Assembly: GCF_022539505.1 (NCBI RefSeq)
Contig: NC_061514.1
Location: 334,535,090-334,599,089 of the forward strand
DNA: 64,000 nucleotides
Direction: 5' to 3'
From: Lolium rigidum
Taxonomy: Eukaryota; Streptophyta; Magnoliopsida; Poales; Poaceae
Shown here: positions 1-64,000 of the stretch, piece by piece
Position numbering within the stretch: the first letter of the stretch is position 1
Layout: each line of letters opens with the position of its first letter
Program-made: the position numbers and the translations under genes
Notes under the pieces: model-generated
Seen by the model: the letters and a program-made list of their open reading frames with translations, nothing else
Told to the model about the DNA's origin: nothing
Database searches by the model: none

Positions 1-151
1 TCTTGGCGATCCCAGGCATGGGAAGATTTTGGCTAGAAGGAAATGTGCGGACCTTCAACATAAAAAACTCGATGGTAAATGTGATGGTTGATGCAGTGTT
101 TGCAGAACTAACTCTATGGGAGTTGGCAAAGCTAAAAGCGAGTAGGCACGA
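1..151. repeat. Duplicated flank, copy A
   Basis: This stretch matches 9250-9401 with only scattered differences. The shared block runs from the first base of the window to the start of a Tourist-like MITE, so the duplication may extend left beyond the window. I see no convincing coding sequence in it. The two copies now flank the Gypsy element at 3073-8783 in direct orientation. Confidence 0.8.
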
Positions 152-187
152 GGGCAAGTACAATAAGTTCTAGTCAGCTAGCTATAA

Positions 188-2291
188 GGGCATCTCCAAC
201 GGGGCGACACAAATGGACGCTGAGCGACCGTTTGTGTCCGTCGTGACCAAAAATACGTCTGGGCCCTCCTCCAGCAGGGCGACACAAACTGACTGGGCCG
301 TCCGCGGCGACACAAGCCTGGCCCAAATATGCGTCAGGTTTGCGTCCCCGCGAATGCTCCGCGGTCGCGCCGAGCGTCCTCCTTTTCCTACCCGGTCCCG
401 CAAGTCAGGGACAGCGAAATCGACCTCTTCGATTTGCTTCTTTTTCCCCTTCTTTGCTGACCTAGTGTGACGCCACCATCCCAACCCCACCCGCCGCCAT
501 CCCACCGCAGCGCCGCAGTACTCGCCATCCGGCTCGGTTCTCGCCGCGCGGGAGAGCAGGATCGTACTCGGGGTTGGCTCCAGCGTGTACCTGCCGGCTG
601 TTTGGGGGCCAAATGTTGTCGGTTGCGCCGCCCTTCCATGCGCGCCCACAACCTATTCGGTCAATTGCGCCGGTAGGTTTTTTCTCCTGTTTTCGGCTAT
701 TGTGCGCGGCCATTGATCCACAGTTCGTACCCACGCAGATGGACATGTGGCAGATGCTGGAGAAGTTTCATGTGGAGTTCATTGACTCCTCTTCCGATGA
801 GGAGTCCGATCAGTCGACGCGGACATTGGCAACTACTGCGTCCTCCATGATCCACGAGTTCACTTCAAATGAGGGGTCGGTGCACCGGGGATCTGTCAAG
901 GGCCGCTCAAAAACCTGCCGGGCAATAGAGTGGAAGGGCAGCTCCGGCTCCAGAAGGACTACTTCCACCTCACCGATCCGGTATTCAAGGAAAAAATGTT
1001 CCGGCGCCGGTACAGGATGTCAAGGGAGCTGTTCATGGTCATTCTCCGGGGCGTCAGACACTACGACCCCTACTTCCAATGCAGGCCCGATGCAACAGGT
1101 GCGCTAGGCTTCACCTCCTACCAAAAATGCTCTGTGGCTATTCACATGCTTTCATATGGAATGGCTACTGATATATTCAATGAGTATCTTTGAATGGGTG
1201 AGAGAACCTGCCTTAAGGCCATGTACAGGTTTTGTCGAGCCGTGATTGCCATGTTCGGACAACATTACTGTAGGGACCAAATGTTGAGAATACAAGGCGG
1301 CTCTTGTCTATCAACGAGTCTAGACGGTTCCTAGGAATGATTGACAACATAGATTGCATGCACTGGGAGTAAAAGAACTGTCCATTTGGATGGCAGGGTC
1401 AGTACAACCATGCGGAGGGACGGACTGTCATTCTTTTGTCATATCTCAAGATTTATGGATTTGGCATTCATTCTTTGGCATGGCCGGTTCCAACAATAAC
1501 ATCAATGTGTTGCACCGATCACCGGTTTTCAACAGGCTCATGCAAGGCAAAGCTCCCCGGGTGAGCTATGAGGTCAATGGAAATGAATATGACAAGCCAT
1601 ATTATCTTGTTGATTGAATCTACCCTGACTGAGCCACACGGGTGAAGAATGTCCGTAATCCAAACTCCGAGAAGACGAGGAGGTTTGCCAAGATGCAAGA
1701 GGCTTGCAGAAAAGATGTGGAACGCGGATTTGGTGTGCTCCAAGCTCGGTGGGCAATTGTCCATCACCCGGCAAGAACATGGTCGCTAAAGACCATGCAT
1801 GAGGTGATGACATGCTACGTGATCATGCACAACATGATCGTTGAGAACGAGCATCCTGATGGCCGCAATGAGAACCACTGGAAATTCCAAGGTAAGCTGG
1901 TTGCGCCACTTCCTGGGGTTTTATCTTGGGAGAACTATCTGCATATGAATGTAGAAGTCACTGACGAGAACGTGTCCAAACGGCTGCAGACGGATCTGAT
2001 TGAGCATCAGTGGGCATTGGCTGGCCATGAAGACCATGCCTAGAGGAATACCATCTTATTTTCATGTAGACTTTTTAAAATTTGGATGTAATAACTATGA
2101 GTTCGTTGAAACTCTTTATTTTGTTGTTTTCAAACTTCATAATTCATGCCGACGTGGAAATACGTCGCGCCGCTGGAGGCACCCCCAGGCGCGAACGGAC
2201 GCGCGGACAAAAACGGCCTTTCTCGCGTCCGCCGCGCGACGCAAACGGACGCTCGTGGACACCGATTTGCATCGCGCCGCTGGAGATGCCC
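188..2291 (+). mobile_element. PIF/Harbinger DNA transposon (2.1 kb) with TAA target duplication
   Basis: The element begins GGGCATCTCCAACGGGGCG and ends with the imperfect inverse (CGCGCCGCTGGAGATGCCC), giving terminal inverted repeats of about 26 bp. It is flanked by TAA at 185-187 and 2292-2294, the 3-bp duplication typical of the superfamily. The unoccupied site is preserved at 9435-9437 in the duplicate segment, so the boundaries are certain to the base. It contains a broken DDE transposase gene. No second Myb-like gene was recognised, so it could move only with help. Confidence 0.95.
739..2043 (+). pseudogene. PIF/Harbinger DDE transposase, degenerate
   Basis: A plausible start at 739 gives an acidic N-terminus (MDMWQMLEKFHVEFIDSSSD). 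A frameshift near 925 leads into a block containing FRRRYRMSRELFMVILRGV. Downstream pieces in changing frames include NIDCMHW, which holds the first catalytic aspartate, NEYDKPYYLVD before a stop where the second catalytic residue lies, and KDVERGFGVLQARW with the glutamate region. The frame ends LAGHEDHA before the stop at 2041-2043. Several stops (for example at 1192, 1369 and 1616) replace Arg, Trp or Gly codons of the family. This matches the DDE_Tnp_4 type. The protein would cut and paste PIF elements but cannot be made intact here. Confidence 0.9.
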
Positions 2292-2362
2292 TAATGATTA
2301 AAATAATATACTCTTGCGTAGTTGGAGGAGGAAGAAGACGAGAGAGAAGGTTAGTGGGCTTA

Positions 2363-2605
2363 CTCCCTCCGCCCGCAAATAAGTGTATAATTTTCATTTT
2401 TAGAAGTCAAACTTTTTTCAAGTTTGATTGTTTTTTTACAAAAAATAGCAATACATGTGACATCAAATTGCTATATTATGGAACTACATGTCAAGATGAA
2501 TCTAACCATATTAGTTTAATGTCATAAGTGCTACTACATTTTTCTAGGAAGATGGTCAAAGTTAATAAAATTTGACTTAAGATATGTTCTAACGTACACT
2601 TACTA
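2363..2605. mobile_element. Stowaway-type MITE, truncated
   Basis: CTCCCTCCGCCCGCAAATAAGTG follows a TA at 2361-2362. The interior parallels 9506-9761, including the TGACATCAAATTGCTATATT segment. The right terminal repeat is lost just after GTACACTTA, where other MITE-like sequence takes over. Confidence 0.75.
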
Positions 2606-3067
2606 CCTCCGTTTGAAGGAATAAGGCGCACACGTATTTCAAGATAAACTTTGATCATAAAAATTAAGCAACAAAATCTTGATTATATTATATGTAATTA
2701 GCATCGTTGGATTCGTACTGAAAAGCACTTCCTCCGTACTCAAATACTTGATTATAGTAGCACGGTAGACCAACCAAGGGCAATCCGACGGTAGGCGGCA
2801 AGACGTGGCAGGTCAGAGCATTTAACGACATCTCCAGATATATGTGCAAGCAGCTGCTTCTTCGGTCAATAATGCTAACTCACGGTGTGCCAACACTGCA
2901 TGGATTCTTATAGTTCCGGTGCAAGTTAAATAATTTAGAACTGTTTAAAATTTGTGTAATTGATCTTGAACTTTTGCTTTGGAGTAAAATGTCCTGTCTG
3001 ATACACATGCTTTATACTATGATTTCGTTGAGTTTAATACGGGATTCTGCCTACGGAATGCTATATT
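2606..3067. other. Non-coding, MITE fragments
   Basis: CTACCTCCGTTTGAAGGAAT at about 2610 and TTCCTCCGTACTCAAATAC at about 2730 look like ends of Stowaway-type MITEs, but no complete element with paired ends can be closed. No gene is visible in the rest. Confidence 0.4.
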
Positions 3068-3072
3068 GTACC

Positions 3073-4239
3073 TGTTGCGGTCAGAAACCCACCGTCGAGC
3101 AACGACTGGCAACACCGTAGAGCCGGGAACAACTCAGGGCTGCGGCTGGCCCTAGTCCCTCAGAGCGACGGCCCGCAAAGCCTTCTGGTCACACGTCCGA
3201 TGCCTGTCGCAAGGGCGTGCCACCTGACCTATACCCGGTCGGGAAGGTGTTGGATGATGCCTCGCTTAGTTTCCTGCAGGGCACACACGTAAACGTTAAA
3301 TACGAGCCTCGATCGGCTCTCGGGTTATCTCGTGAATCGGCTCAAAGAGCCGATCCACCCATGATTCGTACAAGGTGTCCGAATATATGGTGGTCCTGCT
3401 TGATCAAGATAAAGCTAATGCGATCTACGACGATTTAGGGTTTTCACCGCATAATCAGATCATCCTACTCACGATTGGGCCTCGCGCTCGCGTACGGTGA
3501 TCGTAAGCCAATCCTAGACAGGGCCTAAAAACCAACACGAGGTTGATCCTCGGAACATCCTGTCTAGGGCCAACAGACTACACCCTACACGCCGCTGGAT
3601 CCTCCAACCCTTTGTAAGGCCTAACTATTGCGGATATTAAACTAATCCTTGAAGAACAAGGAGCAACCGTAACGGATCGGATCTACTAAACAATGATCAA
3701 GCGGGGTGCCGCCCCTACACCTAAGATAGGTGTAAGGGCGGCTAGATGCATAAGGGTCGCACTACGACAGCATATGATACGGAGAACAATGCTAACCCTA
3801 ACACACCTAAGATAACTACGTTGCTCGCCATCAAAAAAGCTTCAGCACGAGCAACGCGTGAACAACGTGAATAAGCTTATGCTGCCTAGATCGCAAGATG
3901 CGATCTAGGCAGCATGGTGCTTACCGGAGAAACCCTCGAGATGAAGGAGTTGGCGATGCGCCGAGATTGATTGTGTTGAACGTTGGTTGTTGTTTATTCC
4001 ATAAACCCTAGATACATATTTATAGTCCAGGGGACTTTCTAATTCAAGCGTGCACCGAACCGTGCACGGGTAAAACTCTAACTTCTAAACTAAGATGCGA
4101 TCTACTATATTAAGATACACGGGCTAACTAGCCCAAACTTTGCATATAAAGGCCGATTCACGTATTTCTTCCATGTAGATTCTTCAAGTCCATCTTGATC
4201 GCGGCCCACCTCTGATCCGGTCAAATTCTGGTGATAACA
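3073..4239 (-). repeat. 3' LTR of the Gypsy element
   Basis: This LTR is 1,167 bp, with TG...CA ends, and nearly identical to 7619-8783. In element orientation it is the 3' LTR. The plus-strand sequence just inside it (4240-4250) reads as a short purine-rich tract on the minus strand, CCAGGGGGCATG, the expected polypurine tract. Confidence 0.95.
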
Positions 4240-4399
4240 CATGCCCCCTGGTTTTGGAAATGACATTTCCAAAATCATTATGCTTTTCCTTCGAAGGGTC
4301 ATGTCATGACAGAGCAGAACCGTTGCAGAGCTTTTCATCATATCGCCTTGCCTTCTCAACTTCTCTGCACGATTTGACACTGTAGTTCCTTTTTCGTGA

Positions 4400-4765
4400 T
4401 AGGCGGCTTCATTGTGCGCACTTCCTCCTGACTTTTTAGGCCGATCTCAATTCCGCGTTCATGAACCAAGAAGCCCAAGAATCGACCGGCCGTCACTCCA
4501 AATGCACACTTCTTTGGATTCATCCTTAGTCGAATTTACTAGTTCGGTCCCGGATGCGTCGTAAATCCTCCAAGTGTCCCTCTACGGAGACAGACTTGAC
4601 CACCACGTCACCAATGTAGATCTCAACCAGTTTGCCGATCAGATCATGAAATATGTAGTTCATGGCTCTTTGGTACGTTGCGCCAGCGTTCTTCAGTCCA
4701 AATGTCATGACTACATATTCAAACAAGCCCACTGAACCTGGTACTCTGAAGTCTTGTGTATATCT
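4400..4765 (-). pseudogene. Gypsy reverse transcriptase fragment
   Basis: The minus strand encodes FGLKNAGATYQRAMNYIF, diagnostic of plant Gypsy reverse transcriptases, followed by IYIGDVVVKS, where the family has a YxDD box with two catalytic aspartates. Here the first aspartate is glycine, so the site would be dead even if the protein were complete. After a frame change, MNPKKCAFGVTAGRFLGFLV continues the domain. Upstream in element orientation the homology stops abruptly at about 4766, where sequence of another retrotransposon type begins. Everything N-terminal (protease, the fingers of RT) and the RNase H and integrase domains are absent. Confidence 0.9.
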
Positions 4766-5880
4766 TTTGGATATTGTCAACATAAAGTAATATATCAAGT
4801 GCAATATGCAAGTATGTAGGAATCAATGCACAGTTAACACAAGTGTTTGCTTTTTTAGATAGAAGGAAATGGGTAAACTGACTCAACAATAAAAGTAGAA
4901 GAAAGGCCCTTCGTAGAGGGAAGCATGGATTGCTATATTTGTGCTAGAGCTTTTATTTTGAAAATAAGAAACAACTTTGTCAACGGTAGTAATAAAGCAT
5001 ATGAGTTATGTAAATTATATCCTACAAGTTGCAAGCCTCATGCATAGTATGCCAATAGTACCCGCACCTTGTCCTAATTAGCTTGGATTTACATGGATTA
5101 TCATAGCATAGCATACGTTTTAACCAAGTGTCACAAAGGGGTACCTCTATGCCGCCTGTACAAAAGTCTAAGGAGAAATCTCGCATTGGATTTCTCGCTT
5201 TTGATTATTCTCAACTTAGACATCCATACCGGGACAACATAGACAACAGATAGTGGACTCCTCTTTAATGCATAAGCATTCAACAACAGATAAAATTCTC
5301 ATAAGAGATTGAGGTTCGTTGTCCAAACTGAAACTTCCACCATGGATCATGGCTTTAGTTAGCGGCCCAATGTTCTTCTCTAACAATATGCATACTCAAA
5401 CCATTTGATCATGATAAATCACCCTTACTTCAGACAAGACGAACATGCATAGCAACTCACATGATATTCAACAAAGAAATAGTTGATGGCGTCCCCAGGA
5501 ACATGGTTATCGCCCAACAAGCAACTTAATAAGAAATAATATACATAAGTACATATTCAATACCACAATAGGTTTTAAGCTATTTGTCCCATGAGCTATA
5601 TATTGCAAAGATAAAGAATAGAAATTTCAAAGGTAGCACTCAAGCAATTTACTTTGGAATGGCGGAGAAATACTATGTAGTAGGTAGGTATGGTGGACAC
5701 AAGTGGCATAGTGTTTGGCTCAAGGATTTTGGATGCATGAGAAGTATTCCTCTCGATACAAGGTTTAGGCTAGCAAGGTTGTTTAAAGCAAACACAAGTA
5801 TGAACCGGTACAGCAAAACTCACATAAAAGACATATTGAAAGCATTATAAGACTCTGTACCGTCTTCATTGTTGTACCTT
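4766..5880 (-). other. Sabrina-like internal sequence embedded in the Gypsy element
   Basis: This block matches the Sabrina-like element at 45341-45560 and 46070-46300. Shared words include CAACATAAAGTAATAT versus CAACACAAAGTAATAT, AAGCATGGATTGCTATATTT, and TAGTAGGTAGGTATGGTGG. It begins exactly where reverse transcriptase homology ends and stops about 300 bp short of the gag C-terminal region. No target duplications or terminal repeats were seen at its edges, so it looks like a recombination or template-switch product, not an insertion. Confidence 0.75.
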
Positions 5881-6408
5881 TTGAGTCGATGGCCATGCAC
5901 CGGCTTCCTATCCTTAAGTCGATGTCTGCGCATCGGCTGTGCTTAAATTTTTTTGAATTTTTACGGCCGATTTAATTTTTACGGCCGATTTATGTATCGG
6001 CCCCCATGCTTCAATACCCATCATCAAAGATTATCTTGAGCTGCTGGGCATTAGGAAGACACTTTCTCTTCATATCCTCGTGTTGTATCCACGTAGGTGC
6101 CCCCCGAGCCGATTCTGCCAGGTAACTGCTGAAATCGGCTCTATGATTAGCCAAGGCACTCTATGTGAACGTCGGCTCTGCTAGGACCAGTGTGGACTTC
6201 CTCCAGCTCCTCAGCCGACGTAAACCCATCGCCTATTAGATCAATGCTGAATTCAGGCAGAATGGATGGTGAGGATAATTTTTTGGCCGATTGCTGGAAT
6301 CGGCCTCCACGTTGCTTGCTCGATGAAGGTTTTTGCTTCCTTCAGAAATCTTTGGGGCCGATCTCCTGGATCGGCATCGCCACGTTTGTCCATAGACGCT
6401 GCGTTTCG
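5881..6408 (-). other. Gypsy internal spacer, no intact gene
   Basis: This is spacer between the chimeric block and gag, rich in the word GCCGAT/ATCGGC that also recurs in the LTRs. Minus-strand reading gives fragments compatible with decayed gag-pol but no recognisable protease motif. Confidence 0.5.
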
Positions 6409-7602
6409 CTACACAGTCGGGTCCGTGGGTGAAACCAACCTGGTCCCATCCTGTGTCACGTTGATGCGCTCGCAGTCGTTGAAACTGGGTGCCTCGTGTA
6501 ATCCCGGAGCACCAAACTCCGTTGGAAGGACGAGCACCATGTTTGTGCCAGCCGATGTTTCATCATCGGCTTTCCTTTGCTTGGGGCGCCACTCTTTTCT
6601 TTGTGGCCGACCTTCTTCGTCCAGGGTTCGCTGAATTTTAGCGGCTAGATCAGGCCGCGCCTTCCTCAACGTGTGTAGGTATAACCTTTCAGCTTCCTCT
6701 AATCCACGTAGTCGCTGAACCCTTCGCTTTTGGGAACGGCTGAGCCCATCAGGGCACCACCTTGGCCGATGATATCTGTCTTCTTCATCATCGTCCTCTA
6801 GTTCCTCGAGATCTTCCACCCGAGCAGGCTCAACCTGTTTGTTCCGAGGCGGGAGAGGCCCTAGACGTTTGAACACGGACACGTTAGCTGTATCCCTCTT
6901 CCTTCGTTTGCATTCTGGGCAATTGCCGATTGTAGGCAATCGGCTCATTCCTGAATCCCAGCAGTGTCTGAAGAAGGGGCAGTCCTAGTGCCTATCCATG
7001 TCGTCCTGCTCCCTTGACCTCCCTCTAGCGTGACGATTGTACCTGTCGTCGTTTCTATCATGCCGACGATACCTTCTGTCCTCTGCATCAGACCGACGAT
7101 ACCTCTCATCACCTATGTCGTAGCGCCGACGTCGGTCATACTGCTGCTCATATTTGTTGAGGAGATGTGCGGAGAATGGACGTTGATCCCGCACGCTTCT
7201 CTCTTCCTCCTCTGCCAGGTACCGTCTGTCATCATCTTGGGGCCGGTCGCCTGGATCGGCCTCCTCTTTACCCTTGCCCCGGGATTGGCTGCTCTCTGCC
7301 TTGTCTTTGTCATGGCGGCTGGCGAGCCCGGCCATGTTGACACCAAAGGAGAGCCCTGTCTCCCTTAAGGAGTGGCTGAGATCCACCATGTTGACGCCAG
7401 GCCACGGACGTGCGTTCCCATTAAGCTTGACATCGTGTGAACGGGTCTTTTCAAAGGAGCCGATTAGTTCGGCCTCGAGGACTGCCTTGTTCTCGTCATG
7501 TTTCTTCTTGAGCTCGTCAGTCAGATCCTCGTACTTGACCGGAGTGCTTTCCGCCATCTCGGATGTAGATGGCGATGCGGTGGATGTCGAAGATTGTCCC
7601 AC
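6409..7602 (-). pseudogene. Gypsy gag polyprotein, interrupted
   Basis: The minus-strand start at 7602 (MGQSSTSTASPSTSEMAEST) lies just inside the 5' LTR. The first 205 codons contain LRETGLSFGVNMAGL and an Arg/Asp/Tyr-rich stretch (YRRHDRNDDRYNRHARGR), then stop at 6985. The same frame resumes with SRLPTIGNCPECKRRKRD, a CxxC cluster near a nucleic-acid-binding region, and acidic residues (EELEDDDEEDR), ending at 6409. Gag packages element RNA. The single in-frame stop between the two halves makes this copy unlikely to give full-length Gag, unless that stop is read through. Confidence 0.85.
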
Positions 7603-7618
7603 CGGGCGTGCCAGAATG
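7600..7618 (-). other. Putative primer binding site
   Basis: Directly inside the 5' LTR the minus strand reads CATTCTGGCACGCCCGGTG, in the position where reverse transcription is primed by a tRNA. I cannot name the tRNA with certainty from memory. Confidence 0.5.
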
Positions 7619-8783
7619 TGTTGCGGTCAGAAACCCACCGTCGAGCAACGACTGGCAACACCGTAGAGCCGGGAACAACTCAGGGCTGCGGCTGGCCCTA
7701 GTCCCTCGGAGCGACGGCCCGCAAAGCCTTCCGGTCACACGTCCGATGCTGTCGCAAGGGCGTGCCACCTGAACTATACCTGGTCAGGAAGGTGTTGGAT
7801 GATGCCTCGCTTAGTTTCCTGCAGGGCACACACGTAAACGTTAAATACGAGCCTCGATCGGCTCTCAGGTTATCCTGTGAATCGGCTCAAAGTTCCGATC
7901 CACCCATGATTCGTACAAGGTGTCCGAATATATGGTGGTCCTGCTTGATCAAGATAAAGCTAATTGGATCTACGACGATTTAGGGTTTTCACCGCATAAT
8001 CGGATCATCCTACTCACGATTGGGCCTCGCGCTCGCGTACGGTGATCGTAAGCCAATCCTAGACAGGGCCTAAAAACCAACACGAGGTTGATCCTCGGAA
8101 CATCCCGTCTAGGGCCAACAGACTACACCCTACACGCCGCTGGATCCTCCAACCCTTTGTAAGGCCTAACTATTGCGGATATTAAACTAATCCTTGAAGA
8201 ACAAGGAGCAACCGTAACGGATCGGATCTACTAAACAATGATCAAGCGGGGTGCCGCCCCTACACCTAAGATAGGTGTAAGGGCGGCTAGATGCATAAGG
8301 GTTGCACTACGACAGCATATGATACGGAGAACAATGCTAACCCTAACACACCTAAGATAACTACGTTGCTCGCCATCAAAAAGGCTTCAGCACGAGCAAC
8401 GCGTGAACAACGTGAATAAGCTTATGCTGCCTAGATCGCAAGATGCGATCTAGGCAGCATGGTGCTTACCGGAGAAACCCTCGAGATGAAGGAGTTGGCG
8501 ATGCGCCGAGATTGATTGTGTTGAACGTTGGTTGTTGTTTATTCCATAAACCCTAGATACATATTTATAGTCCAGGGGACTTTCTAATTCAGCGTGCACC
8601 GAACCGTGCACGGGTAAAACTCTAACTTCTAAACTAAGATGCGATCTACTATATTAAGATACACGGGCTAACTAGCCCAAACTTTGCATATAAAGGCCGA
8701 TTCACGTATTTCTTCCATGTAGATTCTTCAAGTCCATCTTGATCGCGGCCCACCTCTGATCCGGTCAAATTCTGGTGATAACA
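7619..8783 (-). repeat. 5' LTR of the Gypsy element
   Basis: This LTR is 1,165 bp, with TG...CA ends, and nearly identical to 3073-4239. The element's promoter should lie here, reading toward lower coordinates. Short ORFs that appear in both LTRs are repeat shadows. Confidence 0.95.
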
Positions 8784-8788
8784 GTACC

Positions 8789-9249
8789 TTGCATGCTTGT
8801 TATTGCATATTCATTAAAAATGTAATTATTTTTTAATACAAAAATGCATACCATTGACAGTCATGATAATGGGCCAACCACTAGAGAACCTAACATGGAT
8901 GTGGCCTTTCATTGTACCAATGGCATATATCCTTTCTACCTATCATTAGAACACCTACCAGTGGAAACCTTCTCATCATTAGTGACGGGCAGTGCTAGTG
9001 GCAACATACTAGTGAGAATCATCTTGCTCGTCAATGATGTGCAAAATATGCCTATCGCTAGTAAGGGTTTCTATAGTAGTGAGAGCATTGATCATTTGCT
9101 TATAAGTTTTCCCCTCTTCCGAGAATTTTGGTTTCGCCTATGTCAAGCACAAGGGCGGGCATGATACCCATGCAACATGAGTCAGTTAGAGTATGGTGGT
9201 ATTCAGTTGCCACGAGCCACAACAAATAAAGAGAAGGAAAGAGAGAAGT
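8789..9249. other. Non-coding, nothing recognised
   Basis: This is AT-rich sequence between the Gypsy element and duplicated segment B. The CTAGTG and GTTTCTATAGTAGTGAGAG words faintly recall CACTA subterminal DNA, but no terminal repeats were found. Confidence 0.4.
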
Positions 9250-9401
9250 GTCTTGGCGATCGCAGGCATGGGAAGATTTTGGCTAGAAGGAAATGTGCGG
9301 ACCTTGAACATTAAAAACACGATGGTAAATGTCATGGTTGATGCAGTGTTAGCATAACTAACTCTATGAGAGTTGGCAAAGCTAAAAGCGAGTAGGCACA
9401 A
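9250..9401. repeat. Duplicated flank, copy B
   Basis: This is the counterpart of 1-151. The block plus the following Tourist MITE are shared with the left edge of the window, about 9.25 kb apart in direct orientation. Confidence 0.8.
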
Positions 9402-9938
9402 GGGCAAGTACAATAAGATCTAATCAACTAGCTATAATGATTAAAATAATATACTCTTGCATAGTTGGAGGAGGAAGAAGACGAGAGAGAAGGTAAGTGG
9501 GCCTACTCCCTCCATCCGCAAATAAGTGTATGTTTTTCTTTTTTAGAAGTCAAACATTTTCAAGTTTGATTGTTTTTTACAAAAAAAAAGCAACATATGT
9601 GACATCAAATTGCTATATTATGAAAATACATGTCAAGATGAATCTGACCATATTAGTTTAATGTCATAAATGCTGCTACATTTTTCTAGAAAGATGGTCA
9701 AAGTTAATAAAATTTGACTTAAGACATGTTCTAAGGTACACTTATTTGAGTACGGAGGAAATATGCAAGAGCTAGTTCTAACACATGCTCCTAGACACTT
9801 TGTAAGAATGAAATGTAGGTCATGTATTGATAAAATAGTATATTTTTATAGCATATTATTGTATACACTAGAAAGATAACTATAAATGACATGACATTTG
9901 CTTATAACTAGCAGTTAGTTATACTACTAAACTTGCTC
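9402..9938. mobile_element. Tourist-like MITE copy B, with the PIF empty site
   Basis: The ends GGGCAAGTACAATA (left) and TACTAAACTTGCTC (right) are inverse of each other. TTA follows the right end at 9939-9941, while the left flank reads CAA, so one duplication copy has mutated. The interior aligns in reverse with 56110-56393, for example GTTGGAGGAGGAAGAAGACG. A Stowaway MITE splits it at 9504. The site CTATAATGATT at 9432-9442 is the unoccupied form of the PIF/Harbinger insertion site at 185-187. Confidence 0.85.
9506..9761. mobile_element. Stowaway MITE inside Tourist copy B
   Basis: TA at 9504-9505 is followed by CTCCCTCCATCCGCAAATAAG. The right end CTTATTTGAGTACGGAGGAAA is a decayed inverse and is followed by TA. 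Tourist sequence continues on both sides. Confidence 0.8.
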
Positions 9939-9941
9939 TTA

Positions 9942-10740
9942 TTGCCAGAGAGGTGTAATGAAAACTATGTAAAACCCCCTTTCTAAATTTTAATGGAAAA
10001 ACATGCAACCATTGGTTGCCTGTTCTTGGAGGGCGAGTTTGGTTGCTCGCATGGGCTTTCTCCTACGGTCCCACTTAGCCCGCTACCTAGATTGACCGTC
10101 TAAATCAGCAAAAAAGTACAAATCAGTCGTGCAACAATTAGACACGACAATAAGCTTGGTAACATAGATCTACGCATTTTCAAGCGGCTCAGAGTGTTTG
10201 ATAACTTACAAGCGTTGACGAACCTCGAGGAGCACTATCTGAACCAGAGAAAAAATGTGATGTCATCGAAGTCGATGAAGTCCTCTGGATGAGGGCTTCG
10301 AGTGTCAGCTTCTCCGCCGTTGCAGCAGTATTCTTCGATCTACTGGAGGCCGAGTGGAATCGCCGATGGGAGAGGAAGGAGAGAAGATGAGCGGGTGTGC
10401 TGGTGAGAAAAATGAGTGAGAGGAGAGAAGGCGGTGAGCCAATTTATGGCGCTCCTTCTTGATGCGTGACGGCTTCTCCCCTCTTTTCCCCACGCGTGCA
10501 CGCCTTTTCTCACGTTGCTCTCGCCAATGTCTACTTGCCGAGAACGCCCGAATCAAGCGTGCCTAGGAGCTAACTTTTGGACCGCTTTGAGAACCGTGTG
10601 ATGAACGTGAGCAAAACGCCGTGGCGAACCAGTCAGCCTAAACTTAGCCTAGCACATGTGAAAAACAACATTGCGATGAACCAACCTCGCCAAAAAAAAC
10701 CTATTATGAAGGAAAAAAGGAAAAGTGGTCTGTTTGCACT
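9942..10740. other. Non-coding upstream of F-box copy 1
   Basis: No gene or terminal repeat was recognised. A GC-rich block around 10300-10560 with runs such as GGAGAGGAAGGAGAG looks like decayed genic or transposon DNA, but I cannot assign it. Confidence 0.4.
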
Positions 10741-10776
10741 TTGCTTTGCATACTCATTGCGAAGGAAACAAGGGAG

Positions 10777-12217
10777 CCTCCAAGACAATGTCCGAAGATT
10801 ATTCCGCAGGAAATCATAGCCCTTCTTAATCAGGTCTGGCAAGATAAGCAGATGGCACCACGAATTCAGACTTTTGCCTGGAGACTTCTTAGGAGAGCTC
10901 TTCCTACTGGTAAGAGAGCGAGTAAGTTCTCTCAACATATCAAAGAAAATTGCAATGTGGTAACGTTGAAGATGAAATGCACATGCTCTTCCTCTGTCCA
11001 TTTTCTAAGGCAGCTTGGTTTTGTTCACCTTGGTATATTAAAACTGAACTGATAGCTGCAAATCATCGTCATCGTTCAGTTCCTGACATGATTCAGTATC
11101 TTATTAATTCAAGGCACCCACATATTAATACCACTTCTTTATACACTTTCACTTTCTTGTGGTGTCTTTGGAAAGCTCGGAACAACACACTTTTGCAGGA
11201 AACGTTGCAGTCCTTATCAGGTGTTCGCGGCAGCAAATGCAATTATCCAGGGAACCAAATTAGAAGATGCAAACTCTTTTCAAGATCGCAATTCAACTGA
11301 AGCAACATCAGATGATACCATACAACTGCAGGTTGCGTCCATTCGGCAGATGACTCCATCACTAGGGGCTACAGTTAGGAACATCGCAAACATATCTGGA
11401 TCCATCATTTTCTTTGACGCTGCTTGGTCTCCAGGACTTGACGGCCAGCCAGCGCCTGCGGGTTTAGGTATTTTTATGCAGATTTGTGGTGATAGAAATT
11501 GCTCCCAGATTTGCATCTCGGCCATCTCACCGCCAGCCTCATCAGCTATTCAGGCTGAAGCTTTTGGTTTGTTGCTTGCAATCCAGCTCGTAGAGCTGCT
11601 CCACATTCAGCAGCCAACCTACTTAACGGACAATGCCACTTTGGCAACTGCTGCTGCTGCTCAGGATCTGCATCTCGCTCCAGGACATTGGACAATCAGG
11701 CCACAACTTGCTCACATGGCAGCTATCTCTTCCTTTGATGCCTCGAAGGTCTTTCATATTTCTAGGAGCAACAATTTCAGAGCACATCATCATGCTAGAT
11801 TACTCCCTCCGTCCTCAAATAAGTGGACATCTAGCTTCTAAACTTTGTCCACAAAAGAGTGTACTCCTATCTTCCCAATGCAATTTAATTGCTTCTCTCT
11901 CATCGCACGGAAATCAAACCCAATAATATTGAGCACATATTTCTCTTGTTTTCTACATGCACTTAGCTTATTGGAGGTGAAAGAATTAAAGAGGAGAGAT
12001 GCATGTTCCCAATATACTTTTCATTCCACCTCATAATTTATCTTGAAAATCCCGCAGGTACACTTATTTGTGGACGGAGGGAGTAGCTCTTAAACTTCAG
12101 AATAGACCTTTTAGTTTCAGGTGCTTACGTACAGACAATGGAGCTTGTCTAAATGCAAGTATAACCTCAATGTCTTGCGTGTCTCAGTGCACGCTTGTCT
12201 TTTTAAGATGTTGCTAG
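10777..12217 (+). pseudogene. LINE ORF2 3' part: zf-RVT and RNase H
   Basis: The first segment contains FAWRLLRRALPTGKRAS and, after a frameshift near 10955, EDEMHMLFLCPFSKAAW and FLWCLWKARNNT. This is the zf-RVT zinc-binding region of plant LINE reverse transcriptases. After another frame change near 11200 an RNase H-like domain follows. It has SIIFFDAAWSPG (first acidic residue), IQAEAFGLLLAIQ (glutamate), YLTDNATLATAAA (aspartate), and a C-terminal RSNNFRAHHHARL motif. A Stowaway MITE then cuts the frame at 11802. The endonuclease and RT catalytic core are absent. Confidence 0.85.
11803..12083. mobile_element. Stowaway MITE inside the LINE
   Basis: The TA duplications are at 11801-11802 and 12084-12085. 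The terminal repeats CTCCCTCCGTCCTCAAATAA and the inverse of TTATTTGTGGACGGAGGGAG differ at one position. It lies within the RNase H coding region, so it arrived after the LINE. Confidence 0.95.
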
Positions 12218-14161
12218 ATCAATAAAAACGGAGTGTTCAAAAAAAAAAAAGGAAACAAGGGAGGGAGGGTAGTGTGAAACGGAACAGGTTTGCTTTGACA
12301 CTCGTTGGCATTCAATGTTACCTCGGGACATTGGCGGATCCAGACGGTGGCATTTAGGATTTTGGCCCATTACCGATGCAGCGTCGCTGGAAGACGCCGT
12401 CGCTCCCTCTCCGTCGCCGCAAGACGCCGTCGCTCCCTCTCCGTCGCCGGTGACACCACCCTCCGGCCACCGCCAGCCCGCCACCTTCTGCCACCGATCT
12501 TCCTCCTCGCCCCGCACCTTCCAAGTCCCCGCCGCCCAGCGCCTCCCCTTCCCTTCCCCGGTCCCCCTGAACCCTAGCGGCAGCCGGCGGAGAAGAAGGC
12601 CGGCGGCGCCCCACGCCTCCCCTTCCCTTCCGGCGTTCGCCCTGCACGCCTCCAGCGGCGTGAAGAAGGCCGGCAACGCCCCACCCCCACCGCCCCACGA
12701 ATTAGGTACCTTCTGGCTTCTGCAGTTTTGCTATTCTGCTTTGGCAACTCAAAATTGTAGACATTTTACAAGTTATTGCAAGTTAGGAATGATTGATTGT
12801 TTAGGATCGATGTCAAATGTATTGCAGCCAATTATCAAAATAGATTGAAACACTTTTGTTGTCGAACTTTTGAAGAGTGAAGAGGACCGGAGATGTAAGC
12901 CCCATAAAAAGTAGTCTTCTTTGAGCTTTTCAAGGTATATGTAGGCCAATTTTATGTAAAATTCACATTTAACCATGTATTATTATATATTTGTAAGACA
13001 GTAAGGGTAGTGTTAAATTATGGGGGCAGCGTTTTGGCACCCGGGCTCATTTGCTCCTGCTATCTGGACCGTGAATCCTGGACTTGGGATGTGTGACCAG
13101 TCATTTTCGTCGTGGCCAAGTGTGAGTAGAAAATCAGTATACATTGTAAAGCACATGCCGATTTAATGCAGTGGACCCTGATTCAGAACGTGCTGGAACG
13201 GCTGCTGTAAGTTGGCCGTTTGCTTGACTTGCGTCGCAGCAAACTTACGGTTTCAAAACAAAATCAACACAGATGGAGATTGAGGAGGTGCGCACCGGCG
13301 AGCTCCATGGCCACGGCTTCCGCCATAGACACCAGGTCTCTCACTATCATGGGATTGGACCAGATCCTGCAGAGATATTATGTGCCATCGCGACGCCTAG
13401 CGACGCCTAGCACCGCCCTGGTGACGAGGAGCCACAGCCTCCGGTAACGCCGACCAGGCCTAGGAGGCCATTGATGTCGCCCCCGCTCGTCATCGCCTCC
13501 GTGCAGCTCCCAGCCTCCCATGATATGTTTCTTGGTGGATGGGTGGAGATGCAGCCAACGCGGATGCAGTGGGAGACAAAGAGCGCTCGGCAGAGCTCAC
13601 GGTTGTGACAGCGGCCGGCGGGTAGTACGCTGGATCTCGGTCCGTACACAGCAAAGGTCTAGGAACGTGAAGGGGTCAGTCGGGCCGGCAAGGACGACGA
13701 GGGACGACTTATCTGTAGTTACTCTGCAAGCACACATGAGAGAAGAAGAGCAAACACCATGATTCGATAGCCGAAGGCTGGGGCGTGACTGCGTGAGAAA
13801 CACATCCATGAGCCATGTCAATTTTGTAACTCAACCGTGAAAATCCCATTGAGGCACCACTTCGGTAGGTTGAGGTTAGGATAAAATTGCAATTGCATTG
13901 GGGGGAAATAGCAGTCAAAGGCTCTAAATCCATCGATCCATCCAGTAGGCAGGAGTAGGACGAGGCATGGGACGGGGACGGATAAACCAGGAAGCACATC
14001 AGGCACTCGTCGAAGTTGTCGCGCGGGTCGCGGGAGCCGGGCGGGCAGGCCGCATCAACAATTCAACATTGCCAGTGAGACGAGAAGTCAACAGCGCCAA
14101 GCCAAGCGTGGCTGAATTGAGCATGAGTAGTAGAAATAATTGCCTCGATAATGGAGATGGA

Positions 14162-15022
14162 GTCGATTTTGACAAAATTAATCTAAATCTCGAAAGATCA
14201 CACAAAATAACTTGGTTTCGAAAAGATTTCACAAAATAACCTTTTGCTCGGCTCCGCACAAGATGGAGTCATGTCTCGATGACGCGCTTCAGTCTCATGT
14301 GGAGCCAAGATGAGAAGCATGGCGCCGTTGCGAGTGGAGCCAAACTCAATAGCACGGCTCCGTCTGCGGTGGAGCCAAGCTCATAAGCACAACGCCGTCT
14401 CAGGCGGAGCCAAACTCAGTAGCACGACTCCGTTCCAGGTGGAGCCAAGCTCAATAGCATGGCTCCGTCCCAGGTGGAGCCATGGTCCTTAGCCATTTTC
14501 TAACAACAATTGATAGTGGTTCATGCATCTACTGAGGACTAAGTTTATTTAGCTCAATAGAGAGATTTGCATCATCTCGGACCACCACCAAGGGATACTC
14601 AAGATAGTTATTTTCTATTTCGTGCTTGTTTATGTGTGCAAAATTGTCACCGGTGGGCGCTTAAACCCCTACTGCGATAGAAAGTCACCCTACAATCTAA
14701 CCTTGTCAGAAAAGACTTTGAGTCACTGATGCGCGCGAAACTCATCAAAAGTAGGCGCTCTGCTGGCAGTACTTATTAGGCGCATGTAAGAAATTTTGTG
14801 GTGCCTTCAGATACTCGCCGAGTTATTATACTGTTGGTTGGTTAATAAGCGTCTCCATTAGTTCGTTCTGATTTTCTAGAGAGCCTGGACGTCTTTCGGT
14901 TCAAGGTTGTGACTACAACCAGATGTGTGTTGGTACTAGATCGCATCCATGAACCCAAACTATTGAGGAAGCACATTGCAAAGAGAAGTAGAATAATATA
15001 GCAATGATAGACTAATATAGCT
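14162..15022. repeat. Left arm of the foldback element
   Basis: This is inverted relative to 15172-16018. Long matching words include GAAGCACATTGCAAAGAGAA (inverse near 15200) and CACCGGTGGGCGCTTAAACC (inverse near 15515). Confidence 0.9.
14299..14486. repeat. Minisatellite in the foldback arm, 35-36 bp units
   Basis: About five units each begin TGGAGCCAAGCTCA and contain GGCTCCGTC. They are mirrored in the right arm at about 15690-15905. GGAGCC and GGCTCC alternate, so single units can also self-pair. Confidence 0.8.
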
Positions 15023-15171
15023 AGGGTTGCAAGTGAGGGTTTGGACCCCCACTCGCACCTTCACCCTGTATTTGTAGGGGGCGGTGGGGTGGGTTTGACG
15101 GGCCCCGTATTCTGCCGATACCGCCGGCCCGAATACGGGGCCTGCTAGACGGCCCATTTCGCCCTCACCCC

Positions 15172-16018
15172 CTATCCTTGCTATATTAGTCTACTTCTCT
15201 TTGCAATGTGCTTCCTTAATAGTTTGGGTTCATGGATGCGATCTAGTACCAACGAGCATCAGGTTGTAGTCATAACCTCGAACCGAAAGACGTCCAGACT
15301 CTCTAGAAAATCAGAACAAACTAACGGAGACGCTTATTAACCAACCAACAGTATAATAACTCGGCGAGTATCTGAAGGCACCACAAAATTTCTTACATGC
15401 GCCTAATAAGTACTGCCAGCAGAGCGCTTACTTCGACGAGTTTCGCGCGCATCAGTGACTCAAAGTCTTTTCTGACAAGGTTAGATTGTAGGGTGACTTT
15501 CTGTCGCAGTAGGGGTTTAAGCGCCCACCGGTGGCAATTTTGCACACATAAACAAGCACGAAATAGAAAATAACTGTCTTGAGTATCCCTTGGTGGTGGT
15601 CCGAGATGATGCAAACCTCGCTATTGAGCTCAATAAACTTAGTCCTCAGTAGATGCATGAACCACTCTCAATTGTTGTTAGAAAACGGCTAAGGACCATG
15701 GCTCCACCTGGGACGGAGCCATGCTACTGAGCTTGGCTCCACCTGGAACGGAGTCGTGCTACTGAGCTTGGCTCCGCCTGAGACGGTGTTGTGCTGATGA
15801 GCTTGGCTCCACCCTGGACGGAGCCGTGCTATTGAGTTTGGCTCCACCTGCAACGGCGCCATGCTTCTCATCTTGGCTCCACATGGGACGGAGCCGTGCT
15901 ACTGAGCATGGCTCCATCTTGTACGGAGTCGAGCAAAAGGTTATTTTGTGAAATCTTTTCGAAACCAAGTTATTTTGTGTGATCTTTTCAGATTTAGGTC
16001 AATTTTGTCAAAATTGAC
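15172..16018. repeat. Right arm of the foldback element
   Basis: This is inverted relative to 14162-15022. A 20-base scale tandem difference near the inner end (extra AATAATATAGCAATGATAG in the left arm) shows the arms have begun to diverge. Confidence 0.9.
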
Positions 16019-16483
16019 GGAGATGGAGAAGATGAATCATGCATCGGTACAGGAAAATTCCTCCCCTGTCCCATCATGTACCATTGGGTCGAAAGTGGTG
16101 CTACGCGTTTAATATATCTGAGCAACTGGGTCCATGCACTGTTCAAAACGAAAGATACGAAAAGGAGTACACCCGAGAATACGCTGACAAGTCAGTAAAA
16201 AGATGAACGTGATTGGCTTAAGAAACAGGAGCATTTGGACCCGGGAGTCGAAACGAGTTTTACTTAAATTATATGCTAGTATGTTGATATTGTTCTATTT
16301 ATGTTTAAATTTTTTTATGAAGGTGGATCACCCTGCTTCAAACTCCTAGATCCGGCACTGCCTCGGGAACGAGCTGGCCATGCGGGCATCGAGCAGTCAC
16401 CACTTCTATTTCTTCCATAAAAAGGGATGAAACACCCACGCATCTCACCTCTAGCCTCCAAACGACCTCCAACTCTCGAAAAC

Positions 16484-17231
16484 ATGGAAGCAGATACCAT
16501 GCCGCCGGCGCCACCACCTCAGCGTGTCGAAGACATGGTCGAACTCGTCGAAGAGATCCTCCTCCGCCTCCCGCCGAACGAGCCTGACAGCCTCGTCCGT
16601 GCGGCAGTCGTATGCAAGCCATGGCGCAGACTCCTCTCCAGCCACCGCTTCCGCCGTCTCTATCGTGACTTCCACAAAAAACCTCCTATGCTAGGATTCT
16701 TCCAGAACTCCCTCTTGTTGTGGTTGCCGTCGCAGTTGACATTCTTCGATACTTACCTCGCAAAAAAAGGATCCCTTTTGAGCCCTGCCTCCACCAAAGG
16801 CTTCTTGCCGCGTGATCCCGACGGCAGGTATAGTGTGTTCGACTGCCGCCACGGTCGCGTCCTCCTTAAGTGCTGGGACTACAATAACTGCTGGGCCGGC
16901 GTGTCCAAGTATGTCGTTTGGGACCCTATGACGGGCAGCCAGAGGCCGCTGCTTACGCCCTACGAACACGGTTGCGTGGATCATGGGGTCGCAGTGCTAT
17001 GTGCGGTTGGCGATTGTGACCACAGCGCCTGCCACATGGGTCCGTTTCATGTGGTTTACATCACCGTTGACAACGAGAATGAGTATGGAGACGGAGCATG
17101 GGCGTACGTCTACTCCTCCAAGACTCGTAAATGGAGCGAACGGGCCTTTCTTCAGCTGCCTGGGGATAATGATCACGACATGGATAAAAGGCCTTTTGTT
17201 CTCCTCGTTGCAGAAGCATTGTTTTCCCTCA
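16484..17231 (+). pseudogene. F-box gene copy 1, exon 1 first part (cut by a Helitron)
   Basis: The start at 16484 gives MEADTMPPAPPPQRVED, matching copy 2. The F-box lies at about residues 18-60 (LVEEILLRLPPNEPDSL, then VVCKPWRRLLSSHRF), the domain that binds SKP1 in SCF ubiquitin ligases. A grass-type F-box-associated region follows (CRHGRVLL, VVWDPMTGSQRPL, YVYSSKTRKWSE). There is no stop before 17231, where the Helitron enters within codon 250. The coding sequence resumes at 33041 in the same frame. Spliced and without the Helitron it would be 428 residues. As it stands the transcript would have to remove 15.8 kb, so this is a disrupted gene. The substrate is unknown. Confidence 0.9.
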
Positions 17232-17244
17232 CTAGTAAGTTTGC

Positions 17245-17259
17245 ACGTGCAACGCACGT
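17245..17259 (-). terminator. Helitron 3'-terminal hairpin
   Basis: The arms ACGTGC and GCACGT surround AAC (plus strand), nine bases inside the terminal CTAG at 17232-17235. Such hairpins are thought to signal the end of rolling-circle transfer. This is not a transcription terminator. Confidence 0.85.
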
Positions 17260-17287
17260 CTATACAATCAGGTATACAACCACCTCT

Positions 17288-17598
17288 CAGAGCCAACAGC
17301 GATCTATTCTGATTGTGTGGACCTCGCCACTTGATAGGTCAGGTGTGCTTTAGTCATTGTGTAAGGGCAGCTAATAAGTCGGCTCATGCTATAGCTAGGG
17401 AGTCTTTCCTTTCTAAAATCTCTTGTACCTGGGACGATGATCCCCCTAGGTAGTGAGCTACCTTACAAACGACGTAATGATTCTTTGATGATGGCAGCAA
17501 GTTCTAGACGCACTCTTTTTCTTACCAGGGTACCTATGGGGGCTGGAAGGTTTTTAATGAGGCGGCTTGCTGACCTAATATATTATGTTTAAAAAAAA
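17288..17598 (+). mobile_element. LINE 3' tail, severely 5'-truncated
   Basis: The 17-bp direct repeat GGTATACAACCACCTCT at 17271-17287 and 17599-17615 brackets 311 bp ending in A8. A decayed plus-strand reading resembles the last part of a LINE RNase H domain (a run like SAHAIARESFLSK). It belongs to the Helitron body, so the insertion occurred there. Confidence 0.9.
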
Positions 17599-17615
17599 GG
17601 TATACAACCACCTCT

Positions 17616-18899
17616 ACTCCTCTCTCTCAAGATCATCAAGTCTCTTCTCCAAGTAAGAATGATGTATATGCAATGTCTCATGCCTGAGTCCTCCCACGAG
17701 GCAAACAGGACCACCAATTCCCCCATCTGTGCAAGCGAGGCAATTGATACTCATACAAAAATGTACTATCACCACAACCACCTGCCATGTCAATCCCTCT
17801 CCCGCTCCTTCCATATCACCTAGCAGAACCCACATTTATGATTTATGATGTAGATACATGCACCAACACTAAAGCCGAGGGTTCAAACACACAAATTCCT
17901 CGCACACTGCCAACCCACATGCTGCTTCTCCCCATGCCCAACCACCCATTGAGATGTCACTTCCCGCCTAGCATTCCTTTCCAAACTCGAAGAACCATTT
18001 GTTGAACCGCATGTCAGAAACCAACACCGCCATGGTTGCCAATAGATGTTGTGCAACATGTATTTGTCAAACGTTGCCAAATGTTAGCATAATATTTTCA
18101 ATCAGTTGGAACAAACAATTCTTCTTAATACACGTCAAGGGATTAACCATAAATGAGTAGAAATCTATATCTCTCTCCTACCAAAATGGAGAAATGGTGG
18201 ACAAAATATGATCAGAACCAGTAACACTAACGGTTCACTTCAAGTTTCATTCGACTAATAAAACTTTAATTTTGAAGGATAACCTTATTAGACTGAAGAA
18301 TCCACTTTCCCAAAAAATTGTGCACTAATTTGAGTACAATCTATCAAAAACAGATAAGCTCCACCATTTTTACCATCTCCACTGAATTAACCAAAATATC
18401 AGATATTTACTAATATTTTACATAATACCTTGCTTTGGTGCATTGGGTAAAATTTTGTCTTATCATGTGCTGGCAAGAGATAAGATTCATGGTAAAAAAT
18501 AGATACAATCGCAGGAACAGAAAAATAATAAACTCCGTGAACTAAACGCTGGAAGATAAGAATACAAACTAACAACAATTAACCGTGCAAAAGATGATAT
18601 CAGCAAGCACTTTTAAGACCCAATGGCGCAGATAAAATTAGGTGAGATACGATATTCAATACATATCCAATGCTCTCAAAGTTGAAGCTGAAATGACTAC
18701 ATTAAATAGAAAAATAATGCATACTGTTATATATATGCCTCAAACATGAATTTATGCATGAAACTGAACGATGGAACTGAACTATGCTATAAACTTGAAT
18801 CGTGAATCATTACATACATAAGTCAAACATCAATTTATTCACACGGAGCTTCTAAATAAATGAAATCACTTGGTGAGAATGTTAGTCTATGCAATTTAG
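17616..18899. other. Helitron body, no gene recognised
   Basis: This is AT-rich, without long open frames or terminal repeats. Captured gene fragments are common in Helitrons, but I found none here that I could name. Confidence 0.5.
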
Positions 18900-18901
18900 T
18901 A

Positions 18902-19468
18902 CTCCCTCCATCCCGTTTTAATTAACTCGACCGTAATTTTGCAAAAAAAACCCTATCGTTTTTTTACTTCCTACCCGCACGTCCTCGTCGTCACGAATCG
19001 TGCCGCGCTTGTCTTTTCCCCTCCCGCGCTCATGCCCTCGCGCCAGCCCCCGCTGCCCGATGCCTCCCCGCCTCCGGCATCCGCCGCCGCTTCTGCCGTC
19101 GTCGCGGGCCTCCGATCCCACGGCCGCCACCACCTCCCGCCCTCCGCGGTATCCTCCGCGGCGGCGGCGGCGGCGCTTATCCTGGTCGCCTTCGCGTTGT
19201 TCGTCTGGCTGCGGCGGGGCCGGAAGCGTGCCCCGGCGGCCCCGGCGATGCAGCCCGCACCCGCCCTACGTAGGCTGTCGTACCAGCAGCTGCGGCGCGC
19301 CACAAGCAACTTCGCGGCGGGGAGCAAGCTGGGGGAGGGCAGAATGGATCTCACGGACAGTAGATCTTAGGGAGTCTGTTTTAAAATTTGAAATTGTATA
19401 GGACGGGAATGTAAAAATCAATTTCTGAAGCGTTCCCCCCCCCCCTAATTAAAACGGGACAGAGGGAG
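18902..19468 (+). mobile_element. Stowaway element carrying a kinase gene fragment (Pack-type)
   Basis: TA duplications lie at 18900-18901 and 19469-19470. The terminal repeats CTCCCTCCATCCCGTTTTAA and the inverse of TTAAAACGGGACAGAGGGAG differ at two positions. Inside is a GC-rich block that reads as the beginning of a receptor-like kinase. At 567 bp it is at least twice the size of the ordinary Stowaways in this window (256-281 bp). Confidence 0.9.
19032..19352 (+). pseudogene. Captured 5' coding end of a receptor-like serine/threonine kinase
   Basis: The start at 19032 gives MPSRQPPLPDASPPPAS, then a hydrophobic segment (AAAAAALILVAFALFVWL) followed by basic residues (RRGRKR), which is a membrane anchor with stop-transfer. 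LRRLSYQQLRRATSNF then KLGEG follows, the usual lead-in to a plant kinase domain. The match breaks just where the glycine loop should continue. The architecture resembles Arabidopsis At4g25390-type kinases (recognised from memory, moderate certainty). The fragment keeps its native start codon and orientation, so it could be expressed as a short membrane-anchored peptide, but it lacks the kinase core. Confidence 0.8.
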
Positions 19469-19470
19469 TA

Positions 19471-20324
19471 GTAATGAAGCGGATTAACCAAATAACAGAA
19501 ATATACACAGGGTGACTATTTTTCTCCACGAAATCCAACACCCAACTTTTCTCCACTAACCTCATGCATAGAAAGCTGGTAGATTATGAAGCAAAAAAAA
19601 TGTATGTTAGTTAAAACCGAAATGTACTGGTAAAATATACATTACAAGCCTTTCTAAGCGACTAGCAGACGAGGTTAGGTGAATTTTTTTCCGCAGATAG
19701 TGCACATGAAAAAAGAACTGAAAATAAAACATATGAGATAATTACCGACAAGATGCAGGTGTAATCCAACCTGAACCTTCTGATTAGCTATTAGCAATTC
19801 CCTGGAAATGTGAAATTTCGTAGGATCAGCCATAATATCACTCAGTGAGGCTTAAATATGTAGTTGGATCACACGCACACACTTACACTTATCATGTGCA
19901 ACATAATGCCTCAGTGTGGAGCATAAAAAGAGAGTTAGCCAATCTCATGAATGGGCATTACTAAATAAACATCTCCGGATATCAGCTGCATAAAGCTTCT
20001 ATCTACTGAACCTGTGACAATTCTTCAATACTTGCTCTATTAGGTAACCACTAACATCATATGACTCTCATCATCGACTTGCATAATCCAAGTTTGTCGT
20101 TTATAAATAAAAATATCATCAGAATACTAATAGTACCAAAGATGGCATCGCAGATTGCAGAATCTAATGTGTTTGCCATCTTCGGTTCAGATGCAATGGT
20201 GTGTCCTTCACTACTCCACGGTTTAGGTGTGGTTTGCAGGACCACACAGCATCGGCCTCAGGCACACGTCCTTGCTTGCCCCATTGAATACCTAGCGTAC
20301 TGAGACATAAATTAGGGAAAGCAC
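19471..20324. other. Helitron body, no gene recognised
   Basis: This is AT-rich sequence between the Stowaway and the CACTA element. No coding or repeat structure was seen. Confidence 0.5.
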
Positions 20325-20340
20325 TATCACTAGTAGAAAA

Positions 20341-20560
20341 TCTCTCATGCGTACCGGTTCCAGAGGGGCATTCGTACCGGTTTTGCAACCGGTACAAATT
20401 ATTCGGCACTAAAGCCCCCCCCCTTTCGTACCGGTTGCTTACGAACCGGTATAAAACGGGCCTCCACGTGGGCCACCAGGAGAGCTCAGGGCTAAGGATC
20501 TTTGGTACCGGTTGGTAATACGAACCGGTACCAAAGGTTCCCCCGCGGCAGGGAATTTGC
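20341..20560. repeat. Left subterminal repeats of the CACTA element
   Basis: Repeated TACCGGTT and AACCGGTA words appear as inverted pairs 8-20 bp apart, for example around 20371-20395, 20430-20455 and 20506-20535. In the family such motifs bind the TNPA-like protein that brings the ends together. Confidence 0.9.
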
Positions 20561-21041
20561 CCAAATCTCCGCCGCGGCGGAGAATTGGTTTTTTAGGGTT
20601 TTTGGAGGGGTTTAGGGATATCGGTTTGTTTCATATCGCGTCGATGCACCGGAAACGCGTTTGGGTTTAGGTAGTACATGAAGATCAAGATGATGCATAG
20701 CAAGTTGGTGCATATAATATAACACACATGTTATTGCATAAGATCGCAAATTAAGTAGCACTATGCATGAAGATCGATCTTCATGCATAGTGGTACTCTC
20801 CGAGGCGTACTCTATATATGTCTATTACATGTAGCATAGTGGTACTCTTCGAGTCAACTATATATGTAACATGTACATCTTCATTCATAGTGGAACTCTG
20901 CGAGTGGTGGTATGACGTCCCGAAGGAAAAATCCCGCCAATTCCTCGCCTATTGCTATGAAGCGGTCATCGATTGAGAGCTTGTTCCGCTTTCTTGCCAA
21001 CTATAAAAGAATAAGATACAAATGAATACATGAAACAACTA

Positions 21042-24000
21042 TTACTGAAACTCAGCACAACTTATGATAACAAAACAAATTTGTGAAGATTGTTTTTGTA
21101 CCTCTTTATTTCTTTCATTATTCGTTCTCTCGTTGATAATTCTGCGGATGTACTCGCAAACGAAGAATCCACAGAGATCGGTTCCCGGAGGTTGTTGCGG
21201 GCATTTCTTTACAAGAATATAATTCAATCAAACAATAGTCAAGTATGATAATTAAAAGGTGTGTGGACCTAGGTAGTACTACTTACTTTCGCACGCCATC
21301 GCAGCTTCGGTGTCCATTCACGGGACGTATCTTCCTTGATGAAAGTTTGCCATACGCTGCTCGACAAAAGAAAATGCATAAAAGAGTCATCAATTAGTTC
21401 AAAGCAGGAAATTAACGAAACAAACCGATAAGAATTAAAATTACCTTCTGACCATTAAAAAACAAGACAAGTATAGATCCTTATTTTTGCTTAGTGAGTC
21501 CAAGACTTCAACTTCTCCGATTTCCAAATTGATGACGAGAAGAATAAAGTGAAACCTACGCACGTTTCAATATGTAGTGTCATATACATAAGTCATTAGT
21601 TAAAATTTTGACATACGGTGAGCAAAATATAATGTGTTATAAGACAAGTAAGACTCACTCGAAGTTGTAAGGCCAAAGTATTAGCTTTTTGTCACGTTGT
21701 CGCTTCAAAAACCTTAGCAAAGTCTGCGGTGTATCCTTGTTATAGAGGGGATTCTCTATGGTTTTGACATGCATTGTGTTCGGGTCAATGAACCCAATGT
21801 CCGTGATATCGTCCCTTTTGCATTCGAGCATCTTCGATCCGCATAATATAGCGCACAAAAGATTATAATCTGCGGACAATGAACGACTTCTCAAATTAAA
21901 TAAATAAATCACTTACGGACAATAGCAACTGATGATTGATTTGTCGAGGGCCCGGAGATTGTATAACTGAAAGAGTTCGGCGAAGTCAACGTTCACACAA
22001 GTACTCCCGGAAGTAGTGCTCTTCCCTAACTCGCACCATGATAGTCTCGATCCCTTCCTTTGAGGCCTTAAGGTACCACGAATGCAAGTTACGCATACTT
22101 GTTGGTACCTTCCTGACATTCTCGACCAAATCTTTCCCTTGAACAAACTGATATGCTCGTTCAGCTAAGGTGTAATCAGTTCCGTCTTGTCGAGAACTTT
22201 GAACGGTCTTCCCGTCAAACACCTTGAGAGGGTCGACCGATTGAACGGGTTGTTGTCCGAGCTGGTAGACTTGGTGTATCCCTTTTATCTCCCTGATACC
22301 CGATTGAACGGGTTTTGTCGCCTCGATCATCTTGTCATACGACCTTTCAATAGAACGCACATAGTCGGATGGCGGCGATGGTACAGGGTCATATAGATTG
22401 TCAACGGTACGCACAACTTTCTCCCGATCTAGTGTCTTCTCGAAAGGTATCTCCGGCACTTTCGGTGCAAAAATTTCTTCACCTCGGCCCGAACGGCCTC
22501 CGCGTTTTCCTCCGGAGTTTTTTCCCAAGGTAACTTCTCGGTAGGCGGCAGTTGTTTCTCCTTTCTAGCTTTCTTCCTAGGCGGCGTACCGTTCCGCTTA
22601 ACGGACGCCGTCTTACGCGGAGGATCTCGAGATGGTGGACTCACGCTGGGGTCCCTCTCAGGTAGGTGTGGACTTGGCTGCTCACCAGGACTGCCACCAG
22701 GAGGAGTCGATGGCATTTGCTGCTCATGTGTAGGAGTCGGTGGCCTTTGCAAAAGGACGACGTACTTCTTCGGCCATAGGGCGAAACCGTGCTTGACATC
22801 GGCCAGTGTCCTCTCATCTTCACCTCTAGGAATATCAAGCTCCACTTTTTCAAAACCCGAAACAACTTCATCCACCCCGACACGAACACAACCAGGTGGA
22901 ATGGGCATATGATGGTGCATTGCTCCATCTTCACTTGGGTACACATAGCCGACCGCCACCTTAACGTACGCGGTCCCGATTAACATATGTAGCTCGCAAT
23001 CTGTCTTCTCCGTGACATAATCCACGGGGTAGCTTCCTCCACATCCGTCAAGATGCGAGGAACCGACACTCGCTTCTTCGCTGAGATGGGGCAGCATCGG
23101 CTTGTGGATCCCGTAGAAACAAGCGGCTGATCGGGTGCCCTCTGATTTCTCTCAAGAGCCTCCACCCTAGATAACAACTCCGTTACAATGTCGGCGTCCT
23201 TCTTCTTCTTTCGCGAACGGCTTCTATAAGTGTCGGCGTTGTCCGGCCACGCTTCCTTCATGGTGAGACACTGGGCGAGCTCGTACCCGTCCAACATGTT
23301 CGGGGTTCCCCGCAGCGAGTGTCAGCTCGTCATTCTCTCGATCGGGAATGTACTCTCCCTTTCTGACCTTGTCAATTGCATCTACAAGCTTCGGTACAAT
23401 TGCCTCAATTTTTTTCCTTCCATTTTCCCTTCGCAACGATCAACCCTGTCTTTGGGTCCAACCCTGCCCCATGAGCGAACAACCATAACTTGGACCGTTC
23501 GGGCCAGTCCCATGTCTGTGGAGTGATTCCATGATCCATCAGTTTATTCTCAAACGCCGTCCACTTCGGAATGGCACTCTTGTAGCCACCGACCCCAAAT
23601 GATGCGGAAGTTTCTTCTTTGCAGCATTTTCGGTATTTTTCTTCGATCGGGACACAAAAGTAGACGATTGCTTATACTCCTTAAATGCGGCCCGGTGATC
23701 TTTTATCTTCACTAGATTATCATCGAATACTCGGATCTTCATTCTTATATTTGTCCCATAAATTTTTCTTGAAGGTCCGGAATTGTATGGCCATCTTCTT
23801 CCATGTCCATTCCTTGACTTTATTCTTTCGGCCTTCCGTCATGTCTTCCGGTAGGCTGAACTTTGTCATGAGCGTGTCCCAAAGAAATTTTTTCATCGCG
23901 TCGTTGACATAACTAGCACCACTCTCCGGGTTCTTCGGCTTATGCCACTCTTGAATGCTGATCGGTACATGGTCCCTAACAATAACTCCGGATTGACTTG

Positions 24001-24431
24001 TAAATTTGCGGCAAAACTCCTTGGGCGCCACGGGTTCACCATTATCCTTGAATGCCGTGAGGGCTAACCTGCCCTCGCACTTTAGCACCCGCGTCGGGCC
24101 TCGTTTTGATCTAACAGACTTGCTCGATGATCCAGAAGGCTAAAAGAAAAAATTATTCGTTAATAAGTGCAATACAAATAAATGAATGCATCTAGGGATG
24201 AACATATAGACTAATTGATACATAGATATACACCTCGCCGGAGTTTGTGATGGACACTTCGTTGTCTCTTCTAACTTGTTCGGACTCAAGTCCCTCGCCA
24301 AAATCATTCGGAAAGTCTTGGTAATCGTTGTCTTCTCCATCGTCGGGTTCCGGACCACGGGCACTCTCATAGATCAATTGCTGCACCGCTTCTTCCCCCT
24401 CCTCATCTCGGACGAAGGTGCCGTCCTCCAT
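21042..24431 (-). pseudogene. CACTA second gene: Transposase_24 / ULP1 protease-like protein
   Basis: The minus-strand start at 24431 gives the acidic MEDGTFVRDEEGEEAVQQ. A likely intron (about 24140-24237, GT-AG on the minus strand) follows. The next exon has KCEGRLALTAFKDNGEP and LWDTLMTKFSLPEDM, typical of the plant Transposase_24 (En/Spm) domain. Further on come a basic proline-rich linker (PPRKKARKEKQ), the KTDCELHML block seen in this gene family, and a C48-type (ULP1) protease end: KKLILWPYNFE, then CPQQPPGTDLCGFFVCEYIR with the catalytic cysteine. Reading frames change several times between 21900 and 23500. Some changes may be introns, others frameshifts. It probably binds the element's ends and may remove SUMO from host or element proteins. 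Confidence 0.75.
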
Positions 24432-24534
24432 ACCTCAATGTCACTACAAAATTAAGAAAGCAATTGTATTTCATTCATCATGTAATGATCATATAACGGA
24501 TTGCTAGATGGATAACAATTGAAATGAAGAAAGC

Positions 24535-24694
24535 AAAAAACCCTAACCCTAATACTTGGTGCTCCTATTTCTTGACCCTAACTCTATGTCGCGGCGGCAC
24601 CACCACGGACTCGGCGCCGCTATGGACCCTAACCCTAACACTCGGCGCTATTCTCTTCTCGCTCTTCTCTCTTTTTCTCGACCCTAACCCTAAC
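24535..24694. promoter_or_regulatory. Telo-box-like ACCCTAACCCTAA motifs upstream of the CACTA second gene
   Basis: Three near-perfect copies lie at 24536-24552, 24626-24639 and 24681-24694, with a degenerate fourth near 24577. Each is followed by CTTGGWGCTCC-like sequence. They lie within 265 bp upstream of the minus-strand start at 24431, so they sit in its promoter or leader. Telo-boxes act in promoters of growth-related plant genes. The role here is inferred. Confidence 0.55.
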
Positions 24695-25099
24695 ACTTGG
24701 AGCTCCTCCTCTCGCGAGCTCACAGACGGCGACAACAACGGAGAAAAAAAGAGAGAACGACCTAGTAAATCAGTATTCCCCTCCCTCTCGTCTCTCACGC
24801 CGACGACGTGCGCGCCCGCACGAGAACGGCAGCAAAGACCCCGCTCGGCCCTACACGGCGACGCCGAAGAGCATGCTCGGTATGTCGACACGTAGCTACG
24901 GGCACCAAACTACGCCTCCTCGCGATGCGGTGGCGCTCGCGGCCGCGACCACTACAACCCCGGTGAGACATCCGGCGGTTGGGCGACGCGCCTAGCCCGA
25001 AAACCGTCCGCGGCGGCGGCAGCGATTAACGCCCATCGAAGCCCTCAACGGCGGCGGCGCTTCACCAGCCCGGCGCAGCTCCACGCAGCGGACGACCCC

Positions 25100-25330
25100 A
25101 CGGCCCCAGCGTGGCGGCCGGCGCGCTCACGACGGCTGCTGCTGCTGCTGCTGGCCGGCGCCGGCCGCCTGCTGCTCGCTGGCTGGCGCCGGCCGCCGCT
25201 GCTGCCGCTGCTGGCCGGCGCCGGCCGCTGCTGCTGCCGCTGGCCGGCGGCCGCCGGCCGCCGCCGCTTCCGGCCGGCGCCTACCCTCCGCACGGCAGCG
25301 CGGCATTTCGTCGAACACGCCGCGGGCGTG
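25100..25330. repeat. GC-rich CTG/GCC trinucleotide-like tract
   Basis: Repeated CTGCTGCTGCTG and GGCCGGCGCCGG words make long artificial open frames in several frames on both strands (Ala/Arg/Pro-rich). I regard these as low-complexity sequence and not a protein. Confidence 0.7.
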
Positions 25331-25732
25331 CGTGAGGGGAGGCCGGCAGCGAGCTCACCGCGGCGGTCGCGCGCGCGCGGGCTCCTCCCGGCGAAGCGCG
25401 CGGCGGCTAGGGAGGCGAGGTGAGGGAGGCGAGGTGAGGGAGGCGAGGCGAGGGAGGTCCTCACCTCGGTTGCCGGCGCGGGGAGAGGGTGGAGCGGCGG
25501 GCGTCGACGCGGCGACGACGGCGACCCGGCCTGCTGCTGCGCCCGACGGTTGCGGGCTACGGCGACGGCGTCGGCGCGTGGAGCTTCGGGCGATGGCGAC
25601 GGCGGCGGCGCGTGGAGCTGCGGGCTACGGCGACGGCGGCGGCGCGTGGAGCTGCGGGCTACGGCGGCGGTGTACTGCGCTGTTTTTTTTGCCAAGTTTG
25701 GCCACGCCTAAGTGTTATACAGAGGAGAACCC

Positions 25733-25806
25733 TTTGGTACCGGTTGGTAGCACCAACCGGTACGAAAGACCTTTCGTACCGGTTGGTGGTACCAACCGGT
25801 ACCAAA
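25733..25806. repeat. Internal TACCGGTT palindromes
   Basis: Two inverted pairs (TACCGGTTGGT...ACCAACCGGTA) match the subterminal motifs of the host CACTA but lie in its middle. They could be a remnant of a related CACTA end or an internal binding site. Confidence 0.8.
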
Positions 25807-26137
25807 GGTTTTTTTTGTTTTTCTTTTGCTCGTTTCTTTTGTTTTTCTTTTTCTTTTCTTTTTCTTTCTCGTTTCTTTTGCTCGTTTCGTTTCTTTTCTT
25901 TTTATTTTCTCGTTTCTTTTCTTTTGCTTTTCTATTTCTTTTTTCTATTGCTTTTCTTTTTTTCTGTTTCTTTTCTATTCCTGTTTCTTTTTCTTTATTT
26001 TCTATTTATTTTTTCTATTACTTTTCTTTTTCCTTTCTTTTCTATTTATTTTTTCTATTGCTTTTGTTTTTCTTTTCTATTGCTTTTGTTTTTCTTTTCT
26101 ATTTCTTTTCTCTATTCTATTTCTTTTCTTTACTCTC
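25807..26137. repeat. Polypyrimidine tract, about 330 bp
   Basis: This is an almost pure T/C run built on TTTTCTTT with occasional G or A. The Phe/Leu/Ser-rich open frames it creates in all plus-strand frames are artefacts. Such tracts can form triplex DNA and slow polymerases. Confidence 0.85.
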
Positions 26138-26310
26138 GCCACGACGCCGTCCGCACAGGAAACTTTCCCGTCCCGACGTCGCGCGGGAAACTTTCCCGGC
26201 CACGACGCCGCGCGGAAAAGAAAGGGCGGGAATGAAATTTTATTACGATTGAACTCGAATTAAAAGTACATAGCTTAACCGAAAATTAAAGATACATGAC
26301 CAAATTCTAC

Positions 26311-26803
26311 TGGAGTCATTCAGTCATACTCGTGCCTAGCCCTGTAGTAGTCGCCACTGTAGTCGTCATAGTCGCCGTCATCATCGTCGCTGGCATCGGG
26401 GTCACGGTACTCGAACGTCGGCGGGTGAGCACGCGTGGGCTGGGACTGAGGGTAGCGCAGGCGGGGGCCACGGTAGGCCATGACGCCTCGGAGAGTCCTG
26501 CCGCGCCACCACAGCCCGACGGCCGGCCTCGTTGAAGTTCGGAGGAGGCGGGCCGCCCTCCTCGTGCTCGGCAAGCGCCCTCTCACGCCGATTGATGAAG
26601 AAGCTTTCCCAAGTCGGGCTGTAGTCGGGATGCCATCGGGGATTCCTCCGCCGCTCCGGCGTGAGCTCGAAGTAGTAGTGGTTCGTGATGGCCATCTCGC
26701 GCGCCACACCTAGAGGGACCGGAGGGACCGGTACGCCTCGACGCTTAGCAACCAGCCGGTCGGGACGCGGTAGCCCGGCGGGCGAGGGTAGTTCGAGGCG
26801 CAA
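26311..26803 (-). CDS. Hypothetical CACTA-internal protein, possibly frameshifted
   Basis: The minus-strand start at 26803 (MRLELPSPAGLPRPDRLVAK) is followed by NHYYFELTPERRRNP and WHPDYSPTWESFFINRRERA, then FNEAGRRA. The apparently natural continuation (WWRGRTLRGVMAYRGPRLRY and an acidic end with DASDDDDGDYDDYSGDYY) lies in another frame, so there is one frameshift near 26520. Composition is Arg/Pro-rich with an acidic tail. I do not know its function. It may be an accessory protein of this CACTA group or a captured fragment. Confidence 0.45.
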
Positions 26804-27002
26804 AGCGCCTCCGCCTCCCGGGGGTTAGAGATGCGATGGAAGCCATGGGAGAGAATGATGAGGTTTGCGAGATATGAGTCTAGATGTGATATGTAAATGG
26901 TGGCCAAGCCTACATATATATAGTGAAAAAATGGCGGGAAGACAGAGGCGGGATCCGGTGGAAAGCGCGGGAAGAAAATAGGCGGGAAGACGGATCGAGG
27001 CA

Positions 27003-27425
27003 AACCTTTAGTACCGGTTGGTGGGTGCAACCGGTACTAAAGCCGTCGGCAGGATAAGGACGCGTGGGTAACCTTTAGTACCGGTTGGTGGGTGCAACCG
27101 GTACTAAAGCCGTCGGCGGGATAAGGACGCCCCGCTCGATGAGATAAAGTATGTAGCGCACGACGCCCCGTCGGTGGGATAAGGACGCGTGGGTAACCTT
27201 TAGTACCGGTTGGTGGGTGCAACCGGTACTAAAGCTGTCGGCAGGATAAGGACGCGTGGGTAACCTTTAGTACCGGTTGGTGGGTGCAACCGGTACTAAA
27301 GCTGTCGGCGGGATAAGGACGCCCTGCTCGATGAGATAAAGTATGTAGCGCACGATGCCTCGTCGGTGGGATAAGGACGCGTGGGTAACCTTTAGTACCG
27401 GTTGGTGTCCGCAACCGGTACTAAA
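27003..27425 (+). repeat. Higher-order array of TACCGGTT palindromes
   Basis: Five palindromes of the form TAGTACCGGTTGGTG...AACCGGTACTA begin near 27009, 27072, 27202, 27265 and 27395. Spacing alternates 63 and about 130 bp, so a unit of about 193 bp is duplicated with a half unit following. The linker repeats GGATAAGGACGCGTGGGTAA. The array ends about 30 bp before a plus-strand TATA box. Confidence 0.9.
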
Positions 27426-27453
27426 GCCTGTCGGCAGGATAAGGACGCTCCGC

Positions 27454-27463
27454 CTATAAAAGG
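27454..27463 (+). promoter_or_regulatory. TATA box upstream of the hairpin array
   Basis: CTATAAAAGG is a canonical plant TATA element. Transcription would be expected to begin about 25-35 bp downstream, near 27480-27495, placing the first hairpin (27558) some 65-80 nt into the transcript. No comparable TATA was noted on the opposite strand here. Confidence 0.55.
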
Positions 27464-27529
27464 AGCATCGATAGACCATGGGAAGCAGCTCAACAAGCCA
27501 ACATGGATGGAGAGTTTCATCACCATGGA

Positions 27530-28216
27530 TGGAAGAAAGGGTTGGGAAATCTCCCGTGGCGGAACTTGTCGAAGATGCCCTTGGTGCACACGCCCTATGG
27601 CATCTTCGGAAGTTCCGCCTCGGAAAAATTTCCCCGCAAGCCCGTGGAAGACTCCATCTCCTCTAACAATGTTGGGGAAAGGGTTGGGAAATCTCCCGTG
27701 GCGGAACTTGTCGAAGATGCCCTTGGTGCACACGCCCTATGGCATCTTCGGAAGTTCCGCCTCGGAAAAATTTCCCTGCAAGCCCGTGGAAGACTCCATC
27801 TCCTCTAACAATGTGGGGAAAGGGTTGGGAAATCTCCGTGGCGGAACTTGTCGAAGATGCCCTTGGTGCACACGCCCTATGGCATCTTCGGAAGTTCCGC
27901 CTCGGAAAAATTTCCCCGCAAGCCCATGGAAGACTCCATCTCCTCTAACAATGTTGGGGAAAGGGTTGGGAAATCTCCGTGGCGGAACTTGTCGAAGATG
28001 CCCTTGGTGCACACGCCCTATGGCATCTTCGGAAGTTCCGCCTCGGAAAAATTTCCCTGCAAGCCCGTGGAAGACTCCATCTCCTCTAACAATGTTGCGG
28101 AAAGGGTTGGGAAATCACACGTGGCGGAACTTCTCGAATATGCCCTTGGTGCACATGCCCTATATATGGCATATTCGGAAGTTCCGCCTCGGAAAAATTT
28201 CCCCGCAAGCCCGTGA
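27530..28216 (+). repeat. Five tandem units of about 141 bp
   Basis: Units repeat at 142, 140, 141 and 142 bp, measured by the GGCGGAACTT word at 27558, 27700, 27840, 27981 and 28123. Each contains GGGTTGGGAAATC, the hairpin and CCATCTCCTCTAACAATG. Spacings that are not multiples of three argue against a conserved protein reading frame, though one frame stays open by chance across the array. Confidence 0.95.
27558..28188 (+). ncRNA. Candidate multi-hairpin small-RNA precursor
   Basis: Each unit folds: arm GGCGGAACTTGTCGAAGATG (to 22 nt), loop of about 19 nt (CTTGGTGCACACGCCCTAT), and the inverse arm ending GGAAGTTCCGCC, with one bulge. Weaker pairing (GGGAAAT with ATTTCC) extends the stem outward on both sides. 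Hairpins span 27558-27619, 27700-27761, 27840-27901, 27981-28042 and 28123-28188. In the fifth, both arms change together (AAGATG to AATATG, CATCTT to CATATT), keeping the pairing. A TATA box lies upstream. A microRNA cluster or siRNA source is inferred. No known miRNA was recognised. The arms are symmetrical enough that either strand could be used. Confidence 0.5.
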
Positions 28217-28490
28217 CTTAACTAGTAAAACAAGCCAACCATCTCCATTGTTAATATCTTACATACAGGTAACATCATTACACAAAAGTGATTTCCATAT
28301 TGAGATACACAAGTTATACTCCATCTCCTCTAGTCTTCGAGTTTTCTTCGCCCGTTTCCCTTTCTTCTTATCTGCGACGCAACCATGGACAATCTTCATT
28401 GTTTAAGATGATGCTTGGGTCAATTTTTACCTTGAAGGGTGGAATATCGTCAAACTTATTATAATCTTCCGACATGTCCTGTCTTGTCCT
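28217..28490. other. Spacer between hairpin array and TNP2 3' end
   Basis: This is the convergent region. The plus-strand array transcript and the minus-strand transposase transcript would end here. No clear AATAAA signal was seen. Confidence 0.4.
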
Positions 28491-31400
28491 CTACTCCCAC
28501 GATGTTTCTTTTTCCGAAAGAACTATGTGCCGCTTTGGCTCATCGTATGATGTGTCCTCTTGCCTTTCTTTTCTTTTTTTCGGTTTGCTAGACATATCCT
28601 TCACATAAAAAACCTGAGCCACTTCACCGGCTAGGACGAATGGTTCGGTGTCGTACCCAAGATTCTTGAAATCCACCGTAGTCATTCCGCATCGCGGGTC
28701 TACTCCGTACCCCGTCTTTCAGAGTTGAACCATTTACACCGGAACAAAGGGACCTTGAAATTAGGTCCATAGTCAAGTTCCCATATCTCCTCTATGTACC
28801 CATAATATGTGACCTTGTTCCCATTGCCATCTTCTCGCATCAAAGCGGACACCACCGTTTTGGTTGGTGCTCTTTTTGTCTTGGGCGAAAGTGTAAAATG
28901 TGTTCCCATTAATCTCGTACCCTTGAAAAGTCGATATAGTAGAAGATGGTTGCTTGGCCAACAAGTACAGCCTGCTCGTCATCGGTGACATTCATGAGAC
29001 GTGTTTGCAACCAACCGCCGAAAGTCTTCATGTGTTCTCCATCAATCCAATCTTCACGTTGCTCCGGTATTTAGAGCGTAAGATCTCCTTGTGTTCCTCT
29101 TTGTACGGAGCCACCAAGATGGAATTAAGTAGAACCGTGTAGTGTGCTTGAGTGAAAGAATGTCCGTCCATACACGTTGCTGATTTCTTTCCTAGCGTGC
29201 CTTTTCCACGCAGTCTCCCCTCATAGCGCGATTCGGGAACACCGATCGGCTTAAGGTCAGGAATAAAGTCAACACAACACTCAATGACCTCCTCTCGTTC
29301 CATAGCCCTTGGAGATGCTTCCTTCCGGCCTAGCACGGTTATGAACGTACTTCTTTAAGACTCCCATGAATCTCTCAAAGGGGAACATGTTGTGTAGAAA
29401 TACGGGACCGAGAACGCCAATCTCTTCGACCGGGTGAACTAGGAGATGTGTCATAATATTGAAGAAGGATGGTGGGAACACCAACTCGAAGCTGACTAGA
29501 CATTGGACCACATCCTTCGTAAATTTTGTAGAGTAAGTGGATTGATCACCTTCTGAGAAATTGCATTGAGGAACGCACATAGCTTCACAATGGGTACTCG
29601 AACATTTTCCTGCAGAAGCCCCTCAATGCAACCGGAAGTAATTGTGTCATAATCACGTGGCGCTCATGAGACTTTAGGTTTTGAAACTTTTTCTCCGACA
29701 TGTTTATTATTCCCTTTATATTCGACGAGAAGCCGGACGGGACCTTGATGCTACTCAGGACTTCAAAAAATATCTCCTTCTCCTCTTTGGTAAGAGCATA
29801 GGCAGCGGGACCTTGATACTTCTCCGGATTCAGGTTGTTTCCTTCGTGGATACTTTGCTGGTCCTGCCGTGCATCCGGTGTATCTTTTGTCTTCCCATAC
29901 ACGCCCAAGAAGTTTAGCGAGGTTCACGCAAAGATTTTTCGTCACGTGCATCACGTCGATTGCAGAGTGAACCTCTAAGAATTTCCAGTAGGGTAGCTCC
30001 CAAAATATCGACTTCTTCTTCCACATGGGTACGTGTCCGTCAACATCATGCGGAACAGATTGTCCGCCGGGACCCTTTCCAAAGATCACTTCTAAATCCT
30101 TGACCATATCATATATAACTTCCCCATTAGGGCGGGTAGGCTTGGTTCGGTTATACTGCCTCACCTCCGAAATGCTTTCCTCTCTTTCTTACGTGATGTT
30201 GTTTTGGAAGAAATCGACGATGCCCCGGTACACATTCTTGTTTCCCAAATAAATACTATCGAGTCTCACCTAAACAGTGTGTGCATGCATTGTATCCCTT
30301 GTTTGACTGCCCCGAAATGTTACCAAGAGCAGGCCAATCATTGATGGTTACAAATAACAACGCTCGTAGGTTAAATTCCTTTTGTTCGTGCTCATCCCAC
30401 ACAGGTACACCTTCGTCACGCCACAACTCTAAAAGTTCTTCAACCAATGGCCTCAGGTACACATCAATGTCGTTGCCTGGGTTGCTTCGGGCCCTGGATG
30501 AGCACCGGCATCATAATGAACTTCCGCTTCATGCACAACCAAGGAGGAAGGTTATAGATACATAGAGTCACCGGCCGGGTGCTATGACTGGAGCTCGCTC
30601 CCCGAAAGGATTAAAGCCATCTCGTACTTAGACCAAATCTTAAGTTCCTTGCGTCATCCGAAAATGACTTGAACTCTCCGTCGATTTTTCTCCACCGCGA
30701 CCCGTCGGCGGGGTGTCTCGAGCATCACATCTTTCTTACGGTCCTCTTTGTGCCATCGCAACAACTTGGCATGCTCTTTGTTCCGGAACAAACGTTTCAA
30801 CCGTGGTATTATAGGAGCATACCACATCACCTTCGCGAGAACCCTCTTCCTGGGGGTGGACTCACCCTCAACATCGCCAGGGTCATCTCGCCTGATCTTA
30901 TACCTCAATGCACTACATACCGGGCATACATTCAAATTCTCGTACTCCCCGCGGTAGAGGATGCAGTCATTGATGCATGCATGTATCTTCTGCACCTCTA
31001 ATCCTAGAGGGCAGACAACCTTCTTTGCTTCGTACGTGCTAGAGGGCAACACGTTCTCCCCTGGAAGCATCTTCTTTATTATTTTCAGCAACTTTTCAAA
31101 TCCCTTGTCGGAAGTACCATTCTCCGCCTTCCACTCGCGAGCAATTCCAGCGTGGTACCCAGCTTTTTCTCGACCATTTTCGCAATTTGGGTACAACGGT
31201 TTGTTGTGATCCTCTAACATTTTCTCCAACTTCAACCTCTCCTTTTCATTTCCGCAGTTCATCTTCGCATCAAGAATGGCCCGACCCAAATCGTCATCCG
31301 GGTCATCAAAAATCGGCTCATCGAAAATGAGCTCTTCTTCGACCTTCGTCTTCCCCCATTCTACTACCACCGTCTTCGGTGAATAAGGGATAGTTGTCAC

Positions 31401-31677
31401 TATCCTCTTCTTCTTCGTTGTCTTCCAATATAACCCCTCTTTCTCCGTGCTTGGTCCAACAATTATAGGCTGGGCATGAAACCATTCTCCGAGCGAGGTG
31501 GACGTGAAGGGTCTTCGAGGTAGAGTAATCCTTCATATTCTTACAGGAACTACATGGACAATACATGAAACCATTCGACCGCCTGTTTGCCTCAGCCACG
31601 TTGAGAAAATAATGCATGCCGATAATGAACTCGGGATGGCACCGGTCACCGTACATCCATTGTCGACTCATCTGCAT
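28491..31677 (-). pseudogene. CACTA TNP2-type transposase
   Basis: The minus strand begins with MQMSRQWMYGDRCHPEF and FMYCPCSSCKN, the transposase-associated zinc-binding domain. Next come VQKIHACINDCILYRGEYENL with CPVC, EFNLRALLFVTINDWPALGN with CTHCL, then WELPYWKFLEVHSAIDVMHVTKNLCVN. The central TNP2 catalytic region holds a conserved aspartate in DVMH. SFTQAHYTVLLNS and later DUF4216-like sequence (YNFKVPLFRCKWF-like) finish the protein. At least four frame changes (for example near 30460, 29900 and 29580) are not explained by obvious introns, so it is probably inactive. TNP2 proteins cut CACTA ends. Confidence 0.85.
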
Positions 31678-32202
31678 TTTATATGTATATCAAAAATCAT
31701 TAAGTACACAACATCATGGATATATGAGTGACCAACTTAATTAATATTCAAGTTCATCACATAAAACTAAGTTTTTTTTATAAAAAAGAAGAGGCTCACC
31801 GAGGTTGTACGGTGCCGGCTAGGGGACGACGCTAGCGATCGACGGCGGTGAGGACGGGGATGATACTAATTAAAACCTACAAAATATACCATAATTTCAG
31901 CTCAAATTGATTATAAAAAAGTAAAATCCCTAACTTAGTCATTTCATCAAACACCTTGCTAGCACTAGAAAAATAGTACGAGTTAAACTACCAAAGAAAT
32001 GAGCTAAATTAGGAACGCCGGAAGAAAGGATGATATTGCTAACCCTTGGATAGATGGAGGTCGTTAATCTTGTTATAATGGTGGAGAAAAATAAAGATTA
32101 TTGGAGTGTGAGAGGTGGAGAAAAATTTAGAGTGTGAGGAAGAAGAGAAAAATGAGAGCCACGAGCAGGGGGCTCGGGCGATCTGGGCGATTTGATATGG
32201 CT

Positions 32203-32430
32203 GGGTACCCTTTGGTACCGGTTCGTGTTACGAACCGGTACCAAAGGTCCAGCCCGGGCCCCACCACGCGTCCGAATTTTGGCCGAAGACCTTTCGTACC
32301 GGTTCCTAACACGAACCGGTACGAAAGCCCCTCCCAAACCGGTACCAAAGCTCCTCGCCCACCTGAGCCCTCAAACCGGTACAAATGGCCCCATTGGTAC
32401 CGGTTCGTAAGGGAACCGGTACCAATGGCT
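32203..32430. repeat. Right subterminal repeats of the CACTA element
   Basis: TACCGGTTCGT...ACGAACCGGTA pairs recur at about 32216-32244, 32297-32322 and 32398-32425, plus single AACCGGTAC words. They mirror the left end. Confidence 0.9.
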
Positions 32431-32461
32431 TAGATGGATGAGAGGTTTTCTACTACTGTAT

Positions 32462-33040
32462 ATGGAAAACACTAACATGATAATTATTGGCCATCCTACA
32501 TCGGTGGCTGACTGGGGCGAGTACAATAGGGCGAAGGCGGCGTACAGTGCAATAGGACGGAGAGGAAGATGGTCCGGCTCCATGATCAGCGATGGTTCTT
32601 GCTGCAAGGCGCCGGCGACGCCTGGCTCTGGCTCCGGACGCGGTTAAGATGCTCAGTCTCAGGAGCGGCCCCCATTAGCGAGCGGTGATGGCACGAGGTG
32701 AAGTGATCCGGTTCATCTTGAGGAGCGGGAGGTGGCAGGGGGCGGGGTTAGGTAGATGCCTTGGCCTGGAACGGCGGCGCCGCGCGGGAAGGTAATGTCG
32801 AGGACCAGATGCGTTGCTGCGTGGAGAGGAGGCGACGGGGCAGGGGATCGCTGGAAATTGATAGGGCGATTGTGATATATCGTGGGAGGTAGTTTTCTTT
32901 TCCTTTTTTCCGTCTGGTTGGGCGCATGAATTTTGGTGGGGAGAATGAGTTAATTTAGACCGTTCGATGGATATCTGTGGATGGCTGAGATTGTATTTTC
33001 CAACAGCACTTCGTGCCTTTATAAGTATATATAGTAGAGA
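32462..33040 (-). other. 5' segment of the Helitron
   Basis: GC-rich sequence (32500-32850), perhaps a captured gene fragment that I cannot name, grades into an AT-rich end. The terminus itself on the minus strand is TCTCTACTATATATACTTAT, a common opening for grass Helitrons. Confidence 0.6.
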
Positions 33041-33723
33041 TAGAGATTATTACCTTTACGCCAACAAAAACACGCCAAGTTATCAAGTATGATTTAGGCG
33101 ATGAATCCCTATCCGTATTTCACGTGCCCCCCATGGTCGCCGATTGGTTCGAGATACCACCAGCTCTCGTCACAGCCGAAGACGGTGGGCTCGGCCTGGC
33201 GCACGTGGACAAGTTCGGCCTCCACCTGTGGTCTTACGACGACGGGGTTGCGGAGTGGACACTCGACAGAGTCATTGATCTCAACAAGATGTCTCTCCCC
33301 ATTGGTGACCCCATGATCGCACCACAGGTGGCTGGAGCTGTGGAGGGCGCTCGTTCCATCTTTGTAGTCACTGATCTTGGTGCCTATATGATCGATCTCA
33401 ACTCACTGACGTCCAAGAAGCTGTCTCAGGAGATATGTTCAAGTGCTAAAGAAAATGTCGTATTTCACGTCTTTCCCTACCTTAGCTTCTTCAATCGACC
33501 AGGTACGTTTCATCTGAAAATGTTTATCTCTGCTCGTATTTTATTCTTCCTTATGTTCTGCACTTCATTTTTGGAACATAGAACTGCCAAGCAAGATTTG
33601 TTTCGGATATATGTTGTGTTTCTAATCCTTTAACACCACTCACCAGATAACATTACTGGAGGAGGCGCTGCTTCTATTCGGCGAAGCAAACGGAACAGGA
33701 GGCCCAACCCAAAGTACCTGTGA
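33041..33723 (+). pseudogene. F-box gene copy 1, rest of exon 1, intron and exon 2
   Basis: The frame resumes at 33041 as the second base of codon 250. It reads through RQVIKYDLGDESLSVF, VPPMVADWFEIPPALVTAED, HLWSYDDGVAEWTLDR and FVVTDLGAYMIDL to a GT donor at 33503. The intron ends in AG at 33646. Exon 2 encodes DNITGGGAASIRRSKRNRRP and ends NPKYL with a stop at 33721-33723. The C-terminal basic cluster resembles a nuclear localisation signal. No stop or frameshift is present apart from the Helitron. The order and splice sites match copy 2. Confidence 0.9.
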
Positions 33724-34045
33724 GCCCAAGCTCATCTACCGCGCGACCAAGGGGTGGCCAGCAGTGACCAAGGGGAAAAGCTGTGGAGAAACAAGACATG
33801 GAACTAGCAGCCGGCTCTCTTCTCGGATCGCCTTCTCTTCCTCCCGACTTTGTGTAATTTGGCACGATTTGTATCGGATCCTTTATCAGTAGTAGTGCGA
33901 TCATGACACTTCATGTTCTAAATTCTATACTTATATAATTGACCAGTAGCAGCCGCACATTAAGGACAAAATGAAGATGAATGGATGCTGCAGATTCATG
34001 ATATGATAAAGTACCTGTATGCTGATTTGGTCGTAATTAAAGAAG
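33724..34045 (+). other. 3' flank of F-box copy 1
   Basis: This matches 57973-58296 (for example GTCGTAATTAAAGAAG in both). The homology breaks at 34046 where a LINE begins. Confidence 0.75.
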
Positions 34046-34170
34046 TTTTTTCGCGAAAACGCAAAAGCCTTGCGTTTCGATGCATTGATAGATAAAGAAG
34101 AGTTTATGTACAAGTCCGAGCACGGACACAACACGCCGTACAACTCGACCCAGGGAAAAGGAAAACTAAT

Positions 34171-37100
34171 CTAGGGGAGCAGCTGGCGCACACCCCGGGC
34201 TCCCGCGTCCGCCCATTGCCGCGCCTCGGCCACTAAGTCGTTGAACAAGGATGTCACCGAAGGTCGCACGTTGTCAAAGACCACCGCGTTCCGATGCTTC
34301 CAGATCCACCAAGCCGTAAGCATGATAACCGACAAAGTGCCCTTGCGCAGCTGGCGAGGGGCGGTCCGCACCGCCTGCGACCACCACTCCGCGAAGTCAC
34401 CCTCAACCGTGGGAGGGCCTGAGGTGGATCGTATCCACGACAGAACCTCAAACCAAACCGTCCTGGAGAAGGAGCATCCTGTGAGCAGATGGCTCATCGA
34501 CTCGGCAGATTGGTCACATAACGGGCATGTAGGCGCGTGCGGGAGTCCGCGACGTGCCAGCCTTTCCCCCGTCCAGCATCTGTCGAGGCAGGCCAGCCAT
34601 ATGAAGAACTTCACCCTAGGCGGCGCCCAGGATTTCCAGTTAAGCTTCCAGGAGCCTGAGCTGATCGCCCCCTGGAAGAGGGTGTCATAACAGGAGCTGG
34701 CGGAGTACTGGTCATCCGTCGTCCAACGCCAAATCAGCCTATCTGGGCCCGCCGATAGCTGGGTGTCCCGGAGTCTGCTCCACAACTGTACGTACTTGCC
34801 ACGCGTGCTAGGGCGCTCAGTGCACCAACTATGTCGGGGATCCAGGAACGTGCGACCAACGCCTCTCGGACCGTGCGAGCCTTCCGCCGACGCTTCGGTA
34901 CTAGGGCGTACACCTCCGGCGCCATCTCCTTGATGGACCTGCCGTCCAGCCATCTGTCTTCCCAGAAGAGGGCGGATTCCCCGTTGCCGACCACCATGTA
35001 GGTGGAGGCCGCGAAGACATCCAGCTCCGTCTTCGAGAAGTGCATATCCAGCCCGCGCCATGGTCGCAGGGGATCAGTGCGCATCCGCCGGATCCATCTC
35101 ACCCACGAGGCTGATGGCAGGTGCGCTCAAGGTCCGGGATTCCCAAGCCCCCAGCCCGCAGCGGCCTGCACACCCGCGCCCAGTTGACGTGGCAGTGCCC
35201 ACCGTTGGCATCCGCCCTGCCCGTCCATAAGAATCCTCTCAAGATCTTATACACCTGCTTTAGTGCTTTCTTGTGGATGCCCAGCACCATCAGCTGATGT
35301 AGAGGGATCGCTGCTAGGACCGAACGGATCAGCGCCAGACGTCCCGCCCTAGGCATCATCGATGCCTTCCAGGTGGGTAGTTTGTCAGCCAGGCGGTCTA
35401 CCAGGGGCTGGAATGATGCAGCCGTCAGCCTTCTGATGGACAGCGGGATGCCAAGGTATCTCACCGGGAAAGGCGCAAGCTGACACTCCATGAGTTCAGC
35501 TGCGCCCACAGACTCCTCATCCGAACAGGCGATCGGAGAGACAGAGCACTTAGCGAAGTTAGTACGCAACCCTGATGCATGACCAAAGAGCTCCAGGATA
35601 CCGCGTACAGCACGCAGTTCCGTCTCATCTGGATGGCAGAAGATCACCACATCGTCTGCATAAAGCGATACCGACGTCACTAAATCCCGTCGCGCTAGAC
35701 GTCTCAGAATCCCCAGCTCCATCGCCTTAGCTAGCATCCTGTTGAGCGAGTTCATCATCAGAACGAACGCCGCCGGCGACAGGGGGTCTCCCCGTCTCGG
35801 GCCCCTTCGATGCCAAATCGGGGGCCCGGCTCGCCGTTGAGCATCACCCTGGTACTCGCCGTAGATAGGAGAATGGACACCAGTTCGCGGAACCTTGGTC
35901 CAAAGCCTACCTTGCGGAGGATCTCCAAGAGGAAACCCCACGAGACGGAATCGAAGGCGCGGGCGATGTCCAGCTTAAGCATCACCCGCAGCTCGCTTCT
36001 CCCGGTGTAGGAACCGAGCGGTCTGCTGGACCAACATAAAGTTGTCGTGGATGCACCGTTTGCGAATGAACGCGCATTGATTGCGATCCACCGGCGACTC
36101 CATCCGAGGGGCAAGACGCGTAGCGAGCGCCTTAGCAACCAGTTTGGCGAAGATATGGATCAGAGCTGATTGGCTCGTAGTCGCCCAACGCAGCCGCATC
36201 CGGGCGCTTAGGCAGCAGGATTAGCAGGGCTTGGTTAAGGCCTTGGAACCCGCGCCCACTCAGCGTGAACAGCTTATCGAAGGCAGCCATGAAGTCGCCT
36301 TTCACCACACCCCAACACTTTTGGAGGAACTCAGCCGTGAACCCATCGGGCCCCGGCGCCTTGCCCACAGGCAGTCGCCGGATCACCTCCCAGATCTCGT
36401 CTTCTGTGAATGCAGCCTCCAACTCCGAGAGATCCTCAGAGTGGGTGTCCAGGAAGTCCAAGTCCAGCGAGTGCTGTCTCTCCTCCGAGGTTCCAAGCAG
36501 GCCTTCGAAGTGTGCGAAAGCAGCTCCAGCCATCGTCGCATGGTCGGAGGTAACCGCGCCTTCCACCTGCAGGCTGTGGATCACGTTCTTCTGGCGGCGG
36601 TAAGCTGCGTGCTGGTGGAAAAAGGCCGTGTTAGCGTCCCCTTCCTTGAGCCACGCGATCTTGGCCCGCTGCCTAGCCATGGTGCGCTCCAGAGAGGCCA
36701 GACCCAGGTAAGCATGTTTGAGGTGTGCCCTGAGTCGGCGTTCGTCTGGTGACAGTTGTCTAGACTCCATGGCCACATCCAACCTCAGGACGACCTCCCG
36801 CGCTATCATCAGCTGCAGTTTGACACAACCGACCTTCTTGTCACTCCAGCTCATCAGACTGCGTGCCGTGCGTTTTAGTTTAGCAGTGAGCCGCCGGAAG
36901 GGGTCTGGGTCCCCCTCCACAACATCCAGGCGCTCCGCACAGCCTCCTCGAAGCCCTCTAAGCGAAGCCAGAACCGTTCGAACTGGAACCGCCTTGGTCG
37001 TGAGGACTTGGTGGTGCAGTCCAGTAGGAGTGGGCAGTGGTCAGCCACCACCGTCGCCAAGCAGCGCAGCAAGCAGCTAGTATGCAGCTCCTCCCAAGCA

Positions 37101-37721
37101 GCCGTGACAAACACCCGATCCAGCCGGACAAGAGTGGGCGTTTCCCTCTCGTTAGACCACGTATAGCGTCGCCCGTGAAGGTAGATCTCCTTCAGCTCGC
37201 AGTCATTCAAGAAGCGTCGAAATCTGCCCATCATCCTACGGTTTAGGTTGCCGTTGTTCTTGTCCTCATCACGATAGATCAGGTTAAAATCCCCGCAGAG
37301 AGCCCACGGTCCAGGGTGACCCCTGCGGACGTCGCGAAGTTCCTCTAAGAAGGCGACCTTGTCAGCCTCAGCCTGTGGTCCATAGACACACGTCAACCAC
37401 CGTCCAGAGCCATCACCCACCGGGGAGACCCTAGCTGTGACACTATTAGCCCCATAATGGGCGCCATCGAGCTGCACCACACGGCTAGCCAAGCCACAAT
37501 GATCCCCCCCTAGTATCAGTCGCCGGCAAGCAGAAGTAAGCATCAAAGTCTGCGCCTAGCGCCTCAATAACAATCGCATGGATTACAACAGATAGCTTTG
37601 TCTCCTGGAGACATACAATGGACGCACCCGTAGTGTTCACAACAATCCTAACACCCGTACGCCTTGCGCGATCATTGAGGCCTCGCACATTGGCCACCAG
37701 CACCTTAGGTTCGTACAACAT
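34171..37721 (-). pseudogene. LINE ORF2: endonuclease, reverse transcriptase, zf-RVT
   Basis: The minus-strand start near 37721 gives VANVRGLNDRARRTG and CLQETKL, the APE-type endonuclease N-terminus. LCGDFNLIYRDEDKNN, YTWSNERETPTLVRLDRVF and VADHCPLLL complete that domain. The reverse transcriptase has GKAPGPDGFTAEFLQKCW, ARAFDSVSWGFLLEI, GDPLSPAAF and LYADDVVIF with the catalytic YADD. The zf-RVT end has CPLCDQSAESMSHLLTGC and WWIWKHRNAVVF, with a stop at 34171. Total span is about 3.55 kb, close to full ORF2 length. Frame changes near 37500, 36900, 36150, 35800 and 35090 inactivate it. It has no RNase H, unlike the LINE at 10777. Confidence 0.9.
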
Positions 37722-37759
37722 CGGAACAGTTTAAGACACCCGTGGACCACCGTCAGGGG

Positions 37760-38064
37760 TCAGGCCTCGATGAGGCGACCACCCGTCACCCCCAACAGCG
37801 GTGGCGAACATCCTCGGATCGTCGAGAGCGACCACCCATAGAACTCCGCGATCGCCTCAATCATGTCATCCGTCAGGGGCAGCTCGTACATCTTATGATA
37901 GGCTTCCAAGGCCGCCTCCGATGGCGCCTCATCCCCCTTGAGAAGGCCAAGCTTGCGCATCAGATTGCGCACCGCTCTCATCTCCGCTTTCAAGCCACCA
38001 GGTTGCCCTGCAATCCTAGAGCTACGGCGAGGCTGGAAGTTTAGCTCCGCCAGCCTTGAGCAAG
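37760..38064 (-). pseudogene. LINE ORF1, C-terminal part
   Basis: The minus-strand frame reads MRKLGLLKGDEAPSEAALEA and LPLTDDMIEAIAEFYGW, a motif often found at the end of ORF1 in plant L1 elements, stopping just before ORF2. The N-terminal RNA-binding part is missing, so the insertion is 5'-truncated. Confidence 0.7.
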
Positions 38065-38082
38065 GCTCCGAACAGCGAACAA

Positions 38083-38830
38083 TATGGACGTGTTTCTACT
38101 TAGTGTTAGTTCTTGGTTTGAGTCTTCTCTGTGGACCCCGTATTCAGGAAGACGGGTGAGGATTCTGATCCGCCTAGTTGCAAGATCTATTCGGTTTCCT
38201 GTTGCATGATTTCTGTGTCGTGCGTAGTATACTCACTTTTCTAAAGTCTTCTATGTAGTACTAGAATGTTTTATTCCGTCCCTGTCATGCATTACAACCT
38301 CAATTTACTTCTAACCTTACTAGGAGGAATTGCCCATATTGGTTTCTCATAAGCTGGAACAGAAACTGAAGTCACACTTTGTTTCACTACTTTTACTCAG
38401 CCCCATATGTTGTTTCCGATTTTCGTCTCCGCCTATCCTTTGCTTTATTTTTCTCCAGAACTACTTTCTACCCTAAAAGCAACTGGCAAAGTTCATATTG
38501 CTGAACAGGTATCAGTGTAAATCCGAGTGGGGCATTTACCAAACACTTTGTTGACTGAAAATAGAAACTAAGTTATATTGAAATGGTTTTACAGTGCTAT
38601 TACTCCCGAAATCTGACAAATTCCTTAAGAGCGATATACATATGCGAAACTAACTTATATTAACTGACACGTAGGCTGTTAGTACTACTTTGATGATCTA
38701 CAATAAATCACTACTTTGTTGTTTGAGGCTAAAAATAACTTACCACAGCATTCTGAAACTGTGCGGAGTTGATGACAATGTTGAATGATTCTGCATCCCT
38801 GTTTAAACAGGAGCAGTTCTCCTGGCTGGT
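38083..38830 (+). other. Distal 3' flank shared with F-box copy 2
   Basis: This aligns with 58320-58850, for example GCAACTGGCAAAGTTCATAT versus GCAACTGGCAAACTTCATAT. No open reading frame is conserved between the copies, so it is probably untranslated or intergenic. Confidence 0.65.
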
Positions 38831-39331
38831 TGCAGACGCGACATATCTCCATCGCTGAAATACAAGAAGAAGTCGAATCGGAAGAAAATTGAGAAGAAAA
38901 TCCGAAAAAGATGAACCGAAAAAACCCTATCCGAAATGGAGAAAAATGCAGAGGATATAAAATCTCAAATCAATGTGGGAAACAAACTAGATTGAACAAA
39001 ATGTAGAAGAACACTATACATAAGCGTACGAGTAATCGACGAATGTTTGGAGAAATCCGGAGAAAACCAAGAGGATGAACTGGCGTAAGTTACCGTATTG
39101 CCATCATCGTTGGAACTGACGGGCGCACATTTTTAGGTTTGTCCACAGGCGATGATTCTTATTCTACATCGTCTGCACAAACCAACTCTTTGAGGGGTTG
39201 CTGTTTACCAACCACCTAAGAAGGACATCTGAGACGGTAGCAAATACATACCGTCTCCAATCCCCGATACTTGGGACAAAATCGAGTCAACTGGGAGTCT
39301 CTAAGTGGCAAGTTTGTACTAGTGGTAGTTA
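38831..39331. other. Non-coding, with a CACTA-like right terminus
   Basis: AT-rich sequence ends near 39324 with TTTGTACTAGTG, whose inverse CACTAGTACAAA looks like a CACTA end. A matching left end was not found. The inverted words GACGGTAGC and GGTAGCAAATAC nearby fit subterminal DNA. Confidence 0.4.
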
Positions 39332-39900
39332 TGTAGGGATTCGTAGCATAGAAAAATAAAATTTCTACGCAACAATGAATAAACCACCAAGATCTAATCT
39401 AGGAGATGCATGTAACGATGCGGTAGCATGTAACAATGCGATAAATTGATTTGTGTACATTTGCAAATTGGGTGCGGAAGCTTACCGGTTGGTGTTGATG
39501 TAGACGATCACGATCCGTTCAATCTTGGCGATCCAACTCGATCAACTCCGTCGCTTGTACGGCTTGACGACGCCGACTCCTTCTTATTCCAGAAAGTTGG
39601 AATCGAGGTAGAGAGATCGTTGTCACGACGAACTTGGTGCAAATCCGGCAGGGCTTCGCCCGGACTATCTTTTCGGAGTTCGCCGAAATTAGGGTTCCAG
39701 CAAGATTTCGGCGATCACCGGCAGAGGTCCGAGAACCAACGGAAGTAAATGCCGGAGGACGGAGGAGGACTTCGACAAGTACGGGCGACGACCAACGTCG
39801 GCGAGGAGGCCGGCGACGGGTGGCAGCCGTCGATGACGGCGGGTGGTTGACGGTGGCTAGGCGGCGACGCTGCGCGTGGAGAGCTCAGGGCTGCGTGGCT

Positions 39901-41638
39901 TGATGTCTACGGGTGCTTCTATTCTTGTAGACAGTGTTGGGCCTCCAAGAGCAGAGGTTTGTAGAACAGCAGCAAGTTTCCCTTAAGTGGATCACCCAAG
40001 GTTTATCGAACTCTGGGAGGAAGAGGTCAAAGATATCCCTCTCAAGCAACCCTGCAACCACAAAGCAAGAAGTCTCTTGTGTCCCCAACACACCTAATAC
40101 ACTTGTCAGATGTATAGGTGCACTAGTTCGGCGAAGAGATAGTGAAATACAGGTGGTATGAATGTATATGAGCAATAGTAACGGCACCAGAAAATAGCTT
40201 GTTGCTACAACTGGCGTATGGTTGATGGTGGTGATATTGCAGGCAGTACAGATGCAGTAGAACAGTAAACAAGCGATGATTGCAGTATTTGGGAACAAGG
40301 CCTAGGGATTATACTTTCACTAGTGGACACTCTCAACATTGATCACATAACAGAATAAATAGATAAATGATATACTCTACACTCTCTTGTTGGATGATGA
40401 ACACCACTAATTGCGTAGGATTACACGAACCCTCAATGCCGGAGTTAACAAGCTCCACAATATTCGATATTCATGTTTAAATAACCTTAGAGTGCACGAT
40501 AGATCAACACAACTAAACCAAGTACTAACATAGCATGCACACTGTCACCATCACACTATGAAGGAGGCATAGATCACATCAATACTATCATAGCAATAGT
40601 TAACTTCATAATCTACAAGAGATCACAATCATAACCTACGCCAAGTACTACACGATGCACACACTGTCACCTTTACACCGTGCATGAGGAATAGAGTACT
40701 TTAATAACATCACTAGAGTAGCACATAGATGAATAGTGATACAAAACATATTGCAATCATAAAGGGATATAAATAAGCACCTCACTATGCTATTCATAAC
40801 AGTGAATAAGTATTCTGTGAAATATAGCCTAAGATACCCACACGGTGCACACACTGTCACCTTTACACACGTGGGACAAGGAGTCTCCGGAGATCACATA
40901 AGTAAAATCTACTTGACTAGCATAATGACATCTAGATTACAAGCATCATCATATGAATCTCAATCATGTAAGGCAGCTCATGAGATTATTGTATTGAAGT
41001 ACATAGGAGAGAGATTAACCACATAGCTACCGGTACAGCCCTTAGCCTCGATGGAGAACTACTCCCTCCTCATGGGAGACAGCAGCGGTGATGAAGATGG
41101 CGGTGGAGTCGATGGAGAAGCCTTCCGGGGGCACTTACCCGTCCCGGCGGCGTGCCGGAACAGAGACTTCTGTCCCCCAGATCTTGGCTTCGCGATGGCG
41201 GCGGCTCTGGAAGGTTTCTCGTATCGTGGTTTTTCCGTATCGATGTTTTAGGTCAGGGACCTTTATATAGGCGAAGAGGCGGAGTCGGAGGGCTGACGAG
41301 GCGGTGACACAACAGGGGGGCGCGGCCCACACCCTGGCCGCGCCAGCCTGGTGTGTGGGGCCCCCAGGGCTCCCATCTGGTCCCCCTTTGACTTTCTGGA
41401 AGGTTCCGGGAAAAATAAGATGTTGGGTCTTCGTTTCGTCGAATTCCGAGAATATTGCCCGAACAGCCTTTCTGGAACCAAAAACAACAGAAAACGGGAA
41501 CTGGCCCTTCGGCATCTCATTAATAGGTTAGTTCCGGAAAACGCATCAAAACGGTATAAAGTGTGAACAAATCATGTAGGTATTGTCATAAAACAAGCAT
41601 GGAACATAAGAAATTATAGATACGTTTGAGACGTATCA
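39901..41638 (-). repeat. 3' LTR of the Sabrina-like element
   Basis: This LTR is 1,738 bp and intact, and agrees closely with 48741-50350 over 1,610 bp. The inside boundary shows the purine tract CTAAGCTTGGGGATGCT on the minus strand. Confidence 0.95.
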
Positions 41639-41867
41639 AGCATCCCCAAGCTTAGTTCCTACTCGCCCTCGAGTAGGTAAACGATAACAATGATAATTTC
41701 TTAAGTGACATGCTACCAACATAATCTTGATCAACATTATTGTAAAGCATATGAGATGAATGAAGTGATTCAAAGCAATGGTAAAGATGATGATTAAACA
41801 ACTGAATCATATAGCAAAGACTTTTCATGAATAATACTTTCAAGACAAGCATCAATAAGACTTGCAT
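41639..41867 (-). other. Sabrina-like internal sequence, left piece
   Basis: This is non-coding internal region next to the 3' LTR. It continues at 45241 beyond the Pack-MULE (GCATAACAGTTAAC then TCATAAGCAATAAATTC). Confidence 0.8.
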
Positions 41868-42064
41868 AACAGTTAACCGGATGAAGCCCGGTGATCAGGG
41901 GGATACGTGAGCACCCCCTGACTACTCGACACGTGTCTAACGACATCCAATATTCCGTTAGCACTCTCATCGATCGGGGAGCTCTAATCTGGCATGAGGT
42001 AAGTGGAATCTGGCGCTGACGGAGACTACTTTTCGTTTTGGAGTTCCGTGGCGGTGCGTGGCAG

Positions 42065-44531
42065 GTGATCAAGCGCTACATCGGCGAGGCGCGGGCGGCG
42101 CTGGAGGCGGCGGCGGAGCAAGGAGGCGACGCGGGGGATGACTTGGTGTAGGATAACGTTGCATAGAAAACAAAAATTTTCCTACCGCAAACACGCAATC
42201 CAAGCCAAGATGCAATCTAGAAGACGGTAGCAACGAGGGGGTATCGAGTCTCACCCTTGAAGAGATTCCAAAGCCTACAAGATGAGGCTCTTGTTGCTGC
42301 GGTAGACGTTCACTTGCCGCTTGCAAAAGCGCGTAGAAGATCTTGATCACGATCGCTTCCGGCGCCACGAACGGGCAGCACCTCCGTACTCGGTCACACG
42401 TTCGGTTGTTGATGAAGACGACCTCCACCTCCCCGTTCCAGCGGGCAGCGGAAGTAGTAGCTCCTCTTAAATCTGGCAGCACGACGGCGTGGTGTCGGTG
42501 TCGATGGAGATCTCCGGCGGAGCTTCGCTAAGCATATGCGGGAGAAGTAGTGGAGGAGGGGTGCTAGGGTTTGGGGAGAGGAGGTGCCTTGGGCGCCGGC
42601 CACAAAGGGGGGCAGCCAAGGTTGGAGGCAAGAGTGGGCGGCCACCCTCCCCTTGTCCCTCATTATATAGGTGGAAGCCCCAAGAGTTGTAGTCCAAGTC
42701 TTCGAATAAGACCCCAACAACAAAACCTCCCAAAAGTGGGAAACCTACTCAAGGGGGGAGTCCTACTCAAGGTGGGACTCCCACCTTTCCTTGAGTGGGG
42801 CTGGCCGGCCACCAAGGTGGAGTCCACCTTGGACTCCTCCCTTTAGGGTTTGGCCGGCCATGCTAGTGGAGTCCCTCCGGACTCCACCTTCCATAGTGCC
42901 ATTTTTCCGGACTTTTCTAGAACCTTCTAGAACCTGCCATAAATGCACCGGATCATTTCCAAACTTGGAATATGACTTCCTATATATGAATCTTATTCTC
43001 CGGACCATTCCGGAACTCCTCGTGATGTCCGTGATCTCATCCGGGACTCCGAACAAATATTCGAACTCCATTCCATATTCAAGTTCTACCATTTCAACAT
43101 CCAACTTTAAGTGTGTCACCCTACGGTTCGCGAACTATGCGGACATGGTTGAGTACTCACTCCGACCAATAACCAATAGCGGGATCCGGAGATCCATAAT
43201 GGCTCCCACATATTCAACGATGACTTTAGTGATCGAATGAACCATTCACATACGATACCAATTCCCTTTGTCACGCGATATTTTACTTGTCCGAGGTTTG
43301 ATCATCGGTATCACTCTATACCTTGTTCAACCTCGTCTCCCGACAAGTACTCTTTACTCGTACCGTGGTATGTGGTCTCTTATGAACTTATTCATATGCT
43401 TGCAAGACATTAGACGACATTCCACCGAGAGGGCCCAGAGTATATCTATCCGTCATCGGGATGGACAAATCCCACTCGTTGATCTATATGCCTCAACTCA
43501 TACTTTCCGGATACTTAATCCCACCTTTATAACCACCCATTTACGCGAGTGGCGTTTGGTGTAATCAAAGTACCTTTCCGGTATAAGTGATTTACATGAT
43601 CTCATGGTCATAAGGACTAGGTAACTATGTATCGAAAGCTTATAGCAAATAACTTAATGACGTGATCTTATGTTACGCTTAATTGGGTGTGTCCATTACA
43701 TCATTCATATAATGACATAACCTTGTTATTAATAACATCCAATGTTCATGATCACGAAACCATGATCATCTATTAATCAACAAGCTAGTTATACAAGAGG
43801 CTTACTAGGGACTCCTTGTTGTTCACATAACACACATGTATCAATGTTTCGGTTAATACAATTATAGAATGGTATGTAAACATTATCATAAACACAAAGA
43901 TATATTATAATAACCATTTTATTATTGCCTCTTGGGCATATCTCCAACACTTGGCGGCGGAGGCGGCGCTGGGCCTCGTGGCGGCCGCGCTGGAGGTGTC
44001 GCCGCGCATGGAGGCGGCGCTGGAGCTCCGGGCCCGCGCGCTCCTCGCGTTGCGGCGATACCGCGAGAACGTGTGCTGGTCGGAGGACAGCTTCTCCCCG
44101 CCCAACTCAACGGCCAATTTGGTATCCATGCCGGCGGGCAGAAGGGCGTCGTCGGGGATGCCGCCGGCGAGCGAGGCGGACTCGGTGTCGCAGCTCCTGG
44201 CGCACGTGAAGCTCCTGCTCCGGCGCCGCGCGGCGGCGGTGGCCGCGCTCGACGCGCGCCTCCTGGCCGAGGCGGTGCGCCACTTCTCCAAGGTGCTCGA
44301 CGCGCGCCGCGGCGGCGTGCTCCCGCACACCTTCGCCACGGCCTACCTAGTGGGCCGGGCCGCGTCGTTCCGCGCGTCCGGGCGCCCCGCCGTCGCCATC
44401 GCCGACTGCAACCGCGCGCTGGCGCTCGACCCTGCGTTCATCCCGGCGCTGCGCGCGCCGACGTGCTCGAGTCCATCGGCGCGATCCCCGACAGCCTCCG
44501 GGACCTCGACCTGGGCTCGATGGAGATTTAG
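42065..44531 (+). pseudogene. Captured fragments of a TPR/DnaJ-type gene
   Basis: Coding sequence before the solo LTR (IKRYIGEARAALEAAAEQGG) continues after it without frame loss: DDLAAEAALGLVAAALEVSP, then MEAALELRARALLALRRYRE. The reading then jumps to VCWSEDSFSPPNS, QLLAHVKLLLRRRAAAVAAL, EAVRHFSKVLDARRGG, FATAYLVGRAASFRASG and ADCNRALALDPAFIPAL, all recognisable from a grass TPR protein with a C-terminal J domain. Roughly 90 residues are missing at the jump. After PALRA a small indel shifts frame, and the homology ends at LRDLDLGSMEI (stop 44529-44531). The J domain is absent. An AG at 42063-42064 may be the old intron acceptor. Confidence 0.8.
42147..43949 (-). mobile_element. BARE/Angela-type solo LTR
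   Basis: This 1,803 bp LTR has TG...CA ends flanked by CTTGG at 42142-42146 and 43950-43954. In minus orientation it starts TGTTGGAGATATGCCCAAG and ends CGTTATCCTACA, the pattern of BARE-1-like Copia LTRs. No internal domain is present, so the element was reduced by LTR-LTR recombination. It lies within the TPR gene fragment. Confidence 0.95.
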
Positions 44532-45230
44532 TGCGGCCCACTTCATCGACCACCACCACCTAATTTCTCCCCCGTTCGCCGCAGGGAACCCTGGGAATCC
44601 CCCGCTCCAGTCCAGTCCAATTCGGCCTCCCCTGCTTCCAATTTGGCATGCTCTCGCATCCACGAAGAGGCGCTTTGGCGTCCGATTTGGCATGCTCCCG
44701 CATCCATGAAGAGGAGAGGAATCTGGTCGGAGCTTTTCGCGGCGGGGACGCATGGTCGGAGGTGATGGCGCTGGGGACTAGCCGGAGGTCAGAGGTGCTG
44801 GCGCGAGGGGCTAGCCGGAGGTCGGAGGCGATTCCGCGGCCAAGGATGCAGAGAGAAGCGCGCCGTTGATGTGCACGCGGAGGCGTCCAACAGATGAGCA
44901 GTCCGGCGGCCAGCACCATGATTCGTCTCTTGATTTTTGTTGGAGCCGTCATTGTTTTTTTTTCATCTGAACTGATCCCTTTTTCATCTGAACTGATCCC
45001 CGTGAGTTATTCTTTGCATGTGAGAAGCAGAAAAGAGAGTTCAGGATAATTTTATTCTCTCCATCAAATGGACCCCACGAGCATGCATCATGTATCTGGA
45101 TGAAAAGTCCCTATTGGACCGTGTAGTCTCTGTTAGTTGACAAGCTAGGATGGGAAGCATCCAACGGTGCTCGACCAAATCCAACGGTGATAATCGGGTG
45201 CTCACGTATCCCCCTGTTCACCGAATCCAC
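44532..45230. other. Right part of the Pack-MULE
   Basis: This contains a GC-rich block with a repeated phrase, ATTTGGCATGCTCTCGCATC and ATTTGGCATGCTCCCGCATC, about 45 bp apart, perhaps leader sequence of a second captured gene. An AT-rich subterminal region and the right terminal repeat follow. Confidence 0.5.
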
Positions 45231-45240
45231 AACAGTTAAC

Positions 45241-47449
45241 TCATAAGCAATAAATTCTTAGTAGAAGGCATTGAAGCAACACAAAGGATGATTAAGTTTC
45301 AGCAATTGCTTTCAACTTGTAACATGTATATCTCATGGATAGTTGTCAACACAAAGTAATATAACAAGTGCAATAGGTAAACATGTAAGAATCAATGCAC
45401 ACAGTTTATACAAGTGTTTGCTTCTAAGATAGAAAGGAGTAGGTAAACTGACTCAACAATAAAGTAAAAGAATGGCCCTTCGCAGAGGGAAGCATGGATT
45501 GCTATATTTGTGCTAGAGCTTTTATTTTGAAAACATAAAGAGAGCATAAAAAGTAAAGTTTTGAGAGGTGTTTGTTGTTGTCAACGAATGGTAGTGGGCA
45601 CTCTAACCCCCTTGCCAGTACAGACTTTCAAAGAGCGGCTCCCATGAAATTTTATTTTTGGGTGGCACTCCTTCCAACCTTGCTTTCACAAACCATGGCT
45701 AACCGAATCCTCGGGTGCCTGCCAACAATCTCATACCATGAAGGAGTGACTTTTTATTTTAGTTTTATTTAGATGACACTCCTCCCCACCTTTGCTTTCT
45801 CAAGCCATGGCTAACCGAATCATCGGGTGCCGACCAACAATCTCATACCATGGAGGAGTGTCTATTTGCAACTTTATGAAAGTTAATTAATTCGGGGCTG
45901 GGAACCCCATTGCCAGCTCTTTTTGCAAAATTATTGGATAAGCGGATGAAGCCACTAGTCCATTGGTGAAAGTTGCCCAACAAGATTGAAAGATAAACAC
46001 CACATACTTCCTCATGAGCTATAAAACATTGACACAAATAAGAGGTAATAACTTTTGAATTGTTTAAAGATAGCACTCAAGCAATTTACTTTGGAATGGT
46101 GGAGAAATATCATGTAGTAGGTAGGTATGGTGGACACAAATGGCATAGTTTTTGGCTCAAGGATTTGGATGCACGAGAAGAATCTCTCTCAATACAAGGC
46201 TAGGCTAGCAAGGTTGTTTGAAGCAAACTCAAGTATAAAACGGTGCAGCAAGACTCACATATGAACGTATTGTAAGCGTTATAAGACTTTACACGGTCTT
46301 CCTTGTTGTTCAAACACCTTAACCAGAAAATATCTAGACTTAGAGAGACCAATCATGCAAACCAAATTTTAACAAGCTCTACAATATTTCTTCACTAATA
46401 GGTGCAAAGTATATGATACAAGAGCTTAATCATGAGCACAACAATTGCCAAGTATCAAGTTATTCAAGACATCATACCAATTACCACATGTAGCATTTTC
46501 TGTTTCCAACCATATAACAATTAACGAAGCAGTTTTCAACCTTCGCCATGAACATTAAAAGTAAAGCTAAGAACACATGTGTTCATATGAACGAGCGGAG
46601 CGTGTCTCTCTCCCACACAAGGATGAACTTATTCAAACAAAACAAAAACAAACAGACGCTCCAAGTAAAGTACATAAGATGTGACGGAATAAAAATATAG
46701 TTTCACTAGAAGAACCTGATAATGTTGTCGATGAAGAAGGGGATGCCTTGGGCATCCCCAAGCTTAGATGCTTGAGTCTTCTTGAAATATGCAGGGATGA
46801 ACCACGGGGGCATCCCCAAGCTTAGACCTTTCACTCTTCTTGATCATAGTATATCATCCTCTTCTCTTGACCCTTGAAAACTTCCTCCACACCAAACTTA
46901 AAGCAAACTCATTAGAGGGTTAGTGCATAATAAAAATTCACATGTTCAGAGATGACACAATCATTCTTAACACTTCTGGACATTGCACAAAGCTTCTGAA
47001 AGTTAATAGAACAAAGAAACCCATTCAACATAGCAAAAGAGGCAATGCGAAATAAAAGGCAGAATCTGTCAAAACAGAACAGTCCGTAAAGACGAATTTT
47101 GCAGGAGCACTTAACTTGCTCAGATGGAAAAACTCAAAACTAATGAAAGTTGCGCACATATCTGAGGATCACGCACGTAAATTTGCAGATTTTTCTGAGT
47201 TACCTACAGAGATTTCTGCGCGAATTCGTGACAGACAGCACATCTGTTTCTGCGCAGTAATCCAAATCTAGCATCAACTTTACCATAGAGACTTTACTTG
47301 GCACAAAAAACATGATAAGGAGAGGTTGCTACGGTAGTAAACAACTTCCAAGACTCAAATATAAAACAAAAGTGCTGTAGTAAAATAAACACATGGGTTA
47401 TCTCCCAAGAAGTTCTTTCTTTATAGCCATTAAGATGGGCTCAGTAATT
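45241..47449 (-). other. Sabrina-like internal region, non-coding
   Basis: This is long AT-rich internal sequence without open frames. Part of it (45341-45560 and 46070-46300) is what appears in the chimeric Gypsy element at 4766-5880. GGCATCCCCAAGCTTAG at about 46752 and 46810 repeats the purine-tract neighbourhood found next to the 3' LTR. Confidence 0.75.
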
Positions 47450-48197
47450 TTAATGATACTCTCGCAAGAAATAAGAGTTGAAGCAAAAGAGAGCATCAAG
47501 AAGCAAATTCAAAACACATTTAAGCCTAACATGCTTCCAATGAAAAGGAATCTTGTACACAAATAAATTCATGAAGAACAAAGTGACAAGCATAGGAAGA
47601 TAACACAAGCGCAACTTCAATATTCTCAACATAAAGAAGGGAAACTTAATATTATTAAGATGCATATAACCATGTTTCCCTCTCTCATAATAACTTTCAG
47701 TAGCATCATGAACAAACTCAACAATATAACTATCACATACAACATTATTGTCATGAGCCACATGCATAAAATTATTACTACTCCCAACATAAGCATAGTC
47801 ATTCTTATTAATTGTAGTGGGAGCAAATTCAACAAAGTAGCTATCATTATCATTCTCATCATCAAATATAGGAGGCATAGTATAATCATAATCAAATTTA
47901 CTCTCCATAGTAGGCGGCACCAAAAGACCACTATCATTATAATCATCATAAATAGGAGACATATCATAATCAACATAAACTTTCTCCTCAATACCCGGAG
48001 GACTAAAGAGATCATTTTCATCAAAACCGACCTCCCCAAGCTTAAATTCTTCCATAGCATTATCAACAATGGTGTTCATACTAATAACATTGCTACTAGC
48101 ATGCAAATAAGATTCCATAGGTTTTTTAATTTTCGCAGCAAACAATTCTATCTCGAGGAAAAGATTAAAAAGCTCACCGTTGCTTTCCATTATGCCT
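47450..48197 (-). pseudogene. Sabrina-like gag-region reading frame, truncated by the gap
   Basis: The minus-strand frame contains MESNGELFNLFLEIELFAAK, EEFKLGEVGFDENDLFSPP, acidic DYDMSPIYDDYNDS repeats and SYYERGKHGYMHLN, and ends FNSYFLREYH at 47450. It runs into the N gap at its N-terminal side. Such frames are typical of the non-autonomous internal region of this family. No zinc knuckle or protease was seen. Confidence 0.7.
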
Positions 48198-48297
48198 NNN
48201 NNNNNNNNNNNNNNNNNNNNNNNNNNNNNNNNNNNNNNNNNNNNNNNNNNNNNNNNNNNNNNNNNNNNNNNNNNNNNNNNNNNNNNNNNNNNNNNNN
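48198..48297. other. Assembly gap (100 N)
   Basis: Exactly 100 N, the usual placeholder for unknown length. The left side is Sabrina-like internal sequence and the right side is the middle of a Copia LTR. At least the rest of that LTR, the first 128 bp of the Sabrina-like LTR and the primer binding region must be missing. Confidence 0.98.
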
Positions 48298-48740
48298 GTG
48301 GCCGGTCACCCTCCCAAACCCTAGCCGCCCCCTCTCCTCCATAGCTCCCGCGTGCTTTAGCGAAGCTCCGCCGGAGTTCTCCACCGCCACCGACACCACG
48401 CCGTCGTGCTGTCGGATTCAAGAGGAGCTACTACTTCCGCTGCCCGCTGGAACGGGAGGTGGACGTCGTCTTCATCAACAACCGAACGTGTGACCGAGTA
48501 CGGAGGTGCTGCCCGTTCGTGGCGCCGGAACCGATCGTGATCAAGATCTTCTACGCGCTTTTGCAAGCGGCAAGTGAACGTCTACCGCAGCAACAAGAGC
48601 CTCATCTTGTAGGCTTTGGAATCTCTTCAAGGGTGAGACTCGATAACCCCTCGTTTCTACCGTCTTCTAGATTGCATCTTGGCTTGGATTGCGTGTTCGC
48701 GGTAGGAAAATTTTTGTTTTCTATGCAACGTTATCCTACA
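48298..48740 (+). mobile_element. BARE/Angela-type LTR, terminal part, inserted in the 5' LTR
   Basis: This is the inverse of 42147-42590 with few differences, ending CGTTATCCTACA at 48740. Sabrina-like LTR sequence resumes at 48741 with AAAGA, the probable target duplication (AAAGA occurs at the same place, 40029-40033, in the intact LTR). The other end lies in the gap, so it may be a solo LTR or a full element. Confidence 0.9.
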
Positions 48741-50350
48741 AAAGATATCCCTCTCAAGCAACCCTGCAACCACAAAGCAAGAAGTCTCTTGTGTCCCCAA
48801 CACACCTAATACACTTGTCAGATGTATAGGTGCACTAGTTCGGCGAAGAGATAGTGAAATACAGGTGGTATGAATGTATATGAGCAATAGTAACGGCACC
48901 AGAAAATAGCTTGCTGATACAACTGGCGTATGGTTGATGGTGGTAATATTGCAGGCAGTACGGATGCAGTAGAACAGTAAACAAGCGATGATTGCAGTAT
49001 TTGGGAACAAGGCCTAGGGATTATACTTTCACTAGTGGACACTCTCAACATTGATCACATAACAGAATAAATAGATAAATGCTATACTCTACACTCTCTT
49101 GTTGGATGATGAACACCACTAATTGCATAGGATTACACGAACCCTCAATGCCGGAGTTAACAAGCTCCACAATATTCGATATTCATGTTTAAATAACCTT
49201 AGAGTGCACGATAGATCAACACAACTAAACCAAGTACTAACATAGCATGCACACTCGTCACCATCACACTATGAAGGAGGCATAGATCACATCAATACTA
49301 TCATAGCAATAGTTAACTTCATAATCTACAAGAGATCACAATCATAACCTACGCCAAGTACTACACGATGCACACACTGTCACCTTTACACCGTGCAGGA
49401 GGAATAGAGTACTTTAATAACATCACTAGAGTAGCACATAGATGAATAGTGATACAAAACACATTGCAATCATAAAGGGATATAAATAAGCACCTCACTA
49501 TGCTATTCATAACAGTGAATAAGTATTCTGTGAAATATAGCCTAAGAGACCCACACGGTGCACACACTGTCACCTTTACACACGTGGGACAAGGAGTCTC
49601 CGGAGATCACATAAGTAAAATCCACTTGACTAGCATAATGACATCTAGATTACAAGCATCATCATATGAATCTCAATCATGTAAGGCAGCTCATGAGATT
49701 ATTGTATTGAAGTACATAGGAGAGAGATTAACCACATAGCTACCGGTACAGCCCTTAGCCTCGATGGAGAACTACTCCCTCCTCATGGGAGACAAGCAGC
49801 GGTGATGAAGATGGCGGTGGAGTCGATGGAGAAGCCTTCCGGGGCCACTTCCCGTCCCGGCGGCGTGCCGGAACACGAGACTTCGTCCCCGGATCTTGGC
49901 TTCGCGATGGCGGCGGCTCTGGAAGGTTTCTCTTATCGTGGTTTTTCCGTATCGATGTTTTAGGTCAGGGACCTTTATATAGGCGAAGAGGCGGAGTCGG
50001 AGGGCTGACGAGGCGGTGACACAACAGGGGGGCGCGGCCCACACCCTGGCCGCGCCAGCCTGGTGTGTGGGGCCCCCAGGGCTCCCATCTGGTCCCCCTT
50101 TGACTTTCTGGAAGGTTCCGGGAAAAATAAGATGTTGGGTCTTCGTTTCGTCGAATTCCGAGAATATTGCCCGAACAGCCTTTCTGGAACCAAAAACAAC
50201 AGAAAACAGGAACTGGCCCTTCGGCATCTCGTTAATAGGTTAGTTCCGGAAAACGCATCAAAACGGTATAAAGTGTGAACAAATCATGTAGGTATTGTCA
50301 TAAAACAAGCATGGAACATAAGAAATTATAGATACGTTTGAGACGTATCA
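48741..50350 (-). repeat. 5' LTR of the Sabrina-like element, partial
   Basis: This corresponds to 40029-41638. The remaining 128 bp should lie beyond the Copia insertion, in the gap. Confidence 0.95.
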
Positions 50351-51692
50351 TGGCTCTTGTGGACTTGTGATATTATGGACAGCCCCCAGCTGTTGTATAT
50401 AAAGGCTTGGACCTGAGAGGCCGTAGGATCTCTTAATTCTAATTGAACTCTCGGTCAAACCTTGTCAAACTCATATTGACACCAAATAAGGAAGTCCCCG
50501 ATTGAATCGGAATAGGAAGAGTAAAGCTCCTCCCTCCCACTCCCAAACCGAGTGGAGGGAGGACTTTCCCTCTCCCTCTCGGCCATGGCCGCTAGCCGTC
50601 CGGCTGTCCCACTTGGCGCGTAGGTGGGGCCCACTCGGATCTAGGCTAGGTGGGTTCCCCCCTTCCGGAACTTTCTAGTACAACAGAAAAATCTGCAACT
50701 TTCTGGAACCATTCCGATACTTACCATATATATTCCTATAGGTTTGTCGACCTTCTGAATCCATCCGTGATATTCCCAAATCCATTAGGGACACTGAAAA
50801 CACTGCACTTGATATCTCTCTATCCCTAGCGGCGTCGAACCTTAAGTGTGTGACCCAACGGATTTGCGATTATGCGGAAATGACTAGGTCCATAGCCAAT
50901 GGTTAATTAATAGAAAGACCTGGAAATCCATATTAACCCCCACGTATTGATGATCTTATCGAGTGAACCACTTATGTCATTCATATATAATTCCCATGTC
51001 CTGGGATATCTTAGTTACCTGAGATTTGATCGTCCTTGTTCTTATCTTAGTTACCCGAGATTTGATCGTTGGTATCTTCATACCTTGTTCTTATCTCGTT
51101 ACCAGTAAGTACTTTTTCTCATCGTAATAGCGCACCCTCATGTGACCTAGTCATGGGACCGCAAGCGATTGAGTTTATATTACCGAGAGGGCCCAAAGAA
51201 TATCTTTCCGTTACTTGGATGGACAAATCTCACTCTTGATAACATACAACCCAACAAGTATCTTATAGAATATGTGCGAGATAGCTTTATGATCACCCAA
51301 CAACGAAGTGAAGTTTGCAACAACTATGCATTCTTCCAATACCCGGGAGTTGTATAATCTCATGATCAAAGGAATAGTATAGATGACAATAGGAAAGCTT
51401 CGCAATTAGAACTATGTAACACAAACATCTGCTGCACTTTGATTAGGTTAAGTCTATCATATTATTATCCTTAATAACATGAGCTCGCTAATAAGTGATA
51501 CTATGTCCATGGCAATGGAAACCAATAACCAACACTTATTTCACGAACTTGTATAGATACATACTAAAGACACATTGTGTTCATATTTCACACATGTACT
51601 ATGTTTCCGGATAAGACAAACATTATCATGAAAATATATTGGTGATAATAAATATTCCTTTATTATTGCCTCTTGGGCACCAAATCCCTTCA

Positions 51693-53162
51693 GTCTTCCA
51701 CTTGCACTAGAGTCAATAATTCTAGTTAACATATGGTTACAATTCAACACTTGTAGGATTTAAGTGTCCAATCATGTTTTGCTCGTGTGGAAAAGGAATA
51801 GTCAACATATCCTTTTAGATATATGCGAACAATGCAAATCTTTATGTCACATTTACTTGACGTACTCACATATATAATATGTGAAAGTACTTATGTATTC
51901 GGAGATTTTGTATGACTGTGATTTTACATGAATTTGACAATAGATCGATTATCTAATTCAATTCATTAAAATCATAACAAGATCCATAGATAAATCATTT
52001 TTTTATCTATACTCCCTTTTTTGTGTAACTCTATGAGTAATCACAAAATAGTACTTCTTTTGTAAATGCCACCACAACAACAATAGTTCTCTAACTATTT
52101 CCTTTAAGTATATAAGTTTCCTATCTTAAGAAATTCATTTTATCATGATCTAAATATGAAGCTTTGCATAGATGTAAATCCTCTCATCTAACTCTTCATA
52201 AAAATCATGAAATATACAATACTTCTCAAATACCATGACATGGTACCTTTTAAGAATATCTATAATTGATGCTCAATCTTTCATATCAGTAATTTTCTGA
52301 AATGTTTTGTCAAAGAAAAAATATTGAACAAATCCTGTCTAAATATATGTTTATCCCATCCATAAAACATATGACTTAGTCATAGTAGATGTTCCGACAT
52401 CATCTTTTATCAATAACCGTTACTCGGTATTGAAGTTAATCAATAGCATTGCCCTGTAACATATATAAGAACCAAATATCTTATATACTCCAAACAAATA
52501 TTTTGACTAAGCTTTCTAATTGCGTATTTTAGATTATAACTCACATAATATTTATACTCAATCTTAGCTTCGCCTTGATCCCTAAAGAATCTTTGAATTC
52601 TTTATTCTATTTCAAACAACTAGGCTATACAACATCTTTCCTTAATATTTATATGTTGACTTACATATAAAATACTAAGAACAAAATTAGATCTCCCACT
52701 CATTTTCTTCCAAACATAGATATCTTTTTAAATTTGAATAAAAAATTCTTTGAGCTTTAACCAAAACAAAGATTTCTATTTCCAAGATGCATTGCTTAAA
52801 TTTTTTTCCTTTAAGCTTGCAATCCTTTATTAGTATCATTGGACCTTCAAAACTTTAAAATTGTATTAAATGAATTTTTTCCTTTAACAATACTTTGTTG
52901 ATGAAACTTTGTTTTGATGTCCTCTTCAACTATAAAATATGTAATGATTACTAATAAAATCCTAAAGGATTCATAGCTTCACTATGGAAGATAAATCTTC
53001 TCATAGTCTATTTTCACTGAATTTGTGAGGAATAAATTCGTGACTAATCAAGCTAGTGAATAAATGACACTAATAACATTTGTTATTCATAAATTCACTG
53101 TTTATCCATTAAGTACAAACTCTTTGGATAAATACTAATAGTTCACATATAGTGTTATATTT
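51693..53162 (-). other. Decayed Copia internal region
   Basis: This is AT-rich sequence upstream (in element orientation) of the split 3' LTR. The purine tract at 51693-51707 (minus strand GTGCAAGTGGAAGAC) and nearby ATTGACTCTAG resemble the region before BARE-group 3' LTRs. No integrase, RT or RNase H motif survives. Confidence 0.5.
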
Positions 53163-53387
53163 GTGAATTCTATTTTGGATTTAGTGATTACCCCATGGGA
53201 ACCCAGTCTTGGACGCGGCGAGTCTCCGACCCGACATCTGCCTCGCCAAGTACTCCAGGGTTGCCACCGCTCGCCATTTCGCCCTAGGGTTCACCCTCCT
53301 ACTTCCTCTTTCTCCACCAGTTCTCCTGTCACCACTCCGACTGGGCGCATGGATGGAGCCAGCCTTGGGTCGATCAGGTGGCGGGCG
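53163..53387. other. Sequence left of the hAT element
   Basis: GC-rich, short open frames only, no recognised gene. It may be part of a larger hAT or captured sequence. Confidence 0.35.
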
Positions 53388-55661
53388 CAGTGGCGGATCG
53401 AGCGCCCCACCCATGGTGTCACAGGACGGTGGCGGTGGAGCAGGTGGCCACGCGGGACGGCTGCAACGGCACGGGTTGTGGCGGTGCCGCCGGACAACCA
53501 TTCAGGAGCATGTGGCGGCACACAGACACATTGGGGGTAGGGTTAGGGTGCACCCGGTTCGACTCTATCCGTTTTGGCATCCTTGCGCGGTCCCACCAGT
53601 AAGCTCTAGACCCACCAACAGCGGATGCATCACCCCTGCAGCCTAGGTGCGTGCCCGGCCTTCGCTCGTGCTGGCTTCGTACTCGAGTGTGTTTTTAGTG
53701 ACACAAATAAATCTGGCGAGGGGCACAATGTGGGAACGCAGGTGGGACTTGATGTGATGGGCCTTGGCCGCTTGAGCAAGGAACTCGCTCCATCGCTCGC
53801 GCCGTTGTGCGTCTAGGAAAAACAAACGAAGGGAAGTAGCCAGAGACCAAGAAACGATTGAACGGTCAATTCCCAAATCCTCAATCGAGCTCACCTCCAA
53901 ACCCTCCTGTCCGGCCGGCGGCAGCTCTGATTCCGCGATTGCCCCAGTCCCCAACCTCGCCTAGTCCGGTGACAGCTCATGGAGGAGGAGGAGGAGGATG
54001 GAGTCCCAGGTCCGGGAGGCGGAACAACTGATGCAGGCGACAACGATGGCGGGCATGGCAGGAAGCACCAACATCAAGTTCATCTTGCAAAAGAAGATAT
54101 GTTCTTACAGAACAACATCACCAACATATTTTGTATATGCTTGAGAGGGGTGAGATATCTAGTGGAAGGGGGTTGAATCAGGAAACAAGTCTCACAAGGC
54201 CCGGGGATACTAGATGGGGTTCACATTATACAAATTTGCTTTGTGTGCACCAAATGTGGGCGGGAACATTGTATATTCTCCTTGAGGTAAATGATGAGAG
54301 TCGTGGATTGACCCAAGCGGCGGGTTGGATCGAGAAAATGGAGGACTACAAATGTGTTTTCATTTTAAAACTAATGATAAAGTTGCTTGCCATCACGGAT
54401 GAGATTTCGCATGTTTTGCAAAAGAAAGATCTTAATATTGTTCATGCAATGGAATTAGTTAGTGATGTGAAAGATCGATTGGCCTTTATGAGAGAAAGTG
54501 GTTGGGATGATTTTTTTCATGAGGTCCAAGTTTTTTTTTACATGGAGAAGGGCATTCCGATTCCACATATGGATGAACAAATACCGGTTCGCGGTCGTTC
54601 GAGGCTTGATGGAGTGACCTACACTAACCTTCATTTCTACAAAGTTGAGATCTTCTATGTTGGTGTTGACAAGATATGTGTTGAGATGGATCATCACTTT
54701 TGTGAAGCTTCAATGGAGATATTAGAGTGCTTCTCATGCCTTAGTCCAAAGAACTCTTTCTCAATATTTAATGTGGACAAGCTTGCTCGCTTATCTTCAA
54801 TCTATCATGCGGATTACTCTAATGGTGATCGTGCAACCATAAGAGGCCAACTTGAGAATTACATTCACCTATGAGAATCCATTCCTCTTTTTCTACTTGT
54901 ATTAATCTTGAAAGTTTGGCTACAAAGATGGTTGGAACGGGAAAATATTTGGTCTTCCCATTGGTCTACAAGCTTATTGAGTTGGCTTTAATATTACCGG
55001 TGTCAACCGCATCGGTTGAGAGGGCTTTTTCGGCAATGAAGATCATCAAGTCCAAATTGTGTAACAAGCTCAAGAATGAATGGTTCGGTGACTTGATGAT
55101 ATGTTACACTAAGAGGAAGATATTTAGCCAACTTGATAGCGGTGTTATTGCTCAACGGTTTCAAGCCATGAAGAAGAGGAGGAAACATCTACCTCGTAAG
55201 CCTACTAGGGCTAATTAGCACATCATGCTAATATCTTGGTATATTTCTTTGCCTCATGAATCAAGATGTTTATATTTTGAAGGTATTTTCATAAGATTTA
55301 CTAATCCATCTTTCTCTTTTATCTTGTAGAGTCTATTTGCGGGTACATTTGAACATGTCAACTTATGTCATCGACTCTTGAAGTTTCATTAGTTTTTTTG
55401 GACTTCAAGCTAATTTCTATCGTATCTAATATTAGCGGCTTACCGCATATGAGCATTTGAGTATGTTGTGAACTTGCAAATATTTGAATGTTTTGTGAAC
55501 TTTGAAATGTGTTGTGAACGTGTAATGTATATATCCATGTTTCTTCATTAAAACTATTGTGCAAACTCGATTTGCACCGTCCAATTGTTATATTTGTCAC
55601 GGGATTTTTTTTAGTTGTTTTGTGTCGCGCTAGGCTTCGACAAATTCCGGGTCCACCTCTG
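53388..55661 (+). mobile_element. Degenerate hAT element
   Basis: The left end CAGTGGCGGATCGAG and the inverse of the right end, CAGAGGTGGACCCGG, are hAT-like and resemble the ends of the element at 12329-16360. A broken hAT transposase lies between. The flanking 8-mers (GGCGGGCG and AGACCCAC) do not match, so the exact limits are uncertain. Confidence 0.6.
54131..55218 (+). pseudogene. hAT transposase of the zinc-finger MYM1-like type, 5'-deleted
   Basis: The open frame has LTRPGDTRWGSHYTNLL, LLAITDEISHVLQKKDLNIV and a region ending RGQLENYIHL with a stop at 54872-54874. A shifted frame continues with NLESLATKMVGTGKYLVFPL, LALILPVSTASVERAFSAMK and LMICYTKRKIF, the hAT C-terminal dimerisation domain. 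It ends at 55218 after KPTRAN. The N-terminal zinc finger and first catalytic residues are missing. An acidic GC-rich frame at 53979-54110 may be the original 5' exon. One frameshift plus the deletion make it inactive. Confidence 0.8.
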
Positions 55662-56513
55662 AGACCCACTTCTACTAACGCCACCAGACGGAATGGACTT
55701 CAGACTGAGGGCAACCAGATAATTAACCTTACAAAAAATGATCCAAAGTTATTTTTTCCAAGCATTTTGCAAATGATGCGTCTCTAACAAAGTGCCTTGA
55801 AAAATGAACCGTCACATAGTGACCCCAGCTATAGCCAAAAAGTGCCTTGAAAAATGAACCGTCACATAGTGCACCCCCAAAATCTTTAATGCTGCTGCTC
55901 CACAGCCGCCCCAAATCGAACCTCTCCTGCATGGCTGCAGGCAGCATAGGATCCTCGTATGCAAGCGTATTGAACCTCGTTGTGAAGGAACAAGGGAAGC
56001 AGTGTGAAACCAAATACGTTTGCTTTGCGTACTCGCTCCGAAGGAAAAAAGGGAGGGCAGTGTGAAACCGATCAGGTTTGCTTTGCACACTCGTTGGCCT
56101 TCCATGTTAGAGCAATTCCAATAGTATAGCCAATTGTTGGCTATAACAAGATGTCATATTATTTGTAGTCATCATATAGCTAACATGTACAATAGTTGGC
56201 TATAAGAATGTAGTACTTTACTTATTATATGTGCCACCTTTCACTCTCATGAGAGTCTCTAGGAAGCGCGTCATAGTTGCTTGTGCGTAGTAGCCCACCT
56301 CCTTTCTCTCTCTTCTTCTCTCTCCTCCAACTCATCTAAAATATATTATTTAATGTCTTATAGTCAGCTGACTGGACTCTATTGTACTTGCTCTTAGCCG
56401 GCTGGGCGCGGGCATCGAGCAGTCACCTCTTCTACTTCTTCCATTTAAAGGGATGAACCGCCCACCTCTCACCTCTAACTAGCTTCAAGAAGCGATCTCC
56501 CAGCCTCAAAAAC
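55662..56513 (+). promoter_or_regulatory. 5' flank of F-box copy 2
   Basis: This includes islands shared with copy 1: TTTGCTTTGCGTACTCGCTC near 56024, GTGTGAAACCGATCAGGTTT near 56070 and GGGCATCGAGCAGTCACC just before the gene. Two close repeats, AAGTGCCTTGAAAAATGAAC, lie at about 55791 and 55840. A Tourist MITE occupies 56110-56393. No convincing TATA box was found. Confidence 0.65.
56110..56393. mobile_element. Tourist-like MITE in the copy 2 promoter
   Basis: TTA at 56107-56109 and 56394-56396. The ends GAGCAATTCCAATAG and, inverted, GAGCAAGTACAATAG. At 284 bp it is the only uninterrupted member of this family in the window and shows the structure of the split copies at 152 and 9402. It ends about 120 bp upstream of the start codon. 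Confidence 0.95.
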
Positions 56514-57972
56514 ATGGAAGCACATACCATGCCGCAGGCGCCACCGCAGCGTGTCGAGGACATTGTCGAACTCGTCGAGGAGATCCTCCTCCGCCTCCCG
56601 CCGGACGAGCCTGCGAGCCTCGTCCGTGCGGCAGTCGTCTGCAAGCCGTGGTGCAGCCTCATCTCCAGCCACCGCTTCCGCCGTCTCTACCGCGACTTCC
56701 ACAAAACACCACCTATGCTTGGTTTCTTCCGCGGCGGGTGGCCGCGTTCATTCGCCGATTGTGACAGCCTCACACCAAGCGAACCACTTTTTACCTCCGC
56801 CTCCACCGAAGGCTTCTCCCCGCTTGATCCCGAGGGCAACTATAATGTGTACGACTGCCGCCACGGTCGCGTCCTGCTCCAAAAGGGATGCGACGATGAC
56901 TCTACTGTAGAAGACCTCGACGTCGACGACTGTATGAAGTTTCTCGTCTGGGACCCTATGACGGGCAGCCAGTGGCCGCTGGTGGCGCCCGACCAAATAG
57001 GCGGCTGTTGGCATGGGGCTGCAGTGCTATGTGTGTGGGCGGCTGTGACCACGGCGCCTGCCACATGGGTCCGTTTCTTGTGGTTTACATCAGCATTGAC
57101 GAATATGAAGACGGTGGCTAGGGAGCTTGGGTGTACGTCTACTCTTCGAAGACTTCTAAATGGCGCGAACGGGCCTCTGTTCCCCTTATTACCATGGAAA
57201 CAGGACACTGCATCAAGACAGACTCTTTGGTTCTCGTTGCTGAATCATTCTACTGCCTCGTTACGTTGACCTACCGAGAAGAAGCAGCACACCAAGTTGT
57301 CAAGTACGATTTAGGCGATAACAGCCTATCGGTATTTAAGGTGCCCCCCATGGTGGCTGATAGTTCCCATATCTCTCCTGCCGTCCTCACAGCTGAGGAC
57401 GCTGGGCTGGGCCTGGCGCACCTGGACATGTTCAGCCTCCGCATGTGGTCTTACGACGATGGGGTTGCAGAGTGGACACACCACAGAGTCATTGATCTCA
57501 AGATGCTTCTCCCCATTGGCGACCACATGATTTCACCCAAGGTGGTAGGCTCTGTGGAGGGCACTCGTACCATCTTTGTTCTAACAGATCTTGGCGTCCA
57601 CATGATTGATCTCAGCTCGCTGACGTCCAGGAACGAAGGTCATAATTTGCAACTGTCTCAGAAGATATATTCCATCGTGGGACGACGGGTCCATTGCATC
57701 TTTCCCTACGTTAGCTTCTTCGATCGACCAGGTACAGTTCATTCGAAAATCTCAACCTTCGCTCGTATTGTATTCATCCTTCTGTTTTGTACTTCATTTT
57801 TGGAACATACAAAGCAAGATTTGTTTCTGAGTGTAATTTGCTTTGTTTCTCATTCTTCTGTCGGGCTACTTTACCAGTGGTCACGGCTAGGAGGACTGTG
57901 TCGACTGGAGAAGGCGCTGCATCTGTTCGCCGAAGCAAACGGACCCGGAGGCCCAACCCAAGGTACCTGTGA
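56514..57972 (+). pseudogene. F-box gene copy 2, frameshift and stop
   Basis: The start MEAHTMPQAPPQRVEDIVEL has an F-box in the same place as copy 1 (EEILLRLPPDEPASLVRAAV). CRHGRVLL and LVWDPMTGSQWPL follow. A 1-bp deletion near 57040 shifts the frame (copy 1 reads CAVGDCDH here), and in the ancestral frame a TAG follows at 57119-57121. The downstream half is otherwise open: YVYSSKTSKWRERA, VPPMVADSSHISPAV, MWSYDDGVAEWTHHR and FVLTDLGVHMIDL. A GT donor is at 57732, an AG acceptor at 57876-57877. The last exon has TARRTVSTGEGAASVRRSKR and ends NPRYL, stop 57970-57972. A truncated F-box protein of about 180 residues is the most that could be made in the original frame. Confidence 0.9.
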
Positions 57973-58850
57973 GCCCAATCTGTCATATATTCAGCAATGA
58001 GCAAGGTGTGAAGAAGCTAGACATGAAACTTGCAGCCGGTTCGGGTTTAAAAAATAACTGGAGGCCGACTCTCTCTTTTCGGATGTCCTTCTCTTCCTCT
58101 CGAATTTGTGTAATTTGGGCACAATTTGTACCGGAGCCTTTATCAGTTGTAATAGGATCATAACACTTGATCTTCTAAAGTCCAAACCGATCTATTTTCC
58201 TAGTAGCAGCGGCACATTATGGAGAAAATGAAGTTGCAAAGGTCAATGATATGATAAAGTAGTACCTTTTTAGGCTGGTTTGGTCGTAATTAAAGAAGCT
58301 GGGTGCAGTTTCAGATGGACATTCAGTTTATGGTCTTGTGTTTGTCACTACTTAGTTTTAGTTCTGGGTTTGAGTCTTCTATGGCGATTCCGTATTGAAG
58401 ATGATCCGGCCAGTTGCAAGATTTATTCTGCTTCCTGTTGCATGATCTCTTTTTTGTGTGTAGTATATACTCAGTGCTGTACTAGAGAGTACTAACTCTG
58501 CACTCAGCTGTGTTACAACCTCAACCTTACTAGGAGGAATAGGCCAATATTGTTTTCTAGTAGTAAGCTGCAAAGCGACTTTGTTTCACTCCTTCCATTT
58601 GTACTCAACCCCGTACGTTGTTTCTGTTTCCGTCTCCGCCTATCATTTGCTTTATTTTTACTGAGAATAGCAACTGGCAAACTTCATATTGTCGGACAGG
58701 TATCAGCGAGTGGGACATTTGGCAAAGACTCTGTCGAGTGCCTGTGGGCTGTATCACTTGACATGCGGCAAAATCAGGTAGTGATTACCCTTTTGGTTCA
58801 TCAAATCTTGGCCGAACTGACACCCAAAATCTTAAGAGCGTAGCATGCTC
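57973..58850 (+). other. 3' flank of F-box copy 2
   Basis: This parallels the copy 1 flank (33724-34045 and 38083-38830) without the LINE. It preserves the pre-insertion sequence GTCGTAATTAAAGAAGCTGG at 58286-58305. Confidence 0.75.
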
Positions 58851-60300
58851 CCAGCACCGCTACATCACGGCGTCATGGTCTCAGTCTTCTAGTCAGCCAC
58901 ATGGCCGGTGCTACCAACTTATCGGTAGAAGATTTAAGTGTTCTAGTCACTGGTCGACGTCGATTACCTTTTATAACTGGGACAGGGACAGTTGATTTAT
59001 CAGTAGTTGATGAACAGATTGGCATGCACACACTGTACAATAGTAACTTGAGGTCACAAACCGTATTTCTTCTGGCTGGGTAGTTGCCAATAAGAGTTTA
59101 AGCAACAAAAAAAAATAGAGATTTTGCTGCAGCTCGGACTCCCAGCGGACCATACCCATCGTCAGACCTCTGGTAAAAGAATGAATGACACCTCTGACAG
59201 ACAAGTATTATGCTAGATATAATAACATGACAGAATAACAAATATTCAGACATTTTGAAGAATGACACAACTGTTGAACAGTCAAACAGAAATACTTCAC
59301 ATACAATAATATACAGCTTATAGTAGGAATCAAAACTGAAAAAGTATGCAACACATCATTTATTAATTTCAGTCAATCCACAAAATAGTTGGATAGCTTA
59401 GATAGCTGACGGACTCAGAAATACTAGACATCTTGCATAGCTGATAGATACACAAATACTCGAACAAACAAACCACTAGCAAAACATAAAGAGGTAAAAC
59501 TGGATCAAGGATATCATAGTCCATAACGCTCATCCCGAGCGCGAGCTTGCTCATGACTATGGCTGACCAAGCAACCGTAACTTGCCCCTTAGAGTCGCCA
59601 AGGTCACATGCACACTGGCTTATGTTGCAATATAATATTGGCGTTGGACCTAAACTAGACATTATCTTGCCAAAGGATGCTTGTAGACAACTTTCAAGCT
59701 TTCTTCCCATTGTTCCTAAGCATTCATATATAGTAAATGTATATACTATTCAAATGTATGATCCGAAGCATTCATATAATCTACTATTAAGTTGAACAAA
59801 AGTAATTGTCCAGCCTAATTAATTTATTAAATAGAAAATATATGGTGATGCAGATAAATCAATTACAAAAATTTTATTTTCTCCAACATGGTTGCAACAA
59901 CAATAGGTTTGACGTCTTCAGCCGTTGACCACTGGTATGAGTTCAGAATCAGTTTGGAAACCCCATTCCAACAAAAATAAGGTTGCCTCTATGCAACGGC
60001 AATGGCATTCGGCGGCTACATATATCGGTGAAAAGGACGGGAAGCGGTGGGAACGTGGTGCCGCACATTTTCGCCACCGCGTGGCCGTCGCCAGACCGTC
60101 TCAGGAATTGAGGCGGACAGATCTCACTTCCGAGGCTGGCCCCATCAATTTTCCATCCATCCGACGCCCCCGCTAGCCTTCCCGTGGGTAGGGTTCAGCC
60201 TAGGGACACCGGATAACTCCTTATCCCGCGTCGGCGCAAAAAAATAAATTAGAGGGTGCGGCTAGGCATGAATTTTAGCGCCGGCACCCTCTTTACGTCT
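58851..60300. other. Non-coding, nothing recognised
   Basis: A 113-codon minus-strand frame (59369-59710) matches no family I know and has no gene-like context. A small inverted repeat (AGAGGGTGC...GCACCCTCT, 60250-60294) lies just before the PIF element and may be a MITE remnant. Confidence 0.4.
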
Positions 60301-60303
60301 TTA

Positions 60304-62333
60304 GAGCATCTCCACCGGCGGCCCCGATAGCATTTTGGGGACCGACAGCCAAAATGGGCTCGCACCGATGCGCCCCAAACAGCGCCGGCCAATTTTGGAG
60401 CCCAATAGAATCACCGGAAACCCCGTGCTGGCCCCTTCGCCAAGGGCGCGAATCGGGCGCGCCGGTACCTCGAGGCACGTTTGAAAACGAGCGTGGGCTC
60501 CACCTGGCAGCCAGACACACCGATTTTCCACCTCCTACACACGCCCGAGCCGACTCCCACCCTCTAGATCGCCACCGTCGCCATCTCCACCGCGCCCCCT
60601 GCTTGCAATAGACACCGCCGACTGTCTAGGAACCGTCGTCCATCTACACCACCGCCACCCCCTCGACCGGCGGCCGCTGTTTCGCCCGGAACAGAGCTCG
60701 CCGCCACCGCGATAGTATCACCCCGCCCGCAAGGTGTTCGTCTGATTGCCGCGATGGACAACGACGACGAGATGATGGTGCAGCTGTTCACGGAGGATCA
60801 GGACGCTCAGACTGTTCGGCGGCAACGAGCAGGCGGCTGATCTCGACGAACATGCTGCGCGTTCGCCAGCCTTTCTTCGTCGTGCCTCGGCGCGGCAGCT
60901 CAAAGCCAGGCAAGAGGAGGAACATCAACCGACATCATGAAGCCGGCGCAATGTTGCTTGACGCCGACTACTTCAACGATGACGCGACTCATTCGTCGAA
61001 GGAATTTTGGCGCCGGTTTAGGATAAACAAGGAGCTGTTCTTGAAGATTGTCCGCAGCGTCAGGGAGTACGACAACTACTTCATGGCCAAGAAAAATTGC
61101 ACAGGTTTGTGGGGCTTCACCTCAATTTAGAAGTGCACTGCTGCAATGTGCTGTCTTGCATACGGAGTTCCTCCAGATACAAACCAATGACTACCTACGG
61201 ATGGCAGAGTCGATATGTACAGAGACTCTCTACAGGTTCTGCCGAGCCGTCATAACGGTGTTTGCTAAAGACTATATGAGAGCACCAAGAGAAGATGATA
61301 CAGCTCGGATCCTGCAAAAGAATGCAGCAAGAGGGTTTCCTAGGATACTCGGAAGCATTGACTGTATGCATTGGGGCTGGAAGAATTGCCCTTTTGCTTG
61401 GCAGAGGATCTACAAGGAGCATACTGGTGAGTGCAGTGTCATTCTTGAGGCGGTGACAGACCATGAACTTTGGATTTAGCATGTATTTTTTGGTATGGCA
61501 GGAACAAACAATGATATCAACGTGATGCAGCGCTCTCCGGTGTTTGCCAGGCTAGCTGAGGGACAAGCTCCTGTCGTGAACTTTGAGGTAAACGGCCACA
61601 CATACAACAAGAGGTATTATCTAGATGATGGTATATATCCGACGTATGCTACATTTGTGAAGACAATTCCCTCTCCATCAAACGAGATGGAAGCCTATTT
61701 TGCAACATACTAGGAAGCAGCACGCAAGGATGTTGAGCGTACTTTTGGGGTTCTTCAACAGCGTTTCACCATTGTGAGGTACCCTGCTCTCACTTGGTCT
61801 GAGACACAGATGTGGAAGGTGATGAACGTATGTGTGATCATCCACAACATGGTCATTGAGAGCGAGCGCGATACAACTGTGCAGGATGATCATCCATTTG
61901 ATTATCAAGGGCCACTAGCTGAGGTAGAGCATGTACCCAAAAAATTTGCTTCTTTTCTTCATATGCACAATGAAACTCGAGATGCAGGTGTCCATGCACA
62001 GCTGAAGGCGGATCTAGCTGCGCATTTGTGGGCGAGGAGAGGAGCAGCCAACAATGCATGATTTTATTTCTATTTGTTTGCCTGTATGAATAATTTAAGT
62101 ACTATTTGTTTGTTGGGTTGTATGAATAATTTAAGTACTATTTATTTGATTGATTGTATGAATAATTTAATTCTATTTATGTGATTGTATGAATAAAATG
62201 TGATTGATATGTTGTTACAAAATAGTGTAAAAAGAAAAGGAAAATTGGGGGCTGCCATTTTAGGGGCGCCGGGAGGATGCAGTGCCGGCGTCCCCAAAAC
62301 GAAGGTGCCGGCGCTCCTGCCGTGGAGATGCTC
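60304..62333 (+). mobile_element. PIF/Harbinger DNA transposon with TTA target duplication
   Basis: TTA at 60301-60303 and 62334-62336. The ends GAGCATCTCCACCGGCG and, inverted, GAGCATCTCCACGGCAG. It is 2,030 bp with one transposase gene, broken. It is a different subfamily from the element at 188-2291 (different ends and diverged protein). Confidence 0.93.
60754..62061 (+). pseudogene. PIF/Harbinger DDE transposase with three TAG stops
   Basis: The probable start at 60754 is MDNDDEMMVQLFTEDQDAQ, with a frame change near 60820. The core reads [66 protein letters not shown] (first aspartate), [16 protein letters not shown] (second aspartate) and [15 protein letters not shown] (glutamate region), ending [18 protein letters not shown] stops fall at 61128-61130, 61478-61480 and 61711-61713, where relatives have Gln or Trp. 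A frameshift lies near 61188. All three catalytic positions remain. Related to DDE_Tnp_4 nucleases. Confidence 0.9.
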
Positions 62334-62336
62334 TTA

Positions 62337-62986
62337 GGGAGCCTTTGATGATGGCGAGAGGAGATGCTCTAAATGCGGCAACGTGGTAAACCACAAGGCT
62401 GAAAGAAGATGCCTGCAGCCCTGCACCCGCATCAACAAAAATCCTGCGTCGAAGTAAATCAGCTTGCAGACAAAAAAAGAACTTGCTCGGCTCATCACTC
62501 ATCTGCATGGGAAGACTCACCTTGCTCGGCCTGGAACCGAACGATGGCTGGCTCCCCGCGTCTTCTTCCATAGCACGAGGCGTCGAGGCCTCGAGGTGGC
62601 TGTTCTGGCAGTGGAAAAACTGCGTGAGGGCAAGCGCCGGCGAGGGGCACGGCAACAGCACGGAGATGAGAGAGATCACTGGCCTCGTCTTCGCCACAAC
62701 TCAGTTCGGCCGTGTCCGTAACCACCTGCTCGAGGGTCGTGCGATCCCTGGCAGCCATGCACTGACTCATCGGGCTCCATGTCGTCGATCTCCATTCCAA
62801 AGCAGCGATATGTGTGATAACTGTCACCGCCGCCGCTACTACTGCTACAGACTTGACCGGCGCCGTCTTCCCTCCCTCCCGCTCAAGGCGAGGAAGTATT
62901 CCCCGCGGCCGCGCAGTTCGGCCAGCCACGCAATGCAGGCGAACCGTTTCACCCAGCTACAGATGGGCTAACACGCGCTGTAAGAC
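62337..62986. other. GC-rich segment between two PIF/Harbinger elements
   Basis: Moderate-length frames exist on both strands (for example the minus strand at 62260-62697), but neither shows a domain I recognise. The words GAGATGCTCT at 62361 and GAGCATCTCC at 62990 hint at further PIF-type ends. Confidence 0.4.
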
Positions 62987-62989
62987 TTA

Positions 62990-64000
62990 GAGCATCTCCA
63001 CTCGTTGGCGCTCCCCACGGCGAAATCCAGACGAAAGAACCGCCGGATTGGACGAAATTAAGTCGTGGGGAGTACCTCATTTCCAGTCGTCCACCCGGAG
63101 TTCGGCGGACATAGTTTAAATTCAAACAAAGCGTCGTCCCGCGCTACAAGTACGGCCAGTTGATCGGCAAAAAATGAGCAAAAAGATCAGCCACAAATCG
63201 GCGATCGGAGGGAAATTACACGGAAACAGGCTCATCGGCAGTCCCGGCCGGCACGGCGGTGTCCGACGGACCAGTTTCCTCACACACCGTGGCTGAAGCG
63301 GCTACGGCAGTCGACGTCGCAGCAGCGGCAGTGGACGTCGAAGCAGCGGCAGTCGACGAGGTAGACGGTGAGGAAGACGAGGTAGGAGCCGGCGGAGACG
63401 ACGAAGGACTGGCCGGAGTGGCTCGGAGGATGTCGCTGCGGTGGCCCTGGTAACAATTCCTCGTCTCCTCGTCCATCAGTTCCATGTTGCCGCTGCCCAT
63501 CAGGAACGCCAAGTCTGTGTTCCTCTTCTTCGCCGCCGCCGTCGTCTTCAGCAGGGCGATCCGGGCGCCTTGGTTGGCGAGCATCTCCCGCCACCTGCCG
63601 TCGAACTTGTCGTTCCTCCCGTCGGCGTGCGACCTCAAGTCGGCTCAACACTTGTCGATCGACGCCTGCATCCTGTCGGCGGGATTGCCCGTCTTTTTGA
63701 TCTCTTTGAGCTTCTTCTGGCCGAGTTCAGGGCGCCCTTCCGCCGCGCCAGCCGCCGGAGCGTCGGGGTTGTACGGCTCGGTCTTGCTCTTCGAGAGGGT
63801 CGTGCGGGTTTCCTTCCACTTCTCGCAGTTCTCGAGGCGGGCGTAGACGTTCGGGAACTTGAACTGCATGCCGGTGTCGTCCGTGTACATGTCCAAAGCA
63901 CGGCGCAGCCGGGAAAAAGAGTAAGGCGATACGGGTCAGCTCACGACGATGTACCTCGGTGATGCAGAGTCGACGGAGCGTACCTTTTGCTCCAAGTCGT
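62990..64000 (-). mobile_element. PIF/Harbinger element, left end only
   Basis: TTA at 62987-62989 is followed by GAGCATCTCCACTCGTTGG, close to the ends of the element at 60304. A minus-strand gene of the Myb-like/NAM-associated type lies inside. The element continues past the window. Confidence 0.8.
63216..63896 (-). pseudogene. Harbinger accessory (Myb-like, NAM-associated C-terminal) protein, partial
   Basis: The minus strand reads FPNVYARLENCEKWKETRTT, GQKKLKEIKKTGNPADRMQ, then a stop at 63645-63647 in place of the usual Trp. It continues DLRSHADGRNDKFDGRWREM, LANQGARIALLKTT, a Ser/Ala/Thr-rich tail, and ends GTADEPVSV at 63216. This is the C-terminal part of the second PIF/Harbinger protein, which helps the transposase enter the nucleus and bind DNA. 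A GT donor-like site near 63982 suggests an intron with the N-terminal exon outside the window. Confidence 0.7.

Follow-up and report, generated by a model that had tools for sequence, protein, structure and literature searches.

Tandem arrays of two kinds of microRNA-type hairpins, probably a small-RNA cluster, inside CACTA transposons of Lolium rigidum

A CACTA transposon of Lolium rigidum carries, just past the 3' end of its transposase gene, a tandem array of five hairpins of two kinds, and arrays of this sort recur on all seven large contigs of the genome. The array was analysed in a window of 64,000 nucleotides, the whole stretch of DNA to which all positions below refer. Judged here from its sequence and predicted folds, the array resembles a polycistronic MIRNA locus in form. 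We consider it to be a noncoding hairpin RNA gene of the transposon, probably a small-RNA cluster whose product we infer, and we give this reading a probability of roughly 0.6.

The element that hosts the array (Table 1) belongs to the CACTA superfamily, as it has CACTA ends, CACTAGTAGAAAATCTCTC and CAGTAGTAGAAAACCTCTC (the right one with a single-base departure, CAGTA), a 3-bp TSD, and a tnp2-type transposase with the domains Transpos_assoc, Transposase_21, DUF4218 and DUF4216 on minus-strand ORFs. The location inside a CACTA transposon, first proposed in a preliminary description made from the letters of the window, is thereby confirmed. This copy of the element looks broken, because its transposase ORFs lie in several frames, and one of the transposase pieces has Lolium proteins as its closest named relatives. 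The hairpin strand is antisense to the transposase gene, whose 3' end faces the array, and the array sits at approximately 60-65% of the element length. A 15-bp linker stretch, ACTCCATCTCCTCTA, is repeated just beyond the array at 28318-28332, beside the transposase 3' end (E 0.007, unit 1). Elsewhere in the window, perfect 16-bp inverted ends (CACTGATGCGCGCGAA at 14724/15457) lie within 14292-15928 and have 35-bp repeat arrays on both sides; this region is possibly another CACTA-like element. Moreover, three ORF regions (16421-17353, 33025-33633 and 56457-58000) resemble related copies of an F-box-type gene, and an F-box Pfam match was obtained in a scan of the first of them.

Table 1. Position of the hairpin units and of the associated features in the window
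Feature	Position	Strand	Remarks
CACTA (En/Spm-type) element, 12.1 kb	20328..32458		Flanked by the TSD TAT; 17 of 19 bases agree between the ends
Possible small diverged gene, overlapping open pieces	26320..26824	-	From ORFs; putative gene
Palindrome array TACCGGTT...AACCGGTA	27003..27448		From TRF and motif positions; directly precedes the hairpin array
TATA box CTATAAAAGG	27454..27463	+	Only exact copy in the window
Unit 1, type A	27539..27643	+	Arms 27558-27579 / 27599-27619
Unit 2, type A	27681..27785	+	Arms 27700-27721 / 27741-27761
Unit 3, type A	27822..27925	+	Arms 27840-27861 / 27881-27901
Unit 4, type A	27963..28066	+	Arms 27981-28002 / 28022-28042
Unit 5, type B	28104..28212	+	Arms 28123-28144 / 28168-28188; compensated pair relative to type A
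TNP2 transposase gene, pieces in several frames	28491..31689	-	PF13963, PF02992, PF13960, PF13952 on separate ORFs

The five units occupy 27539-28212 on the plus strand, and the positions of their arms bear out what had been described at the outset, namely five tandem units of about 141 bp with spacings of 142, 140, 141 and 142 bp. All five fold as hairpins: the core of every unit (104-109 nt) forms one long hairpin of -56 to -63 kcal/mol, with z between -7.5 and -9.1, and none of 200 dinucleotide shuffles folded as well. The arm duplex consists of 22 nt and 21 nt joined by 21 pairs with one bulged base, in agreement with the geometry of a plant miRNA precursor that had been claimed for it. 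Plant MIRNA foldbacks are shorter than 300 nt and have an arm duplex with few mismatches and small bulges, and the units have this form. Units 1-4 share identical arms, and the arms of unit 5 differ by one compensated pair, in which G-to-T together with C-to-A keeps the pair; the two versions are called here A and B. With as many as 3 mismatches allowed, no further match to the arms was obtained in the 64-kb window, and none in 100 shuffles. When the whole window was folded, other parts of it folded equally or more strongly, so that fold stability alone is not special; what distinguishes the array is its repetition and form, not energy alone. Five Rfam matches to the window array had E values up to 1, none of which reached the gathering score, and four other array loci matched no family. 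A search of viral and bacterial sequence collections gave one chance 22-mer in a viral contig and nothing else.

Upstream of the first hairpin and on the same strand, the TATA box noted in the preliminary description was found in place, but the distance of about 95 bp given there had to be corrected: the box starts 103 bp before the first arm and approximately 84 bp before the outer stem. An exact copy of CTATAAAAGG also occurs in 21 of 100 shuffles of the window, and one copy could thus be chance. The box is meaningful because its place is nearly fixed in other copies of the array: all 40 loci picked with a probe from unit 1 have TATAAAAG 103 bp ahead of the first arm, and in 65 of the 67 loci collected altogether (see below) this distance is 93-125 bp. 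We regard TATAAAAG as a putative TATA promoter of the array. Directly before it, as had been stated, lies the palindrome array, which is probably a promoter or other regulatory region. Four such TACCGGTT...AACCGGTA clusters were observed in the element, two at its ends (20352-20530 and 32216-32421) and two internal (25738-25801 and the one listed in Table 1). On the other side of the palindromes, the possible minus-strand gene (26320-26925) heads away from them, opposite to the hairpins, and has a TATA-like CTATATATATG near 26915; its ORFs (26320..26824) had no Pfam match at E 0.01. The palindrome region is perhaps a bidirectional promoter. In addition, the sequence PIKGASIHHGKQLNKP, encoded by two relatives in other contigs (P0178 and P0179), agrees in our reading with the TATA box and leader of the window, and for this reason conservation of the promoter region may extend beyond this genome.

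Further copies, for which a search had been advised, were sought in the species' own genome (2.44 Gb, seven large contigs of 271-413 Mb) with two probes. The first, 161 bases from unit 1, found arrays on every large contig, and the best 40 of its 1050 candidates (the window and 39 others) hold 121 units, two to five per locus. The second was the transposase-side flank at 28230-28700, chosen to avoid picking loci by their hairpins; among the best 40 of its 2574 candidates, 13 were shared with the first set (window included) and 27 were new. All 40 flank-picked loci carry at least one unit and 38 carry two or more, with a single unit in L058 and L063. Both sets are made of best-scoring copies, and old copies are therefore under-sampled. 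Together they amount to 67 loci (window included) and 192 units, of which 164 show exactly one of the two arm pairs (113 exact A/A, 51 exact B/B). The order of the units is highly regular: in 64 of the 67 loci one to four A units are followed by one B unit (AAB in 37, AB in 16, AAAB in 10, and AAAAB in one, the window), and three loci deviate. Some type-B units, observed at four places (L053/L079, L071/L076, L077 and L086), have no bulge, their 3' arm being exactly complementary to all 22 nt of the 5' arm.

A pattern search of the genome for places complementary to the 5' arm, with flank codes set to exclude window-type arrays, gave 65 + 71 matches, against 0 + 1 for the reversed pattern. Of the 136 matches, 100 were listed, and 32 loci were read (20 and 12 further). 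Hairpin arrays, or the remnant of one, made up 22 of them, including six window-type arrays with altered flanks; the remaining ten comprised two FAR1-like loci, five reverse transcriptases, two copies of another coding repeat and one noncoding place. This revealed a sister type, termed C, with a spacing of about 222-226 bp, the loop TTAGATGGCCGGCCGTCTTA and the arms GGCGGAGCTTCTCGAAGATGTC / GACATCTTCGGAAGCTCCGCC. Loop and spacing are unrelated to those of the window type (W), and the arms are nearly alike: C and A differ at 5 of 43 arm bases, namely the bulged base and four bases that belong to two compensated pairs. The one-sided arm bulge is present in most units of the W, S and C types, some type-B units being without it. 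At four of eight distinct C-type places (L083, L087, L090/L091 and L094), the 3 kb read beside the array contained the 3' end of the window TNP2 at 79-81% identity, one of these matches covering 111 bases only; at the other four (L080, L084, L088 and L095) no TNP2 match was seen in 3 kb. The position of the array is thus likely shared by both CACTA subfamilies, though perhaps not by every C-type place. Two further observations concern this type. In one locus (L088 and L089, G000:C1 65.030-65.032 Mb), C-type hairpins lie approximately 1.4 kb from an S-type array. In L090, the 226-bp units contain TATATATAC roughly 110 bp ahead of the next hairpin, and C units might therefore carry promoters of their own.

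We then evaluated covariation in a set of 51 distinct arm pairs (22 W, 19 C, and 10 S or other). Of the 192 W units, 4 with other arm lengths were omitted, and 29 of 98 pattern-search rows entered the set, the remaining rows being window-type loops, opposite-strand readings and other arm lengths. Arm cells were paired in 96.5% of cases, compared with 92.5% in 1000 column shuffles, and compensatory cells numbered 55, compared with 21.3 (sd 5.6); none of the 1000 shuffles reached either value, although such shuffles do not keep the relatedness among copies. Over the 51 arm pairs the structure is thus kept by compensatory change, as expected of a MIRNA, with few independent events (about five or six in our reading), because the changes are partly inherited within types. 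The lower stem points in the same direction less clearly. On its 5' side the W and C consensus sequences are identical at 7 of 20 positions, and it pairs within types (W, -17.0 versus -9.0 shuffled; C, -12.9 versus -7.4), but a mixed stem of the W 5' side and the C 3' side reaches -12.5, about equal to C with itself, which makes the lower stem weak evidence. Arms that change in step suggest that the transposon may make small RNAs of its own.

Conservation within the young window subfamily was also analysed. In the loci picked with unit 1, 7 of 2638 cells vary in the arms and loop of the last unit, compared with 2.1-3.7% in the flanks, while in the flank-picked loci the arms are 0.25-1.9% divergent and the flank 0.4-1.3%; as the result depends on how loci are picked, we do not claim low arm divergence in this subfamily. 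Similarly, a weaker test on back-translated proteins of relatives in other contigs, which used 67 of 119 unit segments, showed no excess of kept pairs: these numbered 59 among 194 changed cells, with a shuffle mean of 58.5, perhaps because synonymous changes are invisible in back-translated proteins. The comparison between types is better evidence for a selected structure than divergence within the subfamily. These two results are what would be expected if the array were a tandem inverted repeat amplified with the transposon, a trigger or victim of silencing through dispersed 24-nt siRNAs that has no selected product, and the copies read are indeed young and nearly identical. Nevertheless, we regard such a by-product as rather unlikely, since it does not lead one to expect the compensatory changes over 51 arm pairs, the A(n)B order, a TATA box kept in nearly every locus, or arms that survive across two types with dissimilar loops and spacing.

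Covariation of paired arms would also be expected if the units were long inverted repeats acting as DNA-level sites, bound by a TNPA-like protein of the element to which the arms would be fitted. CACTA elements use repeated palindromic sites, and the TACCGGTT palindromes of the same element lie approximately 100 bp away. The En/Spm subterminal repeats that bind TNPA are short palindromic DNA motifs found mainly near the termini; they are like the array in being repeated, palindromic and part of the element, but they do not have a long loop-bearing stem behind a TATA box. In the array, a loop separates the arms, most units carry a one-sided bulge, the lower stem pairs within both types, and the distance to the TATA box hardly varies, all of which speaks against binding sites in the DNA and leaves this explanation improbable.

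A protein-coding array, whether through an ORF of 62 to about 100 aa or through a repeat of 47 residues, is hardly credible: the 141-bp unit consensus does equal 47 codons, one frame remains open across the array, 59 predicted proteins resemble a second frame, and at least 44 of the 65 TATA-bearing loci have a 62-aa ORF from the first ATG, but the loci that share this ORF are young copies, its frame hits TAA in the first linker of the window, the open frame is without a Pfam match, the same leader enters different frames in different relatives (in our reading), and only 30 of 125 spacings in the 67 loci are divisible by three, in line with the earlier argument from the spacings that a repeat protein was unlikely. 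Protein relatives of the first frame were sought and none was found. The 59 relatives of the second frame were discarded as a real protein family, as they mostly read successive units in different frames; we take them to be the same DNA family translated by gene callers.

In the small-RNA cluster that we favour, the TATA promoter beside the element's own palindromes would drive a transcript running antisense to the transposase gene, and towards its end. This transcript would fold into one to four A hairpins followed by one B hairpin, two to five in all, from which a Dicer-like enzyme would probably cut the 21-22-nt arms, giving small RNAs in two versions. A hairpin with one extra base in its 5' arm tends to give a 22-nt RNA, and here the 5' arm is usually one base longer than the 3' arm. 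Loading of the small RNA, and action on any target, would follow; our guess is that it would most likely be used in trans, regulating host genes or related elements. Taking the argument further, we suggest, tentatively, that a CACTA lineage of cool-season grasses carries a two-kind microRNA cluster as a standing part, that selection has maintained the arm duplex as loops and spacing changed, and that the cluster is used in trans against host genes or rival elements.

Possible targets were sought for the 5' arm. No silencing-gene site was recognised among the 32 loci read, a set outside which DRM2 falls and for which 100 of the 136 matches were listed, and within the window and its element the best score was 4.5, at 16540, outside the element. 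Two FAR1-like loci (L096 and L097) contain a site that mismatches the type-B 5' arm at 2 positions, and FAR1 (PF03101) and MULE (PF10551) domains were found, in broken frames, in L108. Forty members of the FAR1-like family were then taken from the 150 candidates scored out of 2302: the site has 2 mismatches in one member (L136), 3 in four, 4 in 19, 5 in four and 6 in one, and the 11 distant members have no comparable site. The mismatches fall in the seed, as the usual form is TTCCAGA where TTCCGCC is needed. With at least 4 mismatches in 24 of 29 close members and the site absent from the distant ones, FAR1/FHY3-like genes, the best near-complementary candidate, were rejected as a convincing target. 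The A arm is matched by Gypsy reverse transcriptase copies (L093, L101, L102, L104 and L106, with RVT_1 in L101), the match in L101 having, by our count, 3 mismatches, at arm positions 16, 18 and 21. The reversed pattern gave 0 + 1 matches, but few non-hairpin families were seen among the matched places, and the Gypsy match may be chance.

Tandem hairpins are also known from miR2118-type clusters, which are polycistronic, of the 22-nt type, and form host loci with known phasiRNA targets; those loci thus lie outside a transposon body, unlike the array. A closer setting is that of rice miR820, which lies in CACTA elements and targets OsDRM2 (PMC3459959). The passages of that work that deal with the elements describe five CACTA copies with pre-miR820, apparently one each; they also report similarity to the target gene, and they present Northern as well as cleavage data (PMC3459959). 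Both miR820 and the array are miRNA-type foldbacks in CACTA elements that multiply with the element and vary among copies, but miR820 apparently has one hairpin per copy, and the array mostly two to five of two kinds in tandem. The precedent of miR820, invoked in the preliminary description, thus holds for the CACTA setting, and the parallel so far goes no further; an attack on host silencing in the manner of miR820 would be conjecture. In wheat, the small RNAs tae-miR1117 and tae-miR1131 have been assigned to CACTA repeats, and the sequences given there begin with the UAGUACCGGUU motif of the palindromes adjoining the array (PMC3398953); they correspond to the TACCGGTT palindromes and not to the hairpins. 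In wheat, moreover, the first and last tenths of CACTA elements account for about half of the small RNAs that match such elements (PMC2996936); the position of the array is internal. Among the papers searched, which excluded supplements and subscription journals, none was found that prints 15-17-base stretches of the window or C-type arms, and no title or abstract was found on such a hairpin array.

Transposons are usually viewed as the targets of small RNAs, and to our knowledge few are known to encode a selected small RNA of their own. A multi-hairpin unit that is kept in two CACTA subfamilies, with arms that covary, would provide a concrete, high-copy case for a transposon-encoded small RNA.
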